64,000 bases of DNA from Rhodobacter aestuarii (lineage in GTDB: Bacteria > Pseudomonadota > Alphaproteobacteria > Rhodobacterales > Rhodobacteraceae): positions 248,001 through 312,000 of the forward strand of contig NZ_FTOG01000002.1 of the NCBI RefSeq assembly GCF_900156655.1, in the 5' to 3' direction. The translations under genes and the position numbers were made by a program. Shown one piece after another: positions 1 through 64,000 of the stretch (position 1 is the stretch's first letter; each line of letters starts with the position of its first letter). The notes below the pieces were generated by a model, which was not told the origin of the DNA, ran no database searches, and was given only the letters and a program-made list of their open reading frames with translations.

Positions 1-100
1 CAGAGACGCCCGCGATATAGGATTCGCGCGCCGCCAAGATCGCCGCCGTGTAGCCGGTCGCCACATCGCGCTTTTCCAATTTGCGTTTGAAAGGCCACAT
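1..100 (-). CDS. Phage portal protein, N-terminal fragment (cut by window edge)
   Basis: Only the first 33 codons are inside the window. They begin Met-Trp-Pro-Phe-Lys-Arg-Lys, followed by a charged stretch and the motif GYTAAILAARESYIAG. This N-terminus is familiar from HK97-type portal proteins, which form the dodecameric DNA entry ring of the capsid. The ATG (98-100) lies one base after the stop codon of the prohead protease gene (102-104), so the two genes are tightly coupled. The position next to protease, capsid and terminase genes supports the call. The rest of the gene lies to the left of the window. Confidence 0.72.
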   Translation of the reverse strand, partial: MWPFKRKLEKRDVATGYTAAILAARESYIAGVS

Positions 101-101
101 G

Positions 102-659
102 TCAGAGCCTCCACCGATTGAGGGGGTTCACCGCGCCCCGGTAGGGCTGCCGATCTTGATGGGTTTCCCATGCCCGCGCCTCGATCTGCGCAGAGGGATA
201 GGCCGGGACCGTGACCGCAGAGACTTCAAACAGCGCCGCTTGTGTCACCGTGCGCACCAGATCAGCGCCGCGCCGTTCCACCTTGTCGCCGCCGCTCGGC
301 ACCCGGAAGCCGGGGGAAAGCCCCCGGATCAGCCCAGCGCGATGGGCGGCAAGGAAGTCCTTCGCCCAGGTGGTCGAGGCGTCAACCGTCGCTTCGATCT
401 CTACGGCAAGGTCAGTGCTGCGAAGCCGCAGCGTGCCCGCCGCCGTGCTGGCAAGAGGCTTGGTGTAATCGTGCTGGGCAAGCAGGTGGATTTCCTCGCC
501 CGCTTCGATGCGTCCCCGGAAGGCGTGAGGGGCGAAGACCTCGCGCCGCCCCGGTGCCAGTTCGGTTTCGGCTTGATAGGGGAACCGCGCCGAAAGGTGA
601 GTTGCCCCACCTTCCGCCCGAATTTCCAGCGTCCCGAGATTTCCGCCCCAGAGCATCAC
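102..659 (-). CDS. HK97-family prohead protease
   Basis: A 185-residue protein (or 184 from the ATG at 656). It has the layout of the U35 prohead serine proteases, which cleave the scaffold or delta domain of the capsid protein during head maturation. The candidate catalytic His is at residue 63 in AQHDYTKPLAS and the candidate catalytic Ser at residue 115 in GLSPGF; both motifs are characteristic of the family. The start GTG (657-659) overlaps the capsid stop codon, giving GTGA, so translation is probably coupled. The gene lies between capsid and portal, in the reverse of the usual portal-protease-capsid order. Confidence 0.88.
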   Translation of the reverse strand: MMLWGGNLGTLEIRAEGGATHLSARFPYQAETELAPGRREVFAPHAFRGRIEAGEEIHLLAQHDYTKPLASTAAGTLRLRSTDLAVEIEATVDASTTWAKDFLAAHRAGLIRGLSPGFRVPSGGDKVERRGADLVRTVTQAALFEVSAVTVPAYPSAQIEARAWETHQDRQPYRGAVNPLNRWRL

Positions 660-1918
660 GCCACCTGCACGCCGGTCAGGAGTTCGAGTTGCGCACCGCG
701 CGCGACGGTCGTGTCAACCGTGGTCAGCGCGGTCAGGCGCAGGCCACCCGAGGCCGCATCGCTGAACGGATCGCGGATCAGGTCCACCGCGCCCCACATG
801 CCCACGAATACCGGGGCAACACCGCCCGCCGAGGTGGTCAGAAGCGAAGTGCAGGCCAAGGGGTCGCCGGTCGGAGCCGCCAGCGCGGTCGAAGACATGG
901 CAATGCCGCCCATCTTTTCCGCCATGCGGTCAAACTCGAATTTCGGCGCAGAGGTCGCGGTCAATTGGTCTTCCATGAAGTCCCAGACCTCGGGCCGGAT
1001 CAGCGCGCGCACATCGGCGGGGGTCGAGGCGGCATTGCGCGCCATGAAGCGCACCACGGCGCTGCGATAGGTCGCCCAAGACGCCGCAGCATCAACCGCG
1101 GTCGAGGTGATGCCATAGGTCGCCGCCCCGGTGATCACGCCCAGCGGTTGCCCATCCGCGCCGGTGCCGAGGAAGATCGCGCGATCAAGTTCCGCGCCCA
1201 TCGCCCCGTTCATGTCGCGCCGGATCGCCGCTTCCAGAGCCTCGCCCGATTGCAAGAGCGCCTTGCGGGTGACCCGCATTTGAACGCCCATCGTCTGATT
1301 GGGGGCTAGCGCTTTGTCGATGGTGCCGTAGGCGGTCGGGTCGGGAATGTTGCCAGTTTCGCCGTTCGCCCAGCCCGCCGTGACGGCAGAGGTCGAAACC
1401 GGCCATTCGACAGCACCGGAACCGATAGCGATCATCTGGGCACCCATGCGCGCGGCCACGCTCGCCGGGAAAAGCCGGTCGATGATCGGGCGCGTTTGCA
1501 TCGGGTCGGGCGTGCCGGTCGAGACGGTTTCACCGGCCCGCGCTTCGAGCGCCAAGAGCGGCACGGGAATGCCGCGATAACCGCCCGCGTTGCGCAGCTC
1601 GGCCACGACTTCGGCGGTTTTCCCTTCAAGCGCGCGGCCTTCATTCAAGGCCCCGATCACTTGGCGCATTTGAAAGCCCGCGATCAGGTCGGACCATTCG
1701 CGGCCCGCGCGGGTTTCCAGATCGGCCCCGGCCTCGCGGCGCTCGGTATCCTCGGCAATGAGGCTGGCACGCAAGCGGGTTTCGTTGGTGCGATATTCCG
1801 CATCGAGGCTTTCCATCGAGCGGGTTTCGTCTTCGGTCGGGGTCGCCTTGCCGACAAGGCCCGCAAGGGCTTGGCGGATCTCGGATTGCCGACGCTGAAT
1901 TTTCACGCTTTCAAGCAT
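656..1918 (-). CDS. Major capsid protein, HK97 fold
   Basis: A 420-residue protein from the ATG at 1916-1918. This start is preferred over the longer open frame to 2236 because it has an AAGGAAA Shine-Dalgarno and makes an 8-bp overlap with the HNH gene; the longer N-terminus is only the HNH gene read in another frame. Residues 1 to about 90 are charged and helical (the delta or scaffold domain expected to be removed by the protease). The remainder has the usual HK97 capsid features, including an arginine-rich N-arm region, GATYG- and AAPTGDPLA-like segments and a C-terminal RGAQLELLTGV segment. It forms the capsid shell. Confidence 0.88.
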   Translation of the reverse strand: MLESVKIQRRQSEIRQALAGLVGKATPTEDETRSMESLDAEYRTNETRLRASLIAEDTERREAGADLETRAGREWSDLIAGFQMRQVIGALNEGRALEGKTAEVVAELRNAGGYRGIPVPLLALEARAGETVSTGTPDPMQTRPIIDRLFPASVAARMGAQMIAIGSGAVEWPVSTSAVTAGWANGETGNIPDPTAYGTIDKALAPNQTMGVQMRVTRKALLQSGEALEAAIRRDMNGAMGAELDRAIFLGTGADGQPLGVITGAATYGITSTAVDAAASWATYRSAVVRFMARNAASTPADVRALIRPEVWDFMEDQLTATSAPKFEFDRMAEKMGGIAMSSTALAAPTGDPLACTSLLTTSAGGVAPVFVGMWGAVDLIRDPFSDAASGGLRLTALTTVDTTVARGAQLELLTGVQVA

Positions 1919-2261
1919 GGTCGTTTCCTTCACTGAGGGGGAGGGTTTCCGCTGCCAGATCGGCAACGGCAGTCGCCCAAGCCTTGCGCTCGGGGGATTT
2001 CTCTTTGTGCCCGCATTCGATGCGGGTTTTGCGAGTGTGGCAGCGCGGGCAGAGCGCTTGCAGGTTGCGCGGATCAAAGGCCAGATCAGGCCGCAGCCGA
2101 ACCGGCTGGATATGGTCCACCTCAAGGCGGCGTCGTTCACCGCAGCACCGGCACGCCCAGCCGTCACGCTCAAGGATTTGGTGCCGCAGCACTTGCCAGC
2201 GGCGGGTTGAGGTGACGCGCTTCGAGTGCCGCGCATATTCCTTGCGCTTGCTCATAGCCAT
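1911..2261 (-). CDS. HNH endonuclease
   Basis: A 116-residue protein with a complete HNH fold. CRCC lies at residues 37-40, the LEVDHIQPV core (Asp49-His50) follows, then NLQALCPRCHTRKT with Cys71, Cys74 and His75. The paired Cys residues bind a structural zinc. HNH proteins beside terminase genes assist genome packaging in HK97-type phages and in related satellites. The start overlaps the end of the terminase gene, and its stop overlaps the capsid start (ATG at 1918), so it sits in a translationally coupled head-packaging operon. ATG codons at 2261 and 2255 are both possible starts. Confidence 0.9.
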   Translation of the reverse strand: MAMSKRKEYARHSKRVTSTRRWQVLRHQILERDGWACRCCGERRRLEVDHIQPVRLRPDLAFDPRNLQALCPRCHTRKTRIECGHKEKSPERKAWATAVADLAAETLPLSEGNDHA

Positions 2262-3904
2262 GCCACCCTTGGCTTGCGCTCGGGTGTGGCCTTCATGCGC
2301 GCGCCCTGCGCCACGGCCAGCACCGATGCCGCCGCCGCGTCGATCCGGCCAAGGCTTCGGGCCTTCGCCAGCTTGTGGTTGCCTGCCGGATCAACCAGCG
2401 TGATTGCATCCGAAAAGGCGCTGCGCAGAAGCATGGAGGGGGCAACAAAGATTTCGCCGTCAAACAGCGCGCGCCGGAATCGCTCAATGTCTTCGGAGCC
2501 GTCTTTCCACCCGAAGCCGCGCCAGATGAACGGCACCCGCGACAGGCCCGCCGCGTTCATCGCCTCAACAAATTCGGCATTGCGGAAACGGTCGCCACAG
2601 ATGCAGGCCGGTTGCACCCCATCGAGGCGGCGCACCACTTCGGCCAGCCATGCGCCGGGGGGAACCGTCGCCTCGCCCAGAACCGTCAACTCGCCCCGGT
2701 CAAACATCTGCGAATAGCGCTCGCCCACGCCGTCAGCCGCGCCCCTATCGGCAAGGCTGGGGGTGCTGGGGAAGGTGCCCACGGCCTCAAGACGCCCCGT
2801 CTCGGGCCAGTAGAACGCCGCAGCCGACATGCTGCGAGAGCCGCCCAGATCAACGCCCAGCACGCAAGGCCCCGCCCGCTCGGGCAGTTCATCGGGCGAG
2901 ACTTCCGCCGACAGCCATTCGTCAACCGTCACCAAAACAGACCGGCTTTCGCTCGAAACCCGTTCGTTTCGGTTCAGGTTGCGGAAGCTGGACAGCGCCG
3001 AACCGCCCCGCGCAATCGCGCGCCGCGCCTGTGCCACAAGCCAATCGGGCGTTGAGCCGATGCCCTCGGTCGCGCCGGGGTTGGCTTCGAGCAGGCTTTC
3101 CAGATCATCGGCAGGCAAGCCAAAGGCGGGCCGGTGTTCCTGCACATAGGTGCCGGGGGGCGGATCATCGAGCCACCGGGAAAAGGCGTTGGTATCGTCG
3201 GGCGCAGAGGTCGAGATGATCAGCGCGCGGCCATCACGTTTGCCAAGGCCCGACAGGATCGCGTTTTCCAGTGTCTCGCCCTTGGCCGGTTCCCATGCCG
3301 CCCGTTCATCGAGAACCGCCAGCGTCGGAGCGCCGCCCAAGATCGACTTGCCATCGGCAGCAATGACGCGGGCCAGCCCGCCGCCGTTGCCCTCAAACTC
3401 AACTTCCAGCTTTGAGCCGCGCCGGATCGTGAAAAGCGCTTGATCCTCTTCGGGCAAGCCTTCGATGTAGCCGACAAGGAAGTTGAACGCGGTCTTGGCT
3501 TGGTCCCGGTTGCGGGCCGCAAAGAGGATTTCGCGCTTGGGCTGGGGCTTCGCATCGAGCGCGCCCACCAGCTCGGCCAGCGACAGGCCAGCGCTCAACG
3601 CGGTTTTGGCATTGCCGCGACCGATCGACAAAAGGCCCACCATGACGCCATCGGCCAGCGCACCGCGCACGAACCGCTTTTGAAACCCGGCCAGCTTGAG
3701 CGGCTTTCCCGCCGTGCGGCCCTCGGGGATGCGCAGTTGTGCAAGGAAGGCAAGCGCCCGGTTCGCCCGATTTTTCCCCCGGATTTTTTTCAGGAGAGAG
3801 AATTGTAAACTCAGACCGCCGGTCCCGGCCTCGGCAGAAACCGGGGCATTGGGACCATTCTTGCGCGGTCGCCCCCTCGGGCGCTTGGTCGCGGCCTCGG
3901 TCAT
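2252..3904 (-). CDS. Phage terminase large subunit
   Basis: A 550-residue packaging motor. The Walker A-like motif is SIGRGNAKT (about residues 93-101), a typical terminase variant. The Walker B motif is LAVLDE (Asp199, Glu200), with a possible coupling motif STSAPDD near 231. The C-terminal nuclease domain starts at VLGVDLGGSRS with the metal-binding Asp352. The N-terminus has an AT-hook-like basic patch (KRPRGRPRK). The ATG overlaps the stop of the connector gene as ATGA, and the end overlaps the HNH start. No small terminase subunit was recognised nearby; it may be an unrecognised short gene or missing. Confidence 0.92.
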   Translation of the reverse strand: MTEAATKRPRGRPRKNGPNAPVSAEAGTGGLSLQFSLLKKIRGKNRANRALAFLAQLRIPEGRTAGKPLKLAGFQKRFVRGALADGVMVGLLSIGRGNAKTALSAGLSLAELVGALDAKPQPKREILFAARNRDQAKTAFNFLVGYIEGLPEEDQALFTIRRGSKLEVEFEGNGGGLARVIAADGKSILGGAPTLAVLDERAAWEPAKGETLENAILSGLGKRDGRALIISTSAPDDTNAFSRWLDDPPPGTYVQEHRPAFGLPADDLESLLEANPGATEGIGSTPDWLVAQARRAIARGGSALSSFRNLNRNERVSSESRSVLVTVDEWLSAEVSPDELPERAGPCVLGVDLGGSRSMSAAAFYWPETGRLEAVGTFPSTPSLADRGAADGVGERYSQMFDRGELTVLGEATVPPGAWLAEVVRRLDGVQPACICGDRFRNAEFVEAMNAAGLSRVPFIWRGFGWKDGSEDIERFRRALFDGEIFVAPSMLLRSAFSDAITLVDPAGNHKLAKARSLGRIDAAAASVLAVAQGARMKATPERKPRVAWL

Positions 3905-4212
3905 TCCGGCACCTCGCCCAGCGAAACACCGCGATAGCGCGCGCAGATGCGAGACGCGGCCAGCGACAGCCCAAGCGGCCTATCCCGCTCGGTCGCCCCG
4001 CCCCGGTTGTCGTAAAGCATCGAGCATTGGTCATAGATCGCGAAGGCCAGATCATCGGGCAGCGCGCCATCCTCGGGCGCGGTGTAGTTGGCAGCGGCCA
4101 GCACATCGCCCTGAGCGGCTTCGAGCATCTGCATCAACGCTGCGTCTTCGTCGTCGCCATCCACACGGGCAACAAGTTTGGCTTGGGAAAGCTGAATGCT
4201 TGCGAGGGTCAT
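3901..4212 (-). CDS. Head-tail connector (gp6-like) protein
   Basis: A 103-residue protein starting MTLASIQLSQAK. It resembles the gp6-like head-tail connector family: short, helical, with the pattern of an acidic N-terminal helix, an ALPDDLAFAIYDQCSMLYD helix and a C-terminal RICARYRGVS helix. The start at 4210-4212 has an AAGGA Shine-Dalgarno. The longer frame to 4476 is rejected because its extra N-terminus is only the translated 11-bp repeat array. The protein would form the ring below the portal that closes the head. Its gene overlaps the terminase start, so it is the first gene of the head operon seen here. Confidence 0.68.
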   Translation of the reverse strand: MTLASIQLSQAKLVARVDGDDEDAALMQMLEAAQGDVLAAANYTAPEDGALPDDLAFAIYDQCSMLYDNRGGATERDRPLGLSLAASRICARYRGVSLGEVPE

Positions 4213-4233
4213 TGGTGGGTGTCCTTCAAGGCG

Positions 4234-4282
4234 TTGGGGCGCGCCCCAAGGGCGCCCCAAAAGCCCCTTACGTAGTAAGGGG
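4234..4282. promoter_or_regulatory. Palindrome and inverted repeat upstream of the head operon
   Basis: A perfect 16-bp palindrome (TTGGGGCGCGCCCCAA, 4234-4249) is followed by a perfect 8-bp inverted repeat with a 3-nt loop (CCCCTTAC at 4264-4271, GTAAGGGG at 4275-4282). They lie between the repeat array and the connector gene, so they could be an operator, a replication element or a hairpin in the leader. No long T-run follows on either strand, which makes a simple terminator less likely. Confidence 0.45.
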
Positions 4283-4294
4283 GAGAGAGGGGGA

Positions 4295-4393
4295 GGGGAG
4301 ATGAAGGGGAGATGAAGCAGGATTGAAAGGGAGATGAAGGGGAGATGAAGCAGCCCAAAACCGGAGATGAAGGGGAGATGAAGGGGAGATGAA
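4295..4393. repeat. Nine-unit 11-bp tandem array (GGGGAGATGAA) with a 33-bp super-period
   Basis: Nine 11-bp units run without a gap through 99 bp. Units 1, 2, 4, 5, 7, 8 and 9 match GGGGAGATGAA with at most two changes. Units 3 (4317-4327) and 6 (4350-4360) are divergent but keep register and share the first four bases GCAG, so the pattern also repeats every 33 bp. An 11-bp unit is close to one helical turn, so a protein could bind all units on one face of the DNA. The array lies just after the RepA-like gene, where a replication origin (iterons) or a head-operon control region would be expected. Confidence 0.9.
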
Positions 4394-4399
4394 GGCCGC

Positions 4400-5674
4400 T
4401 CATTTCGCCACCTCAACGAGTTTGGTGGTCGGCTTGGACGGCGAACCGCCCGCCTCAATGGCGATCTTTCCGGCATTCAAGAGGCTATCCATCGCCCTCT
4501 TGAAGCCGTCCTTCGTCACCCCCTCATTGTCTTGGTGCGAGGCGAATTGAGACGGCGCATAGGACGGCCCGCTGTTGCTGTTCACCTTCCGGCCTTGCTC
4601 GGTGAACATGCGCAACAGCTTCATGAACACCCGTTCCGCCTTAGACGCCTTCGCCATGCGGTCGAGGCCGGTTTCGCTCGGATCGGCCACGAAAACACCG
4701 TCGAGCCACGTCACCGCGATTTCGGCCCCGCTGCGCCCGTAGTTCAGCTTCTTGTTGCTCAGAATGCGGGCGTCTTCGTCGGCTTCCTCGCCGTTTACCA
4801 TGACGCGCTGGAAATAGAGCCGCGAACGGGCGCTTCCGTTCCAAGCAGTGTTGCCCGAGGTGCCAGAACCGCTCGCCATGCCCGAAAGCGACGGGTGCGC
4901 AAGCATGACAACTGCGCAGTCATGTTGTAGGGCAAGCTTCTTGAGCATCCCCACAAATTGCCGCACTTGCGCCTTGTCGTTCTCGTTGCCGGGGAACAGA
5001 TCGGCCAGCGTGTCGAGCACCAGAAGCGCGGGGTTGAGGTCGGTCAGGATCGCCCGAATCTCATCATACAGGCCCGAGGGGATAAGCGGCTTTCCTGCCC
5101 CATCCGCGCGCGCCAGAAGCGCATCCTCGCCCGCAAGGCTGGCATATGTCAGGCGTTGGAGGTCGGCCAGCGTAGCGCCCTCGCTGCGCACAATGTCAGC
5201 GAAGCGGCGGTGCAGCTCGTCTTGCTCGTCTTCTGCCGACAGGAACACCGCGCGGCCCTCGGTCACACCGCGCCCGATCCATTGACGCCCGAGGGCGACG
5301 GCGCAGGCCAGTTGCGCAGAGAGCAGAGATTTGCCGGTGCCGCCGTCGCCATAAAGCAGGGTGACTTCGCGGCCCGGAATGAAGTCGCGCACCAGCCATT
5401 TGCGTTCCGGCACCTCAAGCCCTTCGAGGTCAGCGGCACATTTGAACCGGCTTCCCTTGGCCTCACCCCGCGCCGGTTCGCCCATGTCGCCGTAAGCGTC
5501 CAGCGGGGTCAGAGGAACATCGTCGCAGCCTGCCGGGGTGCTATCCGGTGGGGGGTGGACTTGGCGCAGCGGCGCGCGGGTCGAGGTCACACCCTCGCGG
5601 CGGTCGCGCTCATTGCGCCAGTCTTCGAGCGCCTGCCGTGCCTCGGGCGTGTTGAAGATGCCGTCTTCCATCAC
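4400..5674 (-). CDS. RepA-like AAA ATPase (AAA_25; helicase/primase-associated replication protein)
   Basis: A 424-residue protein. The RecA-type ATPase core has Walker A GDGGTGKS (residues 109-116), FLSAEDE near 144-150 and Walker B LLVLD (217-221), then VMLAHPSLSG, which fits the sensor region of RepA (RSF1010)/KaiC-like ATPases. These act as hexameric replicative helicases or helicase loaders in plasmids, phages and islands. The C-terminal about 90 residues may be a winged-helix DNA-binding part. The start ATG overlaps the preceding small gene as ATGA. It is the only replication protein visible in the element. Confidence 0.78.
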   Translation of the reverse strand: MMEDGIFNTPEARQALEDWRNERDRREGVTSTRAPLRQVHPPPDSTPAGCDDVPLTPLDAYGDMGEPARGEAKGSRFKCAADLEGLEVPERKWLVRDFIPGREVTLLYGDGGTGKSLLSAQLACAVALGRQWIGRGVTEGRAVFLSAEDEQDELHRRFADIVRSEGATLADLQRLTYASLAGEDALLARADGAGKPLIPSGLYDEIRAILTDLNPALLVLDTLADLFPGNENDKAQVRQFVGMLKKLALQHDCAVVMLAHPSLSGMASGSGTSGNTAWNGSARSRLYFQRVMVNGEEADEDARILSNKKLNYGRSGAEIAVTWLDGVFVADPSETGLDRMAKASKAERVFMKLLRMFTEQGRKVNSNSGPSYAPSQFASHQDNEGVTKDGFKRAMDSLLNAGKIAIEAGGSPSKPTTKLVEVAK

Positions 5675-5859
5675 GCGGCCCCCCGCTTGGCGAAGGGCAG
5701 CACCTTGGCGGAATGAAGCAGATAGGGAACGCCTGCGGTCGAGGCACGGGCGTATTCAATCGCCTCGCGACGGGTCGCAAACTCGCGCAGGAAGTCGCCG
5801 CAGAATGTCACCCAAAAGACGCGCACCCCGTGGGCTTCGAGTTCCTCGATAGCAATCAC
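5671..5859 (-). CDS. Small hypothetical protein of the phage-like element
   Basis: A 62-residue acidic-to-neutral protein with no family I recognise. It begins with GTG (5857-5859), which overlaps the stop of the upstream gene as GTGA, and its own stop overlaps the ATPase start. These tight overlaps on both sides are the main evidence that it is translated. The sequence has a short beta-rich start (VRVFWVTFCGDF) and a helical segment (REAIEYARA), which would suit a small regulatory or accessory replication protein. Confidence 0.6.
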   Translation of the reverse strand: MIAIEELEAHGVRVFWVTFCGDFLREFATRREAIEYARASTAGVPYLLHSAKVLPFAKRGAA

Positions 5860-6128
5860 GAAAGCACCCCCGCAAAAGCGTGGTCGATGATCGCCGCAGC
5901 TTGATCAGGCTTGAGAGAGTGCAGCGCGGCCATGAGAATTGCCGCCCGCTCGCCCGTGGTCAGCCGCACCGCCCAGACGCTTGCCACCGCCTGCCACGCC
6001 TCGGGCGTGTCGAGGATCAGGCCATAGCCGAGAAGCTTCGAGGCGCTCTTGTGCGCGGGCTTGGCAAAGGCAGAGATTGCGTTGCGGGACGGGCTGCGGT
6101 ATCTTTTGCCAGTGGTTTCTTGACCCAA
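5856..6128 (-). CDS. Hypothetical protein at the element boundary (start uncertain)
   Basis: The conserved-looking part is the last 60 or so residues (LLGYGLILDTPEAWQAVASV to AAIIDHAFAGVLS), which read as a compact helical protein. The frame stays open to an ATG at 6333-6335, but that start lies in host DNA beyond the attachment site and would translate the antisense of the tRNA-Cys fragment, so I reject it. TTG at 6126-6128 is the first alternative start inside the element, and it has only a weak ribosome binding site. The function is unknown. It is the first gene of the left-reading operon and overlaps the next gene. Confidence 0.45.
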   Translation of the reverse strand: MGQETTGKRYRSPSRNAISAFAKPAHKSASKLLGYGLILDTPEAWQAVASVWAVRLTTGERAAILMAALHSLKPDQAAAIIDHAFAGVLS

Positions 6129-6197
6129 GCTTTTGGCCCCGGTTGCGCCTGCACGCGCACCGGGGTTTTCATTTGCGCCGGTCAGATGGGCACTTGA

Positions 6198-6272
6198 AAC
6201 TTTCTCCGAAAGTTCACGCTTTGTCTGGGCCTGTTTTGAAACAGTTCCCCTTTGATTTTCTTGCGAAACAGG
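6198..6272. repeat. Cluster of short inverted repeats beside the attachment site
   Basis: AACTTTC (6198-6204) pairs with GAAAGTT (6208-6214) across a 3-nt loop. CTGTTT (6231-6236) pairs with AAACAG (6239-6244), and a third copy GAAACAGG stands at 6265-6272. The stretch is more A+T-rich than its surroundings. It ends exactly where similarity to tRNA-Cys begins. This is what integrase arm and core binding sites commonly look like, but the hairpins could also be a terminator. Confidence 0.4.
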
Positions 6273-6274
6273 CT

Positions 6275-6321
6275 GGATTGCAAATCCGTGAAGACCGGTT
6301 CGATTCCGGTACCCGCCTCCA
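6275..6321 (+). other. Attachment site: 3' fragment of a tRNA-Cys gene (attR-like)
   Basis: The last 47 bases of a tRNA-Cys are present. They include the anticodon loop TTGCAAA (anticodon GCA), a complete T arm (ACCGG TTCGATT CCGGT), the 3' acceptor strand ACCCGCC, a discriminator T and CCA. The 5' half, which should start GGCGGGT about 75 bases upstream, is absent. A lone tRNA 3' end is the usual footprint of site-specific integration. It predicts that the rebuilt full tRNA-Cys, and probably the integrase, lie left of the window, with 1-6274 being element DNA. Confidence 0.85.
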
Positions 6322-6603
6322 AATCTCCCAAGCATTTCTCGGACACGGCAAAAATCGGTTCACGCGCTGAATTGCGCGTTCCCGTTCCGTTGGCCTTTTG
6401 CCCGCGTCGGCTTCTGTGATGACTTAGCGCGATTCGTAGCGCGCGTGCGGCTCTTGCCAGCCGATCCCCAGACCTCCCGAATTTACGCTCAAGGCTCTGA
6501 ATTAAAGACCTATTCTTTCGTGACCAAAGCTCCGAACGGTGCGTTTGCAGAGCATCAATCTGGCTCTGTCAGCTTTCCTTCCCAACGACCCAAGGAGTTG
6601 ATG

Positions 6604-6744
6604 ATGAGCAACCGCTTTCAGAGCACTCTGTGCACCAGCGCAGGACCGGCAGAACAGGTGGGGCCTACTTGCCGCAATCGGCAGCGCTGCCCCCTAATCC
6701 CCGCCCCCGGCCAGCAGATCAGGGGGCAAGGATGCAACGCATGA
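6604..6744 (+). CDS. Very small hypothetical ORF upstream of the spike gene
   Basis: A 46-residue frame starting MSNRFQSTLC, with AAGGAG at a good distance from the ATG at 6604; another ATG at 6601 is too close to it. It ends in a TGA that overlaps the next small frame. The composition is Arg-, Gln- and Cys-rich and matches no family I know. It is reported because of the good ribosome binding site and the chained overlaps into the spike gene. It could be a short leader rather than a stable protein. Confidence 0.4.
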   Translation: MSNRFQSTLCTSAGPAEQVGPTCRNRQRCPLIPAPGQQIRGQGCNA

Positions 6745-6890
6745 TCGGGCTGGGCGGCCTTGGGCTGGGCGGCCTCGCAACCCGCCCAAATAGCACCGGC
6801 ACACCGACGGGATTCCTCCGTGTCCTGACCGTTAACGGCGCCATCGTCGTGAACGCCGCGGGTGCGGCATATGTTTTGGAGGCGCAGTGA
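6732..6890 (+). CDS. Small glycine-rich protein preceding the spike gene
   Basis: A 52-residue protein with a Gly/Leu-rich start (MIGLGGLGLGGLATRP) and a beta-type tail (FLRVLTVNGAIVVNAAGAAYV). The ATG at 6732 follows AGGGGGCAAGG. An alternative ATG at 6741 overlaps the previous stop. The stop TGA is followed one base later by the spike ATG. The tail resembles short phage fibre or adaptor proteins in style. With the spike it may form a two-part head or tail spike, where the small part is the anchor. That role is inference. Confidence 0.5.
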   Translation: MQRMIGLGGLGLGGLATRPNSTGTPTGFLRVLTVNGAIVVNAAGAAYVLEAQ

Positions 6891-6891
6891 T

Positions 6892-8832
6892 ATGGCGATC
6901 ACCTCATTTCCGATTGAAACCATCTCTGGCGACGGGCTGATCGCGCAGATCACGGCGGCGCGTGACCTGGCGCTGGCTGGCTCGCCGTATCGGCTCGCAA
7001 GCTTTGCCGAACTGGCGACACGGCTTGTGTATTCCGGGGCAACGGCTGGCCAAATCACCGTGACGGCGGGCGATGTGATCGACGTGATCGGCTGCGGAGC
7101 TTACACCGTCGCGGCATCTGGCGCGACCGACGCCGACCTGTCTTACGCCGTCAAGCTTTATGCTTTGCCTGACAAGGGCACCTTGAGCATAGAGCAATTT
7201 GGCGGCGGGACCGCCGTGGCCGACAACTCGCCTCCTGCCAATTTGGCGATGGCGGCGATTGAGCGCGTCGGTGGTGCGGCGCTGGTGTTCTCGGCGCCGG
7301 GCACTTACGATTTTGGCGTGAGCAAAAACAACCCCTATGGCGCGGGCAAATGTTGCGTCGACATGACCTCCGACAAAACAACCGTGATCGTTGGCCCCGG
7401 CGCCACGCTCAAACTTTCTGATGGTGCGCAGACCGACGCGACGGGCCCAGTTTATCTGTTTGCAGGTGATGTCGCGCGCTCTGGCATCCGGTTTGAGGTG
7501 GATGGGACCATCTCGAATAACAAAAACGGCCAGCCCGGTTGGACGGGGGGCTATTCCCAAGCGGGTGCGGGGGGATGCTGCGTGCTGTTCAAGGGCAGCA
7601 CGCCCGGTGGCCGCTATGAATTTGTGGGCACCGGCACGATTGGCGATTGTTTTTCAAACCCCATCGACATTAGCGCCGCAATAGCGCGCGGCGGGAGCGT
7701 TCATTTCGGCCAGATCACCTATACCAACTGCGGTGAGGGGCCGGAGATCGCAGGTTTTGATCAGGTGACGGGAACACCCTGCTACGTCCTCGACGAAGAT
7801 TTCCAGATGGCCGGTGACGGGATTGAGATCGCCCGTTGCGGCGATGTGGTGCTGGAGAACATACGCGTCGAATGTCGCCAAGGCAGCCCGAAAGGGTCGG
7901 CGCTAGAATTCTATGGCTGTGAAACCGTCACCGTACAGGGATACACCGTATTAAACTGGTGGGATTTGATCGGCCTCGGGGCACCGTCTGGGGGGATGAA
8001 TGCTTTCGTCTTCCCGAAGCCCGTGTTGATGAATGGCCGCGTGATTGGGCTGCAATCCTCAACCGGGATCGTAGATGGCTATCAAGGGCTTACAAACCCT
8101 AACCGGATTGTCTTTGATGGGCTGCATATGTCGGACAGCCCGAACACGATCCCACTTTACGTCACGGGTGACAGCACGGCCGAACCGATCGAGTTCTACA
8201 ACGTCAAATTTGACAACTGCAAAAAGGTGATCGTTCTTTCCGATCGTCACCACATCTGGCACGGCGGCGGAAACGCCAACAGCTCTGACGTTGCCTTTGA
8301 GTTCCAAGCACAGAAAGATGATGACGCGCGCAGTATTGATTGGCGCAATCTTGATTTTACGGGCTCGGTATCCGGGGCCCGGATCAACTCGCTCACCCGG
8401 ACGGGGTTCAAGATCAAAGGCGTGATCACGAATTGCCACATGGATACGCTGGCCCAATGGCCGAATGGCGACAGCGATGTGGACTATTCTGAGCTTATTT
8501 CGGACGGCAACAAACCAGATGTCTATGTGGGTACGTCTACGGATATCGGGGCGTTCATGCGCTGCCAGATTCGCAGCGCGCCGGGGGGCTTTGTCAACGA
8601 AGTGCGCAACCCGAGCGCGGGGATGGTGTTGCAGATCATGAACCAAAGCGGCAGCGCCATGACGCTCGCGCATGATAACAGCTCTGTCGCAGATGCCCCG
8701 CTTCGCTATGCGCCGCTGTTCAATCTTAGCGGCGTGAATGATGTGCTCGCGACCGGACACTCGCGTTCTTACCGTTTCTTGAACGCAAGCGAGGCACCGG
8801 ACGGCGCTGCGGGTATGTATGAGATCGGCTGA
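6892..8832 (+). CDS. Right-handed beta-helix spike protein (phage/GTA-like tail or head spike)
   Basis: A 646-residue protein from the ATG at 6892, with GGAGG ten bases upstream. It has no signal peptide. The N-terminal about 110 residues form a separate domain (MAITSFPIETISGDGLIAQI), which fits a particle-binding head. Residues from about 110 onward show the short beta-strand rhythm and the Gly, Asn and Asp turns of pectate-lyase-like spikes (LSIEQFGGG, GDGIEIARCGDVVLENI, YTVLNW). The end is a small beta domain. The gene is outside the tRNA-bounded element and points the other way, so it is probably a host locus such as a gene transfer agent spike, or a remnant. No catalytic residues can be assigned. 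Confidence 0.65.
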   Translation: MAITSFPIETISGDGLIAQITAARDLALAGSPYRLASFAELATRLVYSGATAGQITVTAGDVIDVIGCGAYTVAASGATDADLSYAVKLYALPDKGTLSIEQFGGGTAVADNSPPANLAMAAIERVGGAALVFSAPGTYDFGVSKNNPYGAGKCCVDMTSDKTTVIVGPGATLKLSDGAQTDATGPVYLFAGDVARSGIRFEVDGTISNNKNGQPGWTGGYSQAGAGGCCVLFKGSTPGGRYEFVGTGTIGDCFSNPIDISAAIARGGSVHFGQITYTNCGEGPEIAGFDQVTGTPCYVLDEDFQMAGDGIEIARCGDVVLENIRVECRQGSPKGSALEFYGCETVTVQGYTVLNWWDLIGLGAPSGGMNAFVFPKPVLMNGRVIGLQSSTGIVDGYQGLTNPNRIVFDGLHMSDSPNTIPLYVTGDSTAEPIEFYNVKFDNCKKVIVLSDRHHIWHGGGNANSSDVAFEFQAQKDDDARSIDWRNLDFTGSVSGARINSLTRTGFKIKGVITNCHMDTLAQWPNGDSDVDYSELISDGNKPDVYVGTSTDIGAFMRCQIRSAPGGFVNEVRNPSAGMVLQIMNQSGSAMTLAHDNSSVADAPLRYAPLFNLSGVNDVLATGHSRSYRFLNASEAPDGAAGMYEIG

Positions 8833-8857
8833 CCTCATCTGAAGCGCTGAAGATTGT

Positions 8858-8883
8858 GCGCCCGCCCGTTGCATGGCGGGCGC
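8858..8883 (+). terminator. Hairpin after the spike gene
   Basis: GCGCCCGCC (8858-8866) pairs with GGCGGGCGC (8875-8883) around an 8-nt loop, 25 bases after the spike stop. There is no immediate T-run; four T's follow about 15 bases later. It is a plausible but imperfect intrinsic terminator. Confidence 0.45.
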
Positions 8884-9033
8884 GCACCATGGGCGCTTTT
8901 CGGTGGTTTGCCGGATGCCAAGCGGCTTTAAAGCCCAGAAGAAGCCCCAACCTCGTGGTTGAACCGCCGTGCCCACGGGTCTATGGCGAGGGAACCCCTT
9001 TTTCTGGTTTTCAAGCCCGCGGGAGCTTCGCGC

Positions 9034-9885
9034 ATGATGCAGCCTCCTTTTGTGATTTCGATTCAGAGCCAAGTCGTCTTTGGCCATGTTGGCAATTCGG
9101 CGGCGCTGTTTCCGATGCAGGCGGCGGGGCTGGAGGTGGCGGCGATTCCGACGGTCGTCTTCTCGAATACCCCCGACTACCCCACCCTGCGCGGCCAAGC
9201 CTTGCCGCCAGAGTTCTTTGCCGATTTGCTGCGCGGGGCGCATGAGCGCGAGTTGCCACAACGCGCGGATTTCTTGCTGACCGGCTATATTGGGTCGCGC
9301 GATGTGGCCGAGCAGGTGGCCACCTTTGTTGCCGAGGCGAAAGCGCTGAACCCAAAGCTGATTTATCTGTGCGATCCGGTTCTGGGTGATGAGGGGCCGG
9401 GACTTTATGTGCCCGAAACCATCGCCGATGTGCTGCGGGATCGGCTTTTGCCCTTGGCCGATATTGCCACCCCAAACCCGTTTGAACTGGCTTGGCTGAC
9501 GGGGCAAAGCATCACCCATCTGAAAGACCTTGAAGCGGCGCGCGCGCAATTGGCGCTGGCCCCAGCGGCGCATCTGGTCGCCACCGGCTGCCGGTTGCAA
9601 GACACGCCCAAGGGGCAGATCGAGAGCGTGGTTCTGAGCCCGGAGGGCACAACGCGCCTTGCCGCCGAATATTTGCCGATCGCCAAACCCGGCACTGGGG
9701 ATCTGTTTGCCGGGCTGATTGTTGCAGGGCTGGGCCGTGGGATGCGCCTGCCGCAAGCGGTAGAAATGGCGCAGAAGCTTGTGGGCCGCTCACTCGCCCA
9801 TGCGGAGGGCTTGGGCGCCGGTGAAGTGGTGCTGAGCGAACCCAGCTTCCGGCAAGAACTGTTGTCTTTGGGAACGCAGCCCTAA
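9034..9885 (+). CDS. pdxY: Pyridoxal kinase
   Basis: A 283-residue protein of the PfkB/ribokinase-like superfamily, close to the usual length of PdxY. It phosphorylates pyridoxal to pyridoxal 5'-phosphate in the vitamin B6 salvage pathway in the cytoplasm. Family marks are VISIQSQVVFGHVGNSAA at the N-terminus (substrate pocket), YLCDPVLGDEG in the middle, ATPNPFELAWLTG, and the C-terminal catalytic loop KPGTGDLFAG with the Asp base. The start at 9034 is chosen for its GGGAG at the right distance. A frame-extending ATG at 8959 would add 25 unlikely residues. The gene is convergent with lepA. Confidence 0.92.
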   Translation: MMQPPFVISIQSQVVFGHVGNSAALFPMQAAGLEVAAIPTVVFSNTPDYPTLRGQALPPEFFADLLRGAHERELPQRADFLLTGYIGSRDVAEQVATFVAEAKALNPKLIYLCDPVLGDEGPGLYVPETIADVLRDRLLPLADIATPNPFELAWLTGQSITHLKDLEAARAQLALAPAAHLVATGCRLQDTPKGQIESVVLSPEGTTRLAAEYLPIAKPGTGDLFAGLIVAGLGRGMRLPQAVEMAQKLVGRSLAHAEGLGAGEVVLSEPSFRQELLSLGTQP

Positions 9886-9909
9886 TCCGAAAGTGCTCCA
9901 GAAAGACTT

Positions 9910-9930
9910 GACCCCGCCAAGGGCGGGGTC
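9910..9930. terminator. Bidirectional terminator between pdxY and lepA
   Basis: GACCCCGCC (9910-9918) and GGCGGGGTC (9922-9930) form a perfect 9-bp stem with a 3-nt loop. It lies between two convergent genes, 25 bases after pdxY and 6 bases after the end of lepA. T-runs are short on both sides. Confidence 0.65.
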
Positions 9931-9935
9931 TGAGA

Positions 9936-11735
9936 TCATTCGTCCATTTTAAGCGCGGCGATGAAGGCCGATTGCGGGATTTCCACTTTCCCGAACTGGC
10001 GCATCTTCTTCTTCCCGGCTTTTTGCTTTTCGAGCAGCTTTTTCTTCCGGGTCGCGTCGCCGCCATAGCATTTCGCCGTCACGTCTTTGCGCATGGCGGA
10101 AAGCGTTTCGCGCGCGATCACGCGGCCCCCAATGGCGGCTTGGATCGGAATTTTGAACATGTGCCGCGGGATCAGGTCTTTGAGCTTTTCCACCATCGCG
10201 CGGCCACGGCTTTCGGCGCGGTCGCGGTGAACCATGATCGAGAGCGCATCCACCGGCTCGTCGTTCACAAGGATCGACATTTTCACCAGATAGTCTTCGC
10301 GATATTCGGCCAACTGATAGTCAAAGCTCGCATAGCCTTTGGTGACCGATTTCAGCCGGTCGTAAAAGTCGAACACGACCTCCGAAAGCGGCAGGTCATA
10401 AACCACCATCGCGCGGGTGCCTGCATAGGTGAGGTCGAGCTGAATGCCGCGACGGTCTTGGCAAAGCTTGAGCACATCGCCCAGATAGTCGTCGGGCACC
10501 ATGATCGTGGCTTTGATGCGCGGCTCTTCGATATGGTCGACATAGGTGAGGTCGGGCATATCGGCGGGGTTGTGCAATTCGCGCACCTCGCCGTCTTTCA
10601 TGTAGAGCTTGAACACAACGCTCGGTGCGGTGGTGATCAGATCAAGATCATATTCGCGCTCAAGCCGGTCCCGGATGACCTCAAGGTGCAATAGCCCCAA
10701 GAAGCCGCAGCGGAAGCCAAAGCCGAGCGCGGCGGAGGTTTCCATCTCATAGCTGAAGGACGCGTCGTTCAGCGCCAGCTTTTCAATCGCGTCACGCAGC
10801 GCGTCGAAATCGTTGGAATCGACCGGGAACAGGCCGCAGAACACCACCGGCTGCGCGGGTTTGAAGCCCGGCAGGGGTTTGTCGCAGGGCTTTTTCTCAT
10901 GGGTGATCGTGTCGCCCACGCGGGTATCGCGCACCTGCTTGATCGAGGCGGTGAACACGCCAATCTCGCCCGGGCCAAGTTCGGCAATATCGACCATGCG
11001 CGGCTTCAGCACAGCAAGCTTGTCGATGCGGTAGGCTGCACCGGTTTGCATCATCTTGATCTGGTCGCCCTTGCGGACCACCCCATCCATGACGCGGATC
11101 ATCACGACGACGCCAAGATAGGCATCATACCAGCTGTCGACCAGCATCGCTTTGAGCGGCGCATCGCGCACCCCTTCGGGGGCGGGCAGGCGCTGCACGA
11201 TGGCTTCAAGCACATCGGGAATGCCAAGACCGGTTTTGGCCGAGATCGGCACCGCATCCGAGGCGTCAATGCCGATCACGTCTTCAATATTGCTTTTCAC
11301 AGCCTCCGGGTCGGCGGCGGGCAGGTCGATCTTGTTCAGAACCGGCACGATCTCATGGCCCGCATCAATCGCTTGATAGACGTTGGCGAGGGTCTGCGCT
11401 TCCACACCTTGCGAAGCATCAACCACCAAAAGCGAGCCTTCGACGGCGCGCATCGAGCGGGAGACCTCATAGGCGAAGTCAACGTGGCCGGGGGTGTCGA
11501 TCAGGTTCAGGATATAGGTTTGCCCATCCTTCGCCGGATATTCGATCCGCACGGTGTTCGCCTTGATGGTGATACCGCGCTCGCGCTCGATATCCATGCT
11601 GTCGAGCAATTGCTCTTTCATCTCCCGGCTCGCCACTGTGCCCGTCATCTGGATCAGACGATCGGCCAGCGTGGATTTGCCGTGGTCGATATGCGCCACG
11701 ATGGAGAAATTGCGGATGTGATCGAGCTTGTTCAT
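9936..11735 (-). CDS. lepA: Elongation factor 4 (ribosome back-translocase)
   Basis: A 599-residue translational GTPase, the normal LepA length. The G1 motif AHIDHGKST is at residues 14-22. DTPGHVDF (G3) and NKIDLPAA (G4) follow. The C-terminal part contains the LepA-specific domain with [20 protein letters not shown] at the end. LepA binds ribosomes and affects translocation or initiation under stress. The start [10 protein letters not shown] at 11733-11735 gives the family N-terminus; the open frame continues 28 codons upstream but without family similarity. It is divergent from the copper chaperone gene. Confidence 0.97.
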
Positions 11736-11863
11736 GCGGCGCATATAGCCGCAAATAAAGGGGCCGGGAAGGGGGCATGCACGCGTGTGATGACGCGAAA
11801 TTGCCATTGACCATGCCAAGCGCTTCGCGGATCAATCGCGCCATGAAGCCCCGGAGGTGCCCA

Positions 11864-12052
11864 ATGATCCTTTCCGTCCCGAACATGACCTGTGGCCATT
11901 GCAAATCGGCCGTTGAAAACGCCATCACCGAAGTGGGTGGCACCGCATTGGTGAGCCTTGAAGACCGTGAGGTCGAGGTGAATGGCCTGCCCGAAGAAAC
12001 CGTGCTCGCGGCGCTGAAAGCGGCGGGCTATGAGGCTGAGGTGATCGCCTGA
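11864..12052 (+). CDS. Copper chaperone, heavy-metal-associated (HMA) domain protein
   Basis: A 62-residue single HMA domain. The metal motif MTCGHC is at residues 8-13, followed by a helix (KSAVENAITEVGG), and the fold ends in AAGYEAEVIA. Such CopZ-like proteins carry Cu(I) to P-type ATPases or regulators in the cytoplasm. The ATG at 11864 follows CGGAGG. No copper ATPase is adjacent, so its partner is elsewhere. The 128-bp gap to lepA must hold divergent promoters. Confidence 0.88.
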   Translation: MILSVPNMTCGHCKSAVENAITEVGGTALVSLEDREVEVNGLPEETVLAALKAAGYEAEVIA

Positions 12053-12217
12053 CTCAATAGGTTGGGGGATATCGCGTCGCTGCCGCAACATCTGACCTGA
12101 CCTTTTGAACTTGGCAATTTATTGCCGAGACAATTGTGCCCTGTTGCCAGATCCCTTAGAAATAGCGTCAAATTCAAGGGATTTGGCACCGAACCTCCCG
12201 CAAATCAGAGGCAGCAG

Positions 12218-12517
12218 ATGAAACATCTTCTCACCGCTACGGCGTTTGTTCTGGCTGGGACAGCCATGGCACATGCCGGGCCGATTGACACCGCTTGCTT
12301 GAAAGCTGGGCGCACCTCGGACCGCGCGCTGTGCGGCTGTATTCAGCAAGTGGCCGATCATGTGCTGTCGAAATCGGACCAGCGCCGCGCCGCGAAGTTC
12401 TTTGCCGAACCCGACATGGCGCAAGAAGTCCGCATGTCGAGCCGCGCGGCGGATGAAGATTTCTGGCTGCGCTACAAAGGCTTTGCAGAAACCGCCGAAG
12501 CTTATTGCGCCCCCTGA
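12218..12517 (+). CDS. Small secreted protein with signal peptide, conserved hypothetical
   Basis: A 99-residue protein with a clear signal peptide (MKHLLTATAFVLAGTAMAHA) cleaved near residue 20. The mature part has four or five Cys residues (DTACLKAG, ALCGCIQQVAD, AEAYCAP) that could form disulfides in the periplasm, and a SDQRRAAKFFAEPDMAQEVR helix. Proteins of this pattern are widespread in Rhodobacteraceae but their function is unknown to me. The start is at 12218; upstream frame codons lack a ribosome binding site. Its last 16 bases overlap the convergent phosphatase gene. Confidence 0.72.
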   Translation: MKHLLTATAFVLAGTAMAHAGPIDTACLKAGRTSDRALCGCIQQVADHVLSKSDQRRAAKFFAEPDMAQEVRMSSRAADEDFWLRYKGFAETAEAYCAP

Positions 12518-12951
12518 AGCCGCGCGAGCAGCGCTTTTGACCCTGCCTCGATGATGTCGAGGCAGCCGTTGAAATCGCGAGTGTAGTAAGGGTCGGGCAC
12601 CTCTGACGTGCCCTGCGCCCCTTGCAAGAACATTTCCAGCCGGGCGGTGGCATCTGTCGGCATCACCGCCTGTGCATCGCGCAGGTTTTGCCGATCCATC
12701 GCTAGAATCAGATCGAACTCATAGAAATCGGCCGGCGCCAATTGCCGCGCGCGCAGATCAGACAGGTCATAGCCGCGCTGACCCGCTGCCGATTGCATGG
12801 GGCCATAGGGCGCATCGCCCACATGCCAGCCCCCCGTTCCGGCACTATCAATCGCCACCGCAAAACCGGCGTCTTGCGCCATTTTGCGAAACACCCCCTC
12901 CGCTGCGGGGGAACGACAAATGTTGCCAAGGCAAAGAAACAAGATACGCAT
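12502..12951 (-). CDS. Low molecular weight protein-tyrosine phosphatase
   Basis: A 149-residue protein. The P-loop is near the N-terminus as CLGNICRS (CX5RS, nucleophile Cys7, Arg13). The general acid Asp lies in the DPYY segment (EVPDPYYTRDF). These are all the catalytic elements of the family. It removes phosphate from tyrosyl proteins in the cytoplasm; members next to polysaccharide loci control capsule export, but no such genes are here. It is convergent with, and slightly overlaps, the small secreted protein gene, and divergent from cobB. Confidence 0.93.
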   Translation of the reverse strand: MRILFLCLGNICRSPAAEGVFRKMAQDAGFAVAIDSAGTGGWHVGDAPYGPMQSAAGQRGYDLSDLRARQLAPADFYEFDLILAMDRQNLRDAQAVMPTDATARLEMFLQGAQGTSEVPDPYYTRDFNGCLDIIEAGSKALLARLQGAQ

Positions 12952-12979
12952 GGGGCTGTTTTAGCGAAGGATCGAACGC

Positions 12980-13675
12980 ATGGCTAGAATCGTGATTCTC
13001 ACCGGAGCGGGGATTTCAGCAGAAAGCGGGATTCGCACCTTCCGCGCCAGCGATGGGCTTTGGGAAGAGCATCGAATCGAAGAGGTCGCCACGCCAGAGG
13101 GCTTCGCGCGCGACCCGGTTTTGGTGCAGCGATTCTATAATGCCCGCCGAGCGGCGGCCGCAGCGGCGCAACCCAATGCCGCGCATCTGGCTTTGGCCGA
13201 GTTGGAGGCTGATGGGCGGCATCAGGTTTTGGTGGTGACGCAGAACGTCGATGACCTGCATGAACGGGCGGGCACGCAAAACCTGATCCATATGCACGGC
13301 ACGTTGACCGGGGCGCTTTGCGCGGCTTGCGGCCATCGCTGGCCCGCGCCCCAAGAAATGAGCGCCAAAGACCCCTGCCCTGCTTGCAGCAAACCCGCAA
13401 CGCGGCCCGATATCGTTTGGTTTGGCGAAATGCCTTATAGAATGGAGGAAATCTGGCCTGCGCTGCGCCGAGCGGACTTGTTTGTCTCGATTGGCACCTC
13501 CGGCAATGTCTATCCGGCGGCGGGCTTTGTGGCTGATGCAATGCATGCGGGCGTGCCGACGCTGGAATTGAACCTTGAGCCCTCGACCGGGACGCGTATG
13601 TTTGACGAGGCCCGTCACGGCCCCGCCACGCAGGTGGTTCCGGCTTGGGTGCGCGAGATGCTGGCGCAGGGGTAG
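12980..13675 (+). CDS. cobB: NAD-dependent protein deacylase, sirtuin
   Basis: A 231-residue class III sirtuin. The NAD-binding motif [14 protein letters not shown] is at residues 9-22. [12 protein letters not shown] and the catalytic HMHG (His) follow. A zinc ribbon is complete with CAACGHRW and [20 protein letters not shown] completes the Rossmann fold. It removes acyl groups from lysines using NAD. The presence of Tyr and Arg pocket residues (typical of desuccinylases) was not checked by alignment. The start ATG is at 12980, 28 bp from the divergent phosphatase gene. Confidence 0.94.
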
Positions 13676-13684
13676 ATGAATCGC

Positions 13685-13712
13685 TTGACGCCGGGCGGCT
13701 TTGCCCTTATGC
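13685..13712 (+). promoter_or_regulatory. Candidate sigma-70-type promoter of rpmB
   Basis: TTGACG (13685-13690) and TTATGC (13707-13712) are separated by 16 bp, starting 9 bp after the cobB stop. A strong CTTGAC -35 box is typical of ribosomal promoters in this group. The leader to the rpmB ATG would be about 85 nt. Confidence 0.5.
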
Positions 13713-13803
13713 CCCGCGAACGGATTTCCGGGAACCGCGCTTAGCGGGTCTCGCAGTATTGGAAGTGGGCCGCGAGTGCCCGAGGAAACGAAGGAACATC
13801 GCC

Positions 13804-14091
13804 ATGTCGCGCGTCTGCGAACTGACCGGCAAAGGCCCGATGTCGGGCAACAACATCAGCCACGCGAACAACAAAACGCGTCGCCGGTTTCTGCCGAACC
13901 TGAATGACGTCACCCTGATCTCTGACGTGCTGAACCAATCGTTCAAGCTGCGCGTGTCGGCCGCTGGCCTGCGCACCGTCGATCACCGTGGTGGCCTCGA
14001 CGCCTTCTTGATGAAAGCCTCGGATGCCGAGCTTTCCTCGAACGCGCTGAAAATCAAGAAAGCCATCCTGAAGGCGCAAGCCGCGGCCTGA
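13804..14091 (+). CDS. rpmB: Large ribosomal subunit protein bL28
   Basis: A 95-residue ribosomal protein, the alphaproteobacterial length. It starts [20 protein letters not shown] and carries the family core KTRRRFLPN and [15 protein letters not shown]. It belongs to the 50S subunit near the E site. It is a single-gene unit with its own probable promoter upstream and a strong intrinsic terminator 22 bases downstream. No rpmG is adjacent. Confidence 0.97.
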
Positions 14092-14113
14092 TCGCTTCCT
14101 TGATCTGTGCAAG

Positions 14114-14136
14114 GCCCCGCCTCGGCGGGGCTTTTT
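14114..14136 (+). terminator. Intrinsic terminator of rpmB
   Basis: GCCCCGCC (14114-14121) pairs with GGCGGGGC (14124-14131), with a 2-nt loop and TTTTT at 14132-14136. It also lies at the end of the convergent meaB gene. Confidence 0.9.
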
Positions 14137-14146
14137 GCATTTGCAA

Positions 14147-15139
14147 TCAGCGTTGTAGGGCTGCCAGCATTTCCGCGGCGGCAGCGGCGGGTGCGGTTTG
14201 CCCCTCGGCCACGGCAGAGCCCAGCGCCTGCATTTGCGCGCGAATCTCAGGGTCGCTTTGCAGCCGGGCCAAAAGCCCCTCGCGCACCTCGGTTTCAAAC
14301 CAATGCCGGGCTTGTTCGGCGCGGCGGCGGTCAAAATGCCCGTTCTCGCGGCGCCATGCGGTCAGCGCGCCCATATCTTCCCAAGCGGCTTTCAGCCCCT
14401 CTTCCGCCAAGGCCGAGACCGCAACGGCTTTCGGGAAACCTTCGGGGTCTTGCGGGCGTTTGCGCAAGAGCCGCAGCGCGCCGGCGTAATCTGACATCGT
14501 GCGCAAAGCGGCGGGCTTCAGATCCCCATCCGCTTTATTGACGAGAATCATATCGGCCATTTCCATGATGCCGCGCTTCACGCCTTGCAATTCATCGCCC
14601 CCCGCAGGGGCCATCAGCAGAATGAAAAGGTCGGTCATCTCCGCCACCAGCGTTTCGGATTGCCCCACACCCACGGTTTCAATCAACACCACGTCAAAGC
14701 CCGCCGCTTCGCACAGGCTCACCGCCTCGCGGGTGCGGCGCGCCACGCCCCCCAATTGCGCTTGGCTGGGCGAGGGGCGGATGAAGGCATTGGGTTCGCG
14801 CGAAAGCCGCTCCATCCGCGTTTTATCGCCCAAGATCGAGCCGCCCGAACGCGCCGATGACGGGTCCACCGCCAGAACGGCGACCTTAAGCCCCTGCCTC
14901 ACCAGCATCATGCCAAAGCTCTCGATGAAGGTGGATTTCCCCACCCCCGGCGTGCCCGAAAGGCCGATCCGCAAGGCTTGTTTGCCCGCGCTCGCAAGCC
15001 GCTCCAAAAGCGCGGTTGCTTGGGCGCGGTGATCGGCACGCCCCGATTCCACCAAGGTGATCGCCCGTGCCAAGGCTCTGCGTTCTCCGGCCAAAATCCG
15101 GGGGGCAAGCTCGGCGGCGGGATCGGTCATCAGCGTCAT
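14147..15139 (-). CDS. meaB: Methylmalonyl-CoA mutase-associated GTPase (G-protein chaperone)
   Basis: About 330 residues. Walker A is SGTPGVGKST (about 61-70). The MeaB marks AVDPSSARSGGSILGDKTRM, FIRPSPSQAQLGGVA and IETVGVGQSE follow, then the GTP base motif VNKAD. MeaB protects and reloads the adenosylcobalamin-dependent methylmalonyl-CoA mutase, used in the ethylmalonyl-CoA and propionate pathways. The mutase gene is not in the window. Start choice: the ATG at 15139 has GAAGGTG just upstream; ATGs at 15157 and 15130 are alternatives. The longer N-terminus adds only six residues. Confidence 0.93.
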   Translation of the reverse strand: MTLMTDPAAELAPRILAGERRALARAITLVESGRADHRAQATALLERLASAGKQALRIGLSGTPGVGKSTFIESFGMMLVRQGLKVAVLAVDPSSARSGGSILGDKTRMERLSREPNAFIRPSPSQAQLGGVARRTREAVSLCEAAGFDVVLIETVGVGQSETLVAEMTDLFILLMAPAGGDELQGVKRGIMEMADMILVNKADGDLKPAALRTMSDYAGALRLLRKRPQDPEGFPKAVAVSALAEEGLKAAWEDMGALTAWRRENGHFDRRRAEQARHWFETEVREGLLARLQSDPEIRAQMQALGSAVAEGQTAPAAAAAEMLAALQR

Positions 15140-15164
15140 GGTCACCTTCATATACACGGGCTTT

Positions 15165-15178
15165 TGACAAGCCTGTCA
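15165..15178. promoter_or_regulatory. Inverted repeat TGACA-N4-TGTCA upstream of meaB
   Basis: TGACAAGCCTGTCA forms a perfect 5-bp dyad, 26 bp before the meaB start and between two divergent genes. It may be an operator for meaB, for the DUF3108 gene, or for both. No regulator is assigned. Confidence 0.3.
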
Positions 15179-15261
15179 TCGGGTCATCGAACTGTTTCGG
15201 TTTCATGCCCTTTTCAGGCGGTGTATGTCCAGAGGCTAGGCCATCGATGAAAGGGGCACCG

Positions 15262-15990
15262 ATGAACCGACCTTTCCGCATAATGACGACCTTTGCGCTG
15301 CTCGGGGCTTTGGCGCAGCCGGTTGCCGCAGATCAAACCGATCACATTGCTTTTGATGTCGTTCTCAAAGGGATCAAAGCAGGCGAATTGGTGATTGATG
15401 GCAAAATCCAAGGCAATCGCTATGGCGTGCGCGGTGTGATGCAGACCACGGGCCTTGCCGGGGCGATCAAGAAAATCCGCTACGATGCCAGCGCCGATGG
15501 GACATTTTCACGCGGCCGGTTCAGCCCGCGCAGCACTGCGGTGTCCGCGCAGCGCGGCAATTCGCGTTCCAAGAACGCAGTCATTTATAACGCTGGCGTG
15601 CCCTCTTCGGTGATCCATGAGCCGCCCCGCACACCCCGCAGCAGCGATGTGGACCCCGCCAAACAAGGCGGCACGATCGACCCGCTGACCGCGCTTTACG
15701 CCGTGCTGCGCGATGTCGACCGGGACGAGGCCTGCAAGCTCAAGGTGACCATGTTTGACGGCACGAAACGCTCGCAAGTTGCGCTTTCGTCCCCGCAGGC
15801 GGCGGGGGATGGTGTGGTCTGTTCGGGCGAATACCGCCGCTTGGCCGGTTTCTCAGACAAGGACATGGCGGAAAAGACCCGCTTCCCCTTCACCCTGACC
15901 TATGCGCCCACGCCCGATGGGCAGCGCTTGCAGGTGGTGGAAATTTCCACCGATACGATCCTTGGCAAAGGCCGCCTGAAACGGCGATAA
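15262..15990 (+). CDS. DUF3108 domain protein, exported
   Basis: A 242-residue protein. It has a signal peptide (MNRPFRIMTTFALLGALAQP, cleavage near ADQTD). The mature region has alternating beta strands starting IAFDVVLKGIKAGELVIDG, the signature of DUF3108 proteins, which resemble a lipid- or ligand-binding beta fold in the periplasm or outer membrane. Function is not established. The ATG at 15262 has AAAGGGG; the ATG at 15247 is five codons upstream in frame but is less well placed. It ends 7 bp before the hrpB start, so the two are probably co-transcribed. Confidence 0.75.
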   Translation: MNRPFRIMTTFALLGALAQPVAADQTDHIAFDVVLKGIKAGELVIDGKIQGNRYGVRGVMQTTGLAGAIKKIRYDASADGTFSRGRFSPRSTAVSAQRGNSRSKNAVIYNAGVPSSVIHEPPRTPRSSDVDPAKQGGTIDPLTALYAVLRDVDRDEACKLKVTMFDGTKRSQVALSSPQAAGDGVVCSGEYRRLAGFSDKDMAEKTRFPFTLTYAPTPDGQRLQVVEISTDTILGKGRLKRR

Positions 15991-15997
15991 GGGCCGG

Positions 15998-18436
15998 GTG
16001 AAAGACCAACTGCCCATAGATGCCATTTTGCCCGAACTGTGCCGCACGCTTGCTGCGGCAGGACGTATTGTGCTGATGGCGCCACCCGGCGCGGGTAAAA
16101 CCACCCGTGTGCCGCTTGCGCTGCTTGGCCAGGTGGCAGGCCGCATCCTGATGCTGGAGCCACGCCGTTTGGCCGCGCGCACCGCCGCAGAGCGGATGGC
16201 GCAGACCTTGGGCGAAAAGGTCGGGGAAACGGTTGGCTACCGCATTCGCGGCGAAGCGAAGCTTTGCAAAACCACCCGGATCGAAGTGGTGACCGAGGGC
16301 ATTTTGACCCGGATGCTGCAATCCGACCCAGAGCTGTCGGGCGTGGGCTGCGTGATCTTTGACGAATTTCACGAACGTTCGCTCAATGCCGATTTGGGCC
16401 TTGCGCTTGCATGGGAGGCCCGCAGCGCGCTGCGCCCAGATCTAGCGCTGGTGGTGATGTCGGCCACGCTGGATGCCGCGCCGGTGGCCGCGCTTTTGGA
16501 CGAGGCGCCGATCCTGCGCTCGGAGGGGCGCGCCTATCCGGTGGAAACCCGCTGGCTGCCGCGCCCGGTTGCGCAAGGGATGCGGCTTGAGGCCGCCGTG
16601 GCGGGGCTTGTGAGCCAAGCTTTAGAAGAAAGCCCCGGTAGCGTGCTGGTCTTCTTGCCCGGCGAGGGTGAGATTCGCCGGGTTGAGGCGCTGTTGCGTG
16701 ACCGTCTGCCCAAAGACGTTGCCCTGCGCCCGCTTTTTGGCGCGATGGACTTTGCCGCCCAGCGCGCCGCAATCGCGCCTTGCGCGGCGGGGCGCAAAGT
16801 GGTGCTGGCCACGGCCATTGCCGAAACCTCGCTGACCATTGAAGATATTCGCGTGGTGGTGGATGCGGGCCGCGCGCGGCGGCTGCGGTTTGACCCGGCC
16901 TCGGGCATGGCGCGGCTGGTGACCGAGCGCGTGTCCCGTGCGGAGGCAGAACAGCGCCGGGGCCGCGCCGGGCGCGTGGCGGAAGGCACCTGTTACCGGC
17001 TTTGGACCAAGGGCGAGGAAGGCGCGCTGCCCGCCTTTGCGCCGCCAGAAATGGCGGTGGCCGATTTGGCGGGGCTTGCGTTAGAATTGGCCAGTTGGGG
17101 CAGCGATGGCGCGGATTTGGCCTTTTTAACCCCGCCGCCTGCGCCCGCCTTGGCCGAAGCGCGCGCGCTTTTGCAAAGCCTTGGTGCGCTCGATGGGCTG
17201 CGCATCACCGCGCATGGCAAGGCGCTGGCTGCGCTGCCTGTCCACCCGCGCTTGGCGCATATGCTGGTCACCGCAGGCCCCAAGGCCGCGCCCTTGGCAG
17301 CGCTTTTGGAAGAGCGCGACCCAATCCGGGGGGCCCCGGCAGACCTAAGCTTGCGACTGGCGGCGATCCGCGATCCGGGCCGCTATGAGGCGAACCACCC
17401 CGGCCAGCTTCATCGCGGCACGATTGAGCGGATCAAGACCGAGGCGAAGCGGCTTGCGCGGATGGTGCGCGACGTGCCCGAGCGCTACAGCCCCGCCGAG
17501 ATGTTGGCGCTGGCCTACCCCGACCGGATCGGCCTGCGCCGCAAGGGCGATGCCGCACGTTATGTGCTGTCTGGCGGCAAGGGCGCGGTGGTGGATGAGG
17601 CCGATGGGCTCGGCAAGCATCGGCTGATCATCGCGTCGGACCTAGATGGCGATCCGCGCGAGGCCCGCGTGCGCCAAGGGTTGGTTTTTGCCGATGCCGA
17701 ACTGCGCCGCCTTTATGGCGATCAGATCGGCTGGCAGGATGTCTGCGCTTGGTCCAAGCGCGAAGGCCGCGTGGTGGCGCGCAAGCAAGAGCGTTTTGGC
17801 GCGCTGGTGCTGGAAGACCGCCATTGGCCCGATGCCCCGCCAGAGGCTTTGGCGCGTGGTGCGCTCGACGGGTTGCGGCAAATCGGGCTGACGCTCAGCC
17901 CCGGCGCGGCACGGTTTCGCGCGCGGGTCGATATTTTGCGCGGCGATGGGGGCGATCTGCCTGATTTGTCTGATGAAGCGCTCCTTGCGAGCGAAGCGCT
18001 GCTGCCGTGGCTCAAACGCGCCCGGACCGAAGCCGATCTGCGCAATCTTGACCTGACCGAGGCTTTGCGCGCCCAGCTTGACTGGAGCCAGATGGAAGAG
18101 CTTGACCGCCTTGTGCCGGGCCATTTTGAAACGCCCTTGGGGCGGCGCGTGCCGATTGATTATGGCCCAGAGGTGCCGACGATCGAGGTCAAACTGCCCG
18201 AGATGTATGGCCTCACCATCCACCCCAGCGTGGGGCCGAAGCGCCACCCTTTGCGGATTGCCCTGCTCTCGCCCGGCAATAAACCGATTCAGGTCACGAT
18301 GGACCTGCCGGGATTTTGGGATGGCTCTTACGCCGAGGTGCGCAAGGAAATGCGCGGCCGTTACCCGCGCCACCCTTGGCCGGAAAATCCGCGTGAAGCG
18401 GACCCGACGACGCGCGCAAAACCCCGCGGCACTTAA
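15998..18436 (+). CDS. hrpB: ATP-dependent helicase HrpB (DEAH box)
   Basis: An 812-residue DEAH/RHA helicase of normal HrpB length. Motif I is APPGAGKTT (28-36), motif II is DEFH (122-125, the usual DExH variant of HrpB), motif III is SAT (155-157). Motifs in the second RecA domain include ATAIAETSLTIEDIRVVVDAG and EQRRGRAGR. A C-terminal HrpB domain ends with KLPEMYGLTIHPS and GFWDGSYAEVRKEMRGRYPRHPWPENP. Its role in bacteria is not well defined. It starts with GTG at 15998, directly after the DUF3108 gene, and its stop overlaps that of the convergent methyltransferase gene. Confidence 0.95.
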   Translation: MKDQLPIDAILPELCRTLAAAGRIVLMAPPGAGKTTRVPLALLGQVAGRILMLEPRRLAARTAAERMAQTLGEKVGETVGYRIRGEAKLCKTTRIEVVTEGILTRMLQSDPELSGVGCVIFDEFHERSLNADLGLALAWEARSALRPDLALVVMSATLDAAPVAALLDEAPILRSEGRAYPVETRWLPRPVAQGMRLEAAVAGLVSQALEESPGSVLVFLPGEGEIRRVEALLRDRLPKDVALRPLFGAMDFAAQRAAIAPCAAGRKVVLATAIAETSLTIEDIRVVVDAGRARRLRFDPASGMARLVTERVSRAEAEQRRGRAGRVAEGTCYRLWTKGEEGALPAFAPPEMAVADLAGLALELASWGSDGADLAFLTPPPAPALAEARALLQSLGALDGLRITAHGKALAALPVHPRLAHMLVTAGPKAAPLAALLEERDPIRGAPADLSLRLAAIRDPGRYEANHPGQLHRGTIERIKTEAKRLARMVRDVPERYSPAEMLALAYPDRIGLRRKGDAARYVLSGGKGAVVDEADGLGKHRLIIASDLDGDPREARVRQGLVFADAELRRLYGDQIGWQDVCAWSKREGRVVARKQERFGALVLEDRHWPDAPPEALARGALDGLRQIGLTLSPGAARFRARVDILRGDGGDLPDLSDEALLASEALLPWLKRARTEADLRNLDLTEALRAQLDWSQMEELDRLVPGHFETPLGRRVPIDYGPEVPTIEVKLPEMYGLTIHPSVGPKRHPLRIALLSPGNKPIQVTMDLPGFWDGSYAEVRKEMRGRYPRHPWPENPREADPTTRAKPRGT

Positions 18437-19371
18437 GCCAGCGCCATATCCTCCCCATCGGATTCACGGCGCGCGGCCGAGCCGATGCGTTCGGCATGGA
18501 CCACAAAACCGATGATCGGCTGCCCACGGTCTTGGCGCAATTCCGCCCGGCTGATCTGCGCCGCAAAGCCCGCCTGTGTGAGCAGATCGCGCAAATAGGC
18601 TTCCGCATGCGCATAGCGGCAGCTTTCACGCAAAACGAGCGGTTCAGGCCCCTCATGCGCCTCGGTCGTGAAAGCAAAGCGCCCCGCCGGTGCCAAGGCA
18701 AGCGCGACCCAAGCGATGATCTGTTCCAGCGCGCCAAGGTAGGCAAAGACATCCGCTGCGGTGATCAAATCCCATTGTTGGGCGGGCGCGGGCAAATCTG
18801 AGAGGTCACATTTTGAAAGCGCATCATAAAGGCCCTTCGCCCCGGCCTCATGCAGCATTTGGGAGGAAATATCCCAGCCCTCGAGCCAGTCGCACAAAGG
18901 GCGCAACTCGGCCCCCATCAGCCCGGTGCCACAGCCCAAATCCAGCGCGCGGCCAAACGGACCGGTGATCTGCGCCCCAAGCAATTGCGGGGCACGATAG
19001 GCGAGCGTGTCCACAAGCGCGTGATCAAAGCGCGGCGCATATTGGTCAAACAGTGTTTCCACAAAGGCCGAGGGCATGGTTTCGGCCTCGGGCCGCGCGT
19101 TGAGCAACTCAAGCCGCAACGCCGCGCCCATTTGGTCTGCAGGGTCCAAACGCAGGGCTTCGGCAAAAGCCTCTGCTGCCTCAGGCAAACCGTGTTCGGC
19201 GCGGATATCGCCAAGCCGGAACCAACCCGCCGCCCAACCGGGGGCGAGTGCCAAGGCTTGGGTATAAAGATCGGCGGCGGCCACCGCATCGCCAGAGGCC
19301 AAGAGCCCCTCGGCGTAATCGGCGCGACGGTCGGCGACCAAATCGCCGGAAGAAAACTGGATCGTGGACAT
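18433..19371 (-). CDS. TPR-containing class I SAM-dependent methyltransferase
   Basis: A 312-residue protein in two parts. Residues 1 to about 95 contain two or three TPR-like helical repeats (AAADLYTQALALAPGWAAGW, AAEAFAEALRLDPADQ). The rest is a Rossmann-type methyltransferase with motif I ALDLGCGTGLMG, WDISSQML and DLITAADVFAYL. The substrate is unknown; TPR-methyltransferase fusions are common in alphaproteobacteria and are often related to biotin- or ubiquinone-type methyltransferases by similarity only. It starts at ATG 19369-19371. The stop overlaps the stop of hrpB. Confidence 0.8.
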   Translation of the reverse strand: MSTIQFSSGDLVADRRADYAEGLLASGDAVAAADLYTQALALAPGWAAGWFRLGDIRAEHGLPEAAEAFAEALRLDPADQMGAALRLELLNARPEAETMPSAFVETLFDQYAPRFDHALVDTLAYRAPQLLGAQITGPFGRALDLGCGTGLMGAELRPLCDWLEGWDISSQMLHEAGAKGLYDALSKCDLSDLPAPAQQWDLITAADVFAYLGALEQIIAWVALALAPAGRFAFTTEAHEGPEPLVLRESCRYAHAEAYLRDLLTQAGFAAQISRAELRQDRGQPIIGFVVHAERIGSAARRESDGEDMALA

Positions 19372-19511
19372 GATGCTCCTGAACGCTGGGAAAACCGGGG
19401 TTCAGGAACGGGCTACGACAGAGGCTGACGCATGTGGGGGCTACCAAAAGGGAACGCCGCCATTAGCGCCGTCGCCCGTGCTGCGTCAAGAGAGGATAAG
19501 GATAGCAAACA

Positions 19512-19529
19512 GGGGGCAGACCTGCCCCC
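19512..19529 (-). terminator. Hairpin after argF
   Basis: GGGGGCAG (19512-19519) pairs with CTGCCCCC (19522-19529), 17 bp after the argF stop. On the minus strand it is followed by TGTTTGC, a short T-rich run, so it is a likely terminator of the argD-argF operon. Confidence 0.65.
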
Positions 19530-19546
19530 CGCTGAAGGTGTTTGTC

Positions 19547-20473
19547 TTACTTGCCCAAGGCCCAGCGCATGATCGCTTTTTGCGCATGCAGACGGTTTTC
19601 GGCCTCGTCAAAAATCACCGAATGCGGGCCGTCCATCACCGCGCTTGTGGCCTCGTCATTGCGGTGCGCGGGCAGGCAATGCATGAACAGGCAATCGGGC
19701 TTGGCTTTCGCCATCAGCGCCTCGTTCACCTGATAGGCGCGCAATTGGTTGTGGCGGCGTTCTTTGGCCGATTCCGGGTCGTGCATGCTGACCCAAGTAT
19801 CGGTGACGATCAGATCGGCGCCTTCAACCGCTTTTGCCGGATCCCGCTCAATCGCTACATTCACGCCTTTGGAACGCGCGAATTCGATCCATTCGCGTTC
19901 GGGGTCGAGCGTTTGCGGGCCGGTGAAGGTCAGATCAAAGCCAAACTGCCCCGCCGCATGCAGGAACGAGGCGCAGACATTGTTGCCATCGCCCGACCAG
20001 ACCACCTTGCGCCCGGCAATCGGGCCGCGATGCTCTTCATAGGTCATGATATCGGCCATGATCTGGCAGGGGTGGGTGCGGTTCGTGAGCCCGTTGATCA
20101 CCGGGACCGAGGCATATTCCGCCATCTCCAGCAGCGTTTCTTCCTCAAACGTGCGGATCATGATCAGGTCCACATAGCGCGACAGCACGCGGGCGGTATC
20201 GGCAATGGTCTCACCATGGCCCAATTGCATATCCGAGCCAGACAGCACCATCGTCTGCCCGCCCATCTGGCGCACGCCAACGTCAAAAGACACGCGAGTC
20301 CGGGTCGAGGGCTTTTCAAAGATCAGCGCCACCATGCAGCCATCGAGCGGCTTGTCATCATCGGGCGCGCCTTTCGGGCGCCCTTGGCGGGCGTTTTTCA
20401 TCGCGCGGGCACTGTCGATCATCGCGCGCAATTCGGCCGGATCGGTAGTGTGGATATCAAGGAAATGGGTCAT
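19547..20473 (-). CDS. argF: Ornithine carbamoyltransferase
   Basis: A 308-residue enzyme that makes citrulline from ornithine and carbamoyl phosphate in arginine synthesis. The carbamoyl phosphate site STRTR is at residues 56-60, HPCQ at 134-137 and the catalytic HCLP at 265-268. WVSMHDPES in the ornithine loop (SMG-like) is present. The enzyme is a cytoplasmic trimer. It follows argD by about 70 bp in the same direction, which suggests an argD-argF operon ending at the hairpin at 19512. Confidence 0.97.
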
Positions 20474-20542
20474 TTGTTTTGTCCTTTCGGAATGGCCGGG
20501 GGTCTCCCCCGGGCTCCCGAGGTCTTTTGGGGCCAGTCGCAG

Positions 20543-21724
20543 TTAGGCCGGGTTGGATTCGAGCGCCAAAGCAGCCGCGTCGAGGCGACGCACTGCTTCG
20601 GCCATGTCGTCTTCAGAAATGGTAAGCGCAGGCAAAAGCCGCAGCACATTATCCGCCGCAGGCACGGTCAACAGATTTTGCGCATAGGCCGCCTGCACCA
20701 GCTCCACCGGGGCAGGTTTGCATTTGAGCCCGAGCATCAGACCTTGGCCCCGCACTTCGGTGAAAATGTCAGGATGCGCAGCCACCAGACCTTCCAGCCG
20801 CTGGCGCAAGAAGGCGGCCTTACGGCTGACCTCTTCCATGAAACCTTCTGCGGTGACGATTTCCATCACCTTCGCGCCAATCGCGCAGCCCAGCGGGTTG
20901 CCGCCATAGGTGGAGCCATGCGTGCCCGCCGTCATGCCAGAGGCCGCGTTTTCGGTTGCCAGCACCGCACCCAGCGGGAAGCCGCCGCCAATGCCTTTGG
21001 CGACCATCATCACATCCGGCGTCACCCCGGCCCATTCATGGGCGAAAAGTTTGCCCGTGCGCGCCACGCCGCATTGCACCTCGTCAAAGACCAAAAGTGC
21101 GCCGGTTTCATCGCAAATCTCGCGCAGTGCCTTGAGGAACGCATCCGAGGCGGGGCGGATGCCGCCCTCACCTTGGATCGGTTCAATCATAATCGCGGCG
21201 GTGTTTTCGGTGATTGCGGCTTTCACCGCCTCAATGTCATCCCACGGCAGATGCACAAAGCCCTCAAGCAGCGGGCCAAAGCCTTTGACCATTTTTTCTG
21301 ACCCAGCCGCGGCAATGGCCGCAGAAGACCGACCATGGAAAGCGCCCGCAAAGGTCAAAATCTCCACCCGCTCGGGTGCGCCTTTCTCATACCAATATTT
21401 GCGCACCATCTTCACGGCGAGCTCACAGGCTTCGGTGCCCGAATTGGTGAAAAAGACGGTATCGGCAAAAGTGTTCGCGACCAAAAGATCCGCAAGCTTT
21501 TGCTGCTCGGGAATTTGGTAGAGGTTCGAGACGTGCCAAAGCTTGCCCGCTTGCTCGGTCAGCGTGGCCACCAGTTCGGGCGCAGCATGGCCCAAAGCAT
21601 TGACCGCGATCCCCGCGCCCAAATCCAAATATCGGCTCCCATCCGCCGTTTCGAGCCAAGAGCCTTCGCCCTTCACAAAGGCAAGGGGCGCACGCGAATA
21701 GGTCGGCAAGATGGAAGCGATCAT
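20543..21724 (-). CDS. argD: Acetylornithine / succinyldiaminopimelate aminotransferase
   Basis: A 393-residue PLP enzyme of aminotransferase class III. The PLP motif NSGTEACELAVKM is at about 94-106, FDEVQCGVARTGKLFAHE in the middle, and the Schiff-base Lys243 in MMVAKGIGGGFP. Next to argF it acts as acetylornithine aminotransferase in arginine synthesis, and by analogy can also serve lysine synthesis. The ATG at 21722-21724 has GGAGC eight bases upstream. It is the first gene of the argD-argF unit, reading away from ccmF. Confidence 0.95.
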   Translation of the reverse strand: MIASILPTYSRAPLAFVKGEGSWLETADGSRYLDLGAGIAVNALGHAAPELVATLTEQAGKLWHVSNLYQIPEQQKLADLLVANTFADTVFFTNSGTEACELAVKMVRKYWYEKGAPERVEILTFAGAFHGRSSAAIAAAGSEKMVKGFGPLLEGFVHLPWDDIEAVKAAITENTAAIMIEPIQGEGGIRPASDAFLKALREICDETGALLVFDEVQCGVARTGKLFAHEWAGVTPDVMMVAKGIGGGFPLGAVLATENAASGMTAGTHGSTYGGNPLGCAIGAKVMEIVTAEGFMEEVSRKAAFLRQRLEGLVAAHPDIFTEVRGQGLMLGLKCKPAPVELVQAAYAQNLLTVPAADNVLRLLPALTISEDDMAEAVRRLDAAALALESNPA

Positions 21725-22051
21725 GTCAAGCTCCGAAAAAGGAAGGCCAAGGGGTGCAACGGCGCAGGCGCGCTGTCAACGGCTTCGGGCCAAAGGGGAC
21801 GGTTTTGTGGAAGGATGTGGCAGCACGCCACGGCAGATCAGACGTCAGGCGCTAAAGCGGCGACGTCGCGAACGGGCGATATATGCGGTCCGAGTGATCA
21901 TGCGTTGCGCTTAGCGCTGACAGATGCGGCTGTCAAAACAATTGCACGGGCTCTTCACGCTTTTGCGAAAGGTGCATTGAAAATGCGCATCCCGCTTGGC
22001 CCAGGCCGCGTGCGCCCCTATGATCCGCCCGACTTGAGGAGGACCCGCCGG
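21725..22051. other. Divergent intergenic region argD / ccmF (327 bp)
   Basis: No protein-coding gene is supported here. A frame open on the plus strand continues into ccmF but has no ribosome binding site or family similarity before the ATG at 22052. The stretch must contain the promoters of argD and ccmF. I see no clear operator or arginine-repressor-type site. The segment AGGAGG just before ccmF is its Shine-Dalgarno. Confidence 0.6.
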
Positions 22052-24013
22052 ATGATCGTCGAAACCGGGCACTTTGCCCTGATCCTCGCGCTGTTTGTGG
22101 CGCTGGTGCAAACCACCGTGCCCTTAATTGGCGCGCAAAAGGGCTGGAGTGGCTGGATGGCGGTCGCCGCGCCCGCGGCGCTTGCGCAGTTTTTGCTGAT
22201 TGCCACGGCCTTCGCAGCGCTGACCTATGCCTTTGTGACCTCGGATTTCTCGCTGCAATTGGTTTATGCCAATTCGCATACCGATAAGCCGATGCTTTAC
22301 AAAGTCTCGGGCGTTTGGGGCAACCACGAAGGCTCGATGCTTTTGTGGGTGATGATCTTGGCGATCTTTGGCGCGGCGGCGGCGGCTTTTGGCGGGGCTT
22401 TGCCCGAACGGCTGCGCGCGCGTGTGCTGTCTGTCCAAGGCTCGATCGGGCTCGCCTTTTTGGCCTTTATCATCTTCACCTCAAACCCGTTCACCCGGAT
22501 CATTGATGTGCCCTTTAACGGGCGCGACATGAACCCGCTGCTGCAAGACCCCGGCCTCGCCTTCCATCCGCCGTTCCTTTACCTCGGCTATGTGGGGCTC
22601 AGCATGGCGTTTTCCTTCGCTGTGGCCGCGCTGATTGAGGGGCGGGTGGATGCCGCTTGGGCGCGCTGGGTGCGGCCATGGACGCTGGCGGCGTGGATTT
22701 TCCTGACCATCGGCATCGCGCTTGGCTCTTGGTGGGCCTATTACGAGCTTGGCTGGGGCGGGTTTTGGTTTTGGGACCCGGTCGAGAACGCGTCCTTCAT
22801 GCCGTGGCTTTTGGCGGCAGCGCTGCTCCATTCCGCCATTGTCGTTGAAAAGCGCGAGGCGCTCAAAAGCTGGACCGTTCTGCTTGCCATCATGGCCTTT
22901 GGCTTCAGCTTGATTGGCACCTTTCTGGTGCGCTCGGGCGTCATTTCCTCGGTGCATAGCTTCGCCAATGACCCGGAGCGGGGGGTGTTCATTCTCTTCA
23001 TCCTCGCGTTCTTCACCGGCGGCGCGCTGACGCTTTATGCCGCCCGCGCGGGCGAGATGCAGGCCAAGGGCATCTTTTCGATGGTCAGCCGCGAATCTGC
23101 GCTGGTGATGAACAACATCCTGCTCGCCGTTTCGGCGCTGGTTGTGTTCACTGGCACCGTTTGGCCGCTGGTGGCGGAACTGTTCTGGGACCGCAAGCTC
23201 TCGGTCGGGGCGCCGTTCTTTGAAAAGGCCTTCACCCCCTTCATGGTCGCCTTGGCGCTGCTTTTGCCGATTGGCGCGATGATGCCGTGGAAAAGGGCGA
23301 ACCTTTCTAAGCTCATCCGCCCGCTGCTGCCTGCCGCGATCTTGTCGCTTGCGGTAATGGCACTGGTTTGGACGATGGCAACGGGCCGCCCGGTGCTGGC
23401 GCTCGCCTCGGCGGGTTTGGGATCGTGGCTTGTGTTTGGTGCGCTGGCCGAGATTTGGCAGCGCGCGGGCCGCACGCCCGCCCGTATCGCGCGCCTGCCG
23501 CGCGCCGATTGGGGCAAGGCGCTCGCACACGGCGGTTTGGGCATTGTGATCGCCGGGATCGGGCTTTTGATGGCCGGTCAGGTTGAAGATATTCGCGTCG
23601 CGAAAGCGGGCGATCATTTCACCGTTGCAGGCTATGAAATCACCCTTGTCGGCGTCGAAACCGTGCCGGGGCCGAACTTCAGCGCGCAACGCGCAACGAT
23701 GGAAGTGCGGGTCGGCGATAAGCTTGTCACCACGCTGCACCCGGAAAAACGCATCTACCCCGTGCAAGCCATGCCCACGACCGAGGCCGATATCGACAAT
23801 GGCTTCTGGCGTGATGTTTATCTGGTGATTGGCGATCCGCAAGACGGCGGTGGCTGGGCGGTGCGCACCTATATCAAGCCCTTCGCAAACTGGATTTGGG
23901 CGGGCTGTCTGATCATGTCCTTCGGTGGGCTGCTTAGCCTCACCGATCGGCGCTATCGTGTGGCGGCGGGGGCGCGTAAAACAGCCCCTATCAACGCTGT
24001 TCCTGCGGAGTAA
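22052..24013 (+). CDS. ccmF: Cytochrome c heme lyase subunit CcmF
   Basis: A 653-residue polytopic inner-membrane protein with about 14 hydrophobic segments. The periplasmic tryptophan-rich WWD signature appears as WWAYYELGWGGFWFWDPVE near residues 230-248. VWGNHEGSMLLWV in the N-terminal part is also characteristic. With CcmH it ligates heme to the CXXCH motif of apocytochromes c in System I maturation. The ATG at 22052 follows AGGAGG. The ORF could extend to 21335, but those residues are not CcmF-like. It ends 3 bp before ccmH, so they form an operon. Confidence 0.96.
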   Translation: MIVETGHFALILALFVALVQTTVPLIGAQKGWSGWMAVAAPAALAQFLLIATAFAALTYAFVTSDFSLQLVYANSHTDKPMLYKVSGVWGNHEGSMLLWVMILAIFGAAAAAFGGALPERLRARVLSVQGSIGLAFLAFIIFTSNPFTRIIDVPFNGRDMNPLLQDPGLAFHPPFLYLGYVGLSMAFSFAVAALIEGRVDAAWARWVRPWTLAAWIFLTIGIALGSWWAYYELGWGGFWFWDPVENASFMPWLLAAALLHSAIVVEKREALKSWTVLLAIMAFGFSLIGTFLVRSGVISSVHSFANDPERGVFILFILAFFTGGALTLYAARAGEMQAKGIFSMVSRESALVMNNILLAVSALVVFTGTVWPLVAELFWDRKLSVGAPFFEKAFTPFMVALALLLPIGAMMPWKRANLSKLIRPLLPAAILSLAVMALVWTMATGRPVLALASAGLGSWLVFGALAEIWQRAGRTPARIARLPRADWGKALAHGGLGIVIAGIGLLMAGQVEDIRVAKAGDHFTVAGYEITLVGVETVPGPNFSAQRATMEVRVGDKLVTTLHPEKRIYPVQAMPTTEADIDNGFWRDVYLVIGDPQDGGGWAVRTYIKPFANWIWAGCLIMSFGGLLSLTDRRYRVAAGARKTAPINAVPAE

Positions 24014-24016
24014 GCC

Positions 24017-24469
24017 ATGCTCAAACGCCTTCTTTTGCTGTGTCTGCTCGCCGCGCCTGCCTATGCGGTGCAGCCCGATGAGGTTTTGCCCGATGCCGCG
24101 CTTGAGGCGCGCGCGCGGCAAATTTCCCAAGTGCTGCGCTGTCCGGTTTGCCAAGGCGAAAATATCGACGAATCGAACGCTTCGGTCTCGCGCGATCTGC
24201 GGCTGGCGGTGCGCGACCGGCTGGTGGCGGGTGATAGCGACAGCCAAGTGATCGACTATATCAAGGACCGGTTTGGGGAATATGTGCTCTTTGAACCCGA
24301 ACGCACTGGGGCGAACCTGATCCTTTACTGGATGGGGCCGGGGGTGTTGATCATCGCCTTGGGCGGCGTGTTCTTCTGGCTGCGGTCACGCCGCAAGGAA
24401 GAAATGCCCGCCGCTGTGGCGCTGAGTGCCGAGGAAGAGGCGCGGCTGAAAGAGCTGTTGCAGGACTAA
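24017..24469 (+). CDS. ccmH: Cytochrome c maturation protein CcmH (CycL)
   Basis: A 150-residue protein. A signal peptide (MLKRLLLLCLLAAPAYA) is followed by a periplasmic domain with the redox motif LRCPVCQ (about residues 40-46), and one C-terminal membrane segment (LILYWMGPGVLIIALGGVFF) plus an acidic tail. It reduces or holds apocytochrome c thiols for CcmF. It starts 3 bp after ccmF. This is the short N-terminal type of CcmH; a separate CcmI is not seen here. Confidence 0.94.
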   Translation: MLKRLLLLCLLAAPAYAVQPDEVLPDAALEARARQISQVLRCPVCQGENIDESNASVSRDLRLAVRDRLVAGDSDSQVIDYIKDRFGEYVLFEPERTGANLILYWMGPGVLIIALGGVFFWLRSRRKEEMPAAVALSAEEEARLKELLQD

Positions 24470-24480
24470 GAAAGACCTGA

Positions 24481-24611
24481 GGGCGGCGCCCGACCGCCGG
24501 GTGGGCGTCTGCCATAGGTCTTTCGCGCTTTATGGTGCAAGGTCTGCGGACGCCCGTGTTGAGCACTGCCATTGCAAAGCGCCCGCCCGAGGGGGCGGTC
24601 GGGCGCTGCCC
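24481..24611. repeat. Long imperfect inverted repeat after ccmH
   Basis: The 18-bp arm GGGCGGCGCCCGACCGCC (24481-24498) pairs with 24594-24611 through a single G:U wobble. Inside it, GGGTGGGCG (24499-24507) pairs with CGCCCGCCC (24580-24588), again with one wobble. As RNA this would make a long near-continuous stem closing a loop of about 70 nt. It could be an extended 3' UTR structure, an sRNA, or a small palindromic element. Confidence 0.6.
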
Positions 24612-24649
24612 GGGCCGCTCGCGCGGCTGCTCCGGGCATAGGCTTTTTT
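24608..24649 (+). terminator. Terminator of the ccmF-ccmH operon
   Basis: GCCCGG (24608-24613) pairs with CCGGGC (24632-24637), and an inner stem GCCGC/GCGGC (24614-24618, 24623-24627) stacks on it. GGC then TTTTTT (24644-24649) follows. It shares its first bases with the long inverted repeat before it, so the two foldings may compete. Confidence 0.65.
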
Positions 24650-24749
24650 CTAAAGCCCGCCCTCATACTGCGCCTTCACCGTGACGCGGGGTTTTGCTTT
24701 GCCGCGTCCCTCAGCCGGGGCAAACTGGCCGCAAAGGGAGGCGCCGCCA

Positions 24750-25526
24750 ATGCACTTTGAAACGATCCGCTATGACCTAACCGAGGCGCTTGCGGTGATT
24801 ACGCTTGACCGCCCCGAGGTGATGAATGCGCTCAACACCCAAATGCGCACCGAAATCACCCAAGCGCTGACACAAGCGGCGGGCGAGGCCCGCGCGGTGG
24901 TGCTGACGGGCACAGGCCGCGCCTTTTGTTCGGGCCAAGATCTGGGCGATGGGGCAGCCCTAACCGGCCCGGATCTTGAGCGGATTTTGCGCGAAGAATA
25001 TGAGCCGATGCTCGCCGCTGTGACCGAATGCCCGGTCCCGGTTATGGCCGCGGTGAATGGCGCGGCAGCGGGCGCAGGGGCGAACCTTGCGCTTTGCGCG
25101 GATCTGGTGATTGCCACCCATTCCGCCGCCTTCATGCAAGCCTTCACCCGGATTGGCCTGATGCCCGATGCAGGCGGCACTTGGGCGTTGCCGCGCCAAG
25201 TGGGGCTCGCACGCGCAATGGGCTTGGCGCTTTTTGCCGAAAAGATCAGCGCCGAAGAAGCCGCGCGGATGGGGATGATCTGGGAAGCCGTGCCCGATGT
25301 GGATTTTGAACACCATTGGCGCGCCCGTGCGATGCATCTGGCGCAGGGCCCGACCGAAGCGTTCAAAGCCGTGAAACAGGCTCTGCGCGCAAGCTTTGAC
25401 CATGATCTGCCCGCGCAATTGGCTTTGGAGGCAAAACTCCAAGGCGCCTTGGGCGAGACGGAGGATTTCCGCGAAGGGGTTCAAGCCTTCTTGGACAAAC
25501 GCGCCCCCGCCTTCCGGGGCAAGTAA
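24750..25526 (+). CDS. Enoyl-CoA hydratase/isomerase family protein, PaaG-like
   Basis: A 258-residue crotonase-fold protein. The oxyanion-hole regions are GRAFCSGQDLGD (about residues 55-66) and MAAVNGAAAGAGANLALCAD (about 101-120). The form FCSGQDL with the downstream FTRIGLMPDAGGTWALPR is typical of PaaG, the 1,2-epoxyphenylacetyl-CoA isomerase, though other crotonases share it. No other phenylacetate genes are nearby, so a general acyl-CoA hydratase/isomerase role is equally possible. The ATG at 24750 has GGGAGG; it is followed by tRNA-Leu. Confidence 0.82.
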   Translation: MHFETIRYDLTEALAVITLDRPEVMNALNTQMRTEITQALTQAAGEARAVVLTGTGRAFCSGQDLGDGAALTGPDLERILREEYEPMLAAVTECPVPVMAAVNGAAAGAGANLALCADLVIATHSAAFMQAFTRIGLMPDAGGTWALPRQVGLARAMGLALFAEKISAEEAARMGMIWEAVPDVDFEHHWRARAMHLAQGPTEAFKAVKQALRASFDHDLPAQLALEAKLQGALGETEDFREGVQAFLDKRAPAFRGK

Positions 25527-25574
25527 GCCCGATAGACTTGCCCCCGCGCGCCTTGCGCGCTAGGCAAGGCGCAC

Positions 25575-25660
25575 GCGGGCGTGGCGGAATGGTAGACGCA
25601 TGGGACTTAAACTCCCTGGGAGGTAACTCCATGCCGGTTCGAGTCCGGCCGCCCGCACCA
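25575..25660 (+). tRNA. tRNA-Leu (UAA)
   Basis: The 86-nt sequence folds as a class II tRNA. The acceptor stem is GCGGGCG with CGCCCGC, discriminator A and encoded CCA (25658-25660). The D arm is TGGCGGAATGGTAGACGCA, the anticodon loop holds TAA, and a long variable arm (TGGGAGGTAACTCCA) and the T loop TTCGAGT follow. It reads UUA and UUG codons. A GC-rich hairpin (around 25543-25575) stands just upstream and may help terminate the preceding gene. Confidence 0.97.
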
Positions 25661-25778
25661 CTTTCCTTCCCGCCGTTTTGCCTTTCACAGCTGCGTGTGC
25701 CCGACGGGTGACCCGACAAGAGCCTTGCCCTGTGGTCAAGCCGCTCCTAAACGAGATCAAACGCATCAGGGAGAGACG

Positions 25779-27566
25779 ATGGCCCGCAGTCCGCAAGCCC
25801 CGCTGGAAGACCGTCCTAAGACCAAACGCGTCGCCGGATTAAGGGGCCTTGCGCCCTTCCTTGCCCCCTACAAGATGATGGCCGTGGCCACGCTCGCCGC
25901 CCTTGTGGCCACCGCTTGCGTGACGCTGATCTTGCCAGTGGCGGTGCGTCGCGTAGTGGATAGCTTCCAATCGGGCGGTGAACTGCTCGACGAATATTTC
26001 CTCGCCGCCCATATCATTGCCGCGCTTTTGGCGCTTGGCACGGCGGTGCGCTACTGGCTTGTGTCGCGTTTTGGCGAACGGGTTGTGGCCGATATTCGCA
26101 AAGCGGTGTTTGACCGGGTGATTGGCCTTTCGCCCGCCTTTTACGAAAAGATCCTGACCGGCGAGATCATCTCGCGGATCACCACCGACACAACCTTGAT
26201 CCAATCGCTGATCGGCTCTTCCGTTTCGGTCGCGCTGCGCAACCTGCTGATCTTGATCGGTGGGTTGATCATGCTGATGCTCACTTCGGCCAAACTGACC
26301 GGGTTGGTGCTTTTGATCGTGCCGCTTGTGGTGGTGCCGATCATCATCATGGGGCGGCGGCTGCGCAAGCTGAGCCGTGAAAACCAAGATTGGATCGCCT
26401 CTTCTTCCGGCTCCGCCTCTGAGGCGCTTTTGTCGGTGCAAACGGTGCAAGCCTTCACCCATGAGCCGCGCACCCGCGCCGCCTTTTCCGATGTGACAGA
26501 GAAAGCCTTTGGCGTGGCCTCGGCCCGGATCACGATGCGCGCGGTGATGACGGCGCTGGTAATCTTCTTGGTCTTTGCCGGGATCGTTGGGGTGTTGTGG
26601 ATCGGCGCGCGCGATGTGCGTGCGGGCGCAATGACGGTGGGCGAACTGGTCCAGTTCGTCATTTATGCGGTGATGGTTTCTGCCGCTGTGGGTGCGCTGA
26701 GCGAGATTTGGGGCGAGCTTTTGCGCGCCGCGGGCGCGACCGAGCGGCTGGTGGAACTGCTCAATTCCGAGGATTCGGTGCAAGACCCGGCTGAGCCCAA
26801 AGCTCTGGCCTTACCCGCAAAAGGCGCGATCACCTTTGACGATGTGACCTTCCATTACCCGTCGCGGCCGGAAATGTCGGCGCTGAACACGGTCAATCTT
26901 TCGATTGAACCGGGGGAAACGGTGGCGCTGGTTGGCCCCTCGGGCGCGGGGAAAACGACGATCATTCAAATGATCTTGCGGTTCTATGACCCCGAAACGG
27001 GTCGCATTTTGATTGATGGGCAAGATCTGCGCAGCCTCAAACGCGCTGATTTCCGCCGGGCCATTGCACTTGTGCCGCAAGACCCGGTGATCTTTGCCAC
27101 CACGGCGCGCGAAAACATCCGCTTTGGGCGCCCCGAGGCGACGGATGCCGAGGTGGAGGAAGCCGCCCGCGCCGCCCATGCGCATGATTTCCTCTCGGCC
27201 CTGCCGCAGGGCTTTGACACCTATGTGGGCGAGCGTGGCGTGATGCTGTCTGGCGGGCAAAAGCAACGTATCGCGATTGCGCGGGCGATTTTGCGCGATG
27301 CACCGATCTTGCTGCTTGATGAAGCGACCTCGGCGCTGGATGCCGCCTCGGAGCGCGCGGTGCAGGCCGCCTTTGACGAAATGCGCGCCGATCGCACCAC
27401 GCTGATTGTGGCGCACCGTCTGGCCACTGTGAAGAAAGCGGACCGGATCGTGGTCTTTGACCAAGGCGAGATCATTGCCCAAGGCACGCATGAATCGCTG
27501 GTGGCCGAAGGCGGGCTTTATGCGCGGCTCGCGCGGTTGCAATTCACCCAAGGTGGTGAAGAGTAA
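25779..27566 (+). CDS. ABC exporter, fused membrane and ATPase domains (ABCB/MsbA-type)
   Basis: A 595-residue half-transporter that works as a homodimer. The first about 320 residues hold six transmembrane segments. The nucleotide-binding domain has Walker A GPSGAGKTT, Q-loop LVPQDPV, signature LSGGQKQRIAIARA, Walker B ILLLDEATSALD and the switch His in VAHRLAT. The THYPSRPE-like strand (FHYPSRPEMSAL) places it in the ABCB/multidrug or lipid A exporter group. The substrate cannot be told from sequence. The ATG at 25779 is preceded by GGGAGAG. Confidence 0.93.
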   Translation: MARSPQAPLEDRPKTKRVAGLRGLAPFLAPYKMMAVATLAALVATACVTLILPVAVRRVVDSFQSGGELLDEYFLAAHIIAALLALGTAVRYWLVSRFGERVVADIRKAVFDRVIGLSPAFYEKILTGEIISRITTDTTLIQSLIGSSVSVALRNLLILIGGLIMLMLTSAKLTGLVLLIVPLVVVPIIIMGRRLRKLSRENQDWIASSSGSASEALLSVQTVQAFTHEPRTRAAFSDVTEKAFGVASARITMRAVMTALVIFLVFAGIVGVLWIGARDVRAGAMTVGELVQFVIYAVMVSAAVGALSEIWGELLRAAGATERLVELLNSEDSVQDPAEPKALALPAKGAITFDDVTFHYPSRPEMSALNTVNLSIEPGETVALVGPSGAGKTTIIQMILRFYDPETGRILIDGQDLRSLKRADFRRAIALVPQDPVIFATTARENIRFGRPEATDAEVEEAARAAHAHDFLSALPQGFDTYVGERGVMLSGGQKQRIAIARAILRDAPILLLDEATSALDAASERAVQAAFDEMRADRTTLIVAHRLATVKKADRIVVFDQGEIIAQGTHESLVAEGGLYARLARLQFTQGGEE

Positions 27567-27715
27567 CGCCCTTTTGCGATTGGCCGAAAACAGGTTTTCG
27601 CCGCGTCATCGGGTGATTACGTGACGTTTTGCCGCCGCCCACCCTTGCCCAATTGCTCGTTTTTCCGGCATTCTGGGTTCAAGGTCCGCAGAGGAACGGG
27701 CCGGGGAGGAAGATC

Positions 27716-29608
27716 ATGACAGAGACTTTTGCGACCGTGGCCGACCGGGACCGCGTCGAGCAGCAGATGCCGTGGGAAGAACGTGACCGCGCGCTCACGA
27801 TGTATGATTTCCTCTCTCGGGTGAAAGCGCAGCATGGCGCGCGCCCGGCGCTGACCTTCCAGATCACTTCGGGGCCCAAAGACCCGGCGGTGACATGGAC
27901 ATGGGATCAGGTGCATGCCCGTGTGACGCAAGCCGCGAACCTTCTGCGTAGCCTTGGCGTGCAAGAAGATGATACCGTCGCCTACCTGCTGCCCAACTGC
28001 CTTGAAACGGCGGTGGTGTTGCTGGCGGGCTCGGTCGCCGGGATCGTGAACCCGATCAACCCGCTTTTGGAGGCTGAACAGGTCGCCGCGATCTTGCGCG
28101 AAACCAAGGCCAAAGTTCTGGTAACGCTGAAAAGCTTCCCCAAAACCGATGTCGCACAAAAGGCGGCAGAGGCGGTGAAACACGCGCCGAACGTCAAAGT
28201 GGTGCTGGAGGTCGACCTCAACCGCTACCTGACCGGGGCGAAAAAGCTAATCGTGCCCTTTATCCGCCCGAAAACGCATCTGAAGCATCATGCTGACGTT
28301 TATTGCTTCAATATCGCCTGTGATGGCATGCCCGCTGATCATCTGGTGTTTGACGATGCCACGGGCGACCGTGTTTCCGCCTATTTCCACACTGGCGGCA
28401 CCACCGGCATGCCCAAGGTCGCACAGCACAAATATTCGGGCATGGTCTATAACGGCTGGCTCGGCGGCACGCTATTGTTTGACCATAAAGACGTGATGAT
28501 CTGCCCGCTGCCGCTCTTCCATGTGTTTGCAGCCTATCCGATCTTGATGTCTGCCATTGCCTCGGGCGCGCATGTCGTCTTCCCCACCCCTGCGGGCTAT
28601 CGTGGTGAGGGGGTCTTTGACAATTTCTGGAAGCTGGTGGAGCGCTGGCAAGTGAGCTTCCTGATCACCGTGCCCACCGCGATTGCCGCGCTGATGCAGC
28701 GCAAGGTGGATGCCGATATCTCAAGCCTGCGCACGGCGATTTCTGGCTCGGCCCCGTTGCCGATAGAGCTTTATAACCGCTTCAAAGAGGCGACCGGGGT
28801 CGAAATCTGCGAAGGTTACGGGCTGACCGAAGCCACCTGCTTGGTCGCCGTAAACCCGGTCGATGGCGTGAAAAAGGTGGGGTCGGTCGGCCTGCCCCTG
28901 CCCTATTCCCATGTGCGGATTTTGCGCCGGACAGACACCGGCTTTGACGAATGCGGCGTGGATGAGGTGGGTGAGATTTGCGTCGCCAACCCCGGCGTGT
29001 TTGAGGGCTCGACCTATACCGAGGTGGACAAAAACCACGATCTTTTCGCCGAAGAACGCTTCTTGCGCACCGGCGACTTGGGGCGGCTCGACCCCGATGG
29101 CTATTTGTGGATCACCGGGCGGGCGAAAGACCTGATCATTCGCGGCGGCCACAACATCGACCCCGCCGAGATTGAAGAGGCGCTGCTGAGCCATCCGGCG
29201 GTCAGCTTTGCGGGCGCCATTGGCCAGCCCGATGCTTTTGCGGGCGAATTGCCCAGCGCTTATGTGGAGCTGGTGGCAGGTGCAAGCGTCACGCTGGACG
29301 AGCTGGCCGCCCATGCCAAACGTCACATCCACGAACGCGCCGCCGTGCCCAAACATATCGAGATTTTGGAGGAACTGCCCAAAACCGCTGTGGGCAAAAT
29401 CTTCAAACCCGATCTGCGCAAACGCGCGATCACGCGGGTGCTGAACGTCGCCTTGGCCGAGGGTGAAGTGGCCGCGCATGTGGTGGCGGTGGTCGAAGAC
29501 AAAAAGCGCGGCCTTGTCGCGAAACTCGCCACCACCGGCGAGTTGGACGAGACCAAACTGCGCCATGTCTTGGGGCAATTCACCGTGCCCTGGGATTGGG
29601 CGGAGTAG
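27716..29608 (+). CDS. Acyl-CoA synthetase (AMP-forming)
   Basis: A 630-residue ANL-superfamily enzyme that activates a carboxylic acid with ATP and CoA. The P-loop-like A3 motif reads YFHTGGTTGMPKVAQHKYSG (near 223-242). CEGYGLTEAT (A5), RTGDLGRLDPDGYLWITGRAKD (A7/A8) and the catalytic Lys in PKTAVGKIFK (A10) are all present. The long C-terminus with about 60 extra residues suggests a fatty or aromatic acyl substrate, but the substrate is not resolved. The ATG at 27716 follows GGGGAGGAAG. It is a single-gene unit. Confidence 0.9.
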   Translation: MTETFATVADRDRVEQQMPWEERDRALTMYDFLSRVKAQHGARPALTFQITSGPKDPAVTWTWDQVHARVTQAANLLRSLGVQEDDTVAYLLPNCLETAVVLLAGSVAGIVNPINPLLEAEQVAAILRETKAKVLVTLKSFPKTDVAQKAAEAVKHAPNVKVVLEVDLNRYLTGAKKLIVPFIRPKTHLKHHADVYCFNIACDGMPADHLVFDDATGDRVSAYFHTGGTTGMPKVAQHKYSGMVYNGWLGGTLLFDHKDVMICPLPLFHVFAAYPILMSAIASGAHVVFPTPAGYRGEGVFDNFWKLVERWQVSFLITVPTAIAALMQRKVDADISSLRTAISGSAPLPIELYNRFKEATGVEICEGYGLTEATCLVAVNPVDGVKKVGSVGLPLPYSHVRILRRTDTGFDECGVDEVGEICVANPGVFEGSTYTEVDKNHDLFAEERFLRTGDLGRLDPDGYLWITGRAKDLIIRGGHNIDPAEIEEALLSHPAVSFAGAIGQPDAFAGELPSAYVELVAGASVTLDELAAHAKRHIHERAAVPKHIEILEELPKTAVGKIFKPDLRKRAITRVLNVALAEGEVAAHVVAVVEDKKRGLVAKLATTGELDETKLRHVLGQFTVPWDWAE

Positions 29609-29671
29609 GCTAAGGGGCATCGACTGGAAGACCAGTCCCCGTCCGATTTCGCGACCACCCAGAATAAAAAA

Positions 29672-29692
29672 GCCCCGGCACAAGGCCGGGGC
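29672..29692. terminator. Terminator between the synthetase and entericidin genes
   Basis: GCCCCGGC (29672-29679) pairs with GCCGGGGC (29685-29692) around a 5-nt loop. The plus strand has an A-run before it (TAAAAAA), which becomes a T-run on the minus strand, so it best terminates the leftward entericidin transcript and may also serve the convergent synthetase. Confidence 0.8.
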
Positions 29693-29719
29693 ATCGCGCA
29701 TCTTGGCAAATGAACGAAT

Positions 29720-29857
29720 TTACATCTCGCTTTGCGCCTCGGCGGCCTCGCTCGTCACGGCGGAGCCGGCGGCTTGCATGTCGCGCCCGGCGCCTTTGAC
29801 GGTTTCACAAGCGGTCAGCGCAAAAATGGCCAGCAGCGGAATTGCGATCTTGGTCAT
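29720..29857 (-). CDS. Entericidin-family small lipoprotein
   Basis: A 45-residue protein. The signal and lipobox read PLLAIFALTACETVKGAGRD, with the lipidated Cys at residue 17. ETVKGAGRDMQAAG is the entericidin A/B core. The ATG at 29855-29857 is preceded by GGGAGAG. Entericidins are small cell-envelope lipoproteins; EcnA and EcnB form a toxin-antidote pair in E. coli, but only one member is present here. A stem-loop terminator follows. Confidence 0.9.
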   Translation of the reverse strand: MTKIAIPLLAIFALTACETVKGAGRDMQAAGSAVTSEAAEAQSEM

Positions 29858-29896
29858 CGGGTCTCTCCCTTGGCTAATCTTTCCACCCAAACGCAC

Positions 29897-29928
29897 AAAA
29901 GCCGCGAAGGGTTCCCCTCGCGGCTTTT
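29897..29928. terminator. Terminator between the SIR2-like gene and entericidin
   Basis: A perfect 11-bp stem AAAAGCCGCGA (29897-29907) with TCGCGGCTTTT (29918-29928), loop 10 nt, with A and T runs on both flanks, so it can act on either strand. It would end the leftward transcript of the SIR2-like gene 110 bp upstream. Confidence 0.85.
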
Positions 29929-30038
29929 GGCATGATGTCGGGGCAACGAAGTGGATAACCGTTTCAGCCGCAGAAAGCTTAACCAGACGGCAAGCTGCAC
30001 ATTCAGGTTTCGAACCCGCGAGGATCCCACCACTCAGA

Positions 30039-31085
30039 TCAGTCTTTACCTACGGCAGGACAATACCACTCTCGAAACTCTTGAATGTTTTCCAGACGAA
30101 CTATTTTGAAATCATCGCGATTCAATGCCTCGCGCCATTTTTTGTCGCGCTCTAGATCGGCATCTTCTCCACGATACTCGACAATGCGGATAGAGTTCGC
30201 GGGAGCCTTCTTAGAGAGCAAATCGTTGAGGTGAACATCTTCACCTCCATAACCCAGCAAAATAATATTATTGGATCTCGGAACGATAGCTCTAAATTTT
30301 CCCCAATACTGCCTAAGAATCTCGGAACTTTGTATTATGTAACGTTTAAACTTCACACTCGTCAGCACAAGGTGCGTGCTGCCATGTCCATGATAATCTG
30401 CGAGTTGCGCACGCGTAACTTTCCGTGGCTCACCATCTTCATCAACAAACAGCGGCGACCCATGAAGATGTAGGAACCAGCCCTCCTTTTCAGCATCGTA
30501 GAAGCCTTCGGCCATCGAAAAATCAAACTTTCCCTTTTTAAAAAAACCATCTCTTAGAAGATGTCTATTAAAAATATCCGTACCACAAAATGCTTCGTAA
30601 AGAAGATCGTCATAATTCAACGTAGCAATGTGAGCACCATGCGAGCGAATGTGATCACGCAAGCATTCAGAAAAATCGGCTTTGACCTCCGAATCTAGCC
30701 CCTCAACCTTAAGAGAATCCCGATCCAGAAAATAGCATGCTGCGTGGTGAAAATATCTGCGGATTGCGGCAGGAAACTCACGCCCATGGCCTGACAACCA
30801 GCCTTCTCCGGCGCCATTTCCAAGGCGGTCTTCAGTTTTGGATATAATGTCACAGGCGGATAGAATGCGCTGTAACTCTTCTAGTTGGTCCTCTCTCTGC
30901 GGAGCATCCGCGTCTTCATCTTCAATTACCTCATCCGGCAAACACGCACGAATCAGTTCTTTTTGATGTTCCGTCAAGCCATCTTCAACGTTCCAAGCAT
31001 GTTCCAACGCACGTTTCAAATCGAAGAAATCGTTTGAGATAGAACGCCCCAAGCCATTGCCGAATATGAATAGTGATTTAACCAA
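30039..31085 (-). CDS. SIR2-like domain protein, candidate single-gene antiphage NADase
   Basis: A 348-residue protein that is clearly more A+T-rich than its neighbours. It carries Rossmann-type SIR2-like features: FIFGNG at residues 7-11, TLNYDD at 155-160, HLHG at 206-209 and LLGYGGED at 276-283. These match the core of prokaryotic SIR2 domains, in which the Asn and His are needed to cleave NAD. No transmembrane part or recognisable effector partner is present. It starts with TTG (31083-31085), because no ATG or GTG precedes the FGNG strand, and GGAGG is seven bases upstream. It was probably acquired. Other SIR2 roles, such as a nucleotide sensor, are possible. Confidence 0.65.
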   Translation of the reverse strand: MVKSLFIFGNGLGRSISNDFFDLKRALEHAWNVEDGLTEHQKELIRACLPDEVIEDEDADAPQREDQLEELQRILSACDIISKTEDRLGNGAGEGWLSGHGREFPAAIRRYFHHAACYFLDRDSLKVEGLDSEVKADFSECLRDHIRSHGAHIATLNYDDLLYEAFCGTDIFNRHLLRDGFFKKGKFDFSMAEGFYDAEKEGWFLHLHGSPLFVDEDGEPRKVTRAQLADYHGHGSTHLVLTSVKFKRYIIQSSEILRQYWGKFRAIVPRSNNIILLGYGGEDVHLNDLLSKKAPANSIRIVEYRGEDADLERDKKWREALNRDDFKIVRLENIQEFREWYCPAVGKD

Positions 31086-31090
31086 AATAA

Positions 31091-31117
31091 AGCCTCCGCA
31101 CCTGTGGCGCGAAGGCT
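31091..31117 (-). terminator. Intrinsic terminator of ettA that also holds the SIR2-like gene's Shine-Dalgarno
   Basis: On the minus strand AGCCTTCGCGCC pairs with GGTGCGGAGGCT (two G:U wobbles) around ACA, followed by TTATTTT (31084-31090). It lies 29 bp after the ettA stop. The 3' arm contains GGAGG (complement of 31093-31097), seven bases before the TTG start of the SIR2-like gene, so the hairpin sequesters that ribosome binding site. Confidence 0.8.
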
Positions 31118-31120
31118 ACT

Positions 31121-31149
31121 ATCATAAAAGATACGAGTAAATCTATTAA
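31121..31149 (-). promoter_or_regulatory. Candidate promoter of the SIR2-like gene
   Basis: On the minus strand TTAATA (31144-31149, overlapping the ettA stop codon) and TATGAT (31121-31126) are 17 bp apart. Transcription would start just before the hairpin at 31091-31117, so the mRNA would begin with that hairpin. The -35 box is weak. Confidence 0.4.
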
Positions 31150-32801
31150 CGCGTAAACTTCTTATACTTCACCCGCTTCGGTTCCACCGCATCGGGGCCG
31201 AGGCGGCGGATTTTGTCTTCTTCGTAATCTTCGAAGTTGCCCTCGAAGAACTCGACATGCGCCTCGCCTTCAAAGGCAAGGATATGCGTGCACAGACGAT
31301 CAAGGAAGAAGCGGTCGTGGCTGATGATGATCGCGCAGCCGGCGAAATCTTCGATCGCCGCTTCCAGCGCTTGCAGGGTTTCCACGTCCAAGTCGTTGGT
31401 CGGTTCGTCGAGCAGCAGCACGTTGCCGCCCGATTTGAGCAGTTTTGCCATATGGACGCGGTTGCGTTCCCCGCCCGACAAAAGGCCCACTTTCTTTTGC
31501 TGATCGCCGCCTTTGAAGTTGAAGGCGCCACAATAGGCGCGCGAGTTCACCTGCGCGTCGCCAAGCTCGATCAGTTCCGCCCCGCCGGAAATCTCTTCCC
31601 AAACGGTTTTATTGGCATCGAGCGCGTCGCGCGACTGGTCCACATAGGCGAGCTTCACCGTGTCACCATAGCTGATGTCGCCGGCATCGGGGGTTTCTTG
31701 GCCGGTGATCATCCGGAAAAGCGTGGATTTACCGGCGCCGTTCGGCCCGATCACACCCACAATCGCCCCCGGCGGGATGCTGAAGGACAGATTTTCGATC
31801 AGCTGGCGGTCATTGTAGTGCTTAGCCAGACCTTCGACCTCGATCACCTTGCCGCCAAGGCGCGGCCCGTTCGGAATGATGATCTGCGCGGTCGAAATCC
31901 GGTCGCGTTCGGATTGATCGGCCATTTTCTCATAGGCCGAGATACGGGCTTTCGACTTGGCCTGACGGGCCTTGGCCCCGGCACGGATCCACTCAAGTTC
32001 TTTCGCCAGCACTTTTTGCTTGGCTTTATCCTCGCGGCTTTCCTGCTCAAGGCGTTTCGCCTTTTGCTCCAGCCAGCTCGAATAGTTGCCCTCGTAGGGG
32101 ATGCCCCGGCCGCGGTCGAGTTCCAAGATCCAGCCGGTGATGTCGTCAAGGAAATACCGGTCGTGGGTGACGATCAGGATCGTGCCTTTGTATTCGATCA
32201 GGTGCTTTTGCAGCCAGGCGATGGTTTCGGCGTCAAGGTGGTTGGTCGGTTCGTCGAGCAGCAGCATGTCGGGCGCTTCAAGAAGCAGCTTGCACAAAGC
32301 GACCCGGCGGCGTTCGCCGCCCGAAAGCGTCGCGACATTGGCATCATCGGGCGGGCAGCGCAGGGCTTCCATCGCCACGTCGATCTGGCTGTCGAGATCC
32401 CACAGGTTCTCTGCGTCGATCTCGTCTTGAAGCTGCGCCATTTCCTCGGCGGTCTCGTCCGAGTAGTTCATCGCCAGATCATTGTAGCGCGCGATTTTCG
32501 CGGTCTTTTCCGCGACGCCGAGCATGACGTTTTCGCGCACGCTCAGGCTTTCATCCAGCTGCGGCTCTTGCGGCAGGTAGCCGATCTTGGCGCCCTTGGC
32601 GGCCCAAGCCTCGCCGGAGAAATCCTTGTCCCAGCCCGCCATGATGCGCAGAAGCGTCGATTTACCGGCGCCGTTGACACCGACCACACCGATTTTCACG
32701 CCGGGCAGGAAGTTCAGGCGGATGTTTTCGAAGCATTTCTTGCCACCCGGATAGGTCTTGGAGACACCATCCATGTGGTAGACATATTGATAGGAAGCCA
32801 T
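31146..32801 (-). CDS. ettA: Energy-dependent translational throttle, ABC-F protein EttA
   Basis: A 551-residue soluble protein with two ABC ATPase domains and no membrane part. Walker A motifs are GVNGAGKST and GPNGAGKST, signatures LSGGERRR and LSGGERNR, Walker B MLLLDEPTNHLD and VLLLDEPTNDLD. Between them is the ABC-F linker (KRLEQESREDKAKQ). EttA binds the ribosomal E site and gates translation by ADP:ATP ratio. The start MASYQYVYHM at 32801 has AAAGGTG. A terminator follows at 31091. Confidence 0.96.
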   Translation of the reverse strand: MASYQYVYHMDGVSKTYPGGKKCFENIRLNFLPGVKIGVVGVNGAGKSTLLRIMAGWDKDFSGEAWAAKGAKIGYLPQEPQLDESLSVRENVMLGVAEKTAKIARYNDLAMNYSDETAEEMAQLQDEIDAENLWDLDSQIDVAMEALRCPPDDANVATLSGGERRRVALCKLLLEAPDMLLLDEPTNHLDAETIAWLQKHLIEYKGTILIVTHDRYFLDDITGWILELDRGRGIPYEGNYSSWLEQKAKRLEQESREDKAKQKVLAKELEWIRAGAKARQAKSKARISAYEKMADQSERDRISTAQIIIPNGPRLGGKVIEVEGLAKHYNDRQLIENLSFSIPPGAIVGVIGPNGAGKSTLFRMITGQETPDAGDISYGDTVKLAYVDQSRDALDANKTVWEEISGGAELIELGDAQVNSRAYCGAFNFKGGDQQKKVGLLSGGERNRVHMAKLLKSGGNVLLLDEPTNDLDVETLQALEAAIEDFAGCAIIISHDRFFLDRLCTHILAFEGEAHVEFFEGNFEDYEEDKIRRLGPDAVEPKRVKYKKFTR

Positions 32802-32924
32802 GCGCGCACCTTTGGGAATGAGGGTTTGGTGGCTAGATAGGGGAAATGGCCCTTCGGGGGAAGGGGCGGAAAGGCGCAGTTGGCAACTGCGCAAGGGTGT
32901 TTTAGCCTGTCTTCAGAGGTGGGC

Positions 32925-33686
32925 ATGCTGAAGACACTGAGAAAACTCTACTTTGGCAATTCGAAACGCGCCCATGCGTTTCGCTACGGGCTATTGGCCT
33001 TTGACCTGCTGACGGTGGTCTTTGTCATCACCACCTCCTTTTTTCCCCACACTGCGGCGGTTGAGACGGCCGATGAGGTGATTGGCGTGGTGATCGTGCT
33101 CGATTTCCTGGCCCGCTTCGCGATTGAGCCGCGCAAGCTGATGTTCTGGGCGCGGTTCTCCACCTGGGCCGACCTTGTGGCTTTGGTGTCGTTTATCGCG
33201 CCCGTGGCAGGGGAAAGCTTTGGCTTCATGCGGGTGCTGCGCACGCTGCGGCTCCTGCACGCCTATCAGATGCTCAGCCGCCTACGGCAGGATTTCAGCG
33301 CGTTTCGCCGCCATGAAGAGGTGATTTTGGCCACGATCAACCTGCTGGTCTTCCTGTTTGTGATGACCGGGCTGATCTATGCAACGCAGTTTCCCTCGAA
33401 CCCGCAGATCCAAAACTATGCCGACGCGCTTTATTTCACGGTGACCACGCTCACGACCACCGGCTTTGGCGACATAACCCTGCAAGGCACCTCGGGTCGG
33501 CTTTTGGCTGTGGCGGTGATGATCTTTGGCGTGACCCTGTTTTTGCGGCTGGCACAGGTGCTCTTTCGCCCCTCCAAGGTGAAATACGAATGCCCCACCT
33601 GCGGGCTCAAGCTGCATGATGCCGATGCGGTGCATTGCAAGCATTGCGGCACGATCGTGCATATCGACACCGAAGGCTACACCTGA
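32925..33686 (+). CDS. Voltage-gated-type ion channel with C-terminal zinc ribbon
   Basis: A 253-residue protein of the six-transmembrane voltage-gated potassium channel group. S4-like residues RVLRTLRLL are at about 103-111. The pore loop holds TTGFGD (178-183), close to the potassium filter TVGYGD. After S6 there is a short C-terminal zinc ribbon with Cys223, Cys226, Cys238 and Cys241. The zinc ribbon on a small channel is unusual. It is predicted to be in the inner membrane. The ATG at 32925 has AGAGGTGGG. It is divergent from ettA. Confidence 0.82.
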   Translation: MLKTLRKLYFGNSKRAHAFRYGLLAFDLLTVVFVITTSFFPHTAAVETADEVIGVVIVLDFLARFAIEPRKLMFWARFSTWADLVALVSFIAPVAGESFGFMRVLRTLRLLHAYQMLSRLRQDFSAFRRHEEVILATINLLVFLFVMTGLIYATQFPSNPQIQNYADALYFTVTTLTTTGFGDITLQGTSGRLLAVAVMIFGVTLFLRLAQVLFRPSKVKYECPTCGLKLHDADAVHCKHCGTIVHIDTEGYT

Positions 33687-33816
33687 CCTTTCCCATCGCT
33701 GCCAGATTGATGCGCTGCAACGGGTCGTTGCGGTGGCAAAAAAGTTCCCGTTTTTCCAGTTCACATCCACGCGACAATGGTTTTTCAGCGCACAATAGAT
33801 GGTGCGTTTCGATGAA

Positions 33817-33845
33817 TTCACACACCAAGCGCACAGGCCTATATC
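33817..33845 (+). promoter_or_regulatory. Promoter of the first 138-residue paralogue
   Basis: TTCACA (33817-33822) and TATATC (33840-33845), 17 bp apart. The same spacing and -10 recur before the second paralogue, and the flanking bases GCACAG, CCTATATCT and CCTCATGA are shared. Confidence 0.5.
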
Positions 33846-33917
33846 TCCCTCATGACGACGGAACAACCCGCCGACCCAACCTAAAACACTGATAGATATA
33901 GAGAACTGGAGAATATC

Positions 33918-34334
33918 ATGCGTACCACTGTTGCCCTTGCCGCTGCCGCCCTTGCTCTGAGTGCAGGCTTTGCCAGCGCCGCCGAACCGAACCAAGGCCT
34001 GAAACAAATCGCGGCCTATCTGGGCGTGGATGCGGGCGCCTACAGCGCGACCGAACTGCACGAACTGCTCGCGGCGCGCAAAGACGGCGACCAATCGACC
34101 TACGCTTATCTGCTTGAGCGTGGCGACCTGAACAAAGATGCGGCCACCTCGGCGGGTAAATCCCAACTCGCGGCGCAGCTGAAGCTTGACCCGTCGGAAT
34201 ACACCTCGAACGAGTTGACGCTGATCAGCGAAGCCCGCCGCGATGGCGACCGGAATGCGGAAAACTTCCTGCTCAAGCACGAAAACCGCAACAACATCTA
34301 CCACCCGGTGCCGCAAATCGGCCGCGACAGCTGA
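33918..34334 (+). CDS. Small secreted protein, copy 1 of a tandem pair
   Basis: A 138-residue protein with a signal peptide (MRTTVALAAAALALSAGFAS, cleaved near AEPNQG). The mature part has two related segments: LGVDAGAYSATELHELLAAR with KDGDQSTYAYLLERG, and LKLDPSEYTSNELTLISEAR with RDGDRNAENFLLKHE. This internal repeat suggests an EF-hand-like or helical pair, although no classic calcium loop is complete. It ends NNIYHPVPQIG. The periplasmic role is unknown. Promoter, leader and terminator are all matched by the second copy downstream. Confidence 0.85.
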   Translation: MRTTVALAAAALALSAGFASAAEPNQGLKQIAAYLGVDAGAYSATELHELLAARKDGDQSTYAYLLERGDLNKDAATSAGKSQLAAQLKLDPSEYTSNELTLISEARRDGDRNAENFLLKHENRNNIYHPVPQIGRDS

Positions 34335-34353
34335 TTTGAGATCACAGACAACC

Positions 34354-34386
34354 AAAAGGGCAGCTCCTCACGGGGCTGCCCTTTTT
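34354..34386 (+). terminator. Terminator of paralogue 1
   Basis: AAAAGGGCAGC (34354-34364) pairs with GCTGCCCTTTT (34375-34385), ending in a T-run to 34386. It is 20 bp after the stop. Confidence 0.9.
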
Positions 34387-34834
34387 GCATTTAGCCCCAT
34401 AGTTCCCAGCGCTCCGAAGCCGGATCGCGGCTAAGCGCAATACCTCAATCATGGTGCGAAGCCTCCGCTCAAGCGTCGCAGCGCAGATCCGATTGCCGTG
34501 ACGAGTGCGCTCCGCATGCGCGACGCATTCCACACCGATCCCCGCACCGCGCCGCTTGAGCGCTGGTGACAGGCGAGTCGCCAGGGCCAAGCCTCTCCTC
34601 CCTGATGAAAGATTGCTACCCACCTGCAGACAGAAGCTGCCTCCGCCTAGGCAGTGCATTCCGCGCCATTCTGCCTATTGCGGCCCTATGAGGCCTCAGG
34701 CGGCGACGCCCCTCCCGCACCTTGACGAAGGCGAGCACCCAAACGGAAGCGGCCCGAGTTGGTTCCGTATACCATCGCTCACAAACGTGCGATTTTGGTT
34801 CATTTTTGCACATTAGTTGGCTTAATTAGATAAA
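34387..34834. other. Gene-free stretch between the tandem paralogues
   Basis: About 450 bp with no supported gene. Open frames on both strands lack a ribosome binding site and similarity. The minus frame around 34342-34659 is Arg-rich and might be a decayed fragment of an inserted gene, but I cannot assign it. The last 40 bp become A+T-rich towards the second paralogue's promoter. Confidence 0.5.
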
Positions 34835-34863
34835 TTTACAGTCCATTCGCACAGTCCTATATC
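34835..34863 (+). promoter_or_regulatory. Promoter of the second 138-residue paralogue
   Basis: TTTACA (34835-34840) and TATATC (34858-34863), 17 bp apart, the same arrangement as in copy 1. A 28-bp leader block ending just before the start is identical between the copies (33886-33913 and 34904-34931). Confidence 0.55.
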
Positions 34864-34935
34864 TTCCTCATGAAGACGAAACGAGCCGTCAAAAAAACCT
34901 AACACACTGATAGATATAGAGAACTGGAGAACATC

Positions 34936-35352
34936 ATGCGTAACACCGTAGCCATCGCCGCCGTCGCCCTTGCACTTGGCACCAGCTTTGCCAGCGCCGC
35001 CGAACCGCGCCAAGGCCTGCAACAAATTGCCGACTACCTTGGCCTTGATGCGGGCGCCTATAGCGCGACCGAACTGCACGAACTTCTGGCCGCGCGCGAT
35101 GCCGGCGACCAATCGACCTACGCTTATCTGCTTGAGCGTGGCGACCTCGCCAAAGATGCCGCCGCCTCGGATGGCAAATCGCAGCTTGCCGCGCAGCTTG
35201 GTCTGGATGCGTCGGCCTTCACCTCCGCAGAACTCACCCAAATCAGCGATGCCCGTCGCGATGGCGACCGGAATGCGGAGCATTTCCTGCTCAACCATGA
35301 AAACCGCAACAACATCTACCACCCGGTGCCGCAAATCGGCCACGACAGCTAA
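34936..35352 (+). CDS. Small secreted protein, copy 2 of a tandem pair
   Basis: A 138-residue paralogue of the 33918 gene with the same length, signal peptide type (MRNTVAIAAVALALGTSFAS) and the same two-segment mature part; the C-terminus differs by one residue (GHDS versus GRDS). The middle (AGAYSATELHELLAAR, GDQSTYAYLLERGDL) is nearly identical and the linker between segments is more divergent. The copy kept its own promoter and terminator, which suggests duplication of a whole transcription unit followed by selection for more product or divergent timing. Confidence 0.85.
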   Translation: MRNTVAIAAVALALGTSFASAAEPRQGLQQIADYLGLDAGAYSATELHELLAARDAGDQSTYAYLLERGDLAKDAAASDGKSQLAAQLGLDASAFTSAELTQISDARRDGDRNAEHFLLNHENRNNIYHPVPQIGHDS

Positions 35353-35370
35353 TCCGATGCGACAACAAGA

Positions 35371-35405
35371 AAGGGGCAGTTCCTGACGGAGCTGCCCCTT
35401 TTTTT
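35371..35405 (+). terminator. Terminator of paralogue 2
   Basis: AAGGGGCAG (35371-35379) pairs with CTGCCCCTT (35392-35400) and runs into T's to 35405. It follows the stop by 19 bp and resembles the copy 1 terminator. Confidence 0.9.
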
Positions 35406-35425
35406 ATGGAGATACGGCAGCGCGC

Positions 35426-35818
35426 CTAGGCGCTGCGAAACCGGATCACGGCGGGATGCAGCAAGGCTGCGTGCGTGGCTTCCACGATCACAGCGGGAAA
35501 CCCCTCGATCAGCAAACGCACATCGCGCCCGATTTGCTCAAATTGCAAATCCTCTGCGCGGGGCACTGGCCCTTCGATCGCCAGTTCGATCTCATCGCCC
35601 GGCCGAAAGCCCGTGATCCGCGGCAAGGCCTCAAGCGGCACATCCTCAACACGCCGCGCCGATGGAGCTGCTCTGAGACGCGCGCTGCGCCGTGGCTTCA
35701 AGGGCTCGAGGGGTTCAAACGCCTGATACTGTGCAGCACGCCGTGCAAACAGCCGCCGCAACTCGACCCAAAGCACAATCACGATTGCGCAGCTTAAAGA
35801 GAGGATCAGTGCAAACAT
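35426..35818 (-). CDS. Single-membrane-span hypothetical protein
   Basis: A 130-residue protein. An N-terminal membrane segment (MFALILSLSCAIVIVLWVEL) is followed by a basic stretch and a C-terminal soluble domain with short beta strands (GFRPGDEIELAIEGPVPRAE, DVRLLIEGFPAVIVE). No family was recognised. Its location between the secreted-protein pair and the RTX gene suggests an envelope role, but this is only context. It is transcribed in the same direction as the RTX gene, 133 bp downstream of it. Confidence 0.6.
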   Translation of the reverse strand: MFALILSLSCAIVIVLWVELRRLFARRAAQYQAFEPLEPLKPRRSARLRAAPSARRVEDVPLEALPRITGFRPGDEIELAIEGPVPRAEDLQFEQIGRDVRLLIEGFPAVIVEATHAALLHPAVIRFRSA

Positions 35819-35951
35819 TGACCCTGTCCTCCTTGCAAGGTTTCAGATCGACCGGACACCCAACCGACAGATCGCAAAAGACAGATCGCTTTGAAACCCC
35901 TCTCGCACCAAAGGCGCGAGAGGCTGTGGTAATGCCCTAAGCGCGAAAGCC

Positions 35952-37577
35952 TCAGGCTGATTCCACCAAGCGCACGTTGACGCTCGTGACCGGGAATTGC
36001 GCCGGGTCGACCCCGTCGATGACCATAAGCGCTTTGCCGTTATAGCTGATCAGCGTGCTATTGCTGCCATAAGCCGAGGTCGTCACCGTGCCAGCCAAAC
36101 TATCGGTCAGCACTTCGACAGCATCGCTGCCCACCTCAAAATCAGTCACATGGACTAGATCGTAGGTGTCAGGCTCATCGGTTGCGGCCAGGAAGGTGTC
36201 GTTCCCGCTCCCCCCCGTCAACAGCGCCCCATCCTCACCGGCGAGCGTGTCATTGCCCGCACCGCCATCAAGGATCGACGGACCGGATGCAGACGCTTCG
36301 CCAAGCGCGCCAAGGAAATCATCGCCATCGCCGCCAAGCAACGTATTCATCCCGCCCGTCGCAACAAGCGAGTCATTGCCTGTGCCGCCATCAAGCAAGT
36401 TGTTCCCGGCAGTATCGACCAACACATCATTGTCAGCGCCGCCGTTCAGCGTGTCATCGCCATCGCCGCCGTTGAGAAGATCGCCACCCGTGTAACCATT
36501 GAGCAGGTCATTGCCAGCACCGCCGAGAAGGAGGTCTGTATCACTGCCCCCATCGAGGTTGTCATCCCCAGCGCCGCCGTCCAAGATGTCATTGCCGGTG
36601 TTGCCGATCAGATAATCATCGCCGTCACCGCCCTCGAGGCTGTCATCGCCTGCTTCGCCGTAAAGCGTATCGCCGTTGCCGCCGCCCAAAAGCGTGTCAT
36701 TGCCATCGCCGCCAAACAGGGTGTCGAAGCCATAACCGCCATTGAGCAGGTCATCGCCGCCAAGCCCCTCGATGAAATCGGCCCCAAGCCAGCTTGCGAT
36801 ATCATCATCGAATTCGGTGCCGGTCAGGCTGTCAGCCCCGTTGGTGCCAACCATTTGCAGGCCAGCCTGCTGCTGTGCGCCAACCAAAGTCGGATAGATG
36901 ACGGTTGTGTCATCATCTTCGATGGTTAGCGAAACCTGCCCATCCAGATCGGCGGCCGAACCGCCATCAAAGAAGGCCACGGTCTCCCCGCCGAAGCTGA
37001 GCGACGCGCCGCCATCGACATCTTGCAAGGTGAAGGGCGTGCCGGGTGTGTAAGAGCTCACGCCGAGGATGAACTCCTGATCCTCATCCGGCGTGAAATC
37101 GGAAACGATGACAGGGTCATCGCCGCTTTGCCAAACAGACACAAAGAGGTCACTGCCATCACCGCCAACGAGCGTATCGCCATCATCGCCAACCAGCGTG
37201 TCATTATTCGCGCCGCCTTGAATAAGGTCCGCGCCGCTGCCGTCCAGATCAACGGCTGCAACAAAGTCGTTGCCATAGCCGCCATGCAGCGTGTCAGAAC
37301 CCGCGGTGTCAATCAGCTCATCCGCCCCGAGGTTGCCGCGCAGAACGTCGTTGCCCGCGCCGCCAAGGATCGAGTCATTGCCGTGGCCACCGTCGATATA
37401 ATCATTGCCGTCGGTGCCGATGAATTCCTCGTCGTCGTCGTCGCCGAAAATCGTTACGCCGAGACCGGTGTTGGACTGTTCGTTGTTCGAGGAACCATCG
37501 TCGTCATCGTCGCCCCCCGCGAAGGCCAAACCAGCGAGCAAGAAAGGGAACATCGAAAGAAGAATGAGACTGCCCAT
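35952..37577 (-). CDS. RTX calcium-binding repeat protein
   Basis: A 541-residue protein from the ATG at 37575-37577 (GGAG seven bases upstream). A short hydrophobic N-terminus is followed by an acidic linker (GGDDDDDGS and GDDDDEE). Most of the remainder consists of RTX nonapeptides of the GGxGxD type in two blocks (about residues 50-140 and 245-460), which form calcium-stabilised beta rolls. A C-terminal segment ([19 protein letters not shown]) could carry the secretion signal. The protein is probably exported by a type I system, but no such transporter is adjacent. It has no catalytic domain I can recognise. Confidence 0.85.
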
Positions 37578-37711
37578 GGCACGCTCCAATAAATACACGT
37601 TAATAAATCGCTACCTTCCAGCCATACTTTTGGCAAGAAGACCCTAAACCTTGGATGATAATTGGGAAATTATGGAAACAATGCGGCACGCAGACGGCAT
37701 TTGTTTCGCGC

Positions 37712-38455
37712 TCAAAGGCCGCTCTGCCTCAATGTTGCCATAAGAATGAAGGCGAGCCGCGCAGCCCAATCAGATTGGCCCGATTCGGTCTCAATCAGAT
37801 CCTGACGCAGCTCAATCAGCACATTTGGCCGCCCCAGCCCCAAGGCGTGGCGGTCGATGCTGTCGCCCACCAAATGCCCGGCATAGGGTTCATTGTCGCC
37901 TACACAGATCCCTTCTGCCTCAAGCGCCGCAATCAGCGGGAGCGCCAAACGACTATCAAGATGCGAATGCAGGATGCCGACCTCCCACGGGCGCGGCGCA
38001 CGCCCGCGCAACCGCGGCGTAAACGAATGGATGGCGCAAATCACCGTATCGGAGGAACGCGCCGCCAACAGCTCCAACGCGTCGTGATAAGGCCGATGCA
38101 GCCGCGCAAGGCGTTCCTCCACGCCCGCCGCCGATATGCCCCGGTTCGCAGGGATCACTGTGCCATCATAGAGTTGCATGACCAAAGTGGGATCGTCTTC
38201 ACCCCGGTTCGGGTCGATCACTAGGCGCGAGAAATCGGACCAGATGATCGGCGCCTCCAGATGCGTTGCCAATTTTTGCGCCAGACCAAGTGCCCCGATG
38301 TCATAGGCGATGTGGCGCCCCATCTCGGCGGGCGCGATCCCCAGATCGCCGCCCCCCACCCAATCGGGCACACGATTGGTGGCGTGATCCACCGTCACAA
38401 GCCAGCGCGCGGCACGATTTTCGGTGATCTGATGAAAAGGTGCATCCACAGTCAT
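37712..38455 (-). CDS. N-formylglutamate amidohydrolase
   Basis: A 247-residue protein of the FGase family, which hydrolyses N-formyl-L-glutamate in histidine degradation or acts on related N-formyl amino acids. WLVTVDHATNRVPDWVG is the N-terminal metal site region. DFSRLVIDPNRGEDDP and ICAIHSFTPRLRG are characteristic. LIELRQDLI near the C-terminus is also conserved. The ATG at 38455 has GAAGAAA; an ATG at 38479 is possible but less well placed. No hut genes are adjacent. It is divergent from pyk. Confidence 0.88.
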   Translation of the reverse strand: MTVDAPFHQITENRAARWLVTVDHATNRVPDWVGGGDLGIAPAEMGRHIAYDIGALGLAQKLATHLEAPIIWSDFSRLVIDPNRGEDDPTLVMQLYDGTVIPANRGISAAGVEERLARLHRPYHDALELLAARSSDTVICAIHSFTPRLRGRAPRPWEVGILHSHLDSRLALPLIAALEAEGICVGDNEPYAGHLVGDSIDRHALGLGRPNVLIELRQDLIETESGQSDWAARLAFILMATLRQSGL

Positions 38456-38587
38456 GGTTTCTTCGTCATTATGTTGCACTGAAGATTTAGACGGCCCGCA
38501 GGCGGAGTGCCAGTTGCCCTGAGCAAAGTTTTACGGCATAGAGAACGCGGCCCACGAAATGACAGCAACACGAACACCCGAGGACGC

Positions 38588-40033
38588 ATGAGACGCCTTC
38601 GCAATGTCAAGATCGTGGCCACGCTTGGCCCCGCATCTTCTGATTACAAAACCATCCGCGCATTGTTTGAGGCGGGCGCAGACGTGTTCCGGCTCAACAT
38701 GAGCCATGGCACGCATGACGAACACCGCGTGCGCTATGACATCATCCGCCAGATCGAGGCCGATACCGGGCGCCCGGTGGCGGTTCTGGCCGACCTTCAG
38801 GGGCCAAAGCTGCGCGTCGGCACCTTTGCCGCCGTCGCCGCCGAGCTTGAAGAAGGCCAAATGTTCCGGCTCGATCTCGACCCGACTGAGGGCGACAGCC
38901 ACCGTGTGTGCCTGCCCCACCCGGAGATCTTCGCCGCCCTCGAAGCGGGCGCGCGGCTGCTCGTCAATGACGGGAAGATCCGGCTCAAAGTGTTGGACTG
39001 CGGCCCCGATTACGCCAATTGCGAAGTGATGGTGGGCGGCACGATCTCCAACCGCAAGGGCGTGAACGTGCCTGATGTGGTTCTGCCGCTGGCCGCACTG
39101 TCCGACAAAGACCGCGTTGATCTGGAATTTGCCTGCGAACTGGGGGCCGACTGGCTTGCGCTCAGCTTCGTGCAGCGCCCCGAAGACGTGATCGAAGCCA
39201 AGGAGCTGGCCAAGGGCCGCGCGATGGTGCTCTCGAAAATCGAGAAACCCTCGGCAGAGCGCGCCTTTGACGAAATCCTTGAGGTCTCCGACGGGATCAT
39301 GGTCGCGCGGGGCGATCTGGGCGTGGAACTGCCTGTTGAGGCTGTGCCGCCGATCCAAAAGCGCTTGATCCGCAAATGCCGCGCCGCCGCCAAGCCGGTG
39401 ATCGTGGCGACGCAGATGCTCGAAAGCATGATCGAGAGCCCGATGCCGACCCGCGCCGAAGTGTCGGACGTGGCGACGGCCATCTATGAAGGCGCCGATG
39501 CGGTGATGCTTTCGGCGGAATCCGCGGCCGGGCGCTACCCGATTGACGCGGTGCAGACGATGAATGCGGTCGCCCAATCGGTCGAAAGCGACAGCACCTA
39601 CCGCGACATCATCGAAGCCAGCCGCTCGGCGGTGCGTCAAACGGTGACCGATGGCATCGTGGCTGCGGCGCGCGAAATCGCCGAAACCACCGATGTTTCG
39701 GCGATCTGCTGCTACACCCAATCGGGCAAAACCGTGGGCCTGGTGTGCCGCGAACGCCCGCGTGTGCCGATCATTGCGCTGTCGCCGATCACGCAAACCC
39801 TGCGCAAGCTGTGCTTGAACTGGGGCGTGCATGCGGTGCGCTGCGATAAGGTGAGCCGCTTCAAAGAAGCCGTGGTCAATGCCGCCCGTGCGGCGCGCGA
39901 CTATGGCTTTGCCGATGAAAGCCACCAGATCATCGTTGTAGCCGGTGTTCCCTTCAACGTGACCGGCACCACCAACATCTTGCGCGTCGCGCCTTGTGAC
40001 GAACGATTGATCTACCGCACCGACCCGGAGTAA
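38588..40033 (+). CDS. pyk: Pyruvate kinase
   Basis: A 481-residue enzyme converting phosphoenolpyruvate and ADP to pyruvate and ATP. Motifs: NVKIVATLGPASSD near the start, FRLNMSHGTHDEH, ADLQGPKLRVG, the catalytic region VLSKIEKPSAERAFDEI, ARGDLGVELP and VATQMLESMI. The C-terminal domain is present. The ATG at 38588 gives the usual N-terminus; an upstream extension to 38507 is not family-like. It is followed by a small membrane protein gene 30 bp later. Confidence 0.97.
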   Translation: MRRLRNVKIVATLGPASSDYKTIRALFEAGADVFRLNMSHGTHDEHRVRYDIIRQIEADTGRPVAVLADLQGPKLRVGTFAAVAAELEEGQMFRLDLDPTEGDSHRVCLPHPEIFAALEAGARLLVNDGKIRLKVLDCGPDYANCEVMVGGTISNRKGVNVPDVVLPLAALSDKDRVDLEFACELGADWLALSFVQRPEDVIEAKELAKGRAMVLSKIEKPSAERAFDEILEVSDGIMVARGDLGVELPVEAVPPIQKRLIRKCRAAAKPVIVATQMLESMIESPMPTRAEVSDVATAIYEGADAVMLSAESAAGRYPIDAVQTMNAVAQSVESDSTYRDIIEASRSAVRQTVTDGIVAAAREIAETTDVSAICCYTQSGKTVGLVCRERPRVPIIALSPITQTLRKLCLNWGVHAVRCDKVSRFKEAVVNAARAARDYGFADESHQIIVVAGVPFNVTGTTNILRVAPCDERLIYRTDPE

Positions 40034-40063
40034 CCTTCGTTAACGAAGACTCCGGAGGCCACG

Positions 40064-40294
40064 ATGCATAGCGCCGATCTCTATCTTGTTTTGGGCATCA
40101 TCGTGGCCGCGTTTGCGATCCCGGCGGTGATTTCCGCGTTTTCCGATAGCCGCCCGCCCCGCGCCGCCGCGATTGCGGTGCTGGTGGGCGGCGGGTTGAT
40201 CCTCTTCGCCTTCATCTCACGGCCGGGCGGCTACACGCCCGACCAGATCCCTGCCGCCTTCACCCGCGTTCTGGCTTGGCTCCTGAACCAATAG
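40064..40294 (+). CDS. Small two-span membrane protein
   Basis: A 76-residue protein with two hydrophobic segments ([20 protein letters not shown] and [18 protein letters not shown]) and a short tail. It follows pyk closely and may be co-transcribed. It has the size and pattern of small conserved inner-membrane proteins in Rhodobacteraceae. No function is known to me. Confidence 0.65.
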
Positions 40295-40415
40295 AAAAAG
40301 GTCGGTTTTCCCTTGCCAAAAGCTGCGGGGCAGTCTAAAGGCCCCCACCTACCCCGCGCGGCCGGCCAATAGTGGCATGCCGAGTCGTGCGTTCACTCTC
40401 GAAAAGGAGATGAAA

Positions 40416-40616
40416 ATGCCCAAGATGAAGACAAAATCGGCCGCCAAAAAGCGGTTCAAATTCACCGCGTCCGGCAAAGTTATTGCTGGTCCGGCTGGTA
40501 AGCGCCACGGCATGATCAAGCGCACCACCAAGTTCATCCGCGACAGCGCGGGCACGATGATCTTGTCCGATGCGGACGCGAAGATCGTCAAAAAATACAT
40601 GCCCTACAACCGCTGA
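40416..40616 (+). CDS. rpmI: Large ribosomal subunit protein bL35
   Basis: A 66-residue protein beginning [20 protein letters not shown], with [16 protein letters not shown], which is the bL35 pattern. The ATG at 40416 follows AAGGAGATGAA. It is 16 bp before rplT, the usual pair. infC, which often precedes rpmI, is not upstream here. A candidate -35/-10 (TTGCCA at 40313, TAAAGG at 40336) lies 75 bp before the start, with low confidence. Confidence 0.97.
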
Positions 40617-40632
40617 TCAGGAGGCCTGAAAC

Positions 40633-41001
40633 ATGTCCCGCGTTAAATCCGGCAAGGTGACTCACGCCTCGCACAAAAAAGTTCTGAAGAAAGCGAAAGG
40701 CTACTACTCGGCCCGTTCGCGTAACTTCCGTACCGCGACCCAAGCCGTCGACAAGGCGAACCAATACGCCACCCGCGACCGTAAACAGCGCAAACGGAAT
40801 TTCCGCGCGCTGTGGATCCAGCGTATCAACGCTGCTGTGCGCGCGTTCGACGCCGATATGACCTATTCGCGTTTCATCAACGGTCTGGCGCTCGCCGGGA
40901 TCGAAGTGGACCGCAAAGTTCTGGCCGATCTCGCGATCGCTGAGCCGGAAGCGTTCGGTGCCATCGTCGAAAAGGCGAAGGCTGCCGCGGCCGCTGCCTA
41001 A
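40633..41001 (+). CDS. rplT: Large ribosomal subunit protein bL20
   Basis: A 122-residue ribosomal protein with [22 protein letters not shown] and [16 protein letters not shown], both characteristic of bL20. bL20 binds 23S rRNA early in assembly and represses its own operon in some bacteria. The alanine-rich C-terminal tail ([11 protein letters not shown]) is longer than usual. It is followed by a strong terminator 24 bp after its stop and then pheS. Confidence 0.97.
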
Positions 41002-41025
41002 TTTCCCCTTTCGGGAACACATTGA

Positions 41026-41058
41026 CCCCCGCGCGGCACCGCCCTCGCGGGGGTTTTT
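41026..41058 (+). terminator. Terminator of rpmI-rplT
   Basis: CCCCCGCG (41026-41033) pairs with CGCGGGGG (41046-41053) and is followed by TTTTT (41054-41058). pheS begins 68 bp later, so a promoter or read-through must serve it. Confidence 0.9.
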
Positions 41059-41125
41059 CTTTGATCTGCTTGAAATCGGGGCGCGGCGCGGTATGAACAG
41101 CGCAACCACCCCAAGGAGAGACGTC

Positions 41126-42208
41126 ATGACCGCGCTCGATGTGCTTAAAGCGAAATATCTCGAAGGCATCGAGGCCGCTTCCGATGAGGCGAGCCTGGAA
41201 GAGTTGCGGCTGGCCGCGCTGGGTAAAAAGGGCGAGATCAGCCTGAAAATGCGCGAACTGGGCAAAATGACCCCGGAAGAGCGTCAAACCACCGGCGCCG
41301 CGCTGAACCGTCTGAAAGACGAGATCGACGCCGCCCTGCGCGCGAAGAAAGAGGCGCTTGCCGATGCGGCGCTTGAAGCGCGCCTGCAATCGGAATGGCT
41401 GGATGTGACGCTGCCGGGCCGCCCGCGCCGCCAAGGCACGATCCACCCGGTTTCCCAAGTGATGGATGAAGTCACCGCGATCTTTGCCGATATGGGCTTT
41501 GCCGTGGCCGAAGGCCCGCAGGTGGAAAGCGATTGGTATAACTTCGACGCGCTCAACATCGCGCCCGAACACCCCGCCCGCCAAGAGCATGACACGTTCT
41601 TTATGGCGCGCGACGCGGCCGACCCGCGCCCGCCGCATGTGCTGCGCACCCACACCAGCCCGGTGCAAATCCGCTCCATGCAAGCGCAAGGCGCGCCCAT
41701 CCGCATTATCGCGCCGGGCCGTGTTTACCGCATGGATATGGACCAAACCCACACCCCGATGTTCCACCAAGTCGAGGGTCTGGCGATTGGCAAAGACATC
41801 TCGATGGCGAACCTGAAATGGGTGCTCGAGGAATTCTGCAAGACCTTCTTTGAGGTGCCCTCGGTCGAACTGCGGTTCCGCGCCAGCCACTTCCCCTTCA
41901 CCGAACCCTCGGCCGAGGTGGATATTCGCTGTTCGTGGGACAATGGCCAGTTGAAGATTGGCGAGGGCAATTCGTGGATGGAAATCCTTGGCTCGGGCAT
42001 GGTGCACCCCAAAGTGCTGAGCGCCGCCGGGATCGACCCGAACGAATACCAAGGCTTTGCCTTCGGCATTGGCATCGACCGTCTGGCCATGCTGAAATAC
42101 GGCATCCCCGACCTGCGCGCTTTCTTTGAAAGCGACCTGCGCTGGCTGCGCCACTATGGCTTTGCGGCGCTGGATTTGCCGACGGTGTTTGGGGGCTTGA
42201 GTAAGTAA
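41126..42208 (+). CDS. pheS: Phenylalanyl-tRNA synthetase alpha subunit
   Basis: A 360-residue catalytic subunit. Class II motif 2 is [17 protein letters not shown] and motif 3 is [28 protein letters not shown] and [20 protein letters not shown] are family marks. It aminoacylates tRNA-Phe in an alpha2beta2 complex with PheT. The ATG at 41126 follows AAGGAGAG. Its stop overlaps the start of a small membrane-protein gene, and pheT lies 1.65 kb further on. Confidence 0.97.
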
Positions 42209-42738
42209 TGCAAGAAATTACGGCATGTCAGGAAATATGCCGGGATTTCTCGTGGCTTGGCGCTATACCTACGATTTTGGAAGGGATCGTAGATGTGGCC
42301 CCCGCCGCCGCAATAGTATGGGCGAGTTGGAGTTACTTCAACAAAGTGCGCCTCGACAGAGACGCTGATCTCAGAAGACTTCGTCAAGAAGTGTATGGAA
42401 AATACTTGTTTGAGGTGGCGGAAGCGGAAAAAGAAATGTTCAAAGTAGGCGGTTTTGATCCTGCAAAACCTGCCATGCGCTTCCACGAGGAATTGACACT
42501 GATCGCTCCGAAACCCGTCCTAGACGCGTCAAAAGAATTCATTCGGACAGTCTTCTTTATCGGCCTAGACTTTGGGATGAAAAAGCGAGCCGAGGGTGCC
42601 GAACTCGCGGAACTGATCGAAAAAGAAAAGGCTTCGCGAGCAACTTATGCTACTGCCCATCAGAAACTTCTTACCGCTATGCGCCAAGATCTATTGGCGG
42701 GGAGTTCGATTCCAGTTGCACTCGGCGACGAAGAGTAA
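42208..42738 (+). CDS. Small membrane-anchored hypothetical protein between pheS and pheT
   Basis: A 176-residue protein, more A+T-rich than pheS and pheT. One membrane segment (about residues 20-45, ILEGIVDVAPAAAIVWASW) is followed by a long helical cytoplasmic part (RLRQEVYGKYLFEVAEAEKE and an FIGLDFGMKKRAEG region). No family was recognised. The ATG overlaps the pheS stop by one base, so it is translated with pheS or gained that overlap by insertion. Confidence 0.5.
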   Translation: MQEITACQEICRDFSWLGAIPTILEGIVDVAPAAAIVWASWSYFNKVRLDRDADLRRLRQEVYGKYLFEVAEAEKEMFKVGGFDPAKPAMRFHEELTLIAPKPVLDASKEFIRTVFFIGLDFGMKKRAEGAELAELIEKEKASRATYATAHQKLLTAMRQDLLAGSSIPVALGDEE

Positions 42739-42799
42739 CAATCACAATAATTCACCTCTCTCACTAACAGCCCCCACCCCGCGCTAACTGATCTTTCAT

Positions 42800-42828
42800 T
42801 TGACGCCTGCATGCTTGGCCCCCATATT
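42800..42828 (+). promoter_or_regulatory. Promoter upstream of the 16-codon leader ORF
   Basis: TTGACG (42800-42805) and CATATT (42823-42828) are exactly 17 bp apart. Transcription would start about 30 nt before the leader ATG at 42861. This would drive the DUF4760 gene and possibly the YrhK and pheT genes independently of pheS. Confidence 0.6.
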
Positions 42829-42860
42829 GTCTCTAACGGCAACCACAAAGGGGTAAGCCC

Positions 42861-42911
42861 ATGAAGACCAGCAGAACCGTTGACCTGCCGCGTGAAGGTT
42901 GGGGCGGCTAA
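42861..42911 (+). CDS. 16-residue leader ORF
   Basis: MKTSRTVDLPREGWGG, 16 residues, starting at ATG 42861 after AAAGGGGTAA. Its stop codon TAA (42909-42911) is 3 bp before the GTG of the next gene, giving scope for translational coupling. The end LPREGWGG with one Trp and no Phe or other repeated codon does not look like a classical amino-acid attenuator. It could be a small regulatory peptide, or just a spacer. Confidence 0.45.
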   Translation: MKTSRTVDLPREGWGG

Positions 42912-42914
42912 TCC

Positions 42915-43433
42915 GTGACGGAGCCGCTCCCGCAAGCCGTGATGGCCAGCGGAAATGTCTTTATCAGCTACGGCCCTCTCATCTCGGCGGGGGCCGTTCT
43001 TGTATCGGCCATCGTGGCGGGCATCATTGCGCTGCGCAACATTGCCGAACAGCGCAAGATCGCGCGCCGCCGCGCCACGCTGGACCTGATCTCGCACCGC
43101 GAATGGGATGGCGATTACATCCGCATCCGGGCCGAGTTCAACAAACTCAAGCTCTCGCACCCGCCGCTCGAGTTCTGGGCCGCCGAGGAACATAAGGATT
43201 CGCCCCAGATCACCGTGATCCGCTCCATCTTGAACGATTACGAAATGATCTCGATCGGCATTCGCGAAGGCATTTTGGACGAGGCGCTTTACAAACGCTG
43301 GTTCCGCAGCAGCCTTGTGAACGACTATCAAAAAGCCAAGGCAACGATTGATACGATCCGGCAGCGCACCGGCGTGCCCACGATCTATGCCGAGTTTCAG
43401 GCGCTGGCAGAGCGCTGGACCAGCAAAAAGTGA
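42915..43433 (+). CDS. DUF4760 domain protein, membrane-anchored
   Basis: A 172-residue protein with one N-terminal membrane segment (AGAVLVSAIVAGIIALRNI) and a helical cytoplasmic part. ILNDYEMISIGIREGILDEA followed by WFRSSLVNDYQ is the DUF4760 core. The start is a GTG at 42915, 3 bp after the leader ORF stop; an ATG at 42942 is an alternative. Its topology (anchor plus cytosolic helices) is like that of the 42208 gene. The function is unknown. Confidence 0.8.
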   Translation: MTEPLPQAVMASGNVFISYGPLISAGAVLVSAIVAGIIALRNIAEQRKIARRRATLDLISHREWDGDYIRIRAEFNKLKLSHPPLEFWAAEEHKDSPQITVIRSILNDYEMISIGIREGILDEALYKRWFRSSLVNDYQKAKATIDTIRQRTGVPTIYAEFQALAERWTSKK

Positions 43434-43567
43434 CCTTTTCGCCTGCATTTCATCGTTTCACAGTTGGCGGGAGTGGACTAAGAAGCCCACAACCCGCTGG
43501 GCAGGCGTGGCGGCGTTAAGCGCCCTCTGCCCGGCCCCACCCTTGACCTGGCCACCCGCATCACCGC

Positions 43568-43849
43568 ATGTCTTCGCTTTTTGAAACAGATCACCGTCAA
43601 GGCTCGACCGAGCAGCGCCGCTTGTATGCGCTGTTTGAGATTGCCTATACCTTGGTCGATTTCGGGGCGGCGCTGTGTTTCATCGTGGGCTCGGTCTTTT
43701 TCTTTTACGACACACTCGTCTTTCCCGGCACATGGCTCTTCCTGATCGGGTCGATCCTGTTTGCCGCCAAACCCACCCTGCGCCTTGTGCGCGAGTTGAA
43801 ACTGCTGCGCATGGGCGATTATGCCGATATCGCCGAACGCCGAAAATAG
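43568..43849 (+). CDS. YrhK family membrane protein
   Basis: A 93-residue protein with two membrane segments and the conserved core YALFEIAYTLVDFGAALCFI with WLFLIGSILFAAKPTLRLV, which is the YrhK-like domain. The function is unknown. It ends 9 bp before pheT, so it is probably co-transcribed with it. Confidence 0.85.
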   Translation: MSSLFETDHRQGSTEQRRLYALFEIAYTLVDFGAALCFIVGSVFFFYDTLVFPGTWLFLIGSILFAAKPTLRLVRELKLLRMGDYADIAERRK

Positions 43850-43858
43850 GGGTCCACT

Positions 43859-46267
43859 ATGAAATTCACCCTCTCCTGGCTGAAAGACCATCTCGACACC
43901 GACGCTTCGGTGGACGAGATCGCTGAAGCGCTCACCGACCTTGGCCTTGAGGTTGAGGAAGTCGTGAACCCTGCGGCGAAACTGGCCACCTTCACGCTGG
44001 CCAAAGTGCTGCATGCCGAAAAGCACCCCGATGCGGATAAGCTGCGCGTGTGCAAAGTGCTGACGAACGAGGGCGAGAAGGTCATCGTTTGCGGCGCGCC
44101 GAATGCGCGTGAAGGCATCACCGTCGTTTTGGCGAAACCGGGCGACTATGTGCCGGGCATTGATGTCACCCTTGGCGTGGGCAAAATTCGCGGCATCGAG
44201 AGCCACGGGATGATGTGCTCCGAACGCGAGTTGGAACTGTCGGACGAGCATAACGGCATTATCGAACTGCCCTCGGGCGAGGTCGGGGACACATTCATCG
44301 ACTGGCTGGCCGAAAACCGCCCCGAAGCGGTGGACCCGGTGATTGAAATCGCGATCACGCCGAACCGCCCCGATGCGTTGGGCGTGCGCGGTGTGGCGCG
44401 GGATTTGGCCGCGCGCGGTATTGGGCAGTTGAAACCGCTCGAAGTGGAGGCGGTGCCGGGCGGATTTGAGAGCCCGATTTCGGTGCAAATCGACCCGGCG
44501 CTGAAAGAAAAAGGCTGCCCGCATTTCACCGGGCGTTTGATCCGTGGCGTGAAGAACGGCCCCTCCCCCGCATGGCTGCAAGCGCGACTGATGGCGATTG
44601 GCCTGCGCCCGATCTCGGCCTTGGTCGATATCACCAACTACTTCACCTATGATCTGAACCGCCCGCTCCACGTCTTTGACGCGGCGAAAGTGGCGGGCAA
44701 TCTGCGGATCATCCCCGCCAAGGGCGGCGAAGAACTGCTGGCGCTGGATGGCAAGACCTACACGCTCAGCACCGGCCAAATGGTGATTTGCGACGACAAA
44801 GAGCCCGAAAGCTTGGCCGGCATCATGGGCGGCGAACTTTCCGGCGCGACCGAAGACACGGTCGACGTCTTCCTCGAAAGCGCCTATTGGGACCCGATCA
44901 CCATTGCCGCCACGGGCCGCGCGCTGAAAATCAACTCCGATGCGCGCTACCGCTTTGAGCGTGGCGTGGACCCGGCCTTCACGCTGCCGGGGCTGGAACT
45001 GGCGACGCAAATGGTGCTGGATCTGTGCGGCGGTGAAGCCTCGAACGTGGTCTCGGATGGTGCGCCGCTGGATACCACCCGCGCCTATAAGCTCGACCCG
45101 GCCCGCGTGATTTCGCTTGTTGGGATGGATATCCCGGAAGCGACGCAACGCGAAACGCTCACCGCGCTTGGCTTCACGCTTGAGGGCGATATGGCCACCC
45201 CGCCGAGCTGGCGCCCCGATGTTTTGGGCGAAGCCGATCTGGTCGAGGAAGTGGCGCGGATCGCCTCGCTCACCAAGCTTGAAGGCAAGCCGATGGCGCG
45301 TGAAACCACGGGCGTGCCCGATGCCATTTTGACGCCGCTGCAAGTGCGCGAACGCACGGTGCGCCGCACGATTGCCGCGCTTGGCTACAATGAATGCGTG
45401 ACCTACAGCTTCATTGATGCGAAATCGGCCACCCTTTTTGGCGGCGGGGCCGAGGCCACGCGGCTGGAAAACCCGATCTCCTCGGAAATGACCCATCTGC
45501 GCCCCGACCTTTTGCCGGGGCTCTTGCAAGCCGCCGCCCGCAACCAAGCGCGTGGCTTTGCCGATCTAGCGCTGTTTGAGGTTGGGCCGGCCTTCACCGG
45601 CGGCGAACCGGGCGACCAAGTGCTGCAAGCGGCGGGTCTTTTGGTTGGCGCATCCGCCCCGCGCGACCCGTGGGGCTCGCGCCGCGCGGTGGATGTTTAT
45701 GACGCCAAGGCCGATGTCGAAGCCGTGCTGAGCGCCATCGGTGCGCCTGCACGCGCGCAAATCAACCGCAAGGTCGCGGGCTGGTTCCATCCGGGCCGGT
45801 CGGGCAATATCGCGCTTGGGCCGAACCTGATGGCGAGCTTTGGCGAAGTGCACCCGAAAGTGCTGCGCGAAATGGGCGTGAAAGGCCCGGCAGTCGCGTT
45901 CACGCTGCATATCGCTGCCGTGCCCTTCCCGAAGGTGAAAACCCCCACCCGCGCTGCGCTGAAACTGAGTGATCTGCACGCCGTGGAGCGCGATTTCGCC
46001 TTTGTGGTGGATGCGGGCGTCGAGGCGATCACCGCCGTAAACGCCGCCTACGGCGCCGATAAAACGCTGATCGAGGCGGTTTCGGTCTTTGACCAGTTCA
46101 CCGGCGCGAAAGCCGAAGAACAGATGGGCCCGGGCAAAAAGTCGATCGCGCTTTCGGTGCGGCTGCAACCGCGCGACAAAACGCTGACCGATGCCGAGAT
46201 TGAGGCCGTGGCGCAAAAGGTGGTCGATAAGGTCACTAAAGCCACCGGCGGCACGCAACGCAAATAA
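43859..46267 (+). CDS. pheT: Phenylalanyl-tRNA synthetase beta subunit
   Basis: An 802-residue subunit. The N-terminal tRNA-binding domain starts MKFTLSWLKDHLDTDA. The B1 domain (LAKVLHAEKHPDADKLRVC), the editing domain region (INSDARYRFERGVDPAF) and the C-terminal FDX-ACB domain (LSDLHAVERDFAFVVDAGVE and LSVRLQPRDKTLTDAEIE) are all visible. It forms the heterotetramer with PheS and edits mis-charged Tyr. It begins GGGTCCACTATG at 43859 after the YrhK gene and ends before a strong terminator. Confidence 0.97.
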   Translation: MKFTLSWLKDHLDTDASVDEIAEALTDLGLEVEEVVNPAAKLATFTLAKVLHAEKHPDADKLRVCKVLTNEGEKVIVCGAPNAREGITVVLAKPGDYVPGIDVTLGVGKIRGIESHGMMCSERELELSDEHNGIIELPSGEVGDTFIDWLAENRPEAVDPVIEIAITPNRPDALGVRGVARDLAARGIGQLKPLEVEAVPGGFESPISVQIDPALKEKGCPHFTGRLIRGVKNGPSPAWLQARLMAIGLRPISALVDITNYFTYDLNRPLHVFDAAKVAGNLRIIPAKGGEELLALDGKTYTLSTGQMVICDDKEPESLAGIMGGELSGATEDTVDVFLESAYWDPITIAATGRALKINSDARYRFERGVDPAFTLPGLELATQMVLDLCGGEASNVVSDGAPLDTTRAYKLDPARVISLVGMDIPEATQRETLTALGFTLEGDMATPPSWRPDVLGEADLVEEVARIASLTKLEGKPMARETTGVPDAILTPLQVRERTVRRTIAALGYNECVTYSFIDAKSATLFGGGAEATRLENPISSEMTHLRPDLLPGLLQAAARNQARGFADLALFEVGPAFTGGEPGDQVLQAAGLLVGASAPRDPWGSRRAVDVYDAKADVEAVLSAIGAPARAQINRKVAGWFHPGRSGNIALGPNLMASFGEVHPKVLREMGVKGPAVAFTLHIAAVPFPKVKTPTRAALKLSDLHAVERDFAFVVDAGVEAITAVNAAYGADKTLIEAVSVFDQFTGAKAEEQMGPGKKSIALSVRLQPRDKTLTDAEIEAVAQKVVDKVTKATGGTQRK

Positions 46268-46276
46268 CCGCGCGTC

Positions 46277-46294
46277 GCGTGACGCAAGTCACGC
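46277..46294. promoter_or_regulatory. 18-bp dyad between pheT and the GMC gene
   Basis: GCGTGACGCAAGTCACGC has 7-bp arms around GCAA. It may be an operator for the GMC gene or an extra hairpin in the pheT 3' end. Confidence 0.35.
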
Positions 46295-46318
46295 TGTGCA
46301 AAGGGCAAAAACAGGTTA

Positions 46319-46347
46319 GGCTCCTCCCATCCGGGAGGGGCCTTTTT
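46319..46347 (+). terminator. Intrinsic terminator of pheT that also holds the Shine-Dalgarno of the GMC gene
   Basis: GGCTCCTCCC (46319-46328) pairs with GGGAGGGGCC (46333-46342) through one G:U wobble, loop ATCC, then TTTTT (46343-46347). GGAGG (46334-46338) in the 3' arm is seven bases before the TTG (46346) that starts the GMC gene. Confidence 0.85.
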
Positions 46348-47959
46348 GCAATTCGATTATGTGATCTTGGGCGGCGGCTCGGCGGGCGCGGTTCTGGCGG
46401 CACGGCTCAGCGAAGATGCCGATATATCCGTCTGCTTGGTCGAGGCGGGAGACGAGGCGCGCGATATTTTGGTGCGAGCACCCGCATTGGTGGCGGCTTT
46501 GGTGCCGGGCTATTTGCGCGCGCATAACTGGGCGCTGCACACCGTTCCGCAACCGGGGCTCAACGGGCGGAGGGGGTTCCAGCCGCGTGGGCGGGGGTTG
46601 GGCGGCTCTTCGGCCATTAACGCGATGCTCTATGTGCGCGGCCACCCGTCAGACTATGATCGCTGGGCCGAAATGGGCGCCACGGGCTGGGCGTGGGGGG
46701 ATTGCCTGCCGTGGTTCAAAACGTCCGAGCGCAATATGCGCGGGGCGTGCGCCTTGCATGGCGATGCCGGGCCGCTGCAAGTGGGCGATCAACGCCGCCC
46801 GCGCAAAATCTCGCAAGCCTTTATCGAGGCTTGCGGCGCAGTCGGCTGCGCACCGAATGAGGATTTCAACGGGCCAGACCAAGAAGGCGCCGGGCTCTAC
46901 CAAGTCACGCAATTTTGGGATGGGCCGCACAAGGGCGAGCGCTGTTCGGCGGCTGCCGCCTATCTGCACCCGGCAATGCAGCGCCCCAATCTGACCGTGC
47001 TGACCCGCAGCCGCGCCGACAAGATCCTGCTTGAGGATGGGCGCGCGGTGGGCGCTTTGGTGCGCCAAGGCCGCAAACGGTTGCGGGTTGAGGCGCGGGC
47101 AGAGGTGATTGTGTCGGCGGGCGCCTTTGGCTCCCCCCAGCTTTTGATGCTTTCGGGCATCGGCCCCGGCGCGCATCTGCAAAGCCTTGGCATTGCGGTG
47201 CGAAATAACCTGCCCGGTGTCGGTGAAAACCTGCATGACCACCTTGATTACATCATTTCCTATACCTCGCCCCGGCGCGATGTGGTGGGGCTGAACCCCG
47301 GCGGGCTGATGCGGCTTGCCCGCGCCGCAGGGGGCTGGCGCAAACATGGCGAGGGGCTTTTTGCCTCCCCCATGGCAGAGGGCGGGGCGTTCTTGCGCTC
47401 CTCGCCTCAAGAGCCGATCCCGGATTTACAGATGCATTTCGTTGTCGGCATCGTCGATCAGCACATGCGCAAGATGCATACGGCCAATGGCTGGTCTGCC
47501 CATATCTGTGCCCTGAGGCCCCATGGGCGCGGCACGCTGCGTCTGGCCTCAAGAAACCCGCGCAAAGCGCCGCTGATTGACCCCGCCTTTTTGGCGGATG
47601 CGCGCGATGAAGCGCTGATGCTGCGGGCCGGACAGGTGCTGGAAAAGATCACCTCAGCAGCGCCGTTGGCGCCGTGGCGGGGCGAGCGGCTGTACCCGCA
47701 TGATGGATCAGATGCGGCGATCATGGCCGATATCCGCGCCCGCGCCGACACCGTTTATCACCCCGTTGGCACCTGCCGGATGGGCACCGATGAGCAGGCC
47801 GTGGTGGACCCAAAACTGCGGGTGCGCGGCATTGCAGGGCTGCGGGTGGTTGATGCCTCGGTCATGCCGCAGCTTGTCAGCGGCAATACCAATGCCCCAA
47901 CGATCATGATTGCGGAACGCGCGGCGGCCTTTATCCGCGCCGATCGCAAAGGCGGTTAG
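46346..47959 (+). CDS. GMC family FAD-dependent oxidoreductase (choline dehydrogenase-like)
   Basis: A 537-residue flavoenzyme. The FAD motif FDYVILGGGSAGAVLAARLS is at the N-terminus, which forces the TTG start at 46346 because no earlier ATG or GTG exists. GMC signature 1 (RGRGLGGSSAINAMLYVRG) and signature 2 (GAFGSPQLLMLSGIGP) follow. The C-terminal His and Asn regions are YHPVGTCRMG and LVSGNTNAPT. It is similar to BetA and alcohol dehydrogenases. The substrate is not defined; no betaine genes are adjacent. The ribosome binding site lies in the upstream terminator hairpin. Confidence 0.88.
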   Translation: MQFDYVILGGGSAGAVLAARLSEDADISVCLVEAGDEARDILVRAPALVAALVPGYLRAHNWALHTVPQPGLNGRRGFQPRGRGLGGSSAINAMLYVRGHPSDYDRWAEMGATGWAWGDCLPWFKTSERNMRGACALHGDAGPLQVGDQRRPRKISQAFIEACGAVGCAPNEDFNGPDQEGAGLYQVTQFWDGPHKGERCSAAAAYLHPAMQRPNLTVLTRSRADKILLEDGRAVGALVRQGRKRLRVEARAEVIVSAGAFGSPQLLMLSGIGPGAHLQSLGIAVRNNLPGVGENLHDHLDYIISYTSPRRDVVGLNPGGLMRLARAAGGWRKHGEGLFASPMAEGGAFLRSSPQEPIPDLQMHFVVGIVDQHMRKMHTANGWSAHICALRPHGRGTLRLASRNPRKAPLIDPAFLADARDEALMLRAGQVLEKITSAAPLAPWRGERLYPHDGSDAAIMADIRARADTVYHPVGTCRMGTDEQAVVDPKLRVRGIAGLRVVDASVMPQLVSGNTNAPTIMIAERAAAFIRADRKGG

Positions 47960-48684
47960 CGCCGCCTGCGTGGCACGATCGGCACCGAGGTCGCTTGATA
48001 GTCGATGGACGGATGGGGCGGTTGGCCCTGCGTTTGCCCCCAAAACGCCGGGCCGCCAAGGCGCAAAAAGCGCGGCAAAATCATCGCAACGCCCGCCACG
48101 AAGCCCCCCACATGCGCCATATAGGCCACGCCATCGCTGCCCGCGCCAAGGCTGTTAAACAGCTGAAACGCGAACCATGCCCCCAGCACCCAAAAGGCGC
48201 GCAGGGTGAAAATTTTGTAGATGATGATGAAGATCACCAAAATATCGACACGGGCGCGGGGGAAGAGCAGCAAATACCCCCCCATCACCGCCGCCACCGC
48301 GCCAGAGGCCCCAACCATTGGCACCGAACTATGGGGCTCAAGCGCGATTTGCGCGGCCGCAGCAGCCAATCCGCCCAGCAGGTAAAAGATCGCAAAGCCA
48401 AAATGGCCAAGCTGGTCTTCTAAGTTGTCACCAAAGACCCATAAAAACAGCATATTACCGCCGATATGCATGATCCCGGCATGTAAGAACATGTAGGTGA
48501 ACAGCCCATGCAGCCAGACGCCATGCGTGACCGCCTCGGGATACAGCGCGCCCTGCAGCCACAGCCCGCGCATATTGCCCCCCCAATCTACGGTGAGCAG
48601 ATAGATGATAAGATTGAGCGCAATGATCGCCCAAGTGACCCAAGGCGTGCGGTTCGACGGGTTGTGATCGCGGATCGGGAACAT
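47956..48684 (-). CDS. Rhomboid family intramembrane serine protease
   Basis: A 242-residue protein with six or seven membrane segments. The catalytic Ser is in GASGAVAAVMGGY and the catalytic His in YMAHVGGFVAG. FTYMFLHAGIMHIGGNMLFL is the conserved loop and helix after TM1. It cleaves membrane-protein substrates inside the bilayer. The last bases overlap the end of the GMC gene in convergent orientation. The start ATG (48682-48684) gives MFPIRDHNPSNRTPW, the standard rhomboid N-terminus in this group. Confidence 0.94.
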   Translation of the reverse strand: MFPIRDHNPSNRTPWVTWAIIALNLIIYLLTVDWGGNMRGLWLQGALYPEAVTHGVWLHGLFTYMFLHAGIMHIGGNMLFLWVFGDNLEDQLGHFGFAIFYLLGGLAAAAAQIALEPHSSVPMVGASGAVAAVMGGYLLLFPRARVDILVIFIIIYKIFTLRAFWVLGAWFAFQLFNSLGAGSDGVAYMAHVGGFVAGVAMILPRFLRLGGPAFWGQTQGQPPHPSIDYQATSVPIVPRRRR

Positions 48685-48726
48685 GAGGCGAGCCTTTCGG
48701 AAACCTGTGGCGGCGTCAAGCGGGGC

Positions 48727-49143
48727 TCATTTATGTGCACGGATCAGCGGCTTGCCTTCAAGATCGGTGAATTCCAGCGTCTCGCCCACAAGCCGCAGCC
48801 CCTTGGCGCGGCCAATCGTGGAATGGAAGGCCTGCTCCACCTCCATCTCCGTAGGCGGGCACATCATCCGGGTGCCGCTCAGCGCGCCGACATGCAACAG
48901 GTTTTCACGCATCTCGACCCGGCCAGAATAGCGATTGCAGCCAGATTGCCCCGCAATCACCCCCGGTTCAGGCGCGGTCATCGTGACCGCGATCCCATCG
49001 GGCACCACCATGCCCGCAATATCGAACACATGCCATTGGCTCGCGTGATCGAGCAGGTTCAGCGGATCGGTCAAAGGTTTGGGCACCTCTTCCTTGCAGG
49101 CGGCAAGGGCAAGGACCAGAACAAGCAGCAGGCTCGGGCGCAT
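48727..49143 (-). CDS. META domain lipoprotein (HslJ-like)
   Basis: A 138-residue protein. A lipobox (LLLVLVLALAACKEE, Cys near 17) is followed by a META/HslJ-like beta domain with the core GQSGCNRYSGRVEM, TRMMCPPTEMEVEQAFHSTI and LEFTDLEGKPLIRAHK. META-domain proteins are outer-membrane or periplasmic and are linked to motility or heat-shock resistance in other bacteria. It reads toward the rhomboid gene, 42 bp after it in the opposite coding order, probably from its own promoter. Confidence 0.85.
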   Translation of the reverse strand: MRPSLLLVLVLALAACKEEVPKPLTDPLNLLDHASQWHVFDIAGMVVPDGIAVTMTAPEPGVIAGQSGCNRYSGRVEMRENLLHVGALSGTRMMCPPTEMEVEQAFHSTIGRAKGLRLVGETLEFTDLEGKPLIRAHK

Positions 49144-49217
49144 GGGCACTCCATCAATTTGGACGAGACTGCGCTTGCCCAGACGACGACGCAAGCCGCC
49201 TCACGCAAAGGTGTGCC

Positions 49218-50060
49218 CTAGAACGTGGGCGGCGTGTTCACCCAGATCACCACCGTGCGCCCGTCAGCGGCATTGGCCCAAGCATGCGGTCGGCGGCTTT
49301 CAAAATAGATGCTGTCGCCGGGGCCAAGTTCGTGCAGTTCATCGCCATCTAGGGTGATGCGAAAGCGCCCCTCAATCACGGTGATAAACTCTTCGCCCGC
49401 ATGGCCATAGCCGCCCTCAGACGCGGCACCGGGGGCGAGAATGAAGCGGTGGCAATCCATCTGCCGCTCGCCCTCAGCCAAAACTTCGACCCGCACGCCC
49501 TCGACCGGCATCGGCCAAATCCGCGCCGCGCCCGCGCGCACAACGGGATGCCCCTCTTCCTCCTGCCCAGAGAGGCGCGAGACCGTGGTGCCATAATATT
49601 GCGCGAGATCGGCAAGCGTCTTGAAGGACACGCCTGCCCCGGTGCGCTCAAGCGTGCTGAGCCCAGAGGCCGAGGCCCCAACGGCCTGCGCCACCGCCTC
49701 CAGCGTTTCGCCGCGCGCTTGGCGCAATTGGCGCAAAGCCGCGCCAAGCGGTTCGTTGGTGATCGCGGCCTCAGTGGGTGCGCTGTTTTCACTTTCGAGC
49801 GCGGCCCGAATGGCCGCCGGGTTCAACCCCGCCTCGCGCCGCAAATAAGCGATGCGCTGCAACCGCGCCACATCCGCCGCCGCGTAAAGCCGCTGCCCAG
49901 AGGCACGGCGCTGCGGTGTCACCAAGCCTTGCGTCTCCCACAGCCGCAAGGTGGAGGGCGCAACCCCCGCCGCGCGTGCCGCCTCGGTCACCCGAAACAG
50001 CGGGGGCGGCGCATCGGGTTCCGTGTCGGAGGAAACAGGTTTGGGCAATGGATCAGTCAT
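49218..50060 (-). CDS. Transcription regulator fusing MerR-type HTH, Xre-type HTH and cupin
   Basis: A 280-residue protein with three parts. Residues 22-95 form a MerR-like helix-turn-helix (FRVTEAARAAGVAPSTLRLWE, LYAAADVARLQRIAYLRR). Residues about 105-165 form an Xre/Cro-type helix-turn-helix (LRQLRQARGETLEAVAQAVG, SGLSTLERTGAGVSF). The C-terminal about 100 residues form a cupin (YGHAGEEFITVIEGRF, LGPGDSIYFESRRPHAW). Xre-cupin regulators such as PuuR sense small metabolites. It is divergent from gabT, so it probably controls amino acid or polyamine use. The ATG is at 50058-50060. Confidence 0.85.
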   Translation of the reverse strand: MTDPLPKPVSSDTEPDAPPPLFRVTEAARAAGVAPSTLRLWETQGLVTPQRRASGQRLYAAADVARLQRIAYLRREAGLNPAAIRAALESENSAPTEAAITNEPLGAALRQLRQARGETLEAVAQAVGASASGLSTLERTGAGVSFKTLADLAQYYGTTVSRLSGQEEEGHPVVRAGAARIWPMPVEGVRVEVLAEGERQMDCHRFILAPGAASEGGYGHAGEEFITVIEGRFRITLDGDELHELGPGDSIYFESRRPHAWANAADGRTVVIWVNTPPTF

Positions 50061-50117
50061 TTTTGCAGCCTTACGCCCAGAAGATGCGCCCTGCCACCGA
50101 AACTGACAAGAATTTTC

Positions 50118-50134
50118 TTGCAGAAAAAATGCAA
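50118..50134. promoter_or_regulatory. Dyad TTGCA-N7-TGCAA between the regulator and gabT
   Basis: TTGCAGAAAAAATGCAA is a 17-bp dyad with 5-bp arms, about 40 bp before gabT. A second half-site, TTTTGCAG, lies at 50061-50068 next to the regulator start. It is a candidate operator for the MerR/Xre/cupin regulator in the divergent promoter region. Confidence 0.4.
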
Positions 50135-50172
50135 AGTGATGAAGGATGGGGCATCTCGAATCGGAGCCCCCC

Positions 50173-51456
50173 ATGACTGTCCAGACCTCGCCGGAACTCA
50201 CCGCACGCCGCCAAGACGCCATCGCCAAGGGCGTTGGTATGACGACGCAGATCTATGCCGAACGGGCAGAGAATGCGGAGATCTGGGACAAAAACGGCAC
50301 CCGTTACATCGACTTTGCGGCGGGCATCGCGGTGGTGAACACCGGGCACCGCCACCCAAAGGTGATCGAGGCGGTGAAGAAGCAATTGGATGCGTTCACC
50401 CACACCTGCCACCAAGTCGTGCCTTATGAAAACTACCTCGCGCTGGCCGAGCGGCTGAATGCGCTGGTGCCGGGGGATTTTGCGAAGAAAACCATCTTTG
50501 CGACCACTGGGGCGGAAGCGGTGGAAAACGCCGTGAAGATCGCGCGGCACTATACCGGGCGCGCGGGCGTTGTGGCCTTTGCGGGCGGCTTTCATGGCCG
50601 TACTTTCATGGGCATGACGCTGACCGGCAAGGTCGCGCCCTATAAAGCGGGCTTCGGCCCGATGATGAATGATGTTTGGCACCTGCCCTTCCCCTGCCCG
50701 CTGCATGGCGTGAGCGCCGAAGAGGCCGTCGCGGGGCTGGAGCGGCTCTTTAAAGCGGATATCGAACCGGGCCGTGTGGCGGCGATTATCGTTGAACCCG
50801 TGCAGGGCGAAGGCGGCTTCTACCCGGTGCCCGAAGGGTTCATGGGCAAGCTGCGCGAACTTTGCGACAAGCATGGGATCGTGCTGATTGCCGATGAAGT
50901 GCAGACTGGCTTTGCCCGCACCGGCAAGCTTTTCGCGATGGAACACCACGGCGTTGCGGCGGACCTCACCACGATGGCGAAGGGGCTGGGCGGGGGTTTC
51001 CCGATCTCGGCGGTGACCGGGAAAGCCGAAATTATGGACAGCCCGAACCCCGGCGGGCTGGGCGGCACCTATGCCGGTGCGCCGATTGCCGTGGCTGCCG
51101 CCCATGCGGTTTTGGATGTGATCGAAGAAGAAGACCTTTGCGCCCGCGCCGAACGCTTGGGGGCACGGCTCAAACAACGCTTGGCGGCGATGCAAGACGC
51201 GGTGCCGGAAATCGTCGATATCCGCGGCCCCGGCTTCATGAATGCGGTCGAATTCAACGTCGCCGGCACCGAGACGCCGAACCCCGAAATGACCAACCGC
51301 ATCCGCGAAGAAGCGCTGAAACGCGGCCTGATCCTGCTCACCTGCGGGGTTTATGGCAATGTGATCCGCTTCCTTGCGCCGCTCACCATCCCCGATGCAA
51401 TCTTTGACGAGGCGCTTGATATCCTTGAAGCCTCGATCCTTGCGGCAAAGGGCTAA
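50173..51456 (+). CDS. gabT: 4-aminobutyrate aminotransferase
   Basis: A 427-residue class III PLP aminotransferase. TGAEAVENAVKIARHYTG (about 112-129) binds PLP, IVEPVQGEGGF and DEVQTGFARTGKLF are class III motifs, and Lys270 in TTMAKGLGGGFPISAV is the Schiff-base residue. It transfers the amino group of GABA (or 5-aminovalerate) to 2-oxoglutarate. Its N-terminus (PELTARRQDAIAKGVG) is also a gabT mark. No gabD is adjacent, but an aldehyde dehydrogenase is present 9 kb away. It is followed immediately by an Lrp-type regulator gene. Confidence 0.93.
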   Translation: MTVQTSPELTARRQDAIAKGVGMTTQIYAERAENAEIWDKNGTRYIDFAAGIAVVNTGHRHPKVIEAVKKQLDAFTHTCHQVVPYENYLALAERLNALVPGDFAKKTIFATTGAEAVENAVKIARHYTGRAGVVAFAGGFHGRTFMGMTLTGKVAPYKAGFGPMMNDVWHLPFPCPLHGVSAEEAVAGLERLFKADIEPGRVAAIIVEPVQGEGGFYPVPEGFMGKLRELCDKHGIVLIADEVQTGFARTGKLFAMEHHGVAADLTTMAKGLGGGFPISAVTGKAEIMDSPNPGGLGGTYAGAPIAVAAAHAVLDVIEEEDLCARAERLGARLKQRLAAMQDAVPEIVDIRGPGFMNAVEFNVAGTETPNPEMTNRIREEALKRGLILLTCGVYGNVIRFLAPLTIPDAIFDEALDILEASILAAKG

Positions 51457-51459
51457 ACG

Positions 51460-51927
51460 ATGTGGGGCGAGGCACCGCACGGGCCTGAGCGGCTGGATAC
51501 CACCGACCAACGCCTGATCGCGGCCTTGCGCCGCGACGGGCGAGCGGCGGTCTCTGACCTTGCCGGGCACTTAGGTCTGTCGCGCGCCACGGTGCGCGCG
51601 CGGATTGAGCGGCTGATGAACCGGGGGGAAATTTCGGGCTTCACGGTGATCACCCGCACCGATGTCGCCACCGCCCCGGTGCGCGGGCTGATGATGCTGG
51701 CCATCGACGGGCGGCAAACCGAAAAGATCGTCACGCGCCTTTTGGGTCTGCCGCCGGTGCAAGCCGTGCACACCACCAATGGGCAATGGGATCTGATCGC
51801 GGAAATTGGCGCACGGTCTTTGGCGGAACTGGACGAGACACTGTTGCAAATCCGCCGTCTTGAGGGTGTCAGCCGCACCGAGACGAACCTACAGCTCTCG
51901 TCGCGCCGCCCCGCAGCCCGGTTCTAG
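51460..51927 (+). CDS. Lrp/AsnC family transcription regulator
   Basis: A 155-residue regulator. The winged helix-turn-helix is near the N-terminus (LDTTDQRLIAALRRDGRAAV and LGLSRATVRARIERL). The C-terminal RAM/AsnC ligand domain (GLMMLAIDGRQTEKIV to HTTNGQWDLIAEI) follows. It starts 4 bp after gabT, so it is probably in the same transcript and may respond to an amino acid used by GabT. Confidence 0.9.
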   Translation: MWGEAPHGPERLDTTDQRLIAALRRDGRAAVSDLAGHLGLSRATVRARIERLMNRGEISGFTVITRTDVATAPVRGLMMLAIDGRQTEKIVTRLLGLPPVQAVHTTNGQWDLIAEIGARSLAELDETLLQIRRLEGVSRTETNLQLSSRRPAARF

Positions 51928-51967
51928 GCGAACTCGCGCGCGAGGCCTTGAATTTCCGGGTCTTCGG

Positions 51968-51995
51968 TTGTATCTCGCCACGTCCCGGTTAGAAT
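51968..51995 (+). promoter_or_regulatory. Candidate promoter of gcrA
   Basis: TTGTAT (51968-51973) and TAGAAT (51990-51995) with 16 bp between. The -10 is a good match. It lies about 40 bp before the gcrA start. Confidence 0.5.
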
Positions 51996-52037
51996 GGGTC
52001 AAGACCGCCCCCGAAGGGCGCCAACGAAGGTATGCCG

Positions 52038-52694
52038 ATGTCCTGGACCGATGAACGCGTCGAACTTCTCAAGAAGATGTGGACCGAGGGGCAATCTGCC
52101 AGCCAGATCGCTAAGGAACTGGGCGGGGTGACCCGCAATGCCGTGATCGGCAAGGTTCACCGGCTGGGCTTGTCGAACCGGGTGGAAGGGGGCGCAAGTG
52201 CCGCCGCTGCGGCCCCTGCCGCCGCGCCCGCGCCCAAACCCGCCGCACCGGAACCCACGCCCGCCCCCGCCGCTGCGGCCCCTGCCGCGCGCCCGGAACC
52301 CGAGGTTGAAGTCGAGCCCGTGCGCCCGGCTGCCGCCGCAACCCCGCGCCCGACGCCCGCGCCCGCTGCTGCGCCTAGCGCCCCCACGGCGGCCCCGGCA
52401 CCTGCGCTGCGTAAACCGGGCATTGTGCCCGCTGGCCAACCGCTGCCGCCGCAGCCCTCGCTCAATGAAATCAGCCCTGAGACGCTGGCTTCGGTCCGCG
52501 AAGTGGAAAAACGCTCGCGCAAAATCTCGCTGATGGAACTGACCGAGCGCACCTGCAAATGGCCGATCGGCGACCCGGCAACGGACAATTTCTATTTCTG
52601 CGGCCTGCCCGCGCAAGCTGGCAAACCCTATTGCGAGGCGCATGTCTCGGTCGCATTCCAACCGATGAGCGCCCGCCGCGACCGCCGTCGCTAA
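52038..52694 (+). CDS. gcrA: GcrA cell cycle regulator
   Basis: A 218-residue protein. The GcrA helix-turn-helix is at the N-terminus: MSWTDERVELLKKMWTEGQS, then QIAKELGGVTRNAVIGKVHRLGLS. A long Ala/Pro-rich linker (about residues 55-145) joins it to the C-terminal sigma-70-interaction domain (RTCKWPIGDPATDNFYFCGL). GcrA works with methylated GAnTC sites at cell-cycle promoters in alphaproteobacteria. The start at 52038 is chosen because GAAGG is correctly spaced from it, unlike the ATG at 52032. The linker here is unusually long and low in complexity. Confidence 0.96.
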   Translation: MSWTDERVELLKKMWTEGQSASQIAKELGGVTRNAVIGKVHRLGLSNRVEGGASAAAAAPAAAPAPKPAAPEPTPAPAAAAPAARPEPEVEVEPVRPAAAATPRPTPAPAAAPSAPTAAPAPALRKPGIVPAGQPLPPQPSLNEISPETLASVREVEKRSRKISLMELTERTCKWPIGDPATDNFYFCGLPAQAGKPYCEAHVSVAFQPMSARRDRRR

Positions 52695-52715
52695 GTGCGA
52701 CAAAAATCAAAGCAA

Positions 52716-52739
52716 AAAGGGCGCCGCGTGGCGCCCTTT
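52716..52739. terminator. Bidirectional terminator between gcrA and the FadL-like gene
   Basis: AAAGGGCGCC (52716-52725) pairs with GGCGCCCTTT (52730-52739) around GCGT, with A-rich and T-rich flanks, serving both convergent genes. Confidence 0.9.
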
Positions 52740-52758
52740 GTTGTTTCTGGAGAAAGGC

Positions 52759-54027
52759 TTAGAACTTCCGGGTCCAGCCAATCGCGGCAGAAACTTGGTG
52801 CATCTTGATCTCTACTGCACCGCCGCCCATTGCCAGTGGAATCGACGGGTTCGACACGCTGTTCGACAAGACGTAGCTGACCGAGAAATCAAGCTGATCG
52901 CGATCATTGAGCCGTTTGGAGCCCCCGACACTGAAGTGATCTTCGACCACGCCGGGCGCCAAAATGTTCAGCGCGACGTCTTCCGGCCCAATTGGGTTCG
53001 TGGCATGGGCATAGCCTGCGCGCCACGTCATATCGGGCGATTGCTGCCACTCGGCCCCGATGCGAATGACATCCACATCATCCCAGCCAAAGCCTGCGCC
53101 GCCCGCAGCCCCAAAGGCCCCGGCATCGGTCGCATTCCCGACCGCACCGATATCGCTATAGAAAATGCGCTGCACATCCAAAAGCAGCGTCAGATCACTG
53201 CGCGCCTTAAACGCCAAACCAGCGGTGATCGAGGCCGGAATGTCAAAATCCCCGCCATCTTCAAAAAGCCCGGCATATTTGTCGAATTTCGACATATCGA
53301 ACCGGGTTTGCCCAGACAGACCAAGCGTCAACTGCGGGCTCACCTCATATTGCATCCCAAGCCGTAGCCCGACGCCATAAGACATCTCATGCGCCATATT
53401 GGTCATGTTTGCCCCGTTGACAGACATCCCAGCGAAAGCACCCAGCCCCTCTGCCCCAAAGCTTTGAATGGCGAGCGTCGGCGCAATCCCCCAACTAAAC
53501 GCCCCGTCTTTTTTCGCATAGGTCGCCGAAATGAAAAGCTGCGTCAGGTCCACACCCGCTTCGCCGCCGCAAAAGACCCCGGTGCCCCCGCCACACCCGA
53601 GCGCGCTATTCGCAACAGCCGGATAAGAAGTGTTCATGCCGCCATTGCCATAAACGGCAAAGTTCAAGACCGCGCCATTGGCGAGCGGGCGGTTATAGGC
53701 GAAGTTCGGCACCGGAAAGATGTTTTGGTCGCTTTTCACCGTGCCGGGGGCAATCATCATGGTGCCCGTGCCGGTATATTCCCGAAACGGCGCGAACAGC
53801 TCCACGCCCATATTCATCTGATGCCCGACCGAGGCAACGGCAGCCGGGTTGATCGCGCCGGACATCGCATCTTGGCTAAAGGCCACACCTGCGCCCGCCA
53901 CGCCGCGTTGCGCAGTGCCGTAGCCAAGAGCAAAATAGCCTTCGGTCGCCTGCGCCGCGAAGGGAAGCCCGGCCAAGAGGCACAGCGCCACGCCCCCAGC
54001 CAAACGGGATTTCGCAGAGAAATTCAT
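52759..54027 (-). CDS. FadL-family outer membrane transport protein
   Basis: A 422-residue outer membrane beta-barrel protein. A signal peptide (MNFSAKSRLAGGVALCLLAG to AAQA) is followed by the FadL N-terminal hatch segment TEGYFALGYGTAQRGVAGAG with SQDAMSGAINPA, and many alternating barrel strands ending in the C-terminal VSAAIGWTRKF with terminal Phe. It carries hydrophobic compounds such as fatty acids across the outer membrane. The ATG at 54025-54027 is preceded by AGGACC; the 25 residues upstream in frame are not a signal peptide. Confidence 0.92.
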   Translation of the reverse strand: MNFSAKSRLAGGVALCLLAGLPFAAQATEGYFALGYGTAQRGVAGAGVAFSQDAMSGAINPAAVASVGHQMNMGVELFAPFREYTGTGTMMIAPGTVKSDQNIFPVPNFAYNRPLANGAVLNFAVYGNGGMNTSYPAVANSALGCGGGTGVFCGGEAGVDLTQLFISATYAKKDGAFSWGIAPTLAIQSFGAEGLGAFAGMSVNGANMTNMAHEMSYGVGLRLGMQYEVSPQLTLGLSGQTRFDMSKFDKYAGLFEDGGDFDIPASITAGLAFKARSDLTLLLDVQRIFYSDIGAVGNATDAGAFGAAGGAGFGWDDVDVIRIGAEWQQSPDMTWRAGYAHATNPIGPEDVALNILAPGVVEDHFSVGGSKRLNDRDQLDFSVSYVLSNSVSNPSIPLAMGGGAVEIKMHQVSAAIGWTRKF

Positions 54028-54185
54028 AGGGTCCTCCATCAGCGCCGGAGAGGGGCTTTGGGTCTTCCCGACACACGAAGCCCCCGGCCCGACCCCGCGC
54101 ATCGTGACTTCTGCACAGCGAGCATAAACTTTCCGTGATCTAAATCATATATTTCATTTTCACTGAGTGATTGGGGCGGGAAGGC

Positions 54186-55928
54186 TCAGTCTTTCTTGCC
54201 TAGCACCCCGGTGAACACCGCCGCCGCCGTGGCCAAAAGCAACCAGCCCGAAAGCTGCACAGCCCAACGCGCCCAATAAAGCGTTAGGCCAAACGCGCCC
54301 CGATCTTTGGAAGGCGCCCAAGCATCTTCCTGCCCCAATGTGTCGAGCGGTAAGAACAGGTCAAGAGCATAAAGCGCGGGCGAAAAGGTCTCGTAATCGC
54401 GGTAGGCGGTGCTTTGCTCCCAAAGCTGCAACGGCATGGTGCAACCTTCAACTTGTTGCGCTTTGCACCCCTGCTGAGAGGCATCGAGCCATTCCGCCGA
54501 AGTTAGCACCACGGGCGAGGCGGGGGCAAATTCCCCGCGTTGATAGGTTTGATCGGAGAGCCACCACGTCGCAATCAGGATCAACAGCGCTGTGCGCAAG
54601 GCTTTGAATGGGGCGTGACCAAAGCCAAAGGTATCTCGATATATCCGGCCCCAAATAAGGGAAAGGATAGCGGTCCCTTTCCCAAATGTATCGGGCTTTG
54701 ATTGCGCCATGGCACGCGCGAAGGCCGCCCACATCAGCCGTTCATCGCGGGCAAACCGCACCTTGGCCGCATCAATACGGTGGCCCATGCTTTCGTAAAC
54801 CTTGGCAAGCTGACTATAAGGCTGCGGGTCGAAATCTCTTCGCGTTGAAGGTTTTGTTGTTGGGGAAGTAAGCGTCCGCTCCCCCTTCCGCGCCAAGAGA
54901 GCGAGGCGGTCCTGCACCGTCATATCGCTTTGAATCGAGTCGTAGCGGAATCCGGAGAGTTTGGCGGTTTCGACGCAGGCCCAAGAGGCGGTGTCGTCGG
55001 TCAAGCGGGAAACGCTGGTTTCGGTGAGGTCGAGAGCTTCGACGGCTCCAGAGATTTCTTCCCAGAAGAATCCGCCGCCGATCTTTGCGCCCTCGGCGTC
55101 GAAAACCCCCTCGATCTTTGCTGATCGGCAACGAAGATTTCCTGTCACCTCTGTCCGCACGAAGTTCACCTCGCCCGTGGCGGTGAACCCGTTGCGCAAG
55201 AACACATTCGCTCCGATCACGGCGCTATCGCAGTTCAAGGCGCGACCCTGCAGTGCCGAGAAACTGCCGCCATCGCAAGAGAGTTGCCCGGTGATCTTGG
55301 CCCCCACGAAGTTCACCTCGCCCGTGGCGGTGAAACCGTCGCTCAGGAACACGGCCGCCCCGATTACGGCGGCATCGCAATTCAACGCGCGGCCCTCAGT
55401 CACCGAAAGGGTGCTGCCGATGCAGTCCAAAGTGCCAGCTATGCGCGCCCCTGCCAGATCGACCAGGCCGTTCGACTCGAGGCCCTTTCGCAGAAACACA
55501 TTTCCCGCGCAAGTCAGCCTGTGGGCATTCAGCCCCGGCAGTATTGATCCCTGAAGGAACAGGTGTTTCAGGTGTGCATCTTGCAGCAGCGGGGGCGCTT
55601 CGAAAACGCAAGCGTTTGCTTTTAGCGAGCGGCCGCAGTCCACTTCCTCCAGATCAAGTTTGTTCCCGATCCAGAGTCCCCACAATTCGACCCCTTCGTG
55701 GCGGCAGGTCACGCCGGGCAGGTCCTTGGTCAGCAGCCAGCGGATAAGCCGTGCGTCAAAGCGGTTTTCGTCGGTCGCGACCTCGGGGCTTCTCAGGTCG
55801 GCCCAATTTAAATCGTTGCTGCGGGCCCACCCCCCCGACACGATAAACTCTCGCTCCCGTGGCCAAAGCTCTCGCTCCAGTCGCTTCTCCGCCCATTCAA
55901 ACGGGTCACTCAAATCATTACCGGCCAT
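54186..55928 (-). CDS. Beta-helix repeat membrane protein with two C-terminal membrane spans
   Basis: A 580-residue protein. The first 140 residues are globular. Residues about 150-280 contain near-identical repeats of a right-handed beta-helix type, of the form [20 protein letters not shown] then [20 protein letters not shown], present twice, with related shorter units around them. Next is a helical region and two hydrophobic segments ([20 protein letters not shown] and [19 protein letters not shown]). It is probably an inner-membrane protein with the helix in the cytoplasm. The ATG at 55928 is preferred; the frame runs to 56495 only as antisense of rimO. No function is known to me. Confidence 0.7.
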
Positions 55929-56021
55929 ACGAGCCCCTCCAATATCGGGCCATCGTGCGCAGTCACCAGCTTTCGCGCAAGGTGCTTCCCGTCGCAGGGG
56001 TTCCCGGTGTATAGCGCTGCC

Positions 56022-57416
56022 ATGAGCCAGAACCCGCCCGATCTTCGCCCCGACCTTGCGCCCAAAGCGCAATTGACTGATGCGCCGCGCCCCGGCCAGC
56101 CGACCATTGGCATGGTCAGCCTTGGTTGCCCCAAGGCGCTGGTGGATAGTGAGCGCATTCTCACCCGCCTGCGGGCCGAGGGCTATGCGATCTCGCCCTC
56201 TTACCAAGGGGCCGAGGCGGTGATTGTGAACACCTGTGGTTTCCTTGACAGCGCCAAGGCCGAAAGCCTTGAGGCGATTGGCGAGGCTTTGGCGGAAAAC
56301 GGCAAGGTGATTGTGACCGGCTGCTTGGGCGCGGAGCCCGAGTTCATTACCGGGGTGCATCCCAAGGTTTTGGCGGTGACGGGGCCCGAGCAATATGAAC
56401 AGGTGCTCGATGCTGTGCATGGGGCCGTGCCGCCCAAGCCCGACCCGTTTGTTGATCTGCTGCCGCCGACCGGGGTGAAGCTGACGCCGCGCCATTTCAG
56501 CTATTTGAAAATTTCAGAGGGCTGCAACCACGCCTGCAAATTCTGCATCATCCCCGATATGCGCGGCAAGCTGGTGAGCCGCCCTGCCCATGCAGTCCTG
56601 CGCGAGGCGGAAAAGCTGGTGGAGGCGGGCGTGCGGGAGTTGTTGGTGATCAGCCAAGACACCTCCGCCTATGGGCTGGACCGCAAGCATGAAGCGAGCC
56701 CGTGGAAAGAAGGCGAGGTGCGCGCGCATATCACCGACCTGACCCGCGCATTGGGCCAAATCGCGCAGCCTTCGGGGGCTTGGGTGCGGCTGCACTATGT
56801 CTACCCCTACCCGCATGTGCGCGAGATGATCCCGCTGATGGCGGAGGGGCTGGTGCTGCCCTATCTGGATATTCCGTTCCAACACGCCCACCCAGATACG
56901 CTCAAACGCATGGCGCGGCCCGCGGCTTCGGCCAAAACGCTTGATGAAATCGCGGCGTGGCGGCGCGATTGCCCCGAGATCGTGCTGCGTTCGACCTTTA
57001 TCGTCGGCTACCCCGGCGAGACCGAGGAAGAGTTCCAATATCTGCTTGATTGGATGGATGAGGCGCAACTCGACCGGGTGGGCTGCTTCCAATATGAAAA
57101 CGTGGCCGGGGCGCGCTCCAACGACCTGCCCGACCATGTGCCTGACGCGGTGAAGCAAGAGCGTTGGGACCGTTTCATGGAAAAAGCGCAAGCGATTTCA
57201 GAAGCGAAGCTCGAAGCCAAAGTGGGCAGCCTGCAACAGGTTCTGGTCGATGCCGTCGATGATGAGGGCGCCACCTGCCGCACCCGCGCCGATGCGCCCG
57301 AAATTGATGGAAATCTCTTCATCGACGAAGATTTCGAGGGGCTTAGCCCCGGCGATATGGTGACCGTCGAGGTCGAAGAAGCCTCTGATTATGACCTCTG
57401 GGGGCGGATCGTCTGA
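56022..57416 (+). CDS. rimO: Ribosomal protein uS12 methylthiotransferase
   Basis: A 464-residue radical SAM enzyme that adds a methylthio group to Asp of ribosomal protein S12. The N-terminal MTTase domain has Cys36, Cys72 and Cys101 for one cluster. The radical SAM CxxxCxxC is C168NHAC172KFC175. A TRAM domain forms the C-terminus ([20 protein letters not shown] to [12 protein letters not shown]). The ATG at 56022 leaves five codons of the longer frame aside. It is divergent from the beta-helix protein gene. Confidence 0.96.
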
Positions 57417-57481
57417 TCCCCCCATAGGCCGCAATGTCGCGTGCCAAAATGCCCCGCGTCCCAATGACCATTGCAATTTCC

Positions 57482-57511
57482 TTGCTTTTTCGGTGCGTTT
57501 GCGGGCATACA
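57482..57511 (+). promoter_or_regulatory. Candidate promoter of the cold shock gene
   Basis: TTGCTT (57482-57487) and CATACA (57506-57511), 18 bp apart, giving a leader of about 115 nt before the cold shock start. Long leaders are usual for cold shock genes. The match to consensus is weak. Confidence 0.35.
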
Positions 57512-57633
57512 ACTCCCGCGCAACGCGCTAGCTCGACGACCTGCTCCGTTACCGGCTTCAGTAGTTCTCGATCGTGACGTGACTGAGCCGGGCCGCCGCA
57601 ATTTCGCGGGCGGCATGTAAAAGGAGACGACGG

Positions 57634-57840
57634 ATGGCCAACGGCACCGTGAAATGGTTCAACCAAACCAAAGGCTTCGGCTTCATCGCCCCGGAAACCG
57701 GTGGCAAGGACGTGTTCGTCCACATCTCGGCGGTGGAACGCGCCGGTCTGCGTGGCCTCAATGACGGCCAAGCGGTGACCTTCGACCTCGAAAAAGGTCG
57801 TGACGGTCGCGAATCGGCGATCAACCTCGCGCTGGCCTAA
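57634..57840 (+). CDS. Cold shock protein, CspA family
   Basis: A 68-residue single cold shock domain. RNP1 is KGFGFIAP and RNP2 VFVHISAV. TVKWFNQTKGFGFI is the family core. It binds single-stranded RNA or DNA. The ATG at 57634 follows AAGGAGAC. It has a long leader (217 bp from rimO) and a terminator. Single-domain paralogues usually occur in several copies in this group, so the gene name is left open. Confidence 0.95.
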   Translation: MANGTVKWFNQTKGFGFIAPETGGKDVFVHISAVERAGLRGLNDGQAVTFDLEKGRDGRESAINLALA

Positions 57841-57862
57841 GCCTAAGCGCAGAGATGATGCG

Positions 57863-57889
57863 AAGCGGTCCCATCGGGGCCGCTTTTTT
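57863..57889 (+). terminator. Terminator of the cold shock gene
   Basis: AAGCGGTCCC (57863-57872) pairs with GGGGCCGCTT (57876-57885) with one wobble, and the T-run continues to 57889. Confidence 0.9.
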
Positions 57890-58125
57890 CTTTGTGCAAA
57901 AGGATTTCTGGCGATGAGAGGGGCGGTGATGCGGCCCGCGCGCCGAAACACCTCAGGATGCACCAGCGAATCACCGCAAAACCCAAGGTTGTAGCACCGC
58001 CTTCAAACTCCATGCTTCCCAAACGCCTTATTTTCCTGTATGCGCGCCCCATCTGCGACGTGAGTCCACGCCCCCGGGACACATGCGAAGGATAGGGGGC
58101 GGCGGCAATGGGGCCGCCATATGCC

Positions 58126-58157
58126 GGGAGACATGGGACGGGCCCATGCGTGCTCCC
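58126..58157 (+). promoter_or_regulatory. Nested hairpin in the pnp leader
   Basis: GGGAG (58126-58130) pairs with CTCCC (58153-58157), and inside it CATGGG (58132-58137) pairs with CCCATG (58143-58148). It ends 15 nt before the pnp ATG. A second GC hairpin (GGCGGC/GCCGCC near 58100-58118) lies just upstream. In E. coli a leader stem is cut by RNase III and then removed by PNPase for autoregulation; this leader could work the same way. Confidence 0.5.
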
Positions 58158-58172
58158 AGACAGGATACGCTG

Positions 58173-60320
<2,148 letters not shown>

Positions 60321-60344
60321 TCTGACCAAGCCTAAAAATGAGCG

Positions 60345-60369
60345 CAGCCCCCGCTATCGGCGGGGGCTG
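60345..60369 (+). terminator. Hairpin after pnp
   Basis: CAGCCCCCGC (60345-60354) pairs with GCGGGGGCTG (60360-60369), loop TATCG. The following T-run is weak (TTGCGTT). It sits 24 bp after the pnp stop and also just before the end of the convergent DUF1127 gene. Confidence 0.7.
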
Positions 60370-60392
60370 TTGCGTTAGAGCTTCAGCTTTTC

Positions 60393-60608
60393 TTAGCGGC
60401 CGTAGACGGTTTGACGGGCAATTTCATGCGCGTTCAAACGCGACAGACCGATATCGTCCCAGTCACGGTTGCTCATGTTTTGCAACTCGTCGAGCAGCGC
60501 AAGATATTTGCTGTGCTTTGCACGGGCCGCGCGGAATTGTTCGATCTTGCGGGCGATGGGTTCCAGCGTCAGGCGCCGGGGCAGAGCTAGGGAAGCGGCG
60601 AAGGTCAT
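60393..60608 (-). CDS. DUF1127 domain small protein
   Basis: A 71-residue protein with the DUF1127 core at the C-terminus (ELQNMSNRDWDDIGLSRLNAHEIAR). In alphaproteobacteria DUF1127 proteins are small, basic and often RNA-binding or linked to small RNAs. Members in Rhodobacter and Agrobacterium affect sRNA maturation and stress and phosphate responses; direct assignment to this gene is inference. It is alone with no operon partner and is convergent with pnp. Confidence 0.85.
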   Translation of the reverse strand: MTFAASLALPRRLTLEPIARKIEQFRAARAKHSKYLALLDELQNMSNRDWDDIGLSRLNAHEIARQTVYGR

Positions 60609-60828
60609 GTGAGCCTCGTTGGTTTAAAGTTTTCCTCCCGATAACGCTAACCTAGTGCTTTGCAGGCGCGCGCACAAACGGCGATCCGGAATTGCCGCAA
60701 TGCAGAAAGCGCATGACTGGTAAGGTCTTGTTACCAGATAGCGCAAACATTGTGCAAAGCACCCCTGACAGTGATGGCTTGTGTTGCACTCTGTGCCCTG
60801 TCACGCTGGCCCGATCAGGGAGGGAGCC

Positions 60829-62265
60829 ATGATCGAAAAACGCGAGTTCTACATTGGCGGCCATTGGGTCGCCCCCGCCATGCCGCGCGACCATTTCGTG
60901 ATCGACCCCTCGACCGAAGAACCCTGCGCGATCATTTCTCTGGGAGATCAGGCCGATACCGATGCCGCCGTGGCCGCCGCGCGCAAGGCCGGGCCGGGGT
61001 GGGCCGCCACGCCCCCGGCGGAGCGGCTGGCCTTTGTGGAACGGCTCCTTACCCTCTACCAAGCCCGCGCGGAGGAAATGGCCCGCGCGATCAGCCTTGA
61101 GATGGGTGCACCAATTGATATGGCGCTGGCCTCTCAGGTTGAGGCGGGCACGTGGCATATCACCAACTTCATCACCGCCGCCAAAGCTTTTGAGTGGGTG
61201 CACCCCTTGGGCGATGGCACCTCCGGCGCGATGATCGCTTATGAACCGGTGGGCGTGGTGGGCCTGATCACCCCTTGGAACTGGCCAATGAACCAGATCA
61301 CGCTCAAGGTGATCCCGGCGCTGCTTGCGGGCTGCACGATGGTGCTCAAACCCTCGGAAGAGGCGCCGCTTTCCGCGCTTTTGTTCGCGGAACTTGTGCA
61401 TGAGGCGGGCGTGCCCCCCGGTGTGTTCAACCTTGTGAACGGCGATGGTTTGGGCGTGGGCACGCAGCTTTCCACGCATGCAGATGTGGAAATGATCTCC
61501 TTCACCGGCTCCACCCGTGCGGGGCGCGCGATTTCCAAAGCGGCGGCAGAGACATTGAAGCGCGTCTGTCTTGAACTGGGCGGCAAGGGCGCGAACCTGA
61601 TCTTTGCCGATGCCGATGAAAAGGCGGTCGCGCGCGGGGTTCGGCATTGCTTCCAAAACTCCGGCCAAAGCTGCAACGCGCCAACGCGGATGCTGGTGGA
61701 GCGCGCCGCCTATGACCGCGCGGTGGACATTGCCACCGAAGTCGCCGCACAAACCCGTGTTGGCTCGGCGCATGAGGCGGGCCGCCATATCGGCCCGGTG
61801 GTGAATGAAGCGCAATTTGAGAAAATCCAAAGCCTGATCGAAACCGGGATCAAAGAAGGTGCCCGGCTTGTGGCGGGCGGGCTTGGCCGCCCCGAAGGGC
61901 TGAACAAGGGGTTTTACATCCGCCCCACGGTCTTTGCCGATTGCACGCCAGAGATGACCCTTATGAACGAAGAAATCTTTGGCCCTGTGCTCTCGATCAT
62001 GCCCTTTGACAGCGAAGAAGAGGCCGTCGCCATCGCGAATGCCACGCCCTATGGGCTGACGAATTACGTGCAATCGCAAGATGGCACACGGCGCAATCGG
62101 CTGGCGCGGGCCCTGCGCGCGGGCATGGTAGAGATGAACGGGCAAAGCCGTGGCGCCGGGGCACCCTTTGGCGGAGTGCGCGCCTCGGGCCGTGCGCGCG
62201 AAGGCGGACGCTGGGGGATTGAAGAATTTTGTGAGGTGAAGTCGATCTCGGGCTGGGAAGAGTAA
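60829..62265 (+). CDS. Aldehyde dehydrogenase family protein
   Basis: A 478-residue NAD(P)-dependent aldehyde dehydrogenase. TPWNWPMNQITLKVIPALLAG carries the Asn of the oxyanion hole. The catalytic Glu is in CLELGGKGANLIFADA and the catalytic Cys in FQNSGQSCNAPTRM. GSTRAGRAISKAAA (Rossmann, coenzyme) and EIFGPVLSIMPF are present. The substrate is not defined. The start at 60829 follows AGGGAGG. xthA starts 60 bp downstream. It could oxidise succinate semialdehyde from GABA, but this is not shown. Confidence 0.92.
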   Translation: MIEKREFYIGGHWVAPAMPRDHFVIDPSTEEPCAIISLGDQADTDAAVAAARKAGPGWAATPPAERLAFVERLLTLYQARAEEMARAISLEMGAPIDMALASQVEAGTWHITNFITAAKAFEWVHPLGDGTSGAMIAYEPVGVVGLITPWNWPMNQITLKVIPALLAGCTMVLKPSEEAPLSALLFAELVHEAGVPPGVFNLVNGDGLGVGTQLSTHADVEMISFTGSTRAGRAISKAAAETLKRVCLELGGKGANLIFADADEKAVARGVRHCFQNSGQSCNAPTRMLVERAAYDRAVDIATEVAAQTRVGSAHEAGRHIGPVVNEAQFEKIQSLIETGIKEGARLVAGGLGRPEGLNKGFYIRPTVFADCTPEMTLMNEEIFGPVLSIMPFDSEEEAVAIANATPYGLTNYVQSQDGTRRNRLARALRAGMVEMNGQSRGAGAPFGGVRASGRAREGGRWGIEEFCEVKSISGWEE

Positions 62266-62325
62266 GCCCCGCCCTTGCCCTTTTGGCCATGCCGGGCCAT
62301 TCTCGCGCGCCCAAAGGAGAGACGC

Positions 62326-63114
62326 ATGACCTTCACCCTCGCCACTTGGAACATCAACTCGGTCCGCCTGCGCGAGGCGCTGGTGTGCCGCTTGATGACC
62401 GAGGAAGCCCCCGACGTTTTATGCCTGCAAGAATGCAAAAGCCCGGTCGAAAAGATCCCCTTCGCGGCCTTTGAAGCCTTGGGCTACCGCTACATGGTGG
62501 CACGTGGGCAAAAGGGCTATAACGGCGTTGCGATCTTGTCGAAACTGCCGATGGAAGAGGCCGCGGCAGAAGATTACGCCAACCTCGGCCACGCCCGCCA
62601 CATTGCCGGGCAGCTCGAAAACGGGGTGACGATCCACAATTTCTACGTGCCCGCAGGCGGCGATGTGCCCGACCGAGAGCAAAACGTGAAATTTGGCCAA
62701 AAGCTCGATTTCCTGACCCATATGCGCGATGATTTCATGGCCGCCAAACCGCAAAAGTCGATCCTCGTGGGGGATTTGAACATCGCCCCGCGCGAAGATG
62801 ACGTGTGGAACCACAAGGCGCTTTTGAAGATCGTGTCGCATACGCCGATTGAGGTGGAGCATCTCACGCAGGTGCAAGCAGCGGGCGATTGGGTCGATGT
62901 CACCCGCAAAGACATCCCCGAGGGGCGGCTTTATTCGTGGTGGTCTTATCGCTCACCCGATTGGGATGGGGCCGATAAGGGACGCCGTCTCGACCATCTT
63001 TGGGCCACGCCCGATATTGCGAGCGCCGCGCATTCCAGCCGCATTCTGCGCGCGGTGCGGGGTTGGGAACAGCCCTCGGATCACGCGCCCGTCTTCGCCA
63101 CATTCGATCTTTGA
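62326..63114 (+). CDS. xthA: Exonuclease III
   Basis: A 262-residue endonuclease/exonuclease/phosphatase-fold AP endonuclease. Motifs: TWNINSVRLR (Asn), CLQECK (metal Glu), GYNGVAILSK, VGDLNIAPREDD (metal Asp and Asn), DVTRKDI, RRLDHLWATPDI and the catalytic SDHAPVFATF. It repairs abasic sites and 3' blocked ends in DNA. The ATG at 62326 follows AAAGGAGAG. It lies between the aldehyde dehydrogenase and the thioredoxin-like gene; whether it shares their transcript is open. Confidence 0.95.
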   Translation: MTFTLATWNINSVRLREALVCRLMTEEAPDVLCLQECKSPVEKIPFAAFEALGYRYMVARGQKGYNGVAILSKLPMEEAAAEDYANLGHARHIAGQLENGVTIHNFYVPAGGDVPDREQNVKFGQKLDFLTHMRDDFMAAKPQKSILVGDLNIAPREDDVWNHKALLKIVSHTPIEVEHLTQVQAAGDWVDVTRKDIPEGRLYSWWSYRSPDWDGADKGRRLDHLWATPDIASAAHSSRILRAVRGWEQPSDHAPVFATFDL

Positions 63115-63182
63115 GATATGGCCCCTTGGCGTGGTGCAAGTGGCACCGCATATAGGGGCAAAGACCGCGAAAGAGGATTTCC

Positions 63183-64000
63183 ATGTTCGGAACCGAAACC
63201 ACCCCAGCGCAAAGCTATGTGAAAGACGTCACCGAGGCGAATTTCATGGCCGAGGTTGTCGATGCCTCGATGGCGACCCCGGTGATTGTTGACTTTTGGG
63301 CGCCTTGGTGCGGCCCGTGCAAACAGCTTGGCCCGATGCTTGAAGAGGCGGTGAATGCCGCCAAGGGCAAAGTGCTGATGGCCAAGATCAACGTTGATGA
63401 CAACCAACGCCTCGCCCAAGCTTTGGCGCAACAGGGCCTGCCTTTGCAATCTATCCCCACCGTTGTGGCGTTCTTTGAAGGCCGCCCGGTGGATATGTTC
63501 CAAGGCGCGGTGCCCGCTTCGCAGGTGAAGGCGTTCGTTGAAAAACTCGCCGCACTTGCGGGAGATGGCGGGCTTGGTGAAGCGATTGCCGCCGCCGAGG
63601 AAATGTTGGCCCAAGGCGCGGCCGTTGATGCTGCCGAGACCTTCGCCGCAATCTTGGGTGAAGAGCCGGAAAACGCGGAAGCCTATGGCGGGCTGGTGCG
63701 GGCGCATCTGGCCACCGGCAATTTGGATCAAGCCGAGCAACTGCTTGCCGCGACGCCTGAAAAAATTGCCACCGCCGCCCCGGTTGAAGCCGCGCGCGCG
63801 CAACTCGCGCTTGCCAAACAAGCCGCTGAAGCTGGCCCGCTTGATGATCTGAAAGCCAAGATTGAGGCCAACCCCGACGATCATCAGGCCCGGTTTGACT
63901 ATGCCACCGCGCTTCATGCGGCGGGTCAGGTAGAAGAAGCGGTCGAGCAATTGTTGGAGCTTTTCCGGCGTGACCGCGAATGGAACGAGGCCGCCGCGAA
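63183..64000 (+). CDS. cnoX: Thioredoxin-TPR co-chaperone (CnoX/YbbN family), C-terminus cut by window edge
   Basis: About 272 residues are visible; the family is usually about 300 long. The N-terminal thioredoxin domain has the active motif WCGPC (Cys43, Cys46) and the cis-Pro in QSIPTVVAFFEGRPV. The C-terminal part consists of TPR-like helices (AAETFAAILGEEPENAEAYG, ATGNLDQAEQLLAATPEKIA). Such proteins bind unfolded or chlorine-damaged proteins and pass them to GroEL/DnaK. E. coli CnoX lacks the redox CXXC; this one keeps WCGPC, so it may also have thioredoxin activity. The start ATG at 63183 follows AGAGGATTTCC. It is open at 64000. Confidence 0.88.
   Translation, partial: MFGTETTPAQSYVKDVTEANFMAEVVDASMATPVIVDFWAPWCGPCKQLGPMLEEAVNAAKGKVLMAKINVDDNQRLAQALAQQGLPLQSIPTVVAFFEGRPVDMFQGAVPASQVKAFVEKLAALAGDGGLGEAIAAAEEMLAQGAAVDAAETFAAILGEEPENAEAYGGLVRAHLATGNLDQAEQLLAATPEKIATAAPVEAARAQLALAKQAAEAGPLDDLKAKIEANPDDHQARFDYATALHAAGQVEEAVEQLLELFRRDREWNEAAA

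Follow-up and report, generated by a model that had tools for sequence, protein, structure and literature searches.

The question raised by the left end of the window (the 64,000-nucleotide stretch of Rhodobacter aestuarii DNA that was analysed) was whether the phage head genes found there beside a tRNA-Cys fragment belong to a normal prophage or, as an earlier note on this DNA had supposed, to a capsid-forming satellite in an alphaproteobacterium. Based on all analyses, it was concluded, with a probability of roughly 0.8, that the locus is a phage satellite, integrated and complete at 10.7 kb, which produces its own heads, packages its DNA into them and would depend on a helper for siphophage tails.

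The host contig (C15) was read leftwards from the window, where a complete tRNA-Cys and an integrase had been expected. Both were found: an intact tRNA-Cys at C15:243586-243659, of whose 3' part the window fragment was a perfect 48-bp copy, and a tyrosine integrase adjoining this tRNA. The distance between tRNA and fragment was 10,662 bp. The integrase and several small genes sit left of the window and make the element complete on that side. Chance was ruled out as the origin of an exact 48-bp tRNA repeat with an integrase next to one copy. Within the genus, two genomes had an empty tRNA-Cys site, and in two more it was occupied by related elements or their remnants. For a satellite, the proposed test had been a total of about 10-15 kb free of tail genes, and for a normal prophage tail and lysis genes or a length of 35-45 kb; the 10,662 bp between the att repeats, with no such genes recognised, agreed with the former and spoke against the latter.

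The replication ATPase, connector, large terminase subunit (TerL), HNH, capsid, protease and portal genes named in the earlier note were all present on the minus strand, overlapping or abutting one another from right to left (Table 1). The open frame of the first operon gene extended up to 6335, across attR, and its relatives occupied the same place in other elements. The sole PDB relative of TerL by sequence was 6z6d, and the capsid was related to 8gta (E 9e-9). The portal was matched in Pfam at E 2.4e-9 with 37.3 bits, just below the cut-off of 39.1, and its profile gave no convincing match against the PDB; the connector protein had only two weak matches among phages. Directly after the replication gene stood an array of 11-bp repeats, likely the iterons of a replication origin. 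Such arrays of at least three copies were listed in 9 of the 43 tRNA-bounded elements of the family (see below), as a raw count. A candidate regulator left of the window was modelled well (pLDDT 80), yet matched no family in Pfam or PHROGs and no PDB fold at E below 0.5.

Table 1. Features of the element. Plain positions refer to the window; the prefix C15 marks positions on the host contig.
Feature	Position	Strand	Remarks
attL	C15:243613-243660		inside intact tRNA-Cys
Candidate regulator	C15:244948-245667		239-aa frame
Portal, first codons	1..100	-	whole gene 354 aa, C15:247036-248100; rest left of window
S78 prohead protease	102..659	-	185 aa; Pfam E 1e-25
HK97-type major capsid protein	656..1924	-	422 aa; Pfam E 2.8e-15
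HNH endonuclease	1911..2261	-	116 aa; Pfam E 2e-11
Terminase large subunit, TerL	2252..3904	-	550 aa; PHROG 9 E 2.4e-56; Pfam ATPase E 8.3e-9
gp6-type head-tail connector (Ad1)	3901..4212	-	Pfam E 6.7e-6; PHROG 40 E 9.5e-15
11-bp repeat array, likely iterons	4294..4395	-	about nine copies; minus-strand unit CCTTCATCTCC
Replication ATPase, RepA-like	4400..5674	-	AAA_25, Pfam E 2.6e-40
Small ORF	5671..5859	-	62 aa; matches no family at E<0.05
First gene of operon	5856..6128	-	90 aa from chosen ATG; no family match
attR	6275..6322	+	48-bp copy of tRNA-Cys 3' part

The lack of tail and lysis genes, noted earlier for the window part, held for the whole element: none was recognised when each called protein was scanned against PHROGs and Pfam. 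When the 43 elements were searched with 42 tail-region proteins taken from three host tail modules, only three matches at E<=1 were obtained, two of them to a head-closure protein and one weak. A beta-helix-like gene on the right flank (window 6862-8832, weak Glyco_hydro_28 match) was considered as a tail fibre of the element and rejected because it lies outside attR. The called proteins gave no match to a small terminase subunit in Pfam or PHROGs, where a divergent copy could escape; the HNH protein matched one PHROG named terminase small subunit. The head-closure protein Hc1 was likewise not found among the called proteins, and an Hc1-like gene was seen in 18 of the 43 elements by two profiles, just one of which was checked against Pfam. 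No clear primase-type Pri-Rep was recognised in the element; its AAA_25 ATPase matched a primase/polymerase PHROG in the helicase region, and primase domains were present only in some relatives. A search for an AlpA-like gene, suggested earlier, found none in the element, while AlpA/HTH_17-type genes occurred in 13 of the 43. The supposed capsid-forming satellite was borne out in size, in head genes and in the lack of recognised tail or lysis genes, and not in its AlpA-like regulator.

Further, the element was compared with 157 relatives; in 111 of these an integrase lies no more than 9.5 kb from TerL. Those with a direct repeat of at least 15 bp overlapping a tRNA predicted by ARAGORN were kept, giving 43 elements (42 relatives and the studied one); loci were excluded if they had no repeat or if their repeat was not at a tRNA (as in L008, L031, L042, L052, L143 and L150, among others). 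The 43 elements use 13 tRNA isotypes and come from three orders, and all but one, which is deleted, span 9,647-11,251 bp (median 10,446, SD 408). TerL and capsid were present in every element, and HNH, protease and portal in 42. The order TerL-HNH-capsid-protease-portal was kept in 141 of the 142 relatives holding all five genes; the one deviating contig was circularly permuted. Connectors of type I (22/43) and type II (20/43) were never found together; type II has the gp6 head-tail-connector fold, and a gp6-type connector was counted in 42 or 43 of the 43 elements. The accessory proteins of the relatives were scanned against PHROGs for the 25 commonest of 88 families and of 43 families.

The closest comparison was made with the relative L082, where the connector-to-portal block was 94.8% identical in DNA and the replication and integrase ends differed; this block therefore moves as a unit. 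The dN/dS values of the six head genes against L082 were 0.08-0.34, and the head genes are under purifying selection. Integration is not universal in the family, since five relatives were circles without an integrase match; four circular relatives share a 122-aa gene absent from all other loci compared, and the replication genes of the circular relatives are of several unrelated types. One circular contig, L041 from Gemmobacter serpentinus, bears 941x in its name. Nor is the family strictly free of tail genes, because the relative L134 carries a tape-measure gene. Of 295 genomes sampled from the host's family, 30 carried the capsid (its own genome counted), and members occur in Paracoccus denitrificans DSM 413 and Rhodobacter capsulatus DSM 1710. 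The family is common in alphaproteobacteria and apparently undescribed.

The element has genes for building and filling heads and no recognisable tail genes; its most likely way to spread is therefore with tails borrowed from other phages; its connector makes sense only with a tail attached. We propose that the integrase, found with its att repeats, would insert the element by recombination at the tRNA-Cys 3' end and leave the tRNA intact. On a helper signal the element would be excised and then replicated from the 11-bp iterons observed beside the RepA-like ATPase. The products of the capsid, protease and portal genes would assemble a small HK97-type head, and TerL with HNH, both encoded in the operon, would cut and package the element DNA; the narrow size range of the family, 9.6-11.3 kb, suggests a head-size limit. 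The gp6-type connector, also observed, would close the portal vertex and may offer a dock for the tails of a siphophage in the same cell. The particle would then inject into a new cell, where the element would integrate at tRNA-Cys, a step proposed because this site is patchily occupied in the genus. Possible tail donors in the host are two siphophage-type tail modules and a gene transfer agent (GTA).

Among the alternatives, it is possible, though doubtful, that the element is an ordinary cf-PICI of the published family which merely has an alphaproteobacterium as its host. According to PMC10690885, cf-PICIs carry genes for capsid, protease, portal, connectors, the two terminase subunits and HNH. 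The element resembles them in att integration (integrase and 48-bp repeat), a replication gene and an intact operon of head and packaging genes (connector Ad1, TerL, HNH, capsid, protease, portal) without tail genes, and AlpA-type regulators do occur in its relatives (13/43). In contrast, AlpA, a recognisable small terminase subunit, a clear primase-type Pri-Rep and a head-closure protein were not found in the element itself; cf-PICIs average 14 kb against 10.4 kb here, and no alphaproteobacteria are among the cf-PICI host groups given in the available part of PMC10803314. The element, compared by gene content, would work like the cf-PICIs, but it was not classed as one because AlpA and the small terminase subunit were not found. 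The 15-kb faecal phage record MT835917 was rejected as a cf-PICI reference, its gene content being that of an ordinary siphophage fragment.

It may also be supposed that the element rides the GTA of its host, its own larger heads taking GTA tails because the GTA head is too small, which is improbable. The GTA head holds about 4 kb. A complete RcGTA-like cluster lies in the same genome on another contig (C19), separate from the element, and all ten Rhodobacterales carriers that were tested had the GTA marker PF13547. Both systems have HK97-type head genes, and the connector, portal and protease profiles of the element match their distantly related GTA counterparts at E<=1e-3. However, an RcGTA-like cluster has a head and full tail set and neither integrase nor att sites, whereas the element is mobile and probably packages itself. 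In 9 of 25 carriers, among them each of the six Sphingomonadales tested, no PF13547 match was obtained; the GTA is therefore not the general helper, if the marker is reliable, and it was rejected as an obligate one, while this role is possible in Rhodobacterales. The tape measure of L134 matched that of the GTA at E 7e-19 but was closer to that of a prophage (E 1e-30).

A degraded prophage, that is, a once full phage now stripped of tail, lysis and control genes and retained by chance or domestication, is still less probable. The consulted part of PMC8224337 interprets short prophage-like regions (10-15 kb) of Rhodobacteraceae as degraded, and decay is real in the relatives L207 (same genus) and L051 (elsewhere). 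Yet random loss would not yield shared ends, gene set, order and a size of 9.6-11.3 kb in 42 of 43 elements spread over 13 tRNA isotypes and three orders, and the genes are full length. No parent phage was seen among the 128 phage records with a TerL match, all below 60% identity and the best-ranked at 29%. Decay was rejected as the main reading because ends, order and size are constant and selection is purifying. A small autonomous tailless virus transferring DNA by heads alone is hardly credible: the element has no tail gene and some circular relatives lack an integrase, but portal and connector are parts of tailed-phage heads, and the near-universal gp6-type connector would be useless without a neck or tail.

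The preferred reading, a satellite with its own heads and borrowed tails, may be extended, tentatively and with the odds against it, to an alphaproteobacterial satellite lineage apart from the published cf-PICI radiations. Its head block would be a swappable cassette for integrated elements and integrase-free plasmids alike, and its self-made heads would take any siphovirus-type tails in the cell, in Rhodobacterales possibly those of the GTA. On this reading L134, with a tape measure of its own, could determine how long its borrowed tail is. If the element works as proposed, satellites that make complete heads and are short of tails only are present in about one in ten genera sampled in the host's family; neither satellites nor tail borrowing in these bacteria were reported in the literature searched. 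The prophage lengths of Rhodobacteraceae peak at 10-15 kb, which the consulted part of PMC8224337 attributes to decay; a part of this peak would then gain another meaning. Since members sit next to a resident GTA in species that are non-pathogenic and used in the laboratory (P. denitrificans DSM 413 and R. capsulatus DSM 1710), the use of GTA tails by a satellite is directly testable.

Among the other known systems, the HK97-group phages (HK022, HK97, HK106, HK446) share the HK97-type capsid and S78-type protease with the element, and their TerL is 29% identical over 87% of its length. Unlike the element, with its order connector-TerL-HNH-capsid-protease-portal, they are autonomous, tailed and 36-42 kb long. 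The cf-PISPs, presented in the accessible part of PMC13230959 as episomal capsid-forming satellite plasmids of Vibrio, resemble the circular relatives, which keep the head block without an integrase match; they differ in belonging to another bacterial class, and the replication genes of the circles are of several unrelated types. A set of 900 cf-PICI capsids is also mentioned in PMC13230959. MulchRoom and MiniFlayer, satellites of virulent actinobacteriophages (Streptomyces phages) for which the authors found no homology to other satellites, are alike by description in the consulted part of PMC10690885: they bring their own capsids and packaging genes and use the tails of a helper.

The host genome comprised 3.84 Mb in 31 contigs, and contig C15 extended to the left beyond the window, which spans C15:248001-312000. 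It had been expected in the earlier note that a complete tRNA-Cys and an integrase would lie in this direction, and both were found in the leftward extension, an intact tRNA-Cys (GCA) being called by ARAGORN with the integrase adjoining it. The 3' part of the tRNA was present as a 48-bp perfect direct repeat, the two copies of which were 10,662 bp apart, and each called protein of the element gave no match to tail or lysis families in Pfam and PHROGs. The satellite-like size without tail genes, proposed in the same note, was thus borne out. It was concluded that the element was real, complete and mobile, and, at a probability of about 80%, that it was a satellite making its own heads.

Features of the element, with the genes ordered from the tRNA-Cys fragment end (attR); L003 is the 20-kb host locus C15:235001-255000, in which L003 13001 corresponds to window position 1
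Feature	Position	Strand	Length	Remark
48-bp repeat, attR copy	L003 19275-19322 (window 6275-6322)		48 bp	perfect repeat of the tRNA-Cys 3' part
90-aa gene	attR end	minus	90 aa	
62-aa frame	attR end, after the 90-aa gene	minus	62 aa	
RepA-like ATPase		minus	424 aa	AAA_25
gp6-type connector		minus	103 aa	counted from its ATG
TerL		minus	550 aa	
HNH		minus	116 aa	
Capsid		minus	422 aa	
S78 protease		minus	185 aa	
Portal		minus	354 aa	
239-aa frame	L003 9948-10667		239 aa	221 aa from the first ATG; beside the integrase
Tyrosine integrase	L003 8728-9756	minus		Phage_integrase, E 1.8e-15
48-bp repeat, second copy	L003 8613-8660		48 bp	
Intact tRNA-Cys (GCA)	L003 8586-8659			
11-bp repeat array	window 4294-4395			~9 copies

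The array directly after the replication gene had the anatomy of an iteron origin and may serve as one. Between the portal and the integrase, small frames on both strands accompanied the 239-aa frame, which had relatives in 19 loci. A confident structure model of the latter was obtained, yet no fold match was found in the PDB, and the protein was regarded as a candidate master regulator.

A search with TerL yielded at least 77 genome loci and at least 80 viral contigs, 157 listed relatives altogether, and the genome records among the listed matches were all named as alphaproteobacteria, Paracoccus denitrificans DSM 413 (L067) and Rhodobacter capsulatus DSM 1710 (L006) included. A quick tree of 72 TerL proteins held 57 from Rhodobacterales, 7 from Hyphomicrobiales, and 6 from Sphingomonadales; the remaining 2, including that of the window, had no order assigned. 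TerL, HNH, capsid, protease and portal were all present in 142 of the 157 relatives, and in this order in 141 of those, the sole exception being a circularly permuted contig. In total, 43 elements (the window's included) were bounded by a direct repeat overlapping a tRNA gene, with 13 tRNA isotypes used; the sizes of 42 ranged from 9,647 to 11,251 bp (median 10,446, SD 408), when L051, a deleted element of 6.6 kb, was left out. L006/L092 and L150 had either a pair of integrase genes or a nested pair of att repeats around one head block, a pattern resembling tandem or composite integration. Within the host's family, 295 genomes were sampled, nearly all one per genus, and 30 of them (the host's own included) carried the capsid at E<=1e-60; TerL was found in 3 of 18 genomes of the host genus. 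Of 398 genomes sampled across the phylum, 11 matched at E<=1e-10, five of them above E 1e-200; the weaker others were probably other phages.

The window element carried a type-I connector before TerL, the place of which was taken in the other branch by a type-II protein between protease and portal. Among the 43 bounded elements, 22 had type I, 20 type II and none both; L062 had neither among its called genes, and a type-II frame was present in a separate frame search. The AlphaFold model of the type-II protein was confident (pLDDT 85), and its best structural matches were neck and head-tail connector proteins: in BFVD the best E was 2e-6, with 19 entries below 1e-3, several named head-tail connector or Gp6, and in the PDB the best was an Agrobacterium phage neck (9e-3). 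The family therefore retains a head-tail connector though tailless.

Tail genes were further sought among the accessory proteins of the bounded relatives, in two sets of 147 and 37 proteins, the second including nine of the window element. No tail family occurred among the 25 commonest of 88 and the 25 commonest of 43 PHROG families, nor among 25 of 28 Pfam families; those listed comprised regulators of AlpA and Arc type along with head-closure, replication and partition families. Single scans of 20 larger accessory proteins, nine from bounded elements, gave mostly replication matches, one topoisomerase-type and one small-terminase, and no tail match in any bounded element. Three tail modules of the same host supplied 42 query proteins; against all frames of at least 45 aa in the 43 elements, these gave just three matches at E<=1 (best 0.0036), two of them to head-closure-type proteins. 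The same queries detected one another's modules as well as a tape measure in L134, a viral contig of ~10 kb with permuted gene order; this was the sole match at E<=1e-5 among the 157 relative loci and their flanks. The 569-aa tape-measure gene (L134:2846-4555, PHROG E 8.5e-38) adjoined the portal of the head block, and the other tail genes tested for were not found there. L134 counts against a strict no-tail rule for the family, and its tape measure might determine how long a borrowed tail becomes; E. coli satellites carrying tape-measure genes are reported in PMC10448857.

The connector-to-portal block of L082 was 94.8% identical in DNA to that of the window element, while neither the replication end nor most of the integrase end could be aligned; the head block therefore moves as a unit. 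The dN/dS values for six head genes of this pair were 0.08-0.34, the connector value representing four changes, and those against L005 and L041 were 0.15-0.40. Within the genus, the tRNA-Cys was empty in genomes G710 and G712, the latter having a family member at another site, and in G705 it held a decayed relative keeping integrase, regulator and portal. In G709 (L210:6799-12000), the tRNA-Cys was occupied by the family's integrase and small gene together with a head module of a different, ClpP-protease type; this may be another sort of head-carrying element, and it continues past the end of the stretch. Five relatives (L007, L022, L041, L113, L116) had exact terminal repeats of 56-144 bases and were thus circles of 9,970-10,340 bp; no integrase match was found in them, and four shared a 122-aa gene absent from all other loci examined. 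These circular relatives look like satellite plasmids. The name of the L041 contig gave a coverage of 941 for that contig. L109 and L134 showed permuted gene order without terminal repeats.

Against phage records, all 128 TerL matches and all 31 capsid matches were below 60% identity, the best-ranked being HK022 for TerL (29% over 87%) and rows of 23-32% for the capsid; among PDB entries, the capsid profile detected a single clear relative, 8gta (E 9e-9). Judged by these comparisons, the element does not appear to be a known phage.

As possible tail donors, the host had a complete RcGTA-like gene transfer agent (GTA) cluster on C19 and two more siphophage-type tail regions, at ~36-52 kb of C12 and ~192-202 kb of C7 (together L220-L222), and the C12 prophage region had GTA-like tail genes, with matches to the gp12-gp15 types of the GTA (E 1e-41 or better). 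The GTA marker PF13547 was found in 16 of 25 carriers tested, including 10/10 Rhodobacterales; its absence from the other nine, all six Sphingomonadales among them, indicated that the GTA is not a general helper, provided that the marker is reliable.

The region just outside attR (window 6732-8832) held a small frame rich in glycine and a beta-helix-like protein of 656 aa with a weak Glyco_hydro_28 match, perhaps a remnant of another prophage; in the C7 prophage, a small frame resembling the former lay at its tail end. Two genes for tRNA-Leu with the same anticodon, TAA, were located 3.4 kb apart at window 22088-22182 (95 nt) and 25575-25660.

No description of such elements in alphaproteobacteria was found in the open-access papers searched, subscription papers and bioRxiv being outside the scope. 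Rhodobacteraceae prophage lengths are reported in PMC8224337 to peak at 10-15 kb, read as decay, with some short regions being GTAs; we suggest that part of this peak may be the present capsid-carrying family. The defining set of capsid-forming PICI satellites (cf-PICIs) is given in PMC10690885 as capsid, protease, portal, connectors, both terminase subunits and HNH, to which alpA and Pri-Rep are added in PMC10448857. In contrast to cf-PICIs, the element had neither a recognisable AlpA nor a small terminase subunit when both were searched for; it was therefore not classed as a cf-PICI. Judged by its genes, the element would nevertheless work like a cf-PICI.
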